Of a stretch of 64,000 nucleotides of DNA, positions 1-64,000 are shown piece by piece. A program made the position numbers and the translations under genes. A model generated the notes under the pieces. The model did no database searches. It was given only the letters and a program-made list of their open reading frames with translations, and had not been told where the DNA came from. This DNA is from Tetrahymena thermophila SB210 (taxonomy: Eukaryota > Ciliophora > Oligohymenophorea > Hymenostomatida > Tetrahymenidae), in assembly GCF_000189635.1 (NCBI RefSeq), contig NW_002476413.1, positions 930,001 through 994,000 on the forward strand, in the 5' to 3' direction. Numbering within the stretch: the first letter of the stretch is position 1; each line of letters starts with the position of its first letter.

Positions 1-1807
1 CAAGACAAAAGGATCTTTTACATTTTAAATAAATAAATGAATTAATTTTATTTTATTTAGAAATAAAAATATTTATTTATTTTTGAAGTTATTTGCTGAG
101 GAAAAGATTATCATCTAGGTTTTTTTCATATCTCAGCTTTTTTTGCATATTTATCTTCAATATAATTTTTTATTTATTTTACAGGCTAAATTGATGAGTA
201 TAAAACTAAATTAAATGCTTGTTTCTTTAAAATAAATATTTGGTTTTACAATTGAAATTGTTTCCTTTACTTAATTACCAATCTACTAAATAATATTCAT
301 CTAGCTATTTATATTTCAAGTAAACTACTGAAGTATACTATCTGAAATAAAATTATTATTGTACATTTTTATTATATTAATTTAATTTTTTAACAATTTT
401 TATTATTTATTATTTTTCAAACAAGAATTATTTTTTTTCTAAAAAATTATTTATAATTTGGCATGAATTGCTAGCATTTTTCTTTCTAGTACTTAAAAAA
501 GAGCTAATAATTATTCATTGTGTTTCTTTTTATTAAGTTAATTATTTAACATATGAAAACTTAAAATAAATAAAAAAATAATTTTTTCTTTGAATTATTT
601 TAAAATGAATCATTTGTTAATTTTACTTAAAATATATTTTTTAATTAATTTTGTAAGATTTTAAATATTAATCTTTTATAGATAATTTTATAAATTTTTT
701 GATATTCCCTGATCAAGATAATTATCCTGGTCAGGGCCACCTAATCTAAACAAAAATTCTGATTTGTCAAAAAATAAAAAATCTATATCTATTAATATTA
801 ATAGATTATGAAATTTTAAATGAGTAAATTTAAAAATAAGCAAAAACTTACGGGTAAGGGAATATGCGATGATTTTTAAGCGCAATTATAAATGATCTTT
901 AGATAAAGCTAAATTTAACAAAAAATAAAAGAAGAAGAAACATTTTGCTTTCTGTTTTAATTAAAAAATTGTTAACTTTTTCAATCAACCATATAAGGTA
1001 GCTGAGCAGCCAATGCATTATTAAAAATAAATCAACATGTTTTAACCAGTTTTTGTACATAATTAATAGAAAAGTAAAATCAAATTAACCTTAGATCTTA
1101 TAAATGCAGTATGATTGTGTAATATCCAATATTAATAAGTTTGAAAAAAGGTTTTTAGGTCACTTTTTGAATTAATTATTTTGTATTCGTTGAATATGTT
1201 GATGATATTAGTATTTTTGGAATAGCTATGATAGACTATGTATATATTATTAAAACGTATTATATATGGCCAACAAATAAAAGATTTTATTCACATCAAC
1301 AAATATTTTGACATAAAACTTTATAAAATACTTAAATTAATAAGTATGAATGATAAATAATTTCATTTTAAGTATATTTGTTATTAACAAAATTTAACTA
1401 TAAAAGATAGAGTGAATAAAAATGAAAAAAAAAAATGATGGTTTTTCTTGGAAAGAGTAATAAATATTTATTTATTTAGAAGACGAAATATATATATATA
1501 TTGTAATATATTTATTTTAATTAATAATTTATTTTTTAATTTATAAGTATAATTAAGTATTTATTTATTTATTTTTATTTTTTTACAGTTTTATCTTCCT
1601 TCTTCAGTATTTTTAAGATCGATAAATCAATAATAAAATAGTTAACTATTGTTTTACACCTGCAAAATAGTTTATTTTGTGTTTTTATTTATTTATTTGT
1701 TTGTTATGATGTTGTTTGCTTAAATTTAAAATATCTTTTTTTTGTTAATTATCATTTACATTTAGTTTATTTGTTAAATTCATTCATAATTTAAATCATT
1801 CATCTTT
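1..1807. other. Intergenic AT-rich DNA
   Basis: No reading frame with code 6 that looks protein-coding was found on either strand. The stretch is made of A/T runs and simple motifs. The one structured element is the near-palindrome at 707-736, listed separately. An inverted pair of 8-mers (ATATTCCC near 703-710, GGGAATAT near 858-865) flanks the intervening sequence. It presumably contains the 3' flank of the minus-strand gene ending at 1808. Confidence 0.6.
707..736. repeat. 30-bp near-perfect palindrome
   Basis: The two 15-base halves are inverted copies with a single mismatched pair (two positions of the 30). The arms begin CCCTGATCAAG and end CCTGGTCAGGG, around an AT-rich centre. GC content is well above the surrounding DNA. 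It could fold as a hairpin in RNA or be a binding site for a dimeric protein. Nothing in the sequence shows which, and no gene is attached to it. Confidence 0.7.
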
Positions 1808-3646
1808 TCAATGATTCACAGAAGTAGTGATGTAATTTTCTTCCATGTTCATATAACTGCCATTGGATTAGCGGTTGTCTTAGTTATTTAGGTTGTTATG
1901 GGTGTTATGGGTGTTCATACTACTAATTATATTGTTAAAAGAATTTCTTTCATCTATAATTTAGGAAGTATTTGTGAATCCATTGATGAAGAATTAATTA
2001 CTGAAACGCTAATCAGCAGTGTTGAGATTGCTGCCCTAGTTTAGACCATCTCCTAAATTGGCAATACTGAAATCGTTTGTGTTTGATTGCATAAAGTTAT
2101 GGCTTGTATTATTCAAGAATTAGCTTCCAGGATTGAATGTACTACCAGTGAAATTTATATTGTTGCTGTTTCTTTGGTAGTTATCTAAACCTGATGATCC
2201 AATTTACTCTTGAACCATGTAGCTGCTGCGATTATTTTATGAAAATCCATGACCTAAGGAAGCTTGCATAAAATTTTATGAATGTTAACCGTAAGAATTA
2301 TGATTGCCTAATCCGCTAGAAGAATAAGGGAAAGTTTAAGCATTAAGATTATATGGTGTAAATAGTTGCTAGTTATGATTTGGGTTTGAATTGTGTAATA
2401 CATTTTGCATCAAGGTGCTATTAGCTTGGTTAAGGACTAAATTACTGTTGTTGTTATTATTGTTATTGTTTACTTGGTTCTTATTTGAGCCAGCATTAGC
2501 GGACAAGCAGTTCAAATCTTAAGAAGACTCTTCCTCGTCCGAGTTTTCACAACCAGAAATCATATTTAATCCAGACTCGAAGTTAGTACTGTTGTTATTT
2601 CCAGTGAGACTTGGATTGTTTAAACCCTTTTTCATTAACTTTTTAGTCTCTTCTTTGACAAATTTACGAAGTGTTCCCATCTTTTCTCCTTTATTTCTTT
2701 CAAAATCGAACCCTAATTGCTCTGCACGACGAAGTTGTAAATAGTAATCATCAAGAGTTTTACGAGATATGCCAATGTAATTAGCAGCATGATCTAAATT
2801 CAATTTTTAAAGGTTTCCGTTCTAATCACGGAATCCAGTTTCATGCATAGCACGCCATTCAGCAACCTTTTCACGTACTTTTTCAATATATCTCTCCTTA
2901 ACTCTCTTGTCATTAGAAGAGCGTCCCATCAATTTCTTCTTTCTGGAAATTTTTCCTCCAAGTTCCATACTACTTCCTGCATTGTTATTTTACTAAGAGA
3001 ATGTAGTGTTATCCTCAGAAATTAAATTATCTTCTTCTTTGATAGATGGATTGACAGCACTACCGTTATTTACAGATCCATTGTTACCACTTTGCTATTA
3101 GCGTGATGAAGAGCTTCCATATTAAAATTATTGTTGAGAAGATTATTGCTTATAAGAACGGAATTTGATATAAATATTTGACTTAACACCACAAAGGTGA
3201 GAAGGTAAGAAATGAGGTTGATTCATAGGATCATTTGCAACGAAGACATGCATACCACGCTTTTCATCCCAGCAGAAAAGCATACAATCGTTGAGAGGGA
3301 AGCACATTTACTTAAGACGATCTACTAAATCAGAAAAGTATAAGCTGTTTTCACTGCTTTGCAAGAATTTAACCTCAATATTTGGCATCAAATAGCGTTA
3401 ACCTGTAATATCATTTTCCAAAATAATATCACGTCTTTCAGTGACAAGTGGCAAATTGTTTTTGAGGTCACTTGAGTTGTTGCTTTGATTTACATTATCT
3501 TATGGATTTTAGCCACCGTCAAGCTAGACTGCGTTGCCAGCTTGGTTGATAGTAGGCTAGGGTTTAGCAGATAAAATTTTATCAGGAATAAAATTATCTT
3601 ATTAATTAGTTTTTTTAAGGTCAAAAAGATCAGTTTATTTGTTCAT
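1808..3646 (-). CDS. Ciliate HTH-like nuclear protein, Gln/Asn-rich tail
   Basis: A 612-residue intronless protein in code 6, starting at the ATG at 3646 and ending at TGA 1808-1810. Residues about 67-165 form a folded block with many hydrophobic and aromatic residues, including a CWDEKRGMHVFVA motif. Residues about 245-355 form a second block: a basic helix-rich stretch, then an HTH-like segment (LDHAANYIGISRKTLDDYY, then QLRRAEQLGFDFERNKGEK). I recognise this second block as a type widespread in ciliate proteins and usually unnamed. The helix-turn-helix resemblance suggests DNA binding, which is inference. The last 240 residues are Asn/Gln/Ser-rich with a poly-Asn run near 2450-2470. A basic KISRKKK motif before the HTH block could be a nuclear signal. 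Confidence is high that this is a gene and low on function. Confidence 0.85.
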
Positions 3647-5903
3647 TTTTATGAATGTAAAGGTTGATAATAATGAGAATAATGAATTAATAATGATAAG
3701 TAGTTAAAATCACAGAGATTCTAGCTAGTGCTCTAGAGATATTTTAATAATTAAATGAGTTTATAAATGTTTTTCTATAAAAGTATTTTGCTTGAGTGTG
3801 TTTGCTTGAAAGTAATAAGAGATCAAGAATATTTTATAATTTTTGAGATTGATTATTTATTACTTGTATTTGTTTTCTCTTCTTAAACTTTGTTTGTTTC
3901 TGCCTATTTTGTTTATTTTGCTTGTCTTTGTTTATTTATTTGTTTGTTTGATTTTTTTATTTATTTATTAATTTTATTATTATTTCTTTGTTCCTATTTT
4001 TGTTTTACTTTTTTTTTCTAATTATAAGAAAACCATCTTTTCTAAATCTAATTATTGTTTGATTTTTTCTCAATGTTGCTATTTTTTCTTTTATTTAGTC
4101 ATTTTAATTAAATCAAGTAAAAAAAATTTCTTCTTCTTCATATTATAAATAAATGCTCACAGCTTCTGATTGGCATATTCATTATTAAGGATTTGCCTGT
4201 ATTTTTAATTTTCTATTCCCTTACAAAAAATAATAAAGCATTTAAGGAATGTAAAATTAGTAAACTTCTCTTTAATTATTTTTTAATCTTACCCGATTGT
4301 AAAAAAATAAAAAATTTCCCTTAACAAAATTATAAAATAATAAATAAATTTCATCATGATTTTGATGTGAACATACTTTATTATATTTTTGCTGATTTAA
4401 TTTTCAATTATTTAACAAATCATTTTAACTATTTCAAATAATTAATCCATAAAATAATGTTGTACTTAATATTAAATTAGAATGCCCATTTATTTTAAAG
4501 GCAAATAATAAACTAGAAAATTAAAAAGTAAATCAAAATTAGTAATTTTTAATAAATATTTATCACCTAAATATTTACTATTTTTATAAAAGAGTTTATA
4601 ATTGAATTTAATAAGGACCTCTTTTTTTAAAATATAAAATTGAAATCCTTTTGTTAAATAGACATTTGTTTAAGTGAAGTCGAAAAAATAAATATTTACT
4701 CTAATCTATTTTCATGCATTAAAACAATATCTTTAATTTATTTACAGTCTATGTTAAAATTAAATTCAGTTCTATCTGATTATTTCTTTTCTTATCAAGT
4801 TGAAAATTTAAATTTATGAGGACAATAATTTTCAAATTTTCACTCTTTTATTATTTTATCTACTATTATAAACAAATTAAATCTTATAAAATAAGTTAAT
4901 TTTCATTTCAATTTTTATCATGTAAATATTCTATATTTTTTGATATATTTTAATTAAGTATATATGTATGTTAAATTTTATAGTGATTAAAACATAAAAA
5001 AAAATAAGTAGAATTATTTACTAATTTTATAATACTAATAATTGCTATTGTTTTCCATATTTCAATCTTAAATTTAAGATATATTAAAAAGGAACACCAA
5101 TAATTTTTAAATATAATCATATAAAAAAATCAATATTTCCAAAAAAAATTAATTAGATTTGATAAGAATTGCTTTAAATTTAAAATTCAAATTTTCTATC
5201 GTACTTTATTAATTAAAAGAAGTTTTATAATGCACATTTTAATCAAAATATAACAAACAAGATTAATAATACATTAAAATATATTATTTTTTTACAAATA
5301 TTTTTAAAGTTTATAACCTTAACTTTAAAATGACAAAAGAAGTCTAACTTTTATTCTTTTCAAAAGTAGAGTAAGGAAATATTTTCCACAAATATAGATT
5401 AAATTTTTGTGATTTATCTCTTTTTCAAAAACAAAAGTATAGAAATACTTAAATAAAGATGATATTTAAATAAATTGAAATATTTATCTATTAAAATTAT
5501 ATATAGCCATCAAAAAAATTCTAAAATTATTTTTATTATGTAAAATAATTAAAAAAATCATTAATTTAGATTAAATTGATATTTTATTTGTTTATTCACT
5601 TTATGATAAAATTTCAATGCTTACTATTTTTTATAAACAAATCAAATTTACATATTTTGGAAATCTTATTAAAAATTAAAACTCTAATCAAATTAATTTA
5701 TTTGTAACTATAAGTCATTTAAATTACTACTGGATAATTGATGTTTAGATTTATTTAAAATAGTTATTAATTAATCTTATAAACAATCATCAAAACAATT
5801 TTAAATATTGCTTTTGATAGAAAATAATTAATAATTTTATAAATATAAATATTAATTATTTTTTACTTGTTTAATTCAAAAATGATAATATTTCTATGCT
5901 AAA
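3647..5903. other. Intergenic AT-rich DNA
   Basis: Two minus-strand genes border this 2.2-kb stretch. It contains the promoter side of the HTH-like gene and the 3' flank of the RING gene. I see only A/T-rich sequence with frequent TGA in all frames, and no structured element. Confidence 0.55.
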
Positions 5904-8175
5904 TCATATATGGATATTTTGGAACTATTACTCAAAATCAAAGTCCTAATCCAATTAATTTATCTATAACTATTAGTTGTTTACATTGTTATTCGGTGAT
6001 TAATAGTCTTAATTTGTTTATTATTATTAGTTCTAGTGTTAGTAATTAATACTACTTCCAAATGGTTCACTATTTTAAAAATACTAGTAATTACCATCAT
6101 TATAGATATTTTCTGAATTTTTCAATTCTTAGCTTTGTTCATTTGAATTTTATTACTATATTCTTTATCTTTGTAAGTTATTACAAATACTTTCAAAAAG
6201 TTATTATTATTATCTATCGATGCTATTGAAATTTATGGATTACTAATTACTTTATTGTGAAAATAATGAAGAATCATCATTTGAATATATACTATCTCTT
6301 TAACTATCTTTAAAAAGGTAATCTCCATTCCTTTTGATATTGGATTGATGCCAATCTCTAATTTAATTGAAGGATATATTTTAATCTAGGTTTAGCTTAG
6401 GATACTAGCTTGATTAAGTTGTTGAATTTTGGCTTGACAAATCCATTAAGCTTTCTTACTCTTTCAAATTTTTTGACGATATACTATCATGATATATATC
6501 ATAAATTGATTTTTTTGGCGTTGTGCTTTTGCTTTCGTTAAAATTTAAATAGATAGGCTTTGTAACACTAGTCTGATTTAAATCAGTATTATTAATTTAT
6601 TGATTATTTTATTAATTATTACTAGATATTTATTAAAATAAATTCGTGCCAAATTAAGGAGGTTGATGTTAAATAAAATTGTCTTAAACTACATAAAAAA
6701 TAGGTTCAGGAAATACAGCAGGAGGTTAAGCTGCAAAAATAAAGGGTGAGAAAGAAATTGCAGGAGTAGGCTAAGTATTAATTATGACAGAGTCTTGAAT
6801 AAAAGGTTAGTAGGTCGTTAAAGGTTAATTTTGCTCAAAAAATTACTAGTTATAAATAGGCTGCTAGCAATGCTAATTAACATATGGTGATTCTGTTTAT
6901 TTAAATAAGATATCATCATTTTATTGGATATTTATTTTCGAAGAGGCTAATTATTGGCTCTATTATGGTGTATTATTTATAAAAAAGTTGTCTTGCCTTA
7001 TTTTAGTTTATCTAACTGAATAAAATAGCTGATTGTTTTGCTTTTAGACAGGTGTATAAGGAGTTGCACCGAATCGATCAATGTTTTTTGTCCTATTTTA
7101 ATTTGACATAAATTAGCTTGAACGACCTTCTTAGAAAAAAGGAACTTAAGGCTGTTGAAATTAATCTATTTATTACTGCTAAAATGAAGGGTTCATTTAA
7201 TTATTATTAAGTGGTTCTTAATAATTTATTTAAGTTTAAATATTACTTTCTAACTTATTATTTCTCAGATTCTAAATATTTTAATTATTTTGACTCTAAT
7301 TTAACTAATCAAAAACATTATTATTATTAAAATTGCCATTATTGTTCATATTATCTTGACTTTATGCAGCAGGATGAAGTGATTGTGAAAAAAATGCTTC
7401 TTGTTAGCTAAAACTTTATTATTAAATTTTAGCCAAAGCTTTTATTATTGAAATATTTAATAAATATTTTTTTTATTTAATACAATATTTACATGGATTG
7501 TAATGCTATGTTTGTTCACAGTTTGGATCTTAAAAAGGCTAATCGAAAACAAAAGGCTATTTTTTATTTGCTATTTTTTTGAATGTTGTTTAACTAAAAA
7601 ACTATCTATTAGGCACTTTCTTAAATTTAGCTTAGCTCCTATTGATTTCTTATTCTTCTCTCATTCTATTTTATTGATTGCTTCCCTAAATTTGTTGAGG
7701 ATTATTTCTTTTTAAAGCAGAATTTTTAAATTCTAAGCTATTTTACTCTAAATTTTAGCTTTATTTTAAACTTTAAACCATTTTTACCTATATTTCTTTT
7801 TAATTATTCTATTCAAATTAATTGTTATTATTAAAATTATTGCTTTTTTTAAAAAAATTTTATTCTCCCCTCATTTTATTAGTGATATTGATTATCCGTT
7901 ATGGATCATGCTGAGAATTACATTTTGGACACACTATATTTAACTCCCCTTTATTTAAATTATAAGTTTTGATTCAATTATTTGCTCACATTATAAATAT
8001 TTATAATGAATTATGCTATTAAACAAACAATTAACAAACAAATATTACTCTATTTTAAACAGTTTTCACACACATTCTTTCCGCAACAAATCTAAAATGA
8101 TTAACTTGGAACTATTTTTTACTCGCAGATATAGCAAAAAGTGCTTGCCTTTTACTAGCTGTTTTAATCTAACAT
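5904..8175 (-). CDS. RING-type zinc finger protein with Gln/Asn-rich tail
   Basis: Two exons (8175-8049 and 7933-5904) joined by a 115-nt GTAATA...ATATAG intron (7934-8048) give 718 residues in frame. The N-terminus is a compact RING-like finger: CYIC, then ICCGKNVCENC, then CPKC after the splice, so splicing completes the last cysteine pair. The CCGKxxCxxC form is common in ciliate RING proteins. RING proteins of this type usually act as E3 ubiquitin ligases; that role is inferred from family. The rest is disordered, rich in Gln, Asn and Ser, with several phosphorylatable Ser/Thr-Pro sites. The start at 8175 is the only in-frame ATG close to the finger. An overlapping open frame upstream in another phase (ATG at 8317) makes the 5' end uncertain. 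Confidence 0.8.
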
Positions 8176-9032
8176 AAATCTCTTGAAGATTTGTTTTAAT
8201 AAAATTTACTGATTTTTAATATCTTTTAATGCTATCTAATTCTAATTGTTTTTTTAGTGGTTTATCTATTAGTATAAAGATCTTTAACCTTTATATTTAC
8301 AAAGAAAGAAAGTCCATTTCTTATTTATTTATTTTCTTATTATGCAAAACTAATATAATTAAGAATAAATACATCTAATTGATACTTATAAATTATATAT
8401 CTTCTATATATTTTAAAAGTTATAAATATGAGGCTATCTTCATTTTTTTTAAAGTAATTGAAATTTGATAAGTACAAAAAACTAAATTATGTAAACAAAT
8501 AGTGAGGAATAATAGGATTAATATATAAATTAAATTGAATTGAATATTTATCCTTCGGCTTTTGTAGATTTTTTAAAAAATTTCTATCCAATAAAAAATT
8601 ATTTTATGCTTTTAAAATTTATACCGTAGGTTCTCATAAATAAAGATGGGAATAGTTTAGGATTATTTTTTTATTTGGAGCAGAAAATAATAAAATGTAT
8701 AAAAATTTATGTTAATATTCAATAGTTTCTAAAAATAGATTTTACATTATATAAATAACAAAATTGCTATGCAATAAAGATCTAGTTAGTAAATAATAAA
8801 TATTTATTTGTTTATTTATTAGTAAGCCTTAACTAAGAATATTAATAAGAGAGGAGATAAATGAGCTATTGCATGAGTGAATGAATGAATGATATTTATA
8901 ATTTGAATCTAAAATTTTAAACTTGAAATATTAATAGCATATCAAAAAAAGCAATTTAATAGCAAAGAAAAAGATATTACTAGCTTTTCAAGCTAAGATT
9001 TCAAAATTTTGATAAAAAAATTAACAGCTATA
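8176..9032. other. Divergent intergenic region
   Basis: The minus-strand RING gene and the plus-strand MORN gene both start from this stretch, so it should hold both promoters. It is AT-rich, with GAAT/ATGAAT repeats near 8875-8895. A short overlapping open frame (ATG at 8317, minus) may be a 5' exon or leader of the RING gene. No motif was recognised. Confidence 0.5.
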
Positions 9033-10290
9033 ATGGCAGCTAACTCAATTTTCTAAGAACATTGTAAATTTCATGGCAAAAGAAATTTGGAATTTGTATG
9101 TATTGAGTTGTAATGCGAAACAAAAGAAAAAAGGGGATGCAATCTTTGCTTCATGAAGAACGGGAAACATTAAGACCATTCATATTTAGAATCATCAGAG
9201 TTGATGGAAGAAATAAACAATTTTTAGGTTTAGCATGTGACTGAAAAAATAAAACAAAAAGCAAAAAGTGCAATAATAAAAATAAATTAAGAATTAGATG
9301 ATTGGTACTTAAAGGTAGTTCAGAAATGCGAAGAAATTGAGACAAAGTATGAAGAAATAGGAGATGTTGATAGTTTGATTGAAGTTTATAGGATTAAAAA
9401 AAATGAATAAATATTGCCAATTTATCAAGGCATAGATATGTATTAAGAAGATGTTCTAAAAAACATGAAAAATGCTTAAAACTACATCAATTATTTTTAT
9501 CATTCAAAGTACTTGGAGTAATTAAGCAGATATTAACAGCAAATTGATTAGCTTAAGCAATAGTTTTAGGAAATATATGATAAAAACCCTTTAAGGGAAT
9601 AGGTCAATGCTCCTTTTAATTTTGATATGGAAGAATTAGAAAATAATATAGATAGCACATTGCATCCTTAATTAGAATAAATAAAGTTATTTGATTAAAA
9701 TGGAAATCCTTATTTTAAAGTTAAGTCTATTTAATTATGCTAAAAGAAGGATAATCTTCCAAATGGGAGAATGTTCTACTTTCGCGATACAGGCGAATTG
9801 TACGAAGGATATATACTTAATAATTAAAAGCACGGAAAAGGCAAACTAGTAAATTAGTATGGACATGTTTATGTGGGTGAATTTAGATATAACAAAAAGT
9901 ATGGATTGGGAGTTTATTTATTTGGTCAATACAAGTAAATTATTTGATTAGACAAATACTTTGTTATTTCACTTTTGAATTAAATTAATTTACCACTTTT
10001 TTTATAATAAATGATAGGTATGAAGGCGAGTTTTAAGATAATAAATATCATGGCTGTGGTAAGATGATTTATCAAAATGGAGATGTTTTCGAAGGGTTTT
10101 ATAGATATGGAATGAGACATGGTAAAATTAAAATTTATTATTAAAAAAGATTTTATCTTTTATTAAAAAAAAATAAATAGGAAAGGGTAAATTTACATAT
10201 TGCTCAGGAAAAGAAAAAATAGGAGTTTGGGTAGATGATAAATATGTTAATGAAAGTACAATACCTAAGGATGAACCTAAAGAAATTTGA
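9033..10290 (+). CDS. B-box-like zinc finger, coiled-coil and MORN-repeat protein
   Basis: Three exons (9033-9934, 10018-10121, 10181-10290) with introns of 83 and 59 nt give 371 residues ending at TGA 10288-10290. Residues about 10-50 hold a Cys/His cluster (CKFHGKRN, then VCIEL.C, then CNLC, then HQDHSYL) like the B-box-type fingers found in many Tetrahymena proteins. A coiled coil follows (about 60-205). The C-terminal third has MORN repeats with the YEGxxxNxxxHGxG pattern: ELYEGYILNNQKHGKGKL, VYVGEFRYNKKYGLGVY, YEGEFQDNKYHGCGKM and FEGFYRYGMRHGKGKF. Both introns interrupt MORN units and the reading resumes exactly. MORN proteins often attach to membranes or axonemes; the exact role here is unknown. 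Confidence 0.9.
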
Positions 10291-13200
10291 AATATTCTAA
10301 GCAATTTAAGTAGAACTAAGATCAAATATATTTAAATGTAAAATAAAGATGTTGTTAATAAAAATGAAAATAAATTTTAAAGGATAAAAATTTTACTAAA
10401 GTGGGATTTTTGATTACTAATTATGAGAATACAATTAATCAAATATTGAAAAAGATACAATAAATAAATAAAGTTAGTTATTTGCTTTGGATATAATTAA
10501 ATTTAAAATATCTTGACCTTTTAAAAAAATCAAACAAGAATAAAACAAATATTAATTAAATATAAAAAAATAAATAAAAATTTTGCGAAAAGAAACAAAT
10601 AAACAAATTATATTAAAGAGGATTTCTGAAAATTAAAAGAAGAAAAATAAATTGATAAAGACAAGTAAATTAATCTTAGTTAAAATTTATAAAAATTATT
10701 TTATAGAAAATTATTAATTATTTATTGAATTTGCTTAAATATTTATATTTATAAAAGTGTTTTAGGTTTAATATTACATCATTTATAAAAAATTTTTCAG
10801 CGCTATTGTACTTTAATGGTATATCATAAAAAAGATAATTTACATATTGATATATTAATTTGAACACTACTATTCGTTAAAAAACAACTTTTTCTAAAAT
10901 CTGTTTCCAAATTAGTAAATAAAGAATATTATTTATTAATAATAAAATGAATTATGGCTTGCGATTAATAATTTTATAGTTTTGATACTCATAGAATGTA
11001 TTCAGAATCAAATTATTCACATTTTCTATTTCCTGTTGATAATTTACTTATAAAATTTTTATATTTTATTTATAAATTAAATGCACATTATTCATAATCA
11101 TAATGTAGAATTTACAACGCTATTTTAGGATAAAACCATTTTTATCAATTTTAATTTTATGAAATATGCTTCGAATTTTAACAAAAAATCATCGCTATTA
11201 CTTAATTTTATATATTTTAGGCTTTTGACATTTATAGCTGAATAAATAAATATATGTTTTGAAAAAAACTAGTTGCTTTGCTACGTGCAATTTTTAAAAG
11301 ATTAATTTATTTATAATTTTTTTTTAATAAATCTAAAATTTCTTCATGAACACATAAATAATATTTATCTTTAAAGACTACCATTTTTTAGCATTTGTAA
11401 ATACTTTATATAAAATTATAAAACCATAGCTATATTCTTAAAAAGATATTATTTGTTAAAATATATTAGAAATATACTGTATAAAAATTTGTTTAATTAT
11501 TCTTATATCTTTGAAATATAAAAAGGAAGCCATCAGATAATTACTAAAAGTTAAACATTAAAATTATCAAAACAGTATTTTTTAAGCTGAAGCATAATTT
11601 CAAAAATAATTATTGAATAGCACCTTGCTAGTAAAATATAAATAATTGTAAGAAAAACTAATCTGAGAATTAGTTAATTTTTTAAATGAATAATAAATAG
11701 TACCCTTTTAAGAAAATCATTTTTATTTTAAGTTGATTGATAATTAAACATTAAGTAAGAAAAAGAATTTCATTACAAGATTTAGTATGTTAATGTATTT
11801 TCGATTAAGCTTGTATAAAGATTATTTTCTTACTTTCCAGCTTTATTGAATCATTAAAAAAAATGTTTTTGATTCAAAATTTTGTAAATTTGTCTTTCTA
11901 AAAAAGGTTTAATATAAAGCTTGGTTCTAAAAAGTATATCATTTTACTATTTTTGACCCTTTGTGTCATTTTATTAGTATTTAAAATTTTTATTTTATGG
12001 ATAAATTTTGTAATTTAACAAAAAATGGATTCTCTTCAAGTAAGATAAAAAGTACCATACATTAAGGAGTGCTTAATTTTTCTTATCTAATAATGAATAT
12101 TCTTCCAATTGAAAGCTCAGAAAGAGTAGTCTATGATACTTATTAAAAATTTTTACTAATTTAGAATAGTGAAAGGATTACAACTTATCTTCATTGTGAT
12201 CAACGATTTTTTTTATGATTCTCACAATGAAATTATGATTACGATTTATAAATTTACAATTGACTATTTGAATAGATTTTAAAGGATTCAATGACACTTC
12301 TCTTCTAGCTTATGTGAGAATATAAAGATTATTTTTGTGATATTTTTTCATAGTACAATTTTTAGTTAATGAATAAATAAAATGAGTATTTAAAAATTTT
12401 TAACCATGTAGCTATTTTTCAGTATTATCTAATTTACAATCTGAGAAATTTAAAAGAATAGCCAGATGAAAAAAAAAATAGAGAAAAATTGAATAATTAT
12501 GTCATAAATAAAATTTTAAATTGCTTATCATTTAATTTAAATTAACTGTTGTAATATATTTAGAAGATTAGTGAATAATATAGTAAATTTCTTTTATCAT
12601 GTTTAAATTATAAATCATATGATTAATATCAGCTATTTTTTTGTAAATTGTTAGCTATAATTCTTTCATTTATTTCTAAATTAAAAAACAAAATGATTGA
12701 TGATATTTCATTTGAAACTTTGAATTTTTATTATTTACTAGAAACATAAAAGTATTTTTTTACCAAAATTAATATTTATAATTTAAAATTATTTTAATTA
12801 ACTTATTTTTGTGAGATATTTTATCTATTTTGAGTGATAATTTTATAAAGCATTTTTATAGGTTAATTTTTTATAGAACTAAAAAAGTTTTTAAATAAGT
12901 TTTTACTAAATAAGTCCAAAATCTTGGAAGAAAAAACAAGTTAAATTAAAAAGACTAAGTAAGAAAAAAAGTTAGAGGAGTCAAATTATATTTAAATAAA
13001 TCATCAACAAAGAAATGAGTAAATCAAAATAATTGAAATCGCTTAGAAATTAATTGATAATTTAATTTATAAAAATCAGTTTTTATATTTAAATATCATT
13101 ATTGTATATTTCTATAAAAATAAGTGTGCTATTCTTAAATATAATTAAATTGCTTTTTACTAACTTTTAACGAGTTGATTGACTCTTTGGATTGGCTCAC

Positions 13201-13325
13201 AAATTTATTGACTAAAACCAATTAATTAAATCTCTAAATATTCACTTGCTTAGAAACAAATAAATTAATTGTTTAATAAAAAGAAGGATAGTAATAGAAA
13301 ACACCTTCAAAGAAAAAAACTAAAA
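10291..13325. other. Intergenic AT-rich DNA
   Basis: Three kilobases between two plus-strand genes without a credible code-6 reading frame. The only notable element is an inverted repeat at 12191-12230 (TCATTGTGA and TCACAATGA arms, 22-base loop). The remaining sequence is A/T runs. Confidence 0.55.
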
Positions 13326-14855
13326 ATGTATTAGCCTCTTTTGTATTATAATTAAATTAATCAGGTTAATAGAGTACCTTAGTAATATGTCTGCTACGTC
13401 CCTTAGAACTAGTACTTATAAATGAACTAAAATCCGTTGTAGATATTTCCAAATTTACCACAACATGGGGTTCAGAATCAAATAATAGTGCCTATTCCTT
13501 CATAAATACCTTATCTATAACAAACAATTGATATAAATGCTGCAGATCTTCATGAAACCGCAGGAATCTCGCTTTACAGTAATAATTCAGAAACTTTTTA
13601 ATAATAAAATAGTATTAATAATGAGCAGAAAAACCCATTCTGCATTAATTAAATCCACGTATCAAATATCCAAGAGAGTAAAAGCGAAGGATTAGATCCA
13701 AATAATAAATAATACAGTCTTGATAGGCTTTCCTAATATTAATTAAAACCTATTGATAGAGATATCCAAGATAATTCAAATACATTTTATAATCCGCTTG
13801 AACTAAACAAAAATGACAAAACACATGAATGCAAAATTGAAGACATAAAAAATAAAAAAATAGTAAAATAAAAGCACTAAAAAAATGATGCTGAGAACAA
13901 GTCTAACATATAACACAAGGCAGAAGATACCGATTGTTAATCTAATTTAAATATTTAGAAATAATAATAATCTAAAAAGAATATTACTTCATGGAAGTAT
14001 ATTAAATTTGATCCAAATAACTAGACTACCCAAGGTCTTCCAGTAATTTAAACTTTAAATGACACACAGCTATAAAATAATAGCACACAGCAAACCAAAT
14101 TCTAACCTAGTGCTATGCAAGGAATTACTATCAAGTAATCTAATCTAATTTTAATATATTTCTATAATTATAGTTTTTAGAGAGCGTACAAGTATGCATA
14201 CATGCATGCATGTTCATACGCATGAATTTAATCATTTTACTTACTAATTATTGGTTAGATAATTTTTATGTCATTTTTTATCTATTCATTTGCAGCTAAT
14301 TTTTTTAATAATTAAAATCCATATTAATCTATTTTTTTGTTTTTTAGGAAGGAATGTGAAAAAATACAAAAAAACTTGAAAGTTGAGAGTGTTAAAAACG
14401 AAGAAGAGTTAATAGAGGAGAACTAACAGACAGAAAGTAAAATTTCTGGTACTAATTAGTAGGAAAATAAAAATGAAGAGGCTTCTATTAACGGAAATTT
14501 GTGCAAAAACTTGATGAGAGCTTTCAATAAATTTGTTAAGGATTATGATTTCAAAGACGTCTCTATAAAAATATCCCTCTTTCGTTTTCTGGAAAGGAAT
14601 ACTTATAGCAATCTGCAAATGCTTAAAATATATCACAATGAAAGATACAGAAGTATTTTTTTGGAATTTGTGAAGGGAGGTGCGCTAATATGGCTTTAAA
14701 AGAGTAAAGTTATTGACATAGATGCGCATATAACTCTTCTTGAAAAAATTGTGTCAGGAGATATCTCAATGATCGGTATCAAGAAAAGAAAAAATGTTAG
14801 TAAAACAATTACAAAAAATATAAAAAGGAAAAGGCTTTCTAGTAAAAAAATGTGA
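13326..14855 (+). CDS. Ciliate-specific protein with basic C-terminal domain (family member 1)
   Basis: Two exons (13326-14134 and 14348-14855) with a 213-nt intron give 438 residues. The start lies in an A-rich context typical of ciliate genes. Residues 1-260 are low-complexity and rich in Gln, Asn, Pro and Tyr. The folded part is the last 130 residues: LCKNLMRAFNKFVKDYDF, then FLERNTYSNLQMLKIYHNERY, then ALIWLQKSKVIDIDAHI, followed by a strongly basic tail (KKRKN, IKRKRL) likely to direct nuclear import. The same domain, in the same order and position, ends the protein at 45627-48476. I do not recognise a function and believe this domain is confined to ciliates. The intron carries a 28-bp palindrome. 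Confidence 0.82.
14192..14219. repeat. Palindrome inside an intron
   Basis: A near-perfect 28-bp inverted repeat centred on ACATGCATGCATGT, flanked by GTATG and CATAC. It lies in the 213-nt intron of the gene at 13326-14855, which is about four times the usual intron length here. It could form a hairpin in the pre-mRNA. Confidence 0.6.
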
Positions 14856-17197
14856 AAAACTTAAATGCAGCGTATTTAAAATACTGGCTAGCTCAATAGC
14901 TGTTGAATTGAAAACTAGTTAAAATGTTGTAATTTAATACTAGCTAAAATAAATGTATTTCTTTACTCACCTTAATAAATTAATAAAATTACTGATAATT
15001 TAGAAAGTACTCTCTATAAATCCTTTAATACTAACAATCTTATTTAATTATTGAATATCTATTTATTGATCTATGCAAAAAATAAAAATCGATTAAGCGG
15101 GATCGATGACTCTTCCAAAAAATATAAAATATACTTTACAAATTTAATCTAAATATACTTTATATCAACTAAGTTAACGAATTAAGGTAAAAAAACTAAA
15201 TTATCTCTGTCTATCCCTTCCCTTTTTGTTTATATATAATTTATCTATTCTGTTTTAACTAATTTTTACTTATAATTTGTTAATTATTTAGCCTTTGTTT
15301 GTATTTTAAGTGATATAAGACTAAGTTCCTATCATCAAAATTATTTGATTTTAGCTACATTGTAAATATAAAAAATCTTTGAATTATAATAGTAAATAAA
15401 TACAATAGATTGAATTGGGTCTCTTTTTTCTCAAAAGTTTTTTAAAAGATAAATTACTCTTAACTTTGCTAACTCTATATAAGTAAAGCAAATAAAAATT
15501 TTTATTTAATTTAAGTTAACTAAGTAATTGCATCACAAATTTATATAAACTGTAACTTCGTAAATATAAAGACTCAAGATAAATATGTAGATTTTCTACT
15601 TTCATTTGAAAAATTGGCATCTTTAATTTACCTTATTCTTACATTTAATTACCAGATGTTTACATTAACATGAATAAATATTCATAATAGAGATTAATCT
15701 GGTATTTTTCTATGAAAAAACTAATAGATCGTAAAACTATAATTTTGCGAAAATTATCAATCCAAGAAGTGCATTTTGTTTTTTCTCAATCTAATTAAAG
15801 TTAAAGAGGATTTTTTTCTGTTTGTAAATTGGGGAGTTCGTCTTTTTCAATATCTTACTATATCATATATCAATAAATGGATACTTAAAAGTATTGCTTA
15901 AAATACAATTCTGTTTTAATAGCTTTATATGTCCATGTATTATGTACATCATTAGGTCTTAACTATATTTGTTAGTCCTCAAAAATAGTCAAAAGTAATT
16001 ACCTTATATTAACATTAGGAATAAATATTCGATTTGATAAAGTGAATTTCTTGGAGATTAATTAATTCACCTTTAATTAATAATTGAATAAATTAGTTTT
16101 TATTTTATTCCTTGAATTTATATTAAATTTTATAAGAATTAAACAAAAAATTGGATTTTAGTATCAAAATAATATTTATTTCGAGCTATTTCGTTGGGAT
16201 AACTTTGTTAATCTTGTTCATTTTGTTTTTACAGATAAACAAAAAAATAAAAAAATTTATTGATAATTGCATCCTTAAATCGTGAGAGAGATGACAAATT
16301 ATTAAGAATATAAGCAAAAATTAATTAATTGTTTTAAATTGATATACAAAAAAAACAAGACAGCTTTTTCAATCATAAATAAAGCAATAAAATGATACAT
16401 AATGGATTAAAAAATTTTTAAACTTTAATTAGAAAAAATGAAAATGCAAAAATATTTGTGCTTAAAAGAGTTGTTACTGCAAATTTAACTTTTGAAAATT
16501 GTTATTTTCTCTTTAAATTACTTGTTTTACAATTTCCGCGTTTACAGAGAATACTAATAGAGATTTGTTTTTATATTAGAAAATTATTTATAATTTAATC
16601 AAATCTTATCAATTTACTTTTTTAAAAATAGGACTTGATGAATTAGATTCGTTAGCAAAATATTATTCTTTTTAAACCATTAAAATAATATACCACTTAT
16701 TTAAAAAATTTTAAACTTTTGAACATTATTTTTATTAATAAAAAGAGGCTATCCAAAAATGAATCAGCTATTATTTTTTTTATTACTTAAATTTCCAAAC
16801 AAGATTTAAATTTTACAATTTTGTTTGTTTAAGTTATAAAATAAGATTACAATTAAAATCGAGTAACTCTCAAAGCAAATGAGTATTTTATAAATTTACT
16901 CTCTTATTTGCTAGAAAAATAAATAAGATAAATAAATATATTAAATTTTAGTTTCTTCTTATAAATTATTGATAACATTATATATTTTTAATAATACTTG
17001 TGCTCAGATAAAAAACTATTTTTACTGATAAAACATTTAATTAATACACATTTAATATAATTAGATAGCTTTACATGATTTTTATACCCTTACTATTGTA
17101 AAAATTTGTGAATTTTAGTATTTGAAAGTACTTAATGCATATAATATATTTATTTTATTTAAATTTTTAGATTATAACTTGACAAACTTTTAAATTT
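14856..17197. other. Intergenic AT-rich DNA
   Basis: About 2.3 kb between two plus-strand genes. I found no coding frame, tRNA-like structure or long repeat. It presumably holds the 3' flank of the upstream gene and the promoter of the membrane protein gene at 17198. Confidence 0.5.
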
Positions 17198-17926
17198 ATG
17201 ACTAAAATCAAGCTAGTTTTATTCCTTTTAGCAGTTTTTATCTCTTTGGCTATGATCCTTGCTGCCTTACAAGGGAATAAAATGATTCAAAATTATTATT
17301 CCTTCAACAAATCTATTGATAGTGATCTCGCTTTAGATAAATAATATTCTGAAATATTTGGAGGTATTTTAGTTATCCTATTTAAATTGATATAATCATT
17401 TCTCACATTGTTAGAAAACAAACAAAAATGATTGTAGGAAAATAAAATTATGTTCATTTTTTAAATAAAAGCAAATGATATATTGATTAAAGTGGAGTTT
17501 TTCTGCTTCTTCGTGACTTTACTTGGATTTTTCTTTTCACATGTATAATTTGAAAGCAAAATATCTAGAATATTAGTTGCTCTTTCATTTATTTCATCTA
17601 CAGTATGGATCAATTTCGCTTTTTTATTCCTTTATGGAGCATCTGATTTAAACAACTTCATGGCTTAAAATTATTTATACGTGAAAAATCTTGAAGAAAA
17701 AAATGATCCTGAAAATTAACCAGACCCAGATATGTACCTATTTGTTAACTCATGGCGCATTCTGTATTAAATAAGAAAAATTATTTTTATATCTATAATT
17801 CCTACTCAAATAGTATACTTAATCTTCTTTAGAAAGTTTTTTGCACAAAAGAAGCAATTTATTGAAAAGTAGAAGCTTTAGGAAATGATGAAAATATACG
17901 AATAACTTGAGCAGAATTAAATTTGA
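17198..17926 (+). CDS. Small four-pass membrane protein
   Basis: Starts at ATG 17198 and ends at TGA 17924-17926, about 220 residues after removing one intron. Four hydrophobic segments can be seen: LVLFLLAVFISLAMILAAL at the N-terminus, FFCFFVTLLGFFF, ISRILVALSFISSTVWINF, and KIIFISIIPTQIVYLIFF. A short acidic loop (EEKNDPENQPDPD) lies between the third and fourth, and a basic/Gln tail follows. The intron borders are ambiguous: 17372-17437 (phase 0, ending TTGTAG) or 17364-17471 (phase 1, ending AAAAG) both keep the frame. The layout recalls small four-helix membrane proteins such as claudin- or tetraspanin-like families, but no signature motif is present, so no function is assigned. Confidence 0.72.
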
Positions 17927-18710
17927 ATATGATGTTAATTTTTTTAACTTGATAAGCAAATCAATTAAATACATAAGTAATCAACAAAATAGAAAAGCAA
18001 TCAACAAAAATTAAAAAAAATATGCTGGTGCAAAATATTAATTGCTTATAAGAAAGCTGGTTGATTTTGCATTTACTATTATTTAATTTTATATTTTTAA
18101 GTCTCTCTATAAAATTTTATAAAGCTTGTTTCTATTTGAAAAATAATTTTCATGTAATATTTTAATTATTCTTTAAGTTGTTGTATTTCAAACGTGTAAC
18201 TATATGATGTTAACCTTTTTAAGTTGATAAGAAAAATAATAAAATACGTAAACAATCAACAAAAATAGAAAAGCAATCAACAAAAATTTAAAAAAATGCT
18301 GGTTCAAAATATTAATTGCTTAAGAGAGCTGGTTGATTTTACATTTACTATTATATAATTTTATATTAGTTTCTCTATAAAAGTTAATAAAGCTTGTTTC
18401 TATTTGGCAAATAATTTTCATGTAATATTTTAATTATTTTTTAAGTTAGAGTATTTGAAATGTGTAACTAAAAAATGATGAATATTTTAAAAAGCATTTA
18501 AGTTATAATTCTATTAATTTACAGAAGAGTTTTATTATATATGTATTAGAAAATAATAAATATAACAAATTTAAAATAGTGATAGTGTAATATATTGTAA
18601 GGAGCTGGCTATCTTTAGATTTAAAATTATATAATTAAATGTTTGAATCTTTGTAAGCCTAAATAAAAAGCTGCTTCTGTTTAAGAAATGAGAACATTTT
18701 TAAAATTAAT
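17927..18710. repeat. Tandemly duplicated 3' flank, about 275-bp unit
   Basis: Two long direct copies follow the gene stop: copy 1 about 17931-18205 and copy 2 about 18206-18480. They share blocks such as GCAATCAACAAAAAT, AAAATATTAATTGCTTA, GCTGGTTGATTTT and AAGCTTGTTTCTATTTG. A third, much decayed copy of the second half is visible around 18600-18700 (GGAGCTGGCTATCTTTAGAT, then AAAGCTGCTTCTGTTT). None is open for translation. The first copy starts just after the TGA, so the duplication involves the gene's 3' untranslated region. Confidence 0.8.
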
Positions 18711-20089
18711 ATTCTTATAATATAAAATGAATATTTCTTTACTTCATAGTATGAAAAATACTATTTAATTCTATATTAATGATTCTAAAATATCTATTTA
18801 AATTTATTAAAAGTTATTGAATTTTTAATATGTTTGTTTAAGTAGAAATTTCAAAGCCAAAGTTTACATAATGTTTTTAAAATCATCTAAAAAACAATAA
18901 ATTTTTTTCAGAGCACTATAAATAAATGATTGATAAAAAATGATTGCTAGTAATTAATAAATTTAGGCAATTTTTTTTATCTAAAATTTTAATTACATTC
19001 AAGCATTTAAACATTTGACATTACATAAAAACTTTTTAATTTTTAATGAATCTAAAAATAGTCTAATTTAATCTTACTCTATACGAGTAAACAAGGCTTG
19101 TGATATTATCATGAAAAAATAAAAAAGAAAAGAAAGACAGTGTACAGATTTTTGAATTTGTTCAACTTTCACTTACAAAATTTAGAACATTTTCTATTTT
19201 CTATCATATGAAAATATAAAATATCAAAAATAATTTTATTTTATTATTTAAAAACATCATTTTAAAAGAAAAAAAGCTAGATTAAATAATAAATTATTTT
19301 AAATGCTAAAAATAATATGCAAAAATATTTGTTGAAATTGCTAATTTATTTTTGCTACTTAACATTTTTTTTATTTAAAAGTTAAAAGTTATTTACTAAT
19401 CACAACTAACTTCTTTCTATTCTTTCAAAGCTATGATATTATTAAATCGCTCAATTAAATTAATATTTACCTTTGAAATGAATTGAAGTTATTAAATTTT
19501 AAATATTTTTAATTTGATAAAAGAAATACTTGCTTAATTATTAGATTGTGTTGATTGATTTTGTCATACAAATTTCGTTATTACTATTTATTATGATTTA
19601 TTAAATGGTTAGTTTTCAATTAAATTCATTCATCATACTTATGCAGATAAGTATTGAAATAAATGATTATTAATAATAAATTGTTAATAATAACAAATAA
19701 TAAATTGAAGAAAAGAAAGTTAAAAATTGCATGTTTACTTGATTTATTTTGTTAAATTAAATTAATGAAATAAAGTTAATAAAAAATATATCTATTGATT
19801 AAAGATTAATTAATAAGAATTATTTTGAAAAGTTATTTGTTATTTGTGGTTAACATCATTTTTAATTCAGATTATTTATTGGTTAATTTGCAAACTTAAT
19901 CAGCTAAAATTTCTCTTTATTTTTCATTTTTGTGAGCATTTTTAAAAAGTTATAACAAAAAAACTTTTGGTTGTGTTTAATTAATTTTGCTTGGATGGAT
20001 GGATAAGCTTGATATCTTTTTTCTTAATTTACAAGTAAGTAAAATACCAAAAAAGTGACTTATATATTATTCAAAGAAAATATCACATT
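18711..20089. other. Intergenic AT-rich DNA
   Basis: No gene is seen on either strand. The sequence is AT-rich with a purine-poor stretch just before the pseudokinase start at 20090, whose promoter presumably lies here. Confidence 0.5.
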
Positions 20090-23000
20090 ATGATAGGTTA
20101 ATAGGATGTAGGCGAGGAGTATAGGAAAGTTTCTTTGAACCAAAATTTTAAGCGGAGACTATTTGCAAAATCAAATTAGCTTCAAAAGAGTCTAAATAAC
20201 TCAAGCCATTTAAATTTCTTACAAGACAGCTTACGGGATGTGCATATTATTTATGAGAATCAATACTATCTTATTAAAAGAGTTGAAAATGTTAACAAAT
20301 GTATGTATTTCACTCAAGTTGTTCCATCAGACATCAATAATTTTGATATAAGCAGCATGAATCATGAAAATATTCTTTAAATACATCAGGAAGATAACAT
20401 CTTTATTGCTGAACCCATGCTTATGACATTGCAATCTTATATTTATCAGTAATAAGATGTATCTCATGATTTAGAATAAATAATAAAGCAGATAGTTAAT
20501 TTCATTTCATTTCTTCACTCTCAAAACCTAGCCCACACTGAATTAAGCACCAGAAATTTTTTAATTAATGAAAAGTTACAAATAAAAGCTGTGCCTCTAC
20601 CCTAAGAAGGTGTTTAGTATCGTGCCCCTGAAAGAATAATAGGATATGATGTTGAAAATATGAAAAGCGAAGATATGTTTCAATTAGGATGTATTATATT
20701 AGAGTTATTAGCACGAAAGCCTGTTTTAGAGTCAGAAGATGAAACAAATCAAATGCTTAAATATTCTCTTTTCTTAGGAAGACCTTAAGAAATAATTTAC
20801 CGTAATATATATCATCAGCTGCCAGATACATCACCAGTTGATATTGATAAATATTTAAGTAATTGCGATTAAAAATTAGTAAATCTCATCCCGTAACTTC
20901 TAGTTTATGACCCTGAAAAAAGAGCTACCATTTAACAAGTATAAAATTATTTGAATTAGGTTTATCCCTCTTTTAGACCATCTTCAAAGTCAAGTATAAG
21001 CAACTCTCCTCTTTCATTAAAATCTCAAAGAATGACACCTTATTCTTTAAGAAATAGAAATAAACGTTATGGAAATATAAACAACGGTTCACCAAATTAT
21101 TACTATTAAGATGAAACCCCAAGTATAAACCTTTATGAAGACAGCCCTAATGATTTATCTCCAAAATTTAATGTCTCTAAAAAAACATTTGATGAACAAA
21201 TGAGAACCATTGCTGAGGAAACTAGCTTGAATAATGATGGTATGTCTTAGCTTAGAGAAAAAATTTAAAATGGAAAGTAAAATAATCCTTCAATAGACAA
21301 CAATTAAGGTGCTTAATAATATAATAAATCTCAACATCCAAGAAATTATTCATCTGCTTCTAATACTTAAAATAACTTAAGGCTTCAAAGCTCTCAAAAA
21401 CCATAAACACCTTAAAGATATAAATAAAATAGTTTACTCTTTGATAATGATGATAATTTAAAACCATAAATTATATAAGACAGGATGACACCTTTAAGTA
21501 ATAGGAGATCAAATAACAATTCTTTCTAAAAAAATAATAATAATAATAATACTCCTGGAAAAGGTTTCTTTATAGATGTTCCTGACAAAGAAAAAAATAT
21601 CTAAGATCATTTAACTTCTTTCTAACACCTTTAAAAAATCTTTAGTGAAGAAAATAAACATAAAACTGATGATGAAAAAAAAAGAAAATTAGAAGAAGAT
21701 TTGAGAAAGTAAGCTGATGAAGAAAAGAAGAGGAGAGACGAAGAGGAAAAAAGGAAAAAGGATTACGAAGAAAAAAAATTGAGAGATGAAGCTGAAAAGA
21801 AAAAAAGAGATGAAGAAGAAAAGAGAAAGAGAGATGAGGAAGAAAAGAAAAAGAGAGATGAAGAAGAAGAAAAGAAAAAGAGAGATGATGAAGAAAAGAA
21901 AAAGAGAGATGATGAAGAAAAGAAAAAGAGAAATGAAGATGAAAAGATAAAAAGAGATTTAGATGATAAGAAAAAAAAAGAGGATGAGGAGAAAAGGTAA
22001 AGAGATGAAGAAGAGAAAAGAAAGAAAGATGATTTACAAAAAAAGAAGGATGATGAATTAAAATAAATCTAAGATGATGAAAAGAAGAAAAAATTGGAAG
22101 AGGAGCTTAGAAAAAAGCTTGAAGAAGAGTAAAAGAAAAAAGAGTTAGAATTAAAAAGATAAATGGAAGAAGAGTAAAATAAGCGTGAGCAGGAAAGATA
22201 AAAATAATTTGAAGCTTAGAAATTGAAATAGGAATAAGAAATGAAGAAAAAAATTGAGGAAGAATAAAAAAGGATTGAAGAGTAGCTTCGAAAATAATTT
22301 GAGCAATAGTAGAAGTAGAAGGAAGATGAATTAAAAAAGAAGGAAGAAGAATAAAGGAAAAAAGATGAGGAACTGAAAAAAAAGGAAGAAGAAAAGCTGA
22401 AGTTAGAATAAGAGCTAAAGAAAAAAGAAGAGGCTCTTAAGTTAAAGGAGGAAGAAGATAGAAAGCTTAGAGAAGAGTTAGCAAAAAAAGAAAATTAATA
22501 AAAATAGGAAGAACAATAAAAATTGTTGAAAGCACAAAAAGAAGCTGAAGAGAAGCTCCGTAAATAACTTGAAGAGGAGCAAGAAAAAATAAAAAAATTG
22601 TAAGAAGAGCTTCTTAAAAAAAAGAAAGAAGATGAAGAAATCACCAAACAAAAATAATTACAAGACTAAAAGGCTAAAGAAGAAGAGATTCGATAGCTTA
22701 AAGAAAAGTAAGAATAACTAGCTGAGCAAGAGAGAAAGTAAAAAGAGATAGCAGCTGAACTTGAAAGAAAGGAAAAATTAGCATAAGAAGCATTGAAAAA
22801 TTAATAACTCTAAATTTAAGAAGAAGCCAGAAAAAAAGAAGAATAAATGTTATAAGAGCTGAAAAAAAAAGAAGAAGAGCTTTAAAAGCAAAAGGAATAG
22901 GCTGAGCTTGATAGAAAGAAAAAATAAGAGGAGTTAGAATAGTAGAGATAAAGAGAATAGGAGGAAATATAGAAAAAATAAGAGTTACTTAAATAGAAGG

Positions 23001-24604
23001 AGTAGGAATTAGAGAAATAAAAAAAAGCTGATGAAGAAAAATAACGTGAATTTGAGGAATAAAAAAAGAGAGAATTAGAAAATTAGAAAAAGAAAGAAAT
23101 GGAATTAAATTAGTTGAAGGAATAAGAACTTGCTAAGTTAAAAGAAATTGAAGAAAAAAGACAAAGAGATGAGTAAGAGAAATAAAATAAATAAAGAGAG
23201 GAAGAAAAAAGGCTTCAAGAGATTGAAAAGCAAAAGAAGAAAGAGCTATAAGATCTAATGAAGTAAAAAGAACTCGAAAGACAAAAACTAAAAGAGCTAG
23301 AAGAAAAAGAAAAGGAACTTGCTAAGAAAAAAGGAGAAGACTAAAAGAAAATCGCTGAATTAGAGAAGCAAAAAAAATATTAGTAGCAACAACAACAACA
23401 ACCAAAAGAATCTGATGAGAATATCAGACTTTAAAAAGAAGACTCTTAAAATGAATCTTCCAAAAAACCATTAAAGTAGCCTAAATCATCTAGTAAACTT
23501 ATTTAAACAGATTAGTCCCTTGATGATAAAAAAGCAAACTAAGGTAATATGAATAACAATAACAATTAAGGTAATATTGTTATCCTACCAGAATCTATGT
23601 AACGATAGTAGATGATTTCCAACATTTTATAATAAGAAATCGAGTTTAACGAAATATATAGATAAAGGTAAGGCTATTCTCACTACAGATTCAAGAACAA
23701 TTAACTTAGCACTCCAAATAGCAATATTATTGTTAATACAAGATATTCACAGTAGCCTTAGCAGAATCATAATAGCAGTAAAGTTTCTCCTTAAATGTAT
23801 GACTCAAAGTAAAGTTTCTATCCTTAAAATAATTATGATAATAATGAGACGAATCCTTCATTGAATTTTAGAACTCCTCGAATAAACACGGACCATTCGA
23901 CTATAAAATCAGCTTTAATAAATACAAATGATAGAAACAACTAAAATCCAAATTAAAAAATGGAATCTCCAGTTTCTAATATCCATAATAGAATCAAACA
24001 AAAGATTTAATTAAATGGAAATACTATTGTGGTAGAAGAAACACCTGAAAATTCAATAAATTCTTTAGGAAACCAACCTTCTTATTAGCCTGTTTATAAA
24101 GAGCAATAGCCTAGAATTATTAATAAAAATAAGCCAATTATACCTCCTTTGAGAAGTATAGCAACAAGCCTACCTCCTGCTACTGATAGAAGAAAGCAGT
24201 CCCCTCCGTTGAATGGCACTGACAGAAAAAGTAAAGAAAATAAAAAATTCAATACTCTAAATAAATCAATAGATGTTAAGAAAAAAAAGAAAAAATCAAA
24301 GGGAGGTAGCAGCGAAATAAAAGGAAATTATAATAATAATGATTATAAAATGCCCCCTCTTTCTGCTAGAAATGAGAGCTTTTAATATTTGTAAGACGAA
24401 AGAACAAAATTTAGATAATCACATGATGGGTAATTGATTACTCAATCTAATACTGATTCAATACCATCAATAATAAATCCTGCTAGAATGAGCCAATAGC
24501 ATATGTACTTATAAACAAAACCAGATTAACCTACCGTATTCAATACTAGACTACTTGCTCGCCCGCCCACGTTTTTAGTTTAAAAAGATACAGACGAAGA
24601 CTGA
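20090..24604 (+). CDS. Pseudokinase with very long charged coiled coil
   Basis: A single 4515-nt frame, 1504 residues, no intron. Residues about 40-285 have a protein kinase fold. Subdomain IX (EDMFQLGCIILELLARKP), an APE motif (YRAPERIIG, near 179) and the C-lobe ending YDPEKRAT recall the CDK/MAPK group. Catalytic motifs are lost: no glycine loop or VAIK lysine is evident, the HRD loop reads HTELSTRNF (His at about 149), and no DFG is present before a very short activation segment. Residues 290-525 are Ser/Asn-rich with many Thr-Pro and Ser-Pro sites. Residues about 527-1100 are an almost unbroken Lys/Glu/Arg coiled coil beginning with an 8-residue KKRDEEEK-type repeat. The tail is Asn/Pro-rich. 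It is probably a structural or scaffolding protein, perhaps cytoskeletal; that is inference. Confidence 0.88.
21770..21985 (+). repeat. 24-nt minisatellite encoding KKRDEEEK-type octads
   Basis: Within the coiled-coil exon a 24-nt unit (roughly AAAAAGAGAGATGAAGAAGA plus four bases) is repeated about eight times with small changes, including one unit longer by one codon. All variants stay in frame. Such arrays change copy number easily, so the coiled-coil length may be polymorphic. Confidence 0.75.
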
Positions 24605-25433
24605 ATAATTAATTGTATGGTATATTAAATAACTGATTGATTAAATTAAAATTACACTAAATAATAAATAAACATTTTATAAAATATAATTATATTTTTA
24701 ATAAAAAAATAAACAAATTTGCAATGTAAAAAGTATATCAACTTTGCTATTAACTATTGAATCACTTACTTTTTCATTAAATTAAATTAAATTAAATTAT
24801 TTTCAATTAATTAAATATGTTTGCGATATATTTCTAAGTAAAATTTTTTACTATTTACAAATATTTTATTTAATAATTTTTCCAGGATCTTAATTTCATT
24901 AATTTGATTGATATAAACATCTATAAATATGTTATTTTCTGTCGTCTGCATGGTAAATGAAAGGTTGACAAATATAAAATTAGACTAAATAATTAACATA
25001 AATTTTATAAAAAACTAAAAAATTTTTTGAGAAAAATAAATAAATTGAAAAATAAAATAGGGTAACTTTATCTTTATTTATTATTAATATTGAATGACTT
25101 TTATCATTAAATAAAATTAATTTTAAACAATAAATAAAATTGTTTTTTCACAGCATTTCTAATATTTAAAAAAATTTTTAATTCTTTTTTAGTATTTTAT
25201 TAAATAATTTTTCAAAGTTAAATTTGATTTCCTTAATTGATATAAGTATCCCAAATATTTAATTTTTACAAAAGGTAAATTAATTCAATCTAAAACTGAT
25301 ATTTGTTTATTTAATTCATAAATTTTGATGTAAAATTAATTAATAAATTAGAATTTTTTTAATTTACTTCAATTTTAATGTCATTAATTCAGTAAAATAA
25401 CATAAATTTACTAATAAAAATAAATAAAGATTT
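24605..25433. repeat. Degenerate direct duplication between convergent genes
   Basis: A plus-strand and a minus-strand gene end on either side. Two diverged copies of a block of about 330 bp are visible, one from about 24656 and one from about 24984. Shared blocks in the same order include ACTAAATAAT, then GAATcACTT...ATTAAAT, then ATTTTATTtAATAATTTTTC followed by AATTgATATAA. No open frame is seen in either copy. Confidence 0.55.
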
Positions 25434-26992
25434 TCATTTCGAAATAGAATCATAAAGTTGATGGAGCTATCTAATTCTATCATTAATTTTATTTAAGATA
25501 GAGTTATTTTTAGGAGAACAAATTTAGACCATATCTAATGCTTCATTCATCAGGTTAATAGCATCTGAGAAAAATCTACAATTTTCTGCAGCAAGACTCA
25601 TGTTGTAGAGAAACGAAACATTTTCAACAGTCTCTTCCATTTAATTATTTCTCTCATACATCCTTAGTACTTTTTTATAGTAAGTAAGAGCATCATCAAA
25701 TTTTCTTAGATTCAACAAGCAGTTAGCTAAATTTATCAAGGGATTTATTACTTGAGGACATTCATAATTGAAATTATTTTTCATAATATTATAGCTTTTT
25801 TGGAAATTTTGTAAGGCTGAGTTATATTTTCTGTGTTTTTAAAGGATCAACCCAATTCTCTAAAGTATTTCAACGCTCTCAATTCTATCTTCTCCTAAAA
25901 TTTATTCTTGTAGCCAAAGAGCTTCCTATAATATAAATTACAAATTTTACAATTTATATATTTTATTTAAATAGAATTACTTTATAGAACCTAAATGCCT
26001 CTATATATTATTACTATCTATCAAATAACTCTGCAAGATTGAAGTTAATTCTAGAGGCCTCCATAGAATTTGCTTTATCTTCAAATTTTATTATTGTGAA
26101 CAAACTTTTCTTCAAATAAGTTATAGCTTCTTGTGTTTTATTAAATTTCATGCAGATCAGCCCATATTATTCGTAATGTTAAGCAAGCTCTATTTAGTGA
26201 TTTTCCAATACTTTATCAGATTTTTTTTATTTTTATTTTTCTTCTTCTTCTTACTTGTTTTCCAATTCTTGCAACTTTAATCTGGACTCTTCATACTCCT
26301 AATTAAAAATATTTTAATGCAATTTAAAAAATATAAATTAATTAATTAATTAGAAATTCAATAAACAAAATTTTAATTTATCAAATAATAATAAATTTTA
26401 GTCAAATTAAATTTATTACTTAATTGTATGACTCGAATTCCTCAACAGAACTAGATTTGAATTCTATAACAATAGGTTCTTCTCCAGGTGCCTCTTATTA
26501 CTCTTTGATAATATGAAGTCTATCATCTTTATGCTTTTAGAAGAACCATTTAATTGCAAAATCAAGAGGCTATGGAGGTCTTTTAGTAATTAAATCAAAA
26601 ACTAATTCTTCAATGTAAATATCAACATGGTCTCTTAAATATTCTTTCATTTGCAGCTTTAAATTAAATTTAATTAATTTTAAAAATAATTCAATCAAAT
26701 AAATAAATACTTCTAGTTCCTATGGGCTTAAATCGGATGCTTAATGAATTTGTTAAGGGATATAATATTAATTATTTTTATAGAGCTGCAACCATTCATA
26801 GCTGAATTTAAGCTAATTTTAAATTACTGAATTTTTATATGTACAAGATTAAAAAGTAATTTTTACGAAACTATGAGGCCTTTCTTTAAGAGCATCTATA
26901 ATTAATTAGTTTAAGAACTCTTTAATTTAATCCTCTAAGTATTATTCAAGTCTTTTTTATTTGCTGGGAGATAAATTTGATTTAGGCTTCAT
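25434..26992 (-). CDS. RIIa/Dpy-30-like and TPR protein (may be the C-terminal half of the E1 gene)
   Basis: Exons 27015-26867, 26812-26711, 26656-26420, 26298-25981 and 25925-25434, with introns of 54, 54, 121 and 55 nt. From the ATG at 26992 this gives 424 residues ending at TGA 25434-25436. Two segments resemble the RIIa/Dpy-30 dimerisation fold: LEQYLEDQIKEFLNQ with ALKERPHSFLKFSYEWL, and EYLRDHVDIYIEELV with ITKRPPQPLDFAIKWFF. A Glu/Lys helix follows, then at least four TPR-like helical pairs of the kinesin-light-chain kind (EALWLQEQILGEDRIESVEI, YNSALQNFQKSYNIM, FDDALTYYKKVLRMYERN, FSDAINLMNEALDM). Such modules are typical of ciliary and microtubule-associated proteins. The first exon is preceded by a normal intron that joins it in frame to the E1 gene upstream, so it may not be a separate gene. 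Confidence 0.75.
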
Positions 26993-27015
26993 GTTTTATT
27001 CTGCTTACTCGAGAG

Positions 27016-30000
27016 CTGTTTATAAAGAATTTAAAATAATTCTAATTAGTATTATAAAAATAGCTACCTTCAGAAGCACTTTCTGATAAAAGGTCGGACT
27101 CAGTTTTTAAGGTTTCTCCTTTATAAGAATATTTTACGAAAGGCATTTTGCATTCATTTCCTTTTCTATCAGAAGCATATATTCCAAATTTCAAGTATTG
27201 CTTATATTCAGGAATCTTGTTTTCAAAGACTAATTCAAATAAATCTTAAATATCCATTTACTCACTATTTTTATTATTTCAAATATATTTATTTATCGAA
27301 TTTTTATTAATCAAAAATTAATTAATTGTTACTGTTGTTAGGCATCTTACTCATTTTGATCAAACAAAAATTTATTTTCATAATAAATTTTGTTTATAAT
27401 AACATCATAGTGTTCCAAAAAATAATCTCTAAATTCACTTACTCTCATTGGACCATTAATAATTATAAAATCCCATTTCGTAAAACCTTGTTATTTTATC
27501 AGTTTTAAATTTATTTAAAATAAAAAATATTATTTAAAAACCTTTTGGAATTGCTTTAACTGGACCTAGATATTCTAAATCATAGTCAGTATCATTGTTT
27601 TTGTAGGGCTCTACAGGATCACAAAAGACCCACAAAGGTAGAGCTAAATTCATAAAAGTATTTCTCATAGCTGTTATAGGTTTTTACTAAAAAAATACAT
27701 TAAAAAAATTTCAAGCTAATTAATAAATGTTATTTACCATAATATACTTAATTATCTCTATACCAACTGTTCCTACTATCATAGCAGTAGTAGTAGCTAA
27801 AGCAGGAATAATCTTCCCAGCAATTACTTTCACTTTCATTTTTTCAACTTCTTTAATCTATTTATTCAAATGGTTAATTTAATTTAAATTAATAAAATTA
27901 TTTTAAAAGATAAAAAATTTTGATGAATAATCAATAAATTCAATTTAAAATTTCATTTATTATTGTTTTCTCTTTTACCTTATAATTTCTAGCTCTAAGA
28001 TTAGATATTGCTGATACCATTTCAATATGATAGTTTGTTGGATCGTCTTTTTCAAACTCTACTTGTTTGAGGTCCACCAATTTTTTAGGTAATTCATCTT
28101 CAGATAATAATAAATAAAATTCAACTTTAAAAATAATATGATTTTATTTACTTTTTATTTGCTCGATCAACAAATTGCACTTTATTTCGCTTTCATCTAA
28201 GTTAACTTGTTCTGCTTAATTCTATTCTATTTCGTTTATGTTTAGCTTTTTAGGAATAAAAGTTTCAACTTTTAATTAATTAGAAATTTTAGCTATTTCT
28301 TTAGGATCTTTACATATTTAAATATTAAAAGCCTTAGCAAAAATATTTGCACAACTTTAAACCCATTCTACATGCAGCTCATCATTAGAGTCGTAAGGGA
28401 TAACTTATGGTGGTCTTTTCTATCCACTCCAGTAAGGAGATCCATACTAATCTTTAGTGTCTAATGGAAGATTAAACAGCAATTAAGCTATTTAGTTATT
28501 ATGAACTTCTTCGAAAAGCTACTTAGCAAGGTGAAGACACTCCTAATAAGTTGGATTATTATATATTTGTAATAATTTTTTAATCCATTCTAATTTATTT
28601 TAAAATTCTGAGCTCCTTTGTGGCATTAGTTCACTTTAGTTTTTTTATATGTACCTTTATAAGTTAAAGTATTTATTAAAATAAGAACTTTCTAATTTTT
28701 AATTAATTACTTTAAAGGATTTTTAACAAACTCCTAGATTTCTTTAATAGATTTAACAAAAGTGCCTTCAAAATAATCTATAGCCCATTATATGCAATGT
28801 TCTATTAAATAAGGAGAATTTTTAAGTGTGCAAATAGGAATAGACTCTTCCTCAGGATCTCTTGTGTCAGTATAGCTTTAAGTTAAGTGAGGTATTATGA
28901 CTTAGCTATTACATTTAACACCCATAGTGCCACTTTCGAACAATACCTATTTTATCAGATTTAAGTTAATAATTAAATCCATTAAATTTAAAATAATTAT
29001 TTTTATATTAAAAGGAATTTAACTCAATTTAAAAAAATAAATAGAAGTTACCTTATTATACCATACGCATTGCTTATCTATATATTGACGAGCTTTCACA
29101 TTATCCACTGCATTAACAACAAAATCTAGGTTCATCCAGAAATTATCATCAAACATCTTGTTTTTGTAAAAAAGTTACATATTATAATAATAATAGAATA
29201 GATTAATTTATATTTACATTCTCAGTTGAAGTATCTAAAACTAGCTTATGAGATTTTATGTTAAATGAGTTATTAATTTATTTTCCTTTCACTGAAGCAA
29301 CCAAAGATTTTGATTTTCCAATATCTTCCCTCTAGAATAAGAATTATCTGTTTAAGTTTGAAATTTCAATTGAATCATTGTCTGCAATATGAACAAATCC
29401 TTTCTAAAAATAATTGTATTCAATTTATGTTGGATGATTAAATAATAAAGTAGTGTTAAAATATCGGAATTTAGATGTATGAGAAGATTTATAAAATATC
29501 AATGTTTATTTTTAATTTTTTTCATATTCACTTTGAGGAAATACTTTCTAAGTTTTCAAAAAATTCAATCTCGATATTCTATTTTTAAAGTATCGGAATC
29601 GGCATATGTAAACAAAATTATAAAGAGTACATCTCTATTAAAAAAATATGTTTTACTTTATGACAAGCTATGCCCATTAATGCAAACATTTTTGTAAATT
29701 CACAACCAAGAGCACCAGCACCAACAATTAAAACTCTAATAAAAATAAATGAATATTTTGTGTAATGCTATAAATATTGTAGTTTATTTACCTTTAAGTC
29801 AAAATTTTATCAATAAAATCTCTCCCAAAAATCATAACATAGTCATCATATCTTGTATTTGTCAGAATTCTATTTACATTTGGGTTTCTTAAATGAGCTT
29901 CTGGAAGCAAATCAAAATTATGAATGTGGAGCCATTATGACAAAGGAGTAAATTTACCAGTGAACTTAACTATTTCTTGAGCAATTATACCTCCCCAAAA

Positions 30001-31440
30001 ACTGGTTAAAGGAGCTATTTAGTAGTGTGAAAAGTAACAAATTTGTCTAAGTAGATTTTAATCTAAATCACTTACAATTAAAGAATTTTATGTTTTTTTA
30101 TATAAATTATTCAAAATATCAATCTATTGTTAGACTGCACTCACTTAATCTTCGTTTTTAAATTCAGGGAGTTATTCATTATGTTTGCTTGCGTATGCAA
30201 GAACACCTTAAAGGATAGCGTGAAGTTACTCTTATTTTCCTTCCTTTCCACAATCAACAGATTAAAATCTATCATTATTTAATCCATAACCAACCCTTAA
30301 GCTCTCTTCTAAATTTCTGAATCCAAAAGGTATAGGTACTTTTACTTGTTCGACTAGTTTTATTTTTCAAAAAAATGATTTATATTTTATTGATTGATAA
30401 AAATTTAATCATGTTAGAGGAAGAAAAATTAAATTTACTTAACCCCCTTCCTGTATAGGGCATAAATTCAGTTGTATCAACTTAAATTTCTAAGCAATAC
30501 TTGCTTAGTATTTTAACTTGAGTAGGCTCTTAAATGTTCATTTCATCCATTCCTTCCACTTCCTTAAAGATAACATAATCACCATCTTCAAATCCATGAC
30601 TTTTTCTATTTTATAATAAATTTAATTGAATCTTTTGCTATTATAACTAAATAAATATTTAGATATTTTGTAAAATCTATCTATAAAGTTGTAAAAATTT
30701 TATTGTTATTCTATTAATTTTACTTTTGATTTGTTTCTAGTAAGGTAACTACAGCAGCTTTATCGTTTGTGATTGAAGAGATGATGGCTTGTTTAGGTTC
30801 CTCACCATTTGGATCTAAAATTTTGTGATCCTCACCAAAATCCACAAAGCAAAAACCATATAAACCTAGCAATCCTGCATAAATAAAACCTATATTCTTT
30901 GCTCTGCACATCTTATTCCATGCAATTAATTTTTCTCTATTATAGTAATCAGTAAACACTACAACATTAAATTCACTAAGAAGAACCTCATTGATTTCTC
31001 CATCATAGTCTAAGACGTGTACATTTGAATTGAGTTGCTTAAGATGAGGCAGACAAGCTTTAGCTCTTGTCTTTTAACTTTTGATATCATACTCTGAAAT
31101 ATAAAAGTTAGATCCCATATCTTAAATTGTGCAAATATTCTTATCGTAAATCTTTACAACATGAGGATTTGCTAGAATAATATTTTTAGCAACTTCTACA
31201 CCAACCTTTTAAGATTATAATAATTTCAGAAATAAATCTCGCATAAAATCATAATTGAATTACTCCTCTCATGCCATAAATAAATACATTTGTTTGACTT
31301 AATTTCCCCTAAAATTCTTTTCCATAGACAGCAAGCTATCTTGAAAGTAAATTTTCATCTAAACTAACCTCTTTAGGTACAGGAGGAAGCAATAATTAAA
31401 TTTATTTAGCTTCTTCTTTCTGCTTTACTTCCCCTTCCAT
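27016..31440 (-). CDS. UBA1: Ubiquitin-activating enzyme E1
   Basis: Thirteen exons can be joined with consistent phases. Introns lie at 31206-31263, 30606-30723, 30354-30438, 29736-29791, 29404-29656, 29157-29217, 28947-29051, 28655-28710, 27858-27978, 27687-27737, 27487-27541, 27265-27350 and 27016-27067. The E1 part is 1089 residues, close to the usual 1000-1060. Order of parts: inactive adenylation half (RQLAVYGKEFQGKLSQTNVF, GMRGVGVEVAKNIILAN); first catalytic half region with HGFEDGDYVIFKEVEGMDE; active adenylation site VLIVGAGALGCEFTKMFALM (about 464-483) with SNLNRQFLFQREDIGKSKS; catalytic cysteine in SIPICTLKNSP (about Cys625; human is 632); EKDDPTNYHIEMVSAISNLR; AGKIIPALATTTAMIVG; and a ubiquitin-fold domain ending NECKMPFVKYSYKG. 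It makes the ubiquitin-adenylate and E1 thioester at the head of the ubiquitin pathway. No TGA follows the ubiquitin-fold domain before the next splice donor, so the frame enters the RIIa/TPR exons; unspliced, it would stop at 26946-26948. Confidence 0.93.
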
Positions 31441-31910
31441 ATCTTTCAATTTATTCTATATTTTAAAAGTGCCTAATATTTATTTATTTGATTGTTTGTT
31501 TGTTTGAATTATAAGTAAACTATACTTTTTGCTTTTATTAAATATAATCCACTCAATTAATTTTATTATTTCACATTAAAATTTAATTAAAAAGCAAATC
31601 TATCAGCAAAATGAAATTATTGAAAAAGCAAATCTTAACTTTTTCAACTAATTTGCTAATTTGTTTATTTATCATATAAATATTTTTAATTAATTAACGA
31701 CTCTAAATAAATAAATTATTAATTAATTAAATGCAAATCGATCAAATAGTCTAATTTGTTTTATTATTTAATTGAAAAACAACAGAGATTAAAATATAAA
31801 TTTTACTTAAATTAAAATCAATTTTATTTCTTGATAAATAAATATTTTTTGCAATAAATTTTGAATAAATTCAATTTATTTATGCTCATATTAAATTTCT
31901 TTTGAGACTA
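31441..31910. other. Intergenic AT-rich DNA
   Basis: Short spacer upstream of the E1 start and downstream of the next minus-strand gene. Contains TTTG/ATTT repeats near 31480-31505, presumably part of the E1 promoter. Nothing else is seen. Confidence 0.5.
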
Positions 31911-32976
31911 TCATTCTAAGTATAAATCCCACAAAACTTATTTTGGATTATTTATCATATATTCAGATATTAACAGATGAAAAAAAATAGGCTATAGATG
32001 GATAATTTTCATTTCTCTAAACACCTTTTTTGATAGCTTTTACTTGTTACAAATGACCTTTTGTATCTATTAGTTATGCTGAATTATCAAAGACACCTTC
32101 TAGGAATCGAGTTAGAAGTTTTCTTAAGTACAGATCTTTAGCTATTTAACTGGAGTATTAAGACAGAAATTGATTATTTTAGAAAAGTTCTGCTCATGTT
32201 ATATAATTTTCATAATATGGTTTTTTCTGATACAAATTGATTTTTAGTCTTCTAAAAAGACAAAAAAATTAAATTCAAACACTTAATAAATGTTTCCTAA
32301 AATCCATTAATCTATTTAAGAGTCAGAATAGGCATAAAAAGAAAATTGAATTTATATATTAAGCTTCTAGAGATGTTTAATGTATTTAATAATAGCTTAG
32401 CTCCAATTACTGCTGCTTTCACTTTCTTGTTTCTATATAAGTATCAGAATAATCTTGCATTTTTACAAATAATTATCATATGAAATGCTATTTTTTTCTA
32501 ATTCATCAAAACTGATGAACTGCAATATCTGCTCATTACACTAATTTTAATTGCACTCCTTTATAAATCTATAGTTATATTCATTGAATTTATCTTTTGA
32601 GTTTTTTTTCTCTTTTTTAACTTTTGATTAAAATAAATAAAAAAATTATCACCATATTTTTATTGTTTTTTTTTGAAATAAATTTTTACATCTTTTCAAG
32701 TTTTAATATCTTCGAATAAACCAATCTTCATCTAATCCTACTTAGAATTTTTCCTTCAATTTTTTGAAAACCTAAAGTAATCTAAATAAAATTTGAATTC
32801 ATAGGCAAAAGGTTGTAATTATTAACAATATACGTTGAATCATTGCAATAAATAATTTATCTTTCTCTTTTCCTTTTGAAATCCCTTACAAAAGTTTAAT
32901 CAAAATAGCTGAACTTGTCATAATATCTCTTCAAAATAGGTTTGATGCTTTTAAAAACAGCTCTTAAAAAATTCAT
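31911..32976 (-). CDS. Hypothetical protein, three exons
   Basis: Exons 32976-32834, 32781-32690 and 32620-31911, with introns of 52 and 69 nt, give 314 residues ending at TGA 31911-31913. The exon lengths and phases agree, which supports it as a real gene. The N-terminal 90 residues are strongly basic (MNFLRAVFKSIKPILKRYY, RDFKRKRERQ, then LDEDWFIRRYQNLKRFKKEK). The rest is a mixed alpha/beta-looking sequence with many Gln codons written TAA or TAG and patches such as IIKYIKHLQKLNIQIQFSF and DSQIDQWILGNIYQVFEFN. There is no signal peptide or clear membrane segment. I do not recognise a family. It sits between the E1 and scramblase genes on the same strand, with about 230 nt to the latter. 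Confidence 0.68.
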
Positions 32977-33209
32977 TTATTCGTTTATAAAAACTAATGC
33001 AACCAAATAAATAAATAAAATAAAAATAATTATATAAAAACTGTTTATTTAAAATAAAAGCTATCAAAAATGTTTTAACCTATATACTATTAATCACATA
33101 TTATATATAGGCGACAATTAGTCAATTTACTACTATTAAAATATCTCCTTAAATTATATATTATTTTTTATTTTTTAACTTTAATATCTACTTTTTAAAA
33201 TAGATTGAT

Positions 33210-34128
33210 TCATGCTTAATATTATAAGTAATCCAACCATAAAGCTGCTTTTATAATTAAGATTTTATCTTTAGGAGATGTGATATTATCAAATGTAATT
33301 CCAAATTTATCTTGTCTCGTGCAACACTCTCTTATACAACCATTGTACAAATTTTAAATTGTACCTGCAAATTCGTTTGAAGCATCTCGTATTTCATATT
33401 TAATTATTTTGCATCCACAACATTGAAAAGGTAAGCAGCAGACAGACTTTTGGCAGCACTTGCCTCTTTATTTAAAAATGGTATTAAAATATATTTATGG
33501 ATTAATTTTTTTTACGTAATTGTATAAGCTAATTCATCAGACTGGTTGAAAATTTGAAGTTCCATAATTGGACAACATAGTTTATTTCTAGTACCCCAGC
33601 AAGGGCCATAATAAGGTTATACTATTTTTCCAATGTAATTTTAACTAAGTGAAACTCTCATCTCTGGCTTCATACAGCAGCAGGTCAAAAAATTGCATGT
33701 CTAACATTTATAAGGAACTTCTGATGTAGCAATTTACACTCCTCCTATAGAAAGACCTCCTAAATTAATTTATTAAGTAGAATTTTTTGTATAATTCATA
33801 TTGAAAATACTTAAATTAATTATTAATTTATGAATGGCTTCAGCTTTTTCAAGATGTTTATTATACTTATCATAAATTTATATAATATACCTGAGAATGA
33901 ACGTCTTGTTATGCATGTACATCTGCAACAGAGAGAGGATTCTTCAATAAAATCACCAAGCTAACGATCTACTTACTAAAAGTATTCATCTTCACACTTC
34001 CATATAAGATATTTATTACTGTTCTCACAGCAAGTTAAAAGCATCCACTAACAAAAAAAGCACTCAGCCCAATCATCTTATTATTCTATAAGCAAATACT
34101 TCGATTATAGCAAAATACCGTAATTCAT
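33210..34128 (-). CDS. Phospholipid scramblase family protein
   Basis: Exons 34128-33891, 33759-33516 and 33465-33210, with introns of 131 and 50 nt, give 245 residues ending at TGA 33210-33212. The protein follows the scramblase pattern: a Cys-rich stretch after an acidic strand (GDFIEESSLCCRCTC), repeated beta strands, GPCWGTRNKLCCPIMELQIF, then KCCQKSVCCLPFQCCGCKII with YEIRDASNEFAGTIQNLYNG, and near the C-terminus ITFDNITSPKDKILIIKAAL, matching the F.I.FP....KA segment of the family. Family members move phospholipids between leaflets in a calcium-dependent way and are often palmitoylated on Cys clusters; here the clusters are very dense (CCRCTC, TCCC, CCQ, CC, CCGC). No typical C-terminal membrane helix is obvious (it ends WLDYLQYQA), and the protein is somewhat shorter than animal members. 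Confidence 0.82.
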
Positions 34129-35383
34129 ATTTGTTTAGCTGTTTGTTAGCAAAAGTAAATATTTAAAGTTAAATCTTTCTGCTTTTGAAAGGTAAGAAAT
34201 AAATTAAGATATGAATTATGTTGATTGTGTGATTAAATATTTGGTAATTAATTTATAAATGTTATTAAAAATCAAGATCCTTAAATGTAAAACGTTCTTG
34301 TTAAAAATTCAAGTGAAAAATTAATTGAAATGTATTAAGGTTTAGATTATGTTCAGTAAGTAATCTTATACTTTAAAACATATACAAACTATAAGAAAAT
34401 TTTATTAAATAAATACCTGAATTTTATTTTAAAATAAGCAAACATTTATATTAAGTATTACTTTATTTAATTTAAAAGCCGTTTCAGTTATTAGATGTTA
34501 GTATTGGTATAGATTCAACTGGAATTTTCATTTTGTTGCTAAAAATATTAATTTTTTAAGTATTTATGTATTTCTATTAAATTCAAAATATATTTTTTAT
34601 CTTGTAAACATTTTTATATTTGCATGTTTTCTAATCTTGAATTAATATTCATAAAAGTTCAATAAGATCAATAATATAAGTTAATAAATACGAACAAAAA
34701 GCATTCTATAGCTTCTAAATCCATAATTTTTATAATTAAAGCTAATTACATTCAATTTTCTAAGTATTATGAATACTAATAATTCAATTTTTACATAGAA
34801 TTATTTTATTATTTTAGAATTAATGATGATTAAAAGCAATATCATTATAAAAAATCAATAATAATAACAAAAAAGCAATTTATACAAAACATAAACCTTT
34901 TAGCTGCTTGAGTCTATTTATTTTTTTAACTTGTTTTTTACATATTTTTTTGTAATTTTGAAAAATATGATTTTTAGTTTAAGCTATCTTTCATAAATAA
35001 TAAAATTATAAAGTTAAATATGAGAGCTAATATCTGAGAAATAGAAATAAATTAGTCATTTAATTAGCTTGCTAATTAACAATTTAGCAAAATTTGAATT
35101 TGAATTTGTTAAAAAATAATTATTATCTAATTGTTAGAATTTTAATGTGGCTTGGCTTTAATTTATAAAGAAAATATATATGAAAGATAGATAGATAGAT
35201 CTTATTATTGTAAATAATAATTTATTTTTTGGCGGAAATTTAATTTTACAAAATTAATAATTATTCATAGAAATTTAAAAAGATTTGATTGATAAATATC
35301 AAATTTAAGATTTTTAGTGTAATTTTGATAGATTTTTAAAGTTGAAGATAGAATTTAAACTCGATTCGGCAGAAAATAATTTT
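34129..35383. other. Divergent intergenic region
   Basis: The scramblase (minus) and exportin (plus) genes start from opposite ends, so both promoters lie here. It is AT-rich, with a (GATA) microsatellite at 35186-35200 of nearly four units. No other structure was recognised. Confidence 0.55.
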
Positions 35384-38300
35384 ATGAAACCAGAATATAT
35401 TTAATCTCTAGATAAGTTGAGAGAAGACGTTAACTAATTCTTGAAGTAAAAATATTAAAATTGTGATTGGATCAATTAAATCCTTATTTACTTACTTTTG
35501 TATTTGTTATTAGAACTGGAGAATAAAAGTTGCATTAAAGCATCTTAGAATAACTGGGATTAGAAGGCAATGATATTAGCTACATGGTTGTAGAAAGATT
35601 GCTTGATTATCTGGATTTCATAAATGACACAAATACTTAAATATTTTTAGCTAATGGAATAAAGTAGATTGTAAAAATGAATTATAGTATTTTTAGTACT
35701 GAGGAGAAAAAGAATATCTATTAAAGGACCTTCAACATTTATAAGAAAATGCCTTAAAACTCATATTTTTTTTAAGACCTTATTATATGTATCTTCAAAT
35801 TCTTTTATGACAGCATATAAGTTGAAGTATCTTTTATTGAAGATGTTAAATCCTTCAGCGAATAGTCTGCTGAGCATCTTCAACTAGGACTATTATTATT
35901 TTCTAATATCATAAATTGCATGCAAGATTATTAAATAAAGTATAAATGTTCATCCGACTTGGCTTACATCGATTATAACTCTGATCTCTCCTAATTTCAT
36001 CGCAAAAAAGAAATATCTTTCAGATAAAATTTGCTGCCTATTATTTTTGATATCCCTTTTTAACTCTTAAATACAAAGAAAGAAGATCTCATGGTAGAAT
36101 AAGAGACTAATTTTTAAGTTTTACTTGAAGTACTGAATCTTCTCTACAACTGTCTAAACTATGATTATTTCGACTAAAAAAAAGTATCAGATGAAAAATT
36201 CATTGTTGAATCAAGTAAATATAAGTTTTTTTTCATTTATTAATTGCATTTTTAAGCCAACATCAAAGAAAGAAATATATCGAATTTCAGCTAATTAGTA
36301 TGATGATATCAAACACACAATATTAGAAAAATGTATAAAAAGAGAAAAAGTTATTGTATTACAAAAGCTTTTATTATTTTTGAGCTTAATTGAAATTTGA
36401 TATTTCTTAAAGTAGAAATTTTTAGAAAATTATGTTTTTATTTTTGAAAAATGAATAAAAAATATTTTACTTAATGAATGATATTTATTGAGGTTTAATA
36501 ACACAATTTTAAAGCATTAGATTTAATAATATTTAATAATGAATACAAGAATCAGGATATCACAATACAAAATATTTACATTTATTTAATAAATATTCTT
36601 TAAAAAATAATAATAGAAATAAATATGGTTATTTATTTCTTTATGCTTTATAATTTGATTTAATAATTTTCATATTTATTTAGGTATATTAAGCATACCT
36701 TGTAGAGAGAAAAAATAGGATAATTATATTAATGATTTGAAATCACAGGAATTTACTAGCATACTTTTTGAGTTGTATTATTTCATGGTGAATAAACATA
36801 GAGAAATATCTATTAGGTGCCTTCAGATTTTAAGTTTACTTTGTCGTCTTAGCATTAAATTTTTTAAGAAAGAAGATTAAAAATTCTCTTAAATGATATT
36901 TATCATTGATGGATTACACAAAATTTATCAGACTCACACATTTATATTTGAGGAGAGTGATGTATTTGAACAAACTTAAGATATTTTTTAAGCATTTTGT
37001 TTATGTGTTTCAAAAATACCAATAGGAATTTCTTTTTCTGATGGAGAAAAGTAAATTAATTCATCAAAAAATTACTACATTTTCATAATAATTAATTTAA
37101 TATATTTTTTTATTGTTTTAATTTAATTGATTTGAATAATTTTTTTGGTTACCCTTATCTCTTTTTTTATAAAGCTTGGTAGGCTTTTGGGAATTTGTTG
37201 TAGAAGTTAATAATATTACGAAGGTTGCAATAGATAGAAAAAATATACCTTGCTTAGAGCTACTTCTTGAATTCTGGTGTGGATACTACTATTTTTTATC
37301 ACATGATGGAGCTTAAAAGTAGGATTAGCTAAGGAGCCTGGTTGAAAAGATTTTAAAAGAATTTATAAAGTCTTAATTAGAAATATCATCTAATTTGAAA
37401 GATGACTAAGATTTTGAAGAAGCTATTGAAGAATATTCTGTTTGTATTAAATACTTTGGTTAGTTATCAAATGCATGGTACTTATATTACATGAAAATTC
37501 ATAAGTTATTTCAATTTTTTAAATTTTGTTAATTTACAGGATCGATTAAATTGAAGATATATTAATGAAAAAGATATATGCTATATTCTAAAAGAGATCC
37601 TAAACTATCAATATAAGCATACGGAATTCTAATAGATCAAACTACTAACAAAGTCTTTTTTATTAACTCTATTGGATGCTTTTACTTCTATTTAAAGCTC
37701 AGTCATATAACATAAAAGAAGAGTTACAAACAACAAATAAACACTATGAGCTCGACTCATAGGATGAGATAAAAGAAGATCTAGAAATTCTTCATTAAGC
37801 TTTCGATTCTTTTGGAAAGCTTTTCAAAATTGGTTTAAATCTCTTTAAATCGTAGGATACAGAGCCACTTCCTTATTTTTTGCAAAATCTCATCTTAGAA
37901 ATTGCTCATTTTCTTATAGATTACATATTAGCATTTAAGTCTAACATTAATTTCGATTATCTCAATATCATAATAAAATTTACCGATTCTTTAGAACTAA
38001 AAAATTACTTCTTCTTAAATAATATTATAAATTACTTTTTAGACGAGCTATGCTTCTCAGCCAATAACAAGAATTCAGAATAATTTCTTAAGATACTTAA
38101 AAGCATTTCCTCTAACCTTTAAGCTACAGATTAAGTAAATTAATTAGAATAAATAATGCAAAACCTTCTATTTTATTAATTTAAAAAAATTTAAATTTAA
38201 ATAAAATTAAAAATTTAGTTAAATAATTTTTCCTAAAAATATCAATTAAATAAAGCTTTTAAGAAATATAAACTAGAGTATATAATTATTCCTAGTTTAT

Positions 38301-40505
38301 TTTTATAAATATAAAAATTTAAGTTTATTTTTCTATGTTATTTTCTTATTTTTTAAGTTTTCTTAATAATAAAAAAATATTTTATGAATACAAGTTGAAT
38401 TAAAATTAAAAGCTATTTAATCATTTTTAAAATAAAGGGTGTTTAAATAGGCTGCTTTCCTTATGACCTTTAAGGATTTTTTGATAGTGAAACTTTTAAA
38501 AGACATAAAGAAAACTCTTACAACTACCTTGATGCTAAAAAAGTGTAAAAAATATATGAATACCTATTTGTGATTGTAGATAGACATGAATAATATAAAA
38601 AGATAATTATTGAAAATGATTTGCTAAAGTTAACAGAATAGCTAACTCTTTAATAAATAGACTGTAATAAATAATAGAAGGTATCATCAATAAGAAACAG
38701 CTTGAAATAGTAAGAAAATGGCTCAAAGTAAAATAGTGTTGTACAAAGTAAAAGAGAAAGTTATGTAAATACCTCACCGTAATACCGTTCATAAATGCAA
38801 AACAGTAGGAAAAGTGAAGATTCTTAAAGCAAAAAACTCAATTAAGTAGATGATGATATAGTTGAAATAGTTTCCCCTAATCCTATCTAATAAAATGAAA
38901 ATACAAATTTAAATATATCTAGAAATTCTTTAGAGAAAAAGAAATCAATTAAGCTTTTATAAGAATCTAATATTATTGATTATTTTAACATTTTTATGAA
39001 TGTGATCAGTTCCAGAATTTAGTTGGATAATGAAATTCCAATTGGTGAATAAAAAAATATTTTGAAAAGTGTCCTTAATCAGCTAATTGGAATTGTGAAA
39101 TCATCAACAATTCATACTTACAGCAGAATAGTGCAGTTTATTCTTCAAAATAATATATTTTACTCAATTAAACAAGTTATAAAATAAGAAGGTGAACTTA
39201 ATCATGAAGAAATTAATTGTTCATTGAAATTTATATCAGAAATTTCATAAACAAGAATTTATCTCATATCTGATCTACAAGAGCTGCTATTAAAAGAAGA
39301 AATAGAAATAATTATCGCTACTTAAGATAGATTGCTAAATAAATCTTTTATATAAAATGTTAAAAGTTAAACAGATGAATGGAATTTAGTAATACTGCCT
39401 TTAAGCTATTAATATAGAATAATATTTAATTTGCTTTAGCAGTAAATGCTTAATTTTTCATAGCTTGATTCACAAATGATTATAAGTAACATGTTTCATT
39501 GTTTAACTGTAATTACTCCAGAAAAAATGAGCTAGTATCATAAAAAACTATATTGGATATATCGTTCTATCCATCTGTTAAGCTAGCTCCACTTTGAAGT
39601 TTTCTTATTTCTACAGCCTTTAGAATTTCACTCTGTGACTTAGGTAATATTATTTAATCTAGGCAATTTTCAAGAAAAAAAAATTAAAATTTAACCAGTT
39701 AAATATAATTTTTTGATGTATTTTATGAATACAATTTTGACTTCTTGAAAGATTTTTGTTTTGATTTTTAAAATTAAGTAGGTATTTTTTATTATTTTTA
39801 TAAGCTACCGAACTGAATTATTTTAGCTTTTTATTTACTTAATTAACTAATTTTGAAATCAAAAAAATTAAAATTTATAAAGCAAAAAATGATAAAGAAA
39901 ATATTCTTGAAAATAAATTTAAATAAAATTTAATTTGAACAAAAGTTTGTTTGATAATTTTAATTTCAATGAAAATTTCAACTGTTTTTAAAAGGACCTA
40001 ATAAATATTTTAATAATAATTAGATTATGGAAGAAGCTTTAAAAGTGAGTTTTGATTCAGAAGAACCAATGGAATTTTTTATAAATGTTCTAAATCAAAT
40101 TTTTATTTGTAAAAAATCTAACAATTTGATCATGAATCAATATCTTGCATATTCGGAGGAAGTAATATTTTTCATTTTTTTAATTTAAAATAAACATATT
40201 AATTTTTATAGACTTTGATAAAAGTACTCCAAGCTATTGTTTTAAAAGTAATCAGAAATGAGGATTTAAATTAAAAAAACTTGTATCGTCTTATGCTAGG
40301 CTATTTTTGGATGCTTGAGAAAGATAAATTTTTATAAACAGTTAATTAAGTTTTTAGCAGTTTTCCATATCAAAATACTATTTTCATTAACAAATTTGAG
40401 AATTATACTGAAGAAATAGAAATACTTGATATTAAAAAGTACTAATATACAGATTAAGCAGTCTTGTTGGATGCTAAAATTATTTTTAAAAGAGTATTTG
40501 GTTGA
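35384..40505 (+). CDS. Exportin-7 (RanBP16)-like nuclear transport receptor
   Basis: Exons 35384-35445, 35514-36214, 36684-37050, 37175-37477, 37540-38134, 38438-39643, 40024-40161 and 40212-40505 add up to 1221 residues. Similarity to animal exportin-7 (about 1087 residues) runs along the length: TNTQIFLANGIKQIV and YNSDLSQFHRKKEISFRQNL, LNLLYNCLNYDYF (family: LTHNCLNFDF), FTSILFELYYFMV, KNSEQFLKILKSIS, HLLSQLHFEVFLFLQPLEFH, and ETLIKVLQAIVLKVI near the end. The family binds RanGTP and carries cargo through nuclear pores using HEAT-like helices. A disordered Ser/Gln/Asn-rich insertion (38660-38940, about 90 residues) interrupts the helices. Introns of 469 and 380 nt are unusually long here. 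The borders of the intron at 38135-38437 are the least certain part; an in-frame TGA (38396-38398) shows one must exist. Confidence 0.86.
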
Positions 40506-41709
40506 TTTCATTTTCTTATTTAGTAAAAAAAATATATTTCAAATTTCCTTTATAAAACAAATTAAATTTCCATTGTCAATGATATCATCAAAAAAACTTC
40601 TATATAAATTCAGGACTATAAAATAGAATTTCTATAAAAAAAGGATAATATAAATTTTATAATGCCAAAAAATATGTTTATTTTTGTAATGAAATATTAA
40701 TTTTTGAATAACCTGTATTCTCTATTCATATTTGATCATTTTTTCATACTTACTGAAACATCTATACATTTAAAATTTTAATAACCTGTAATTTCTATTT
40801 ATATTTTGATCATTTTTTCATATTTACTTTTATGAATGAAAGAAAATTATAAAAATAAACCAATCCAATTAATAAAATGTCTTATGCATATTCATAGAGT
40901 GTAAATTTTTAATAAATAAATACCTTGATTTGATCAATTTTTCAAAATTACTTTGATAATTGAAATAAAATTATAAAAATCAATCCAATTAATAAAATGT
41001 CTTAAATTAAAATACTTTGATTTTTTCTATTCAAATTATCAAGATTTTTTCTCATCTACTTAATGGAATGAAAAAAAATTATACAAATCAGTATAATGTC
41101 TAAAATAGCAATTAATACAAATTAATATTGATAGAGAGTAAATATTTAATAAATAATTTAATTTTTTTCATTTTATGAAATGAAAAGTAAGTATTTCATA
41201 ATTAATTCGTTTTGATTTTTATGCTTTAATCTAAAAAGTAATTAATTTTGTTTAATTTATGATTCAAACAAAAGTGGTGTAAGATTCCACTTAACTTTTT
41301 AAAACGAAAAGTGTTTGATTTTCAATATTTTTTTGTGATATTTTATCAATCTATTATTTAAAATTTTGTAAATTTTAAAAATTTTCATTTAAGACTAGAT
41401 AAAAATTTGTCTGATGAAAGATATATCTAATTATTTATTTTTAAAAAAATACATAGTACTTTAGCTAAATGAATAAACGCCAGTTCTTTCCGATAATTAT
41501 TTTATAATTTTATTTAACATAAAATGAAATTAGCGAGATATTTTACTCAAATATGTATTTTTAAATATCTTTCTAAGAAATAAAGATAGAAAATAAGCTA
41601 ATAACTAGAAGAATATTAGGCTAATAATTCAACGCACAAACAACATAATTTCACACAAAAATGAAGTTTGTTTAATAAATATCACTATCTAAATAATTAA
41701 AGGTTTCAA
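40506..41709. repeat. Short direct repeats between convergent genes
   Basis: Between the 3' ends of the exportin (plus) and Sec14 (minus) genes. One block (AATAACCTGTA, then TTGATCATTTTTTCATA) occurs at about 40708-40752 and 40780-40830. A second block (AATCCAATTAATAAAATG followed by TCTTA) occurs at about 40862-40885 and 40983-41006, with a decayed relative near 41078-41103. The remaining sequence is plain AT-rich DNA. Confidence 0.65.
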
Positions 41710-44059
41710 TCAGAATATATTGCATTTACTATTTTAACCACAGCATCCTTTATTGTTCTAATTTACTCCAATTTCTTCTATTTCTACCATTTTTTTGTCT
41801 TCTTTAATGGTTGTTGTATTTTATTTTGCGAATACATTTTTAGATTTTTTAATTAGTTGATTGACGTCTGTGGCTGTAACAGTATGGCCTTCCTCTTCTT
41901 CTTCCTATAAAACGACAAATCCTTTTTCTACTTCCTTAAATTACTCTTCCTTCTTTCCTGGAGATGCTTATGATTACATGCTATTCTATGTATTTACAAA
42001 ATCTTATTTTGTTTCTTAAGTAGTTGCAGTTGTTGCTGTATTTGTTTATTTAATATTCTTATTAATATCTAATTAAGGTTCATCCTATTTATTAAATTAA
42101 TTCACATTGTCAAATATTATCTATTAATTTTCTACATGTTATATATTAATTTGGAAAGTTGCTGATTAATTTATCTAATCTTTGCTAGATTCTTATTTGA
42201 AATCTTCAACAAAACGCTTTGACGAGGCTTTCATTGATTAGACAAAATGAGTATTCCCAAATGACTGGCTCATCTTTTCATCTATTGCTTTGTTGCTACC
42301 TTCTCCTCTATTTTGATTATTAAGCACTTTTGGTGTACTTTCCTTGTTTAACTTGGCCTTTTATTATTCTGTTTGTTAATGATCTTAGCTATCTAATTTT
42401 AAAGGTTCTGCTGAAATCGATCCTCCGAACGAAAATGGCTTTACTTAGTTTGAATTATTGTTTTGAATAAAATTTCTATCATTTGGTTACAATGAAATTT
42501 CTTAATCCTACTTCTAAACTTCTTAAATTTATTTAGTCTCTACAATTTGGTTAGTTGCAGAAGGAGCAGCAAGAGCCACAACTGGAACTGGTGCAGGATT
42601 TAGCTTTCTTTATCTCTCTTCTTTTTATTCTTTTGTAGTGTAAATATCGATAGGTGGCCTATTTTTAAATAAATTCATTATGGATTTTAATAAATATTAA
42701 CTAAGATAAATTTAATAACTAATAAATTACCAAAACTAAGTAAGATCATCGAGTTGACCTTGGTATTTTTTTTAAAGATACCTAGGCTCAATATCGTTTT
42801 GCATTTAGCTTAGTTGCTTTTTGTCCAAAAATTTTATTTTAGAAGCAGCTTCTTCATCAATCATCTTTTCGATCACACTCCAAATATTTTTAAGACCAAA
42901 ACTAGGATTAAGGATATAAAGTCTTTCAAGACAGCCACCAAAATTAACCTGCATCGCATCAATAATAACTCCAAGAGCCTTAAGAGGTAAAGAAAAAATA
43001 CCCTTTTCTCTTGTATCAATAATAAAAATCCAATTTTCAACCTTTCCTGGCACCATCATATATTTTTTAATCATTTCTAAAAAAACACACATAGCTTGAG
43101 TAATTTAATCAGCTCCATGCTATTAAATAAACATATTATTAAAAATTAATAAAATTTAAACGCTCACTCTTTGTGTGTTCAAAAAATAATGGAAAGAAAA
43201 TTCATTTATTTAAGATTATATGGATGTACTTTGATTTATTTTTTAGTAAATATTTTCAAAATTTATCAAATCAAAATTAATGTTTAGTTTATTTATCAGT
43301 CAGCATTTGTTATAATTAAATGATTACTGTTTTAAGATTTAAGTTCTAGCAATCCATATAGATAACAGGTCTCAATTGCTTGTCTCTACCGCAAAGATAA
43401 ACATTTCCTGACATCAAGAAGTTTGTAGAAAACTAGTCAAGAGTGTGCCATTTAGGATTATTGATCCATTCTACATGCTATGTTAGTGCCTAATAATTAT
43501 GCAATATGAACTAGTTAATTAATCATCGAGTTAAACGAAAATTTTACCTTAAGAGATTTTTTCATATTATATTTACCGGCTTGCAACATTTTAAGATAGC
43601 TACTTTCTTTAAACCTATTTTATTATATAATATTTTATATTTTAAACGCTAATCTTCAATTTATTTGGCAAAATAAATAAATAAGCAAGCATACCCTTCA
43701 GGGATTTAGACATTATTTTATCTCACAAATTCTTTGAATTCTACTAAGCATTTCTTTTCAAATTCATCGTATTCTACATTTTCAAATATTTTTCTACGAA
43801 TTTTCTTGTTTTCTCCATGTTTTATGTAGTAATCTAAATTATTTTAAATAAAATATATATTTAAATGAGGCTAATTCGTATTTTTAATTTGTAATAAAGA
43901 GTGTTAAAAGTATCAGCATGAATGAACTTCAAAAGCATTTTGAATTAAGCTAAGCTAATTTAATTTCGAGAAATCATAAAAATTACCTGAATGCTGTATA
44001 TTATTTACTTCTGGAGGCGGGATGAGAAACCATGGATCAAAATTTAAGACAGGGTCCAT
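41710..44059 (-). CDS. Sec14-like CRAL-TRIO protein with C-terminal CaaX box
   Basis: Exons 44059-43987, 43833-43695, 43614-43548, 43489-43328, 43119-42731 and 42658-41710, with introns of 153, 80, 58, 208 and 72 nt, give 592 residues. Residues 1-90 contain the CRAL-TRIO N-terminal helices (FKESSYLKMLQAGKYNMKKS). Residues about 100-280 are the lipid pocket: RDKQLRPVIYMDCQNLNL, VENWIFIIDTREKG, NFGGCLERLYILNPSFGLKN and RYLQKKYQGQLDDLTQFWPP. These match Sec14-type phosphatidylinositol transfer proteins. The second half is disordered and rich in Gln, Asn, Lys and Ser. The protein ends GCCGQNSKCNIF, where CNIF fits a CaaX prenylation box with upstream cysteines for acylation, so membrane attachment is likely (inference). 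The start ATG at 44059 opens a well-conserved first exon. Confidence 0.9.
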
Positions 44060-45626
44060 TTTAGATAGCAGATTTAATACTTTTAATATACCTAACTTCT
44101 ATAAAATTAACTTTAATAATATATTTTGTTTTAAATTTTTAATAGTTGATATTAAGTTATTCAAACTAATTACAAAATTATTAAAGTTGGAGATACTTTA
44201 ATTTATCTTTCAGTTGCGTAGAAATACATGCATACACACATACGTAAATACGTACATATATACTTGGGATATTATTTTGTGATCAAACCGTTTTCTATTC
44301 ATTTTTAAAGCATTGAAAAAAAAAACTAATTTTATTAACTTGCGCTTTAATCAAATTAAGCAAATAATTTATTGGATTAAATAACTAAAAATAGATAGGA
44401 ATATAGATTCATTCATATATTGATATCTAATTTAAACTCCCTTAAATTAAGTTGATAAGTATAAAAGTGTAAATTTTTAATTGAAAATACCTTTTAGCAC
44501 CTAAATAGATAAAATTAACTTTGCTCAAAAAAATAAAAAGGCATATTTTATTACTTACGAAGTTTATTTAAAACACTTAGAAATCTTTGTAATCAAAGAA
44601 AATGAATATAAAATTTTATTATACTTGTTAATTTTATGTAATTTTTTATCTCAAAAATTATGAAAATACACAAATCAATAAATAAATTAGCAGATATTAA
44701 CTAATTAACTTAAAATTATAGAGATATATTTTGATATGCTTATCAATTTTTTTGAATTATAAATAATTTCTAAAGTTTTATTTTGAGGTCATCCTAAAAT
44801 TATTTAGCCTAATGTGACATTTTATTTATTTTCACAAATTGAAAGAAACTAACTTGTTTTTTATGAAATATAAATAATCTTGGAGTAAACTTTTATTAAA
44901 ATCAGAAAAAATTTAAAAATCAATCCTATATTTTATAATAGAAATAATTATTAAGAATATTTCAATATTTGATCAAATTTTAAAACCAAACATATAGATA
45001 GGTAGTTTTAACTATCAATCTGACTCAGAAAAATTTAAAATTATTTATTTTTTTAAGAAAAATATAGGAAATTATATTGAATTAAATATTTTGTGAGTAA
45101 AAAATTTAGCATTACTAATATAAATACTTTGAAAAATTAATGTTATTTGTTAAAATATTTTAATTAAACAGTAATTTATTATAGAAAAATATAAATTTCA
45201 TTGAATTTGCATAGTTTTTCACATAAGAATTGGAATAAATCTTTTATATAAATTAGTCAAACAGAAAGATCTAATGTAATTTAAAATTTATTACCTAAAT
45301 AGAATCAAATACGGTTCCTGCTTTAAGAGCTAATTTTTGTGACTTAATCAACTAAATAAATATGTGAAATTGTTGAATTTAAATTTTCTGTATTTTCAAG
45401 TCACTTAGCACCTTGAAGCAAACTTTCCATTTAATTACCTTTCCTTGTACACCTTAAACAAATACCCAATAGTTATTTAAACATGGTAGTAAAAACAAGA
45501 TAGTAAATTAATATATTTCTATTGATTACTAAAAAATTTAAAAATCAATTAAGATATTAACTGAAAACTTTTAAAATAATTACTTGGAGAGATAGTAAAA
45601 ATTAAGGACAACGTGTTTATTTAAAA
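44060..45626. other. Divergent intergenic region with possible small exons
   Basis: The promoter sides of the Sec14 gene (minus) and the basic-tailed family member 2 (plus) lie here. An alternating purine-pyrimidine tract is at 44224-44263. On the minus strand, 45299-45355 looks exon-like, bounded by TTTAG and GTAATA, and an ATG lies at 45432. I could not join them into a frame. The rest is plain AT-rich sequence. Confidence 0.5.
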
Positions 45627-48476
45627 ATGTTGTAAATGGTTTACTGTTATCAATATGTTCCAATACCATAATATTCTCAGAATAAGAGCTTAGAAAGTTC
45701 ATAGAATCAAGATCCAATTTCTGTTTAAGGGATACCTGATGCTGGAAAGAACAGTGCACAATCTGATTAATATAATATGAATAATCAAAATAATGAGGTA
45801 TATGATCATAAAAGCACGTGCCATCCAATCAATGATTACCGCACTTACTTCTAAAATCCTACTTAATAGAAGGAAGTGAACTTATACAATCCCAGAATGA
45901 TGTATTGCATGCCATAATATATGCAGTATTACACTAATCAAAATCTAAATTATCCCTAATAATGCTATTAGATAATATAAACTGGGAGTCAATAATATTA
46001 AATAGGCTTGAATAGCTAAAACAATAGTAATTATCAAAATTCATTCACTAACGAAATTAGAAATCAACCCACATAATATACAGGATAATAAATACCTCCA
46101 TAAGAATAGTAAAGTCATGACAAATAAAAATCTCCTTCTATTTTTAGTCATGAAGATAATGCAAAAACTATATTAAATAAACAAATTAAAATTGATTAAA
46201 ATCGCGAAAACAGTAATTATTTTATTAATAAAAATATAATTGCATTTCATGAAAATATAGCCTCGAAATAAATGGAGCTGTTAAACTCTGCAAGAATTGA
46301 CGAAGACTATGAGATTGAACAAGATAACAAATATGAATTTACATAAGACAGAAGTATAATTAAGAAAAATGTAATACAACAAACTAAAAAAGAAGAAGAA
46401 CAAGCCAGCCTAAATATATAATAACCAATAAATCAAGGTGTTTTTAAATTATTTAAAAAGCCATAAATTTAATCATCAAGCATCTCTGAAAATTCTATAA
46501 GCAGCTTTGATAAAATTAATATCTTGAATAGCTAAAATGAAAAAAACCTAAATTCTATTATATTCCCTGAACAGAATTGGTAAAAAGAAGATATCAAATA
46601 AGAATTTTATTATTTACAAAGTAATGATGAATTTTAAAAAAATAATAAAGAAGGGGATATAAAAAAGAAAATTACCTTTAAACAAAATTTTTCACCCTAA
46701 AAAGTTGAATTAATTTAAAAAGAAAAAGTTAACAAAAATTAATTGAAAGCCAATTAATAGAATATACAAGCAAACAATTTCAGATTAACTCCAGATTAAC
46801 TTTAAATAAAAAATCAAAATTGCGCTATTATTAAAAACGAAGATTATGAAAAATACTCCGATTAATAATGTAAAACCTACAATTTAGATGAGCGCTTTGA
46901 TGAATTAGAACATTTCTTACCCAATTTATCAAAACACGAAATATAGAATGAGAAAATTGTTGATAAAATTAGCAAAAATATTAAAAAAAGCAAAAGCGAG
47001 CTAAGTGTAAGTGTTAAATAAAGTGCATAACGTAAGCTGAATTCAAAAAAAGTAATTTAGAACAGCAAATAGAAAATTGAGAAAATTCATAAAATTCATT
47101 AATAAGCACAAGCTAAAAATGAAGCTAGCCAATAATAAATACAAGAAAATAAATTAACTGCCACTAAATAAAAACTTGCAAAAAAATATGACTAGCCTTA
47201 GGATAGCTCGAAAAAGTTAAAATTCAAAAATATCAATGAATAATGGTAAAAAGAATAGTAATAGCTAATGTTTCCAGCTAAATTTTAATCAAAACAATCA
47301 AAGATAAATGAATTAAATTTATCTAAAGCTCCAATAGATATATGCAATTAAAACCCGCTATCTATAAAAATAAACTAAAATCACTCTTGTGATCATGTTC
47401 TTGAATAATAAAATGACGATTTAAAATATTCAGAGCCAAACCAAAATAATATTTGTGATTTCCAGAATAGTAATCAGTTAATTGATGGAAGTTATTTAAA
47501 TTAAGTAAATAACATATTATCTTAATAAAAAAAAGAAAAGTAAATTTAAAAATCTGAACAAGAACTTCAAAAAAGTTAAGATAGCGAACAAAATGAATAT
47601 TTAATAAAAGATTATTTAAAAATCTAAAAGAGCAATAGTGGAGATGATGATAATGATTAAGCTAAAAGAACTCGAATTATTTTTTCTAAGAATTTACTAA
47701 ATAATTCAAATAATGATAATTCCTCTGCTATTAAAGGCCTAAGAGTTTTAAAAGAAGATATAGATTAGTGTGAATTCTAATTGAGCAGCGATATACCTAA
47801 TTAAACTATCTAGTTTTAATGTAAGTAATAAAAAAATTGTGAAAATCAACAAAATTAAGATAATAAGAATAGTATGATATCAAAAGAAAATTTATAAATT
47901 AAAAACTTAATAATAGACGCAAATCAAAAAGAACACCAGTAAGAAAGCATAAGCGAAAACCCAATAGAAATAGAAATCGAAGATTTAGATAGCCAAGTTG
48001 ATGATGACTAAATATTCTAGGATAATTAGCACTAATAGAGTAGCTAAGAAGATGAAGATAACTAAATGAGTAAAGTTGCAATAGGCAATGCCTCTAAAAA
48101 TATTTTAAAGGCATTTTAAAAGTACATATCCAACCATGAAAAGTTTTCATAATGCACGATTAGCTCTTTGAATAGAATGTATCAAAGAAATACTTTGAGC
48201 AACTTATTGCTCATAAAGATCTATTTGAATCAGCGCTATAAAAAATTGATGAACGAATTTATCGAATCATATGCTTAGGATTGGTTGATTCAGAGCAAAG
48301 TGTAAAATCTAGAAATCCATCTTAAGATTTTGGAAGAATTAAAAAATAATAATGTTTCTATTTTAAAAACAAAAAAAAAAAAATATTAACGCAAAAAAAT
48401 AACTGAATTTAATAATCATGCCAAGAGAAAAAATTCATAGCAAAGCAATAAAACAGCAACAATCAACGAAAATTGA
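45627..48476 (+). CDS. Ciliate-specific protein with basic C-terminal domain (family member 2)
   Basis: A single frame of 949 residues if the ATG at 45627 is used; the frame is open further upstream, so the start is uncertain (the ATG at 45636 is an alternative). Most of it is low-complexity, rich in Gln, Asn, Lys, Glu and Ser, with acidic patches near 47950-48065 (ENPIEIEIEDLDSQVDDD). The N-terminus has Tyr/Pro/Gln-rich text (YQYVPIPQYSQ) like that of the protein at 13326-14855. The last 130 residues carry the shared domain: SKNILKAFQKYISNHEKF, LNRMYQRNTLSNLLLIKIYL, QRYKKLMNEFIESYAQDWLI and SKVQNLEIHLKILEELKNN, then a basic tail (KKKKYQRKKI, AKRKN). Function is unknown; the tails suggest a nuclear location. 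The two copies are about 33 kb apart and differ greatly in length. Confidence 0.82.
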
Positions 48477-50172
48477 AAATATTTTTGAATAAAAGGAATA
48501 TTTATATGCTAAAAAAACAAACTTTATACTAAAATACTATATTTACTTACAAATTTTAAATAAGATTCCTTTTTTCATAAACAAAAAATTATTATTACAA
48601 CGAATAAATAAATTAATTAGTATTTCTTTTAAACCAAATATTTATAAAACCTTGCTTGCTTGTTAACATATTTCATATTTTACAACTAAAAAGCTTGTTC
48701 ATTTTTTTAAAAATGATTGTAATTATTAAAAAAAATAACTTCAAAATTATATTTTTATTATCTTCAAAATTAAAAAACACAAATTTATCAAAATATAACA
48801 ATCAGACATCTTTATTCATAACTCATTTTTTTTTTTTTTAATTTAAAACACTTTTATTTTTCTAAAAATTTTTGAATGTGAAATATTTGCTAACAAATTT
48901 ATCCAATATGGTTAATTTTATCACTATAATGAGTATAATATGAATTCATTTGCAATAATTATTCTGTAAAAAATGCAATCTTGATTGAATAAAATCTGTT
49001 TTCAATAAAATTGAAAGTTTATAATCTTATATTGTAATTTACTGATATTTGTAATAGTATATGGTTTTTTAATTTTAGGATCAATAAAGTTTATAACATT
49101 TAAAATGTTATCAACTCATTTTTAACTATCTTCCACTTCTTTGTTTTAAAAAAATAATATCTTTTATCATTTATAATTTTTCCTATTTTGAAAACTAATA
49201 CATTGTTTATGATTTTCTTTTTTAATATTAAATTGAAAAAGTGTACAAATTAATTATTTATTTATCTATTATTGACATGAAGATTAGTTGCGTTAAGAGT
49301 CAACTTATATCAATCTAAGATTTTTTTATTTTATATTAAACAATCAGTAATAATTAAATTTAATTAATAATAATATTTCCCCATTTAAAAGAAGTCAAGA
49401 CAAAATAAATTAAATGCTTATTCGCGAGATAATTGCATTATTCATTAATTAATTCACTTTACATCTAATTATTTATTTATTTGAATTAACCTGCTACTTA
49501 TTTAAAATATTGTAATATTTGTTACATTTGCTTAGTATTTATTTTTGAATAAAACACATTTAAAGATTTATTTTCATAATAAATTAAAGACAGTTTATAA
49601 AAATTATTTTTTATTATTTAATAAAATTAATTTAATTTAAAAAAAATTTTTTTTTTTGAGAAATTATTATTAAAAATATTTCATTTATTAAAGTGTTCAA
49701 TTTTAATTTAGAATATTTATTGAATGAAAAATATTTTCAAATTTTTTTATTAAATTATGAAATATTTTTCAATTAATCTCAAATTTAATGCTCATTTGTT
49801 AACTTTTTGAGGAATAGTTAGTTTTTAATATATTTTATTAATTTATTTATAATTATTAATTGCTTAATTCTATTATTAATTAGTTAGTAAATAGACAGAT
49901 AAATAAATATCTTTTTAAATGCTAAACTATTTTTTTCTTTCATGAAGTAAATAAAAATAGATTTAAATTTCAACGACTATTTTTTAAAAATCCATGCTTA
50001 AATAAATCATATGTTTTTGTGTTTGCGGATTTTAACTGTAAAAAACAAACAAAAATAATATGTAAAGAATATTTGGTAGTATCAAATATATATAAAAAAA
50101 GCTTAACAATTTAAAGTAAAAGAAAATCATTCAAGAATTATCAAGCTATATAGGAAACAATTAATTAAAGTT
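48477..50172. other. Intergenic AT-rich DNA
   Basis: Spacer of 1.7 kb between two plus-strand genes, rich in T runs. No gene-like frame or repeat was recognised. It should include the promoter of the kinase-like gene at 50173. Confidence 0.5.
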
Positions 50173-52989
50173 ATGAACTAAGAGATATTGAATTAGTTCA
50201 CAGTGTTAGCGAACCTTCCTGGAAATTAATCCTACTTACTTTCTCATAAAGAGACAAATGAAATATTTGTTTTAAAAGTAAATTTCTTTGAAACATTTTA
50301 TTACTTGAAGGCTTTTGCTCTTGCATCATTGAAAATTTAATATAGCAAATACAATATTCAAATTTTTCTAAATATAAATTAATTAGACTGTCTTATCAAG
50401 ACTCAGCTATGATGACTAGGTAAGGGCATTATAAAAAAGATATAATGAACTTTAGTAGTGCTAAAATCTTTGTAAAATCTGCTATTATCAAATAGAAAAA
50501 CCCTCAAACATTAGTATTTTATATCAAGAACCTAAAATTAACTTTAGGAAAGAAATATCTGCAAGAATGCTTAAAAAGTAATTTTGGAATTCAGAAGAAT
50601 TGCTCAATACATTTTGGCATACTTTGGTAGCATTAAATAATTTTCATTATATTGGTCTATTTCATGGTGATATCAGGGTTAATTCTATTGCCTGCAAATC
50701 AGATGGCTCAATTATTTTGTTAGATTAGTTTTGCACAGGAAATGCTTATTACAAAACTATAGAGGATATAATTGCAGACCAGGATGGGTTTCTGTCTCCA
50801 GAGTTCTTAGACCCAAATTAAGAATTAGGTAGACTATCAATTATAATACAAATAATAATTTTATTCTAGCATTAACATTTTGCAAATGAATAATCAATCA
50901 TTCTTTTATTTTAAATAATATAAAAACTAGCTTATAAATTTACATTCAAATAATTATTTTTAGATAATGAAAATGAATGAATACTTTTTTTTTATTTAAC
51001 TGAAAAACTTTTAAATTAAATTTATCTTTTTTTAAAAAAAAATGTAGTTTTTACTACAATAGAAAATGACGTTTTCAGCTTAGGTTTAGTCTTTTTTGAA
51101 GCTTGTACATTAAAAAAAAGCAGAGATATGTATGATTGGTAATAAAGAACCTTTAATTATTAAATATATTAAGAAAGATTGCTAAATATTGAACTACTTT
51201 ATGGCAAAGAACTAGCACAATTTTTATCTTAGATGACTGATTTCTCTATTCAATCAAGAATTACAACAGAAGAAGCATTAGTTGAAATATCTTAGCTGAA
51301 ATCGAAACTAATTTAAAGAGATATTAAAGTGAATGATTCTTGCCAAACAAACTCTTAAAGATAATAATAAGCTAATTAGTTAGCTTAATCTCATTTTAGC
51401 CACTAGCAATAATATTATCCTCATTACTAAGATTAAAGCAATGTCTAAGTGAATTCTGTTGTATCAGCTGTTGCAAGTGCTACAAATAACCCAAATATAA
51501 ACTATAACTCAAATAAATATTCTGGAATCAGTTTTGATAATGGCATGAACTCATAGAATTATGACACAGCGTATAACATTCCTATAGATAGATAAATACA
51601 AAGTTCTTTTCAATAAAAATAATAATTCAAGCTGAACATAAATTACAATAATTAAAATAATAAATAATCTAATCTGCTCAACAGCAATGAATAAAACAGT
51701 GGAAAATTATCTCAGTTATTAACAAATGATACAATTAAAGATAATAGCAAAAATCAAGAGATTACTCAGTTTGAAAATTTGAGTATTTCTGATAACTCTG
51801 TAAGCATACTTTCATTTGAAAACACAATGTGTTCTCATCAAGAAGATAGCAATGCAGATAAAAGGAAATAAATTCCTCATTATAAAAAAAGCGTTTTCAA
51901 AGTTAAGAACATGATTAATGCTCCTCCTCCTCAATAGAATTAGTTGTTGTAAAATGAGAAAGAAAGTAGCGTGTTCTACATAGTAGAAGAAGAAGAAGCC
52001 ATAGATAAACAATTAATTTAAAAAACAATGGTGAATAGAATAGAAAAAGAAAAAAGAGAGCTAGCGCAGACTTAAAATTCAGATGCTAACTAGTTCTTAA
52101 ATTATGCCTAGTATTGTTAGATGCAAGAAAGGCAAAAAAATTCTTTGTTTGTTCAAAACAACTAGATTTTTTAATAGTCTTAATTATACTAGCGCTAATC
52201 ATTATAATCTTCATTATCAAATTAATAATAAACACAAAATTAATTAAATCATCCTTTTTAGCAGTAATAAGAAATACAATAATTAAACTAACAAACTTAA
52301 TAGTAAAATTATAAGAATTAGTGCTTTGATTAACAGTAAAAAGAATTTTAACAATCTTAGATAGTAAATAAAATCCCAGCAAATCCTCGCTCATAATAAG
52401 TTAGTATTCAGGTTAGAAGAAATTCTGCTTTTTTGCCAAACCAACAAATTATAAATTAAAAAGAAAATATCAACTAAAATGTTTGCTAAATTATAGATGA
52501 TTAAGGTATAGCTGATGGAAGCTAGCAAGCAAACTACATGATACCTGATTAGTTTACAAACTGCAAAAACGTTTACACTAGAAAGATAAGAGGATTGAAT
52601 AAATCTGTAGATATGTCCAAAGCAATCTAATTGGTAAGTAATTAACAATAAATTATAAACAATGCAAACCAACAAAACTTCATCACAAGCTGCAAGTACT
52701 CAAACAAGCAAGAGATAACTTTCCCATCTAGTGTTTTGAATAGCAGCAACAGCAGCATAAACCCAACAAATAATTAATAAAAAGAATGTGAAGGAATCAA
52801 CATTATTTCTTATGATATAATGAATATGCAATCCCCAACAAATATAATTACTAAAAATGAAAAACAAGGCATTCAAACGTTATTTAAAAGAAATTAAAAT
52901 ATTTTCTCATCCAAGCTTACATAAGCAAATAACAATCTAAAAGAATTCGCTTCTGCCCACAACTCTCAGACAAATAATAAACCAAATCC

Positions 52990-53021
<32 letters not shown>

Positions 53022-53101
53022 TGTATAACCCTATTAATAACGAAGAATGGAATTATCCTACTAACAGCTAAAGATTTGCATATATATAAATTAATAAATG
53101 A
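50173..53101 (+). CDS. Degenerate protein kinase with Gln/Asn-rich tail
   Basis: Exons 50173-50277, 50387-50828 and 51048-53101 (introns 109 and 219 nt) give 866 residues. Residues about 1-260 are a kinase fold: beta-3 lysine in IFVLK (Lys35), catalytic-loop relative FHGDIRVNSIACK (His about 128, with the HxD aspartate kept but the usual Asn replaced by Ser), and ILLDQF where DFG should be (Asp about 148, no Gly). A SPEFLDP motif replaces APE, and IENDVFSLGLVFFEACTL is subdomain IX. The ATP lysine and catalytic Asp are present but the metal-binding motif is altered, so activity is doubtful. The remaining 600 residues are disordered, with poly-Gln, a poly-Asn run from an AAT microsatellite (52990-53020) and many Ser/Thr. 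The first exon is only 35 codons and ends just after the beta-3 lysine. Confidence 0.85.
52988..53020 (+). repeat. AAT trinucleotide run coding poly-Asn
   Basis: About ten AAT units in frame within the kinase-like gene's last exon. It encodes a run of asparagines near the C-terminus. Length variation between strains would be expected. Confidence 0.8.
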
Positions 53102-55471
53102 AAATAATTAAAATTGTAGCATCATAATTGTAAAAAACTATTCAATAGGTATAGACTATTTAATTTAATTTAACTATATATACAATATGTTTATATAAAA
53201 GCATACTCTTCAAATATATTTTATTCAAAAGAATATTTTTACTTTGATTTTGTATAATTAAGAATTATAAAAACTGAATAGGTTAGTTTAAAAAATTTTA
53301 AATCATTTCTATTAATTAAAAAAATCAAAGATTTAATAATGAAAAATAATTTAATTTTTCAATAACTTAGAAGAAAAGTTTAAAATTTTAAACATTTTTG
53401 ATATTTATAAAAATATTGGTTCTTTTCTATTAAGATTAAAGAACCAAAATAGTTCAAAATAAATCAAAAAATAAGGTGCATTTTTATTAAAAAAATTTTA
53501 AAACAATTTTTATTGATGAATAAAATAGTTATCAAAAAGTGATATGAATAATTGAGCTTAAAAATAAATACATCCTTTTTCTATTCATCCTTTTAATTAA
53601 AATTATAGAGTTCTATTTAAAAAGCATAATTAATTACCTTTTTAGAATAAAAATTAGAGCAAAAAAATTAATTAAATCAAAACAATATTCTATTTAAAAT
53701 TGATAAATAAGAATAAAAGAAAATAATAATTAAGTTATTATTCTTTATTTATTTCAAGAAAACCTTATAAATTATTAAACAAAAAATAATGCTAATTATC
53801 ATATTTATTAATTAATCAATAGTTTAAGTAAAAAAATTTTTTTCTGATTACTAATAAATGATTAAATACATTTTTGAATAGATTTTAAGTCTTCAGTTAG
53901 TAAAATAAGTAAAAATATTTATAGATAATAGCAAATAAATGAGCAATAGATAGTATAAAATATAAGTTAGATTAATCAAAGAAGTATTAAGCATTATTAT
54001 TTATATTTTTAAGCGTAATTATTAATTTGAAAAATAAAAATGATATTTAAATTGATTGATTATTTATTGTTAAGAAATAATCAATTATTAGCATCTAAAT
54101 ATGAAGCTGCATTACTTAAATAATTTAACTACCCTATTATTTAAAAAATAAATCATTTTATTATAAAATATATTTGATTATTTTTACTCAACTCTTATAT
54201 TTTAGTATATCTTTTGATTATAATCAATTAATATTGCATTGAATAACAAATAAAATAACTATACAAAACAATTAGATAAAAATTTTTGTTTTTTATTAAT
54301 AATACTAGCATAAAAAGTATTTAATATTTAAAAATACTAACATCAATAAGATAATTTTATTCTGTTTAAAATAAATGTAAGTTGAAATATTTTTTTAGGG
54401 TATTAAACTAAAATTTTTTATTGGCAACATTAAACCTTTGCTAAAGACAAATTAGGTATTTGATTATTACTTCAAGATAATTTATTGTTTTTAAGTTTTT
54501 TATCTCAAGTATCAAAGAGTGCATGAAAATTTAATAAATTTATATAAACAAATGATATATAATTAAAGAAGTTTTTATATATTAAAAAAATGATTGAATT
54601 TAATAAATACATTTTATAAAACTTTATTAAACAAACGAATATATTGATTGTTTTACTTCTCTAAGATAGTTTTTCTTTAAAATAATTTCAAACTAATAAA
54701 TAAAATTCTTGAAACAAATAAGCAATCATCAATAAATTATAGTAAAAGTGTAGTATTATTCATTAAAAAAACTAATATTTTATAATTATTTCACAATATT
54801 CTTCAAACTGATCATTTAATTTTACTATTTGGATATAAATATATTAATTTTATTTATTAAAAACAACTTAAAAAGATTAATTAAAATAAATTATTTTCAA
54901 AAAATATTTTCAAAGAAATCATAAAAATCAATTTAAATACTGATTAACATTAACAATCAATTTCAATATTTGATAAGTGTATTAAATTCATCTTAAAAAT
55001 AATTCTCAATTTTTATTAAAAGGTAATTAATAATAACATTTAACAAAAAAAGTAAAATAACACTAATTGCTTCTAAATATTTTCTTATTTTCAGCTATAG
55101 ACATCCCAAGAAATAATTTAACCCAATTTAAGAAAGTATATTGGAAACAATAATAGATAATAAATTTTATTATAATATAAATATCATATAGATTATTATT
55201 AAATTTCATTTATATATTATGAAGCTAATAAATACATAACAATTCTTAATTTTAGATAAAACATATGGCTGTTGAATAAACTAATACATAGATTTAGAAA
55301 AAGTTAGCTGAAAAAAATATAGTTTTTAAATATAAATACTTTAATAATAAATTTTTTTTTTTAATGGAAATTATTCATTTGAGTTTTATATTTATTTCCA
55401 TATTCTAGATTAATTCTATATTGTAAATTTTTAAGCGCCTTGATATTTTTAGTTGAAACAATAAGCCGAAT
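53102..55471. other. Intergenic AT-rich DNA
   Basis: About 2.4 kb between convergent 3' ends. Very AT-rich, with TGA in all frames and no recognisable element. Confidence 0.5.
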
Positions 55472-56143
55472 TCAAAATATTAATACAATTAAAACTAAGC
55501 AGACTATTATTCCAACAATAAGATATTTCTTTTAATCTTCTGTAATAGAGAAACCTTCACTATTTGAGTTTTGAGATTTGTACATAGCCTAATCTTATGA
55601 TAAGTTATTTTATCCTGGATACTAAACATTAAATTGTTGTGGAGGTTGTTAATAAGGAGAGTTATATTATGGAGGTTAATATGGCTAGTTATATAAACCT
55701 TGATTATTCTAAAATCCTTAATTTGGGAATCCTCCTTGTTGTTGTTAATATGGCATAGGTTAAGAATATTAGTTTTAATAGTTCCCAAAGAGATTTGTCT
55801 ATCCATAATTATTTGGATTGTTATCAACAAGTGGATTGTTAACATTGTGCATCATAGGATTAGGAGGAGGAGTATTATTTTGTGGATACTATGAATGTAA
55901 AGGATTAACATCATCTTCAAGAGGATTCTTTACGTTGCTGAAATCCTCATTATTGCTGTTTTAATTTTTATTGGTAACTGTAGGTTTATTGTCATTTTTA
56001 ATTAGATTGCTTTGCAGATTATTCGTATTCTTCAAGGTAGAATTCAATCCTGTAACATATTCGCTCTTAACTACTTTAATCTGCTATTTTTCCTCTTCCT
56101 CATGGTCAGGGTTACCACTTACGTTTAATAAATTCTTATTCAT
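55472..56143 (-). CDS. Tail-anchored membrane protein with Pro/Gln/Tyr-rich linker
   Basis: One exon, 223 residues, from ATG at 56143 to TGA at 55472-55474. The N-terminal 60 residues are polar and mixed-charge (SGNPDHEEEEKQQ, then KVVKSEYVTGLNSTLKNTNN). The middle is rich in Pro, Gln, Asn, Tyr and Gly (MPYQQQQGGF, LYNQPYQPPQYNSPYQQPP). At the very end EDQKKYLIVGIIVCLVLIVL followed by IF is a single membrane helix with no residues after it, so a tail-anchored or SNARE-like topology facing the cytosol is expected. No SNARE heptad pattern is clear. No family was recognised. Confidence 0.78.
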
Positions 56144-58102
56144 TTTATTTGACTTAAATCTATTTTTTTTTCCTATAAACCTACTTTAAATTAATAGTTG
56201 ATCTTATAAAGCTATCTATCTATCTATTTATTGATTTATTTATTTTTTACTATATTAAAAAATATATTTTTAAAAATATTCTTATTATTAGTAAAGACTA
56301 CTTAATTGTTAATATTCTATTGTAACATATCTTATTAAAAGTAAAGGATTATTGAAAGAATTTTTACTCATTCTATCTATGTTTATGTCGAACGATAATT
56401 TGAATAAAATTCACACATAAATAACATTTATGATATGTTTACAATACACATTTGGAATCTTATTATCTATTTCTTTCCATTTTTCTATTCTAATATAAAT
56501 TAATGAAATACTAATAGCGTTTTAAATAAATTCTATGAATGTAATTAATGCTATAATACATTCAATAAAAATCTAAATATCAACTCTATTTTATTCAATC
56601 CTTTTATTGCAAAATAAAAGTTTTTAAAAATCTACTAAAAATTTTTTAAAAATAACTTCTTACCAATAGTTTTATTAATCAATAATCCTACCTAAATAGA
56701 TATCTTTTAAATGATTCTTTTAAAAACTATTAAGAATAAATATCTTGTATTTAATACTTATGACTGTTATATGATTGAAACAATTCCTAATAAAATAGCT
56801 TGATTAAATTTTACTTGAGGAGTATGTATGTAAAACTTTTGGTATTTTTTTGTTTGTTAAATAGTTAAATTTAAAATTAAAATGCATTTACTTAAAAGTT
56901 AATTTTAGTATTTGTATATTTAAGTATATGTAATTTGTATATTTTCTATATAAAGATAATTACAAATTATCTATATCATATTTTAATCAATTACAAAATG
57001 AGAAATATCTTTTTACTTTTAGAAGAAATAAATATCTTAAATTAATAAAAAAATTTTGGTAAATATAAGCAGTGAAAGTAAGATAATCAAAACAAACATT
57101 TTAAATATAAACTGTCAAAGATATTTATTTGCTATTTAAATCTAAAAGAAAATGAGAAATTAATTTCTTTTTATTTTTGAGAAATAACTTAAATTCATTC
57201 AAAATATAACAGTTTTAATAATTTTAATTAAAATAATAAACAAATTTAAATTATTTTATGAATAAATAAATAAAATTTAAACAGACAAAATAAGTAAATC
57301 AAAAAAATTTAAATTGAAATTAAAAGATATTTATTTATTTTCAAATTCTTATAGAAAATATTTTTATTTTTTAAATTATTTTGAACAATTTTTATCAAAA
57401 TGGCAGATTTAAATTATTTTATATAAATAAATTTAAAGTAGTGAAAATAAGTAAAACAAGATAACTATTTTAAATAAAATTAAAAGATGTCTATTTGATA
57501 TTTAAAATGGAATGGTAAATGAGAAATATCTCTTTAATTTTGAGAAATTTCCAAAATTATTTGATAAATAGCAGTTTTAATAGCTTTGATTAACTTAACA
57601 GATGTATGTCATTTTATTGATTAAAAAAATAAATAGATTTAAAATTTGAAATAAAACAAAAAAACAATTATAATAAATTAAAAGATTTCTATTCTACTTT
57701 TAAATCTATTTTGAAAATAAGAAGCATCTTTTTAGTTTTGAGAAATATCTTTAATAAGTAAATTTTTTTGTAAATAATTAAACAATTTGAATAATTTGAT
57801 TAAAATAAGATAGCTAAAATAATTTTATGTGCAAATAAATATAAAATAGTGAAAATAAATAAGTAAATAAAAAAAAATATTTTTAATTGGTAAAACTTAC
57901 TGTTTGTTTTTTTAAATGAAATATTAACAAGTAAAAAAATAAATAGATTTTAGTTAGATTGATTGATTAAACTACAACTTAAAGTATTTTAATATAAAAG
58001 AAGTATTTATGTATGTATGTATGAATGAATATAAATGATAATACTATCTTTAAATTATTTTAGTTTTAGGAAAATCTAAATATATTAATTTATTTATCAA
58101 CA
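56144..58102. repeat. Spacer with decayed tandem array, about 180-200-bp unit
   Basis: About four to five diverged copies lie between about 56995 and 57880. Recurring blocks are GAGAAATATCTTTTTA or TTTTGAGAAAT (57001, 57176, 57537, 57737), AATTAAAAGAT followed by TTATTT (about 57319, 57478, 57677), and CAGTTTTAATA followed by ATTAA (57209, 57568). Copies alternate in order and are too diverged to code. Simple ATGTATGT repeats lie near 58010. The remaining sequence is plain AT-rich DNA. Confidence 0.55.
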
Positions 58103-61100
58103 TCATAGCTTGATTGTTGTCTTTTTCTGAAGTCCTACTGTTTCTTCCTTTTTCTTTTAAGCTTCTAAATCATCTTCGCCATCTTCTCCAGGCACTTTTT
58201 CTTTAGATTTGATGCCATCCTCTTCGTCTTCTTTATCCATTTATGCAATAAGCTTTTAACGTCTTTCAAGTTCTTTTAGCTTTTTATTTCTCTCATCAAT
58301 TCTTTTCTTTCTTGTTTCTTAGAGCTCTTTGGTGATTTTGAGTAGTTCTGGGTCATAAGTTTTAATTTGCTATTTATAAAAGAAATTTAATTTTAAATTA
58401 AAAAATTAAAATTAATTAATTTACTTGATCCCATTCTTCATAGAGCACTTTATCTACATCCATAACAGGTTCAGGTTCCTATTATTCTATTTCTACTTCT
58501 TCAGCTTAATCCTAGACTTAGACTTCTGGATTGACATCTTTCTTTTCATTTGCCAATCTCTTTTCTCTTTCAGCTAAGTCTTTATCATGAATAATCTTCC
58601 AGTTAAACAATGATAAAAGACATATCAAGAAAGCACCTACAGCAAGGACAATCCAAGCAATAGTTGTATTTTCAGTAGCAGTTACTATTAATGCACTTAA
58701 ATGGAACTAATTTATAAACTTTAATTTAAAAAAGAGTGTTTGATTAAAATAAATATTTACCCAGCCACATAAGAAATAGCCTCCCATATCCAAAGGATTA
58801 ACCTTTTTGAGTAAACAAGGTTTCATTTTATTAGTTAAAAATGCAAACAATAAAAGCAGGATTGTTGAGAAAGCAAAGTAATAAACTTGAACATCGGGAT
58901 GTGCAAGGAAAGCAGTACCACCAGCAAGTAAGAATTTCACTTGAGTTGAAATAACCAAATAAGTTGGGTCATATCTTAAATCTAAAGATCTATTCTAGTA
59001 TTAAACGTTTGGCCACAAGAAACTAGCCATAGGATAGAAAATGAATATACCCAAAACGCCAAGTCCAATCAGTGTAATTTATTTTTATTCCAAGCAAATG
59101 AAGTCTGGTTGTTGATATAAATATTTAGGAACCTATTAGTTAAGGAAAATAATAAAATATCTGTAAATATGATAATATTTTTTTACCACAGAGTAATCAC
59201 AAGACATGCCATCTAAAAGAATCTTGAAAATCCAGAACATCATCGCTATACCTGCCATGCTCAAGAATTAAATTTACCAGAAATCAGCACTACAATAAAG
59301 CTTTTTGTTCTTTTATTCACACTTTATTTATTTATTTAGATTATTTATAAATTGAAAACTTTATAATATGAATTTTACTGATCCAAATCTTAGTGTTCTA
59401 ATTCTCTGAACTGATTTATACAAGAAAATGAAGAAGGCAATAGAAAGGCCAAGGCCCACACCAAACTTAATTGAGAAATTCTTATTATTTTTAAAAATAA
59501 AATGTTAAAAATTTAAACTTAAACAAAAACAATTAAACATTTTTAATTTTATTTTAAATAAAAATAAAATAATCAATCACATTTTAAAAAATTATCAAAG
59601 AGAAAAAAATATTTTGAGTGATTAAGAAGAAAATATGAAGTAAATATTGCTCTAATTCAATTAATTTATTAGAAATTGATTAAACAGTTATTCAATAATT
59701 TATTTTTTATACAGCTATTGAATAATTTTTTTTATTTAAAAGATTACGGTATTGGGTATTTCGGTGTCCATGGAGTTGAGAACTTGGTAAACTATGGTGC
59801 TGAATCCCCATTAGGTAACTGCAGGTCTGAAAGCAATAAATGCCATTCCGATATACTCAAGAATCTTGAAGAATATAGCAAACCTGTTTGTAAAGTTGCT
59901 TCTTAACTCAACAAGACCAATTTCTTTGTCTTTGAGTCTTGCAAATTATTTTTCTTAATGTTAAATTTCATCAACCATAATGTCAACAATTTCAGGCCAC
60001 TCTGGAGATTCTTCATGAATGTATCCTTGTCCATTTTTCTTTTTCTTTGCACCAAATTATTAGGGAGCCAAGAGATCATTGTTGATCAAATTCACTTCTA
60101 AGTCTATTTCATCTTTTCCGTTACTCTTGATATCTTTATCTAGGAGACATAAACTTTTACAGAAATAGCTTGTGTTTTCCATAAGAGATTTCATGTATTT
60201 GTTAAATCTTTCAATACATCTCTAGCACTTTGTTTTTCTATTCTTCATTCTGGCATCAATATCAGGTAATATGATATCGTCGGTTTCGTCTTTAGGCATC
60301 AATCCTAATTCCTGAATTGATTAAAAGAATTATTATAACTCATGAAAAAAAGTATTTATTTATTTACCTTCTTAAGTCTGTAGTAAAATCCTTCATCTTC
60401 TTCGATAAGTTCCTTATATAAATCGTCCAATCCGTAAAGTTTAAGTAAAAACAAGACATAATCCCATTCATGTCTGTAAAGACCACGAATAGGTGGAAGG
60501 TTCCATAGCAAGTAAGGATAAAGCCAATTTTTACATAATTTACCAAGAGCTTCATCTACGTCTAGTTCAAAAGGATATTTCCTTTTTGCAACTTCCTTTA
60601 AAATTTTAGGGAATTCAAAATATGAAATAGGTTTTTTATTAGGTTTTCCATCTACAGAAGTAAATTTATTGTAAATGATATCAATTTCATGATCTTGAAT
60701 CTCGTCACATGGAATTACACCACCTTTAATTAGTAGTTCTTTAAACATAACATAGTCTTTCCATTTAAGCCCATCAAATTTGGTTGAGGAGCCTTAAGCA
60801 AACACGTAAAACACATTTCTCAAGAAAGCATCAGTCCAGGGTTTGCTTATTTCTAATTGCTGACCAAGATCATATCTTCTCAAAGGTTCAATAATCTTTT
60901 CATGAATAGGTCTGAATTTCTTATCAATGATATATTTTTTAAGCCATGGATCCTATTTTAAATATAAATGTAAGATTAGATTTAAGTTGAATTAATTATT
61001 ATTCATCAAATTTAAATACAATTTAATGTAAAAATATTTAAAAATCTATATTTATTTTTTGAATGAACAAATGAATAAATGATAAAATTACCTCTTCTAT

Positions 61101-64000
61101 GATCTATTCTTCCTCCTCTTCTTATTCTTGTTGCTTTTTAAGGGCTTCATCCATGATATTTTAGAGATCCTTGTTACCATCAGAGCCATCCCCATCGCCA
61201 GCCCCATTTTTATTTCTTTCAGCAGCTATTTAAGCCATCAAACGTGCATAGTAATCTTTATAGCAGCAACAAAAGATATAGAAGAACCAACTAACAAATT
61301 TATCCCAACATTTATTAGGGTTAGTCTTTTCTTTTTTATTTAACTTCTCATATGCATATGCATCTATGATTATTTTAGAGTAACGAGGATCAGGATCTTT
61401 GTCTGAAACTTCAGCGTAATAAACAGGTTTCTGCAAATTGATCAAGGCTTCTTTTATTCCTTCAGCTCCTTTGCTAATATAACCCTTTAAGAAATAAAAT
61501 GTAAAAATAGATGTTAAGAAATAAAGTATGATTTACCTAATACATCAAGTTAATAACATGATAATCTGATTTAACGTGGACTTTAGCAAGCTTTCTTATT
61601 AGCTTAGATGCAATGAATAAGAATTTCTTTTCGAAATCTCTTCTTTTGAAGTATAAATGGATAAAAATAGCAAAGAGTGCGATACCAAGGAATAATAAAA
61701 TAATTAAGAATCCAAGAAGGAGTCTTTCATAATTTACATCAGATTCATCATCATTTGAGAGATATAAAACACTTTTATTTTAAAAATATTATAAAAATTC
61801 AAACAAATATCAAAGGATAAAAAAAAAATTATTTATTAATACCTTGAAGGCAAAATACCAGCTAAGGGAAGGTAAAGGAAAATCCAGCAAAATACAACTA
61901 GAGCTGGTACTGCAGTACGAGCATGTCCTTCAAAGTTTTGTTTAAGCTTATAAAAAAGAAGGAAAACGATAGCCACTATAGGGAATCCAATAATCATGGT
62001 AATGCAATTAGATTTAACTTCATCATTATTATGGAATACAGCAATCAAAATACCTAGTATAATTGGTGCATAGACAAAACTAAACATAAGAATAGTTCTT
62101 TTAGCTTTGTGCTGCCTGTCTAGAGTAATTTATCTTTCTCCTTTACTCTCAACAAGTTAAGTAATTTACTCAGAAAAAGAGACTGCTACTTTTTACTTTT
62201 CAGGAATAATCTTGAGTAACAACACAATTAAAGAAATTAAAAATAGCAAAAGTATAACTGGTTGCATACCAATAATAGCACCTGATTGTTGGAGAGAAAT
62301 CCATTTTGGCTAATTGAAATACATGAATGCTAGTACAGTTAATGTAAATATATAGCCAAAGGCATTTCCCCATAAACCAAAATCGTATAAATCGTATTTA
62401 AAGATATTAGAAATTTCGAATTTTTAGCCTTCTTCAAATTCCTCCTTTTCTATTTCTTCTATTTCTTAACGACGTCCTTCTTTTTTCAACTTATTTTTTA
62501 GAGCCCTTCTACGGAATCTCTTTCTAATCTCAAGGAAGATATCAATAAACACTAAAGTCAACAATAAGATAATACCAATAATAATCAAAGCAAGCTCTAT
62601 TCCTTAAGCAATGTTATCATATGCTCCATAGTAATCGACTGAACGTTGTGGTAGAATATAGAGCAAAGGAATGATAAAGAACAGGCAAATGTAACCATTC
62701 AGTAACATAGAGAATTAAATACTCTTGATTTTTATGAAGATTAAACTTACCCAATATAATCCTAAAATGCAAGGGCCTATTGCAAAGAATGTTTTCAAGG
62801 GTCTTAAGTTATAGAATAAATCTGTAACTACAGAGAATGGCATGAAAAATAGAACTGGAACTAATCCACCTATTATTGGGAAAACTATTAGCTTGATTTT
62901 ATCACTAGCTTATGAGAAAATGAGTGCTGTACCTAACAAGCAAATAATAGGAACTATAAAAATGTAAAATACACTTAAATAAAATCCTCTTTAATTTAAA
63001 AATAAGTTATCATCTTATCCTATTTGCAAATCGTGTGCCATATTTAACATTGAGTTTACAGTTAAGACAATTAAACTACCACCAAAAACACAAGAGCAGA
63101 AAATAACAGAATAATTCTACATAATCACTTTCATTCTAGGATCAGGTTTATCTCTACGTAATTCAATTTTAAGAAGCAGTTTACGTTTTTCAATTTCTCT
63201 TAACTCATTATCTTTTTCTTCTTCTTCTATTCTAAGTCTTTCTTGTTCCTCTGCCTCAAGTCTTTCCTATTCAAGTCTAGCTTTTTCTTCTTCTGTTAAA
63301 TCTTAAGGAGTTTCCTCTCCTTCTTTCTTTTCTGAATGAACTCCGATAGTATCTCCTTTTTTAATATTATAATTTTAATATTGAATAACTAAGCATTGAA
63401 ATTTTATTTAAAAATAACTGCTTAAATAAATGAATAAATGAATTTTTTTTTTTTGATAAAGAAAAGTGATTAAAAATTGACTATTTTTTTCATTTTACTT
63501 TTATTTTCAGAAATAATAATTCAAAAATATCTCAGAATATTTTATCAAACTTATTAGGAATAAAAAAATTTTTAATTCTAATCCAATATTTTTGCAAACT
63601 AAAAAATTAATTAATTCAACACAAATATTTTTTTTACTGTTAAAAATTTTTTTTAGTTTAAAATAATAATTTTTTGGGGTAGATTTTTATTTAATGATAA
63701 AATTTTTATTTGAAAAATATCAAATTATTTTAGAAAAAATGTTCATAGAAATATTCTGTGAAGAAAAAAGGATTAATTGATTACCTTATTAGGTTATTCC
63801 AAAAGCACCACCTCCTTCAGCATCATGAACTTCTTCTAAAAATTCTTAGTCATCATGTTCTTCATGTTGATTATGCTATTCATTTGAGGATTACTTCTTT
63901 AAAAATGATTCATGTTGCTCATCATCTTAATCAGGAATAATAACTTTAACAGATTCATACTTTTTCTTTTATTATTTTTTTTGTTCTAGTTTCTCTAATT
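58103..64000 (-). CDS. Giant multipass membrane protein with p25-alpha-like domain (5' end outside window)
   Basis: Eleven exons are visible, with introns at 63356-63784, 61772-61842, 61485-61536, 60953-61091, 60312-60367, 59481-59747, 59322-59378, 59133-59186, 58707-58760 and 58370-58424. About 1550 residues lie in the window, ending at TGA 58103-58105; the N-terminus continues past 64000. Order: acidic and coiled-coil cytosolic region (EEEKARLEQERLEAEEQERL), about 12 membrane helices (for example ELALIIIGIILLLTLVFIDI and ITMIIGFPIVAIVFLLFYKL), and a short Cys-rich stretch (WFFYIFCCCYKD). Then comes a cytosolic domain at 60368-60950 resembling p25-alpha/TPPP proteins: WKDYVMFKELLIKGGVIPCD, HEIDIIYNKF, ISYFEFPKILKEVAKRKYP. 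About five or six more helices follow, then a charged coiled-coil tail (ITKELQETRKKRIDERNKKL). All exon phases fit. Family and function are unknown; a microtubule-linked channel or scaffold is only a guess. Confidence 0.85.

Follow-up and report, generated by a model that had tools for sequence, protein, structure and literature searches.

Does the minus strand of this Tetrahymena thermophila locus encode a single protein in which a ubiquitin-activating enzyme (E1) runs on into RIIa/Dpy-30-like and TPR modules, or do two genes lie here side by side? The locus sits in a stretch of 64 kb, which we refer to as the window. The window reads as ciliate genome with TAA and TAG specifying glutamine, and under the ciliate code, in which TGA is the sole stop, positions 31440-25434 of the minus strand can be read as one gene of 19 exons encoding 1504 residues (Table 1). 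Judging from the sequence, we consider it very probable that the locus is one fused E1-RIIa-TPR gene. The fusion, as proposed in a preliminary description of this DNA, is well supported: reading frame, base composition and splice sites all agree with it, and neither a stop nor a spacer separates the two parts. What is new here is the arrangement of the domains; the enzyme family is a known one.

The final model comprises 18 introns and 4515 bases with 61 TAA codons, 16 TAG codons and one TGA, the terminal stop, so that the spliced frame is open throughout. All 18 introns carry GT..AG borders, range from 51 to 253 nt and have G+C contents of 7 to 26%; frame, homology and base composition guided their selection by hand. 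Retention of four introns (29051-28947, 28151-28098, 26866-26813 and 26710-26657) would keep the frame and introduce no stop, and their removal therefore rests on composition and homology. An initial model with 17 introns yielded 1522 residues, close to the 1521 given previously; the better model also removes 26866-26813, an in-frame stretch of 54 nt that is probably a further intron, and so arrives at 1504 residues, with an estimated mass near 175 kDa.

Table 1. Features of the E1-RIIa-TPR locus (positions within the window)
Feature	Position	Strand	Remarks
E1 part	27112..31440	-	residues 1 to about 1054, predicted catalytic Cys623
E1 exons (first seven)	31440-31264, 31205-30724, 30599-30439, 30353-29792, 29735-29657, 29403-29218, 29156-29052	-	
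E1 exons (last seven)	28946-28655, 28589-28152, 28097-27979, 27857-27738, 27686-27542, 27486-27333, 27264-27068	-	E1 up to about 27112
Linker, coding, E1 frame, stop-free, after ubiquitin fold	27068..27111	-	
Junction intron, 52-nt GT..AG, E1 frame to tail frame	27016..27067	-	
Tail exon 1	26867..27015	-	linker and start of RIIa-like repeat 1; contains ATG 26992 and out-of-phase TGA 26948-26946
Probable in-frame 54-nt intron	26813..26866	-	repeat 1 complete once removed
Tail exon 2	26711..26812	-	rest of RIIa-like repeat 1 and spacer
Probable in-frame 54-nt intron, 7% G+C	26657..26710	-	
Tail exon 3	26420..26656	-	RIIa/Dpy-30-like repeat 2 (residues about 1157-1200) and spacer
Tail exon 4	25981..26298	-	helix-prone charged segment and first TPRs
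Tail exon 5	25434..25925	-	more TPRs and gene stop TGA

Several other features were recorded in the window. Convergent with the E1 gene lies an open frame of 1538 residues on the plus strand (19988-24601) with a Pfam Pkinase match (E=4.4e-14) and a very long charged region, which is probably coiled-coil. A MORN repeat is found at 10013-10321 (plus strand, E=3.3e-8), a CRAL-TRIO lipid-binding domain at 42730-43119 (minus strand, E=6.6e-24) and a borderline p25-alpha match at 60365-60952 (minus strand, 22.3 bits, cut-off 22.6). The Herpes_UL7 match at 35482-36210 (plus strand, 21.1 bits against 25) is under the Pfam cut-off and most likely due to chance. A cysteine-rich coding stretch at 33209-33760 (minus strand), for which Pfam gave nothing at E up to 0.001, is reminiscent of phospholipid scramblases.

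The E1 half is complete. Its residues 23-1054 give an end-to-end alignment to human UBA1 (E=5e-201, 674 bits), and all five E1 Pfam families (ThiF, E1_FCCH, E1_4HB, UBA_E1_SCCH and E1_UFD) exceed their cut-offs, marking both adenylation halves, the FCCH domain, the four-helix bundle, the SCCH domain and the ubiquitin-fold domain. UBA6 proper reaches 548 bits, a UBA6 chain whose name includes UBA1 parts 572 bits and UBA7 458 bits; these lower scores place the protein closer to UBA1 than to UBA6 or UBA7. Cys623 in the SCCH domain aligns with human Cys632, which we take to be the catalytic residue, and the E1 enzyme is therefore probably active. The Tetrahymena protein thus has the whole E1 architecture and the catalytic cysteine in common with human UBA1 and yeast Uba1, and it differs from them at the C-terminus. 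That E1s normally stop right after the ubiquitin-fold domain, as stated in the preliminary description, is borne out by 11 UBA1-type chains (>1000 or about 1000 residues), which end 1 to 4 residues past the last aligned one; the extra 450 or so residues of the present protein are therefore unusual.

Two E1-like genes have been described on an eliminated minichromosome of T. thermophila (PMC5091840), and extra E1 copies therefore occur in this organism. Scans with narrow word patterns confirmed no relatives of the whole E1, the E1 core or the tail in viral contigs, and none of the E1 core or the last TPR exon in bacterial and archaeal genomes. Since these collections are not intended for ciliates and the patterns are narrow, the missing relatives are no evidence of absence.

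Behind the junction intron, the tail of about 450 residues combines two kinds of module. Its TPRs, which had been predicted beforehand, are secure: the TPR_12 profile matches with E=2e-18 (66.8 bits against a cut-off of 30.1) and kinesin light chain 1 with E=5.7e-14. The TPR array is what the tail and kinesin light chain have in common, and beyond it the Pfam scan revealed no other part of kinesin light chain in the Tetrahymena protein. Upstream of the TPRs, removal of 26866-26813 reveals what appear to be two tandem RIIa/Dpy-30-like repeats (residues about 1090-1205). Aligned to each other in spliced form, the repeats score 77, whereas shuffled sequences score 22.8 (s.d. 4.5) and 0 of 2000 reach 77. 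Without the splice the score is 55, which again none of 2000 shuffles reach; the likeness of the repeats is therefore independent of the splice, which lengthens the match.

The earlier assignment of this region to the RIIa/Dpy-30 family holds in part. The two repeats are clearly alike, though the matches to domain libraries are sub-threshold or weak. Pfam RIIa reaches 16.6 bits against a cut-off of 22.4 (E=0.006) in one of the six pieces scanned and is absent when the full-length protein is scanned with E up to 0.1. A search of the PDB with the repeat pair returned six entries at E up to 10, with FAP385 first (E=0.015), an RIIa-domain protein third (E=0.18) and four unrelated. AlphaFold single-sequence models of two contiguous window translations, one of which (P0001) reads through both probable 54-nt introns, are of low confidence (mean pLDDT 60 and 47). 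We regard an RIIa/Dpy-30 identity of the repeats as probable.

RIIa and Dpy-30 domains are X-type four-helix bundles that grip amphipathic helices. Two such units in one chain might pair with each other, and given that an intrachain bundle is possible, dimerisation of the E1 by its tail is not required. Together with the TPRs, the repeats probably make the tail a docking module. The strongest competing view accepts the fused gene and sees in the tail a general TPR-adaptor scaffold without any link to anchoring helices or cilia. TPRs are widespread, the RIIa scores fall under the Pfam cut-off and repeat 1 alone retrieves no RIIa protein from the PDB (its top match is myrosinase, E=0.003), all of which agree with a general scaffold. 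Against it, two of the six PDB entries for the pair are of RIIa/Dpy-30 type, the top one originating from a radial spoke, and a FAP385 fragment resembles both repeats beyond shuffles (1 of 2000 and 0 of 2000 reach its scores). We consider the general scaffold a possible but rather unlikely explanation of the tail.

Whether E1 and tail belong to one gene is decided at the junction. According to the preliminary description, the ubiquitin-fold domain ends in the exon 27264-27068 with no TGA behind it, a 52-nt intron leads in phase into the tail frame, and an ATG at 26992 and a first unspliced E1-frame TGA at 26948-26946 are available to a second reading. All of these elements are confirmed on the minus strand, with the intron (GTAGCT...AAACAG, 15% G+C) running from 27067 to 27016. 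We scored the surrounding sequence with a codon model trained on the exons and the non-coding DNA of the locus, with the joint excluded from training. Read in the E1 frame, the 44 nt that follow the ubiquitin fold up to the donor gain +5.8 nats as coding sequence, a value reached by 0 of 1785 non-coding 14-codon stretches, and the 24 nt between the acceptor and ATG 26992 gain +3.3 nats in the tail frame, which 0.9% of 2100 non-coding stretches reach; these fractions serve as a guide, given that the compared stretches overlap and that the same DNA trained the model. Base composition agrees: the two segments have 39% and 38% G+C, respectively, and none of the 44-nt windows taken from introns (0 of 586) or flanks (0 of 1603) reaches 38%. 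Intergenic and intron DNA of T. thermophila is 85-90% A+T (PMC3274533).

Competing layouts were compared over 27111-26867. The fusion layout obtains 19.7 nats, followed by an E1 frame that extends to the ATG and then switches to the tail (16.1), a non-coding spacer (10.6) and an E1 frame that extends to the TGA (10.5). The fusion leads the frame-switch layout by only 3.6 nats, a modest margin, and this runner-up lacks any stop for the E1. The splice sites were scored with a leave-one-out model built on the other 17 introns. Here, the junction donor ranks among the best 5% of GTs and the acceptor among the best 8% of AGs on the same strand between 33000 and 24000, and by summed score the proposed intron comes third of the 63 GT-AG introns of 40-259 nt that are possible downstream of the ubiquitin fold. 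It is also the sole one of the 18 introns with a GTAG donor and the sole one with a CAG acceptor. From donor 27067, acceptors 26813 (14.5) and 26896 (12.39) score higher than the proposed 27016 (12.35). Use of 26896 would preserve the tail frame at the loss of part of repeat 1, whereas use of 26813, a 255-nt intron, would end the E1 five residues further on. These higher-scoring acceptors leave room for alternative splicing, yet they leave the coding signal at 27015-26867 unexplained.

One gene could thus give rise to two products, with most transcripts retaining the intron or using acceptor 26813 to yield a plain E1 and some being spliced into the tailed form. Retention of the 52-nt intron brings a stop 40 codons past the donor, the short E1 form has the top summed splice score, and intron retention is the commonest type of alternative splicing reported for T. 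thermophila (832 of 1474 events; PMC3274533). However, a premature stop upon retention is an ordinary outcome in this gene, as it results for 14 of its 18 introns, and retained transcripts might be destroyed. The linker, moreover, is coding-like up to the donor either way. We hold such a mostly untailed enzyme to be improbable.

Still less likely, and in our estimate very improbable, are two separate genes, with the E1 ending unspliced at TGA 26948-26946 and an independent RIIa-TPR gene starting at ATG 26992. Both codons exist, and E1s of known structure do end at the ubiquitin fold. The arrangement requires, however, two coding regions of one strand that share 47 bases and read them in different frames, and the E1 frame beyond the donor looks non-coding (-6.4 nats over 39 codons), whereas the tail frame is positive from the acceptor onward. 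Unlike both flanks of the gene, the region between the two parts contains no A+T-rich spacer. An assembly or reading-frame error was rejected on the grounds of a frame that is open across all 18 introns without base changes, and a false join of neighbours over a long gap on the grounds of a gap of 52 nt.

RNA-seq has uncovered annotation errors in T. thermophila that include fused and split gene models (PMC3274533), and genuine fusions have been reported as well. The Gene deFuser study lists 80 candidate fusions in this organism, 52 of which the authors accept as real (PMC3143110). Among 25 annotation artefacts, 24 had an intron of >413 bp between the domains, compared to a median intron of 86 bp (PMC3143110), which also speaks against two genes at the present locus. 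The authors used intron length to call artefacts, and the argument from intron length is thus partly circular; a junction of 52 nt is still the opposite of the artefact pattern. Known T. thermophila fusions such as RSK1-4, which join a kinase to a radial-spoke-like part, unite an enzyme and a structural module in one gene, as seen here, and the word ubiquitin is absent from the main text of that report (PMC3143110). An E1 joined to RIIa or TPR modules did not occur among the matches listed from the open-licence literature.

For the fused protein, we propose the following mode of action. The E1 half would adenylate ubiquitin, load it onto Cys623 and transfer it to E2s bound at the ubiquitin-fold domain, in the manner of other UBA1 enzymes. 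The ubiquitin fold would be followed by a short linker, the tandem RIIa/Dpy-30-like helical repeats and the TPR array, with the tail serving as an address tag. The repeats may form a four-helix bundle, either intrachain or between chains, that could grip an amphipathic helix supplied by an anchoring protein, and the TPRs may bind a second partner. Ubiquitin activation would thereby be tied to a single structure; in a ciliate, the cilium or the cortex would be a plausible site. Taken as a whole, one gene whose E1 is docked by its tail at one structure is the explanation that we moderately favour.

A ciliary site is a tentative assignment, suggested by the weak likeness to FAP385 (E=0.015) and the known uses of RIIa modules. 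In Tetrahymena, adenylate kinase 8A carries a FAP385-like N-terminus and has been placed in spokes containing Rsp3B, and Rsp3 proteins bear a helix that binds Dpy-30 domains (PMC12399478). Ak8A and the E1 tail would thus have an RIIa/Dpy-30-like unit in common, which in Ak8A resides on a spoke enzyme; it is one unit as described there, whereas the E1 carries two in tandem at its C-terminus. The main text of this report uses the word ubiquitin three times, in passages on IQUB and in a cited title, and therefore names no E1 (PMC12399478). More speculative still, and rather doubtful in our view, is the idea that ciliates own an anchored E1, in which the ubiquitin-fold domain is wired to a tandem RIIa bundle on an anchoring helix (e.g. 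that of an RSP3-like spoke protein) and provides local activation at cilia or cortex. In this design, activation might be splice-switched, and the 52-nt junction intron would be the switch.

E1 catalyses the shared entry step of the ubiquitin pathway, and the enzyme is generally regarded as unlocalised. In Chlamydomonas, the flagellar proteome lists an E1, four E2s and three E3s, and ubiquitin conjugation occurs in isolated flagella and is higher in shortening flagella (PMC4588046). If our reading of the locus is true, a docking tail on the same chain would enable the cell to fix its supply of activated ubiquitin at one structure, and the tailed E1 would make local activation testable by removal of the tail alone.
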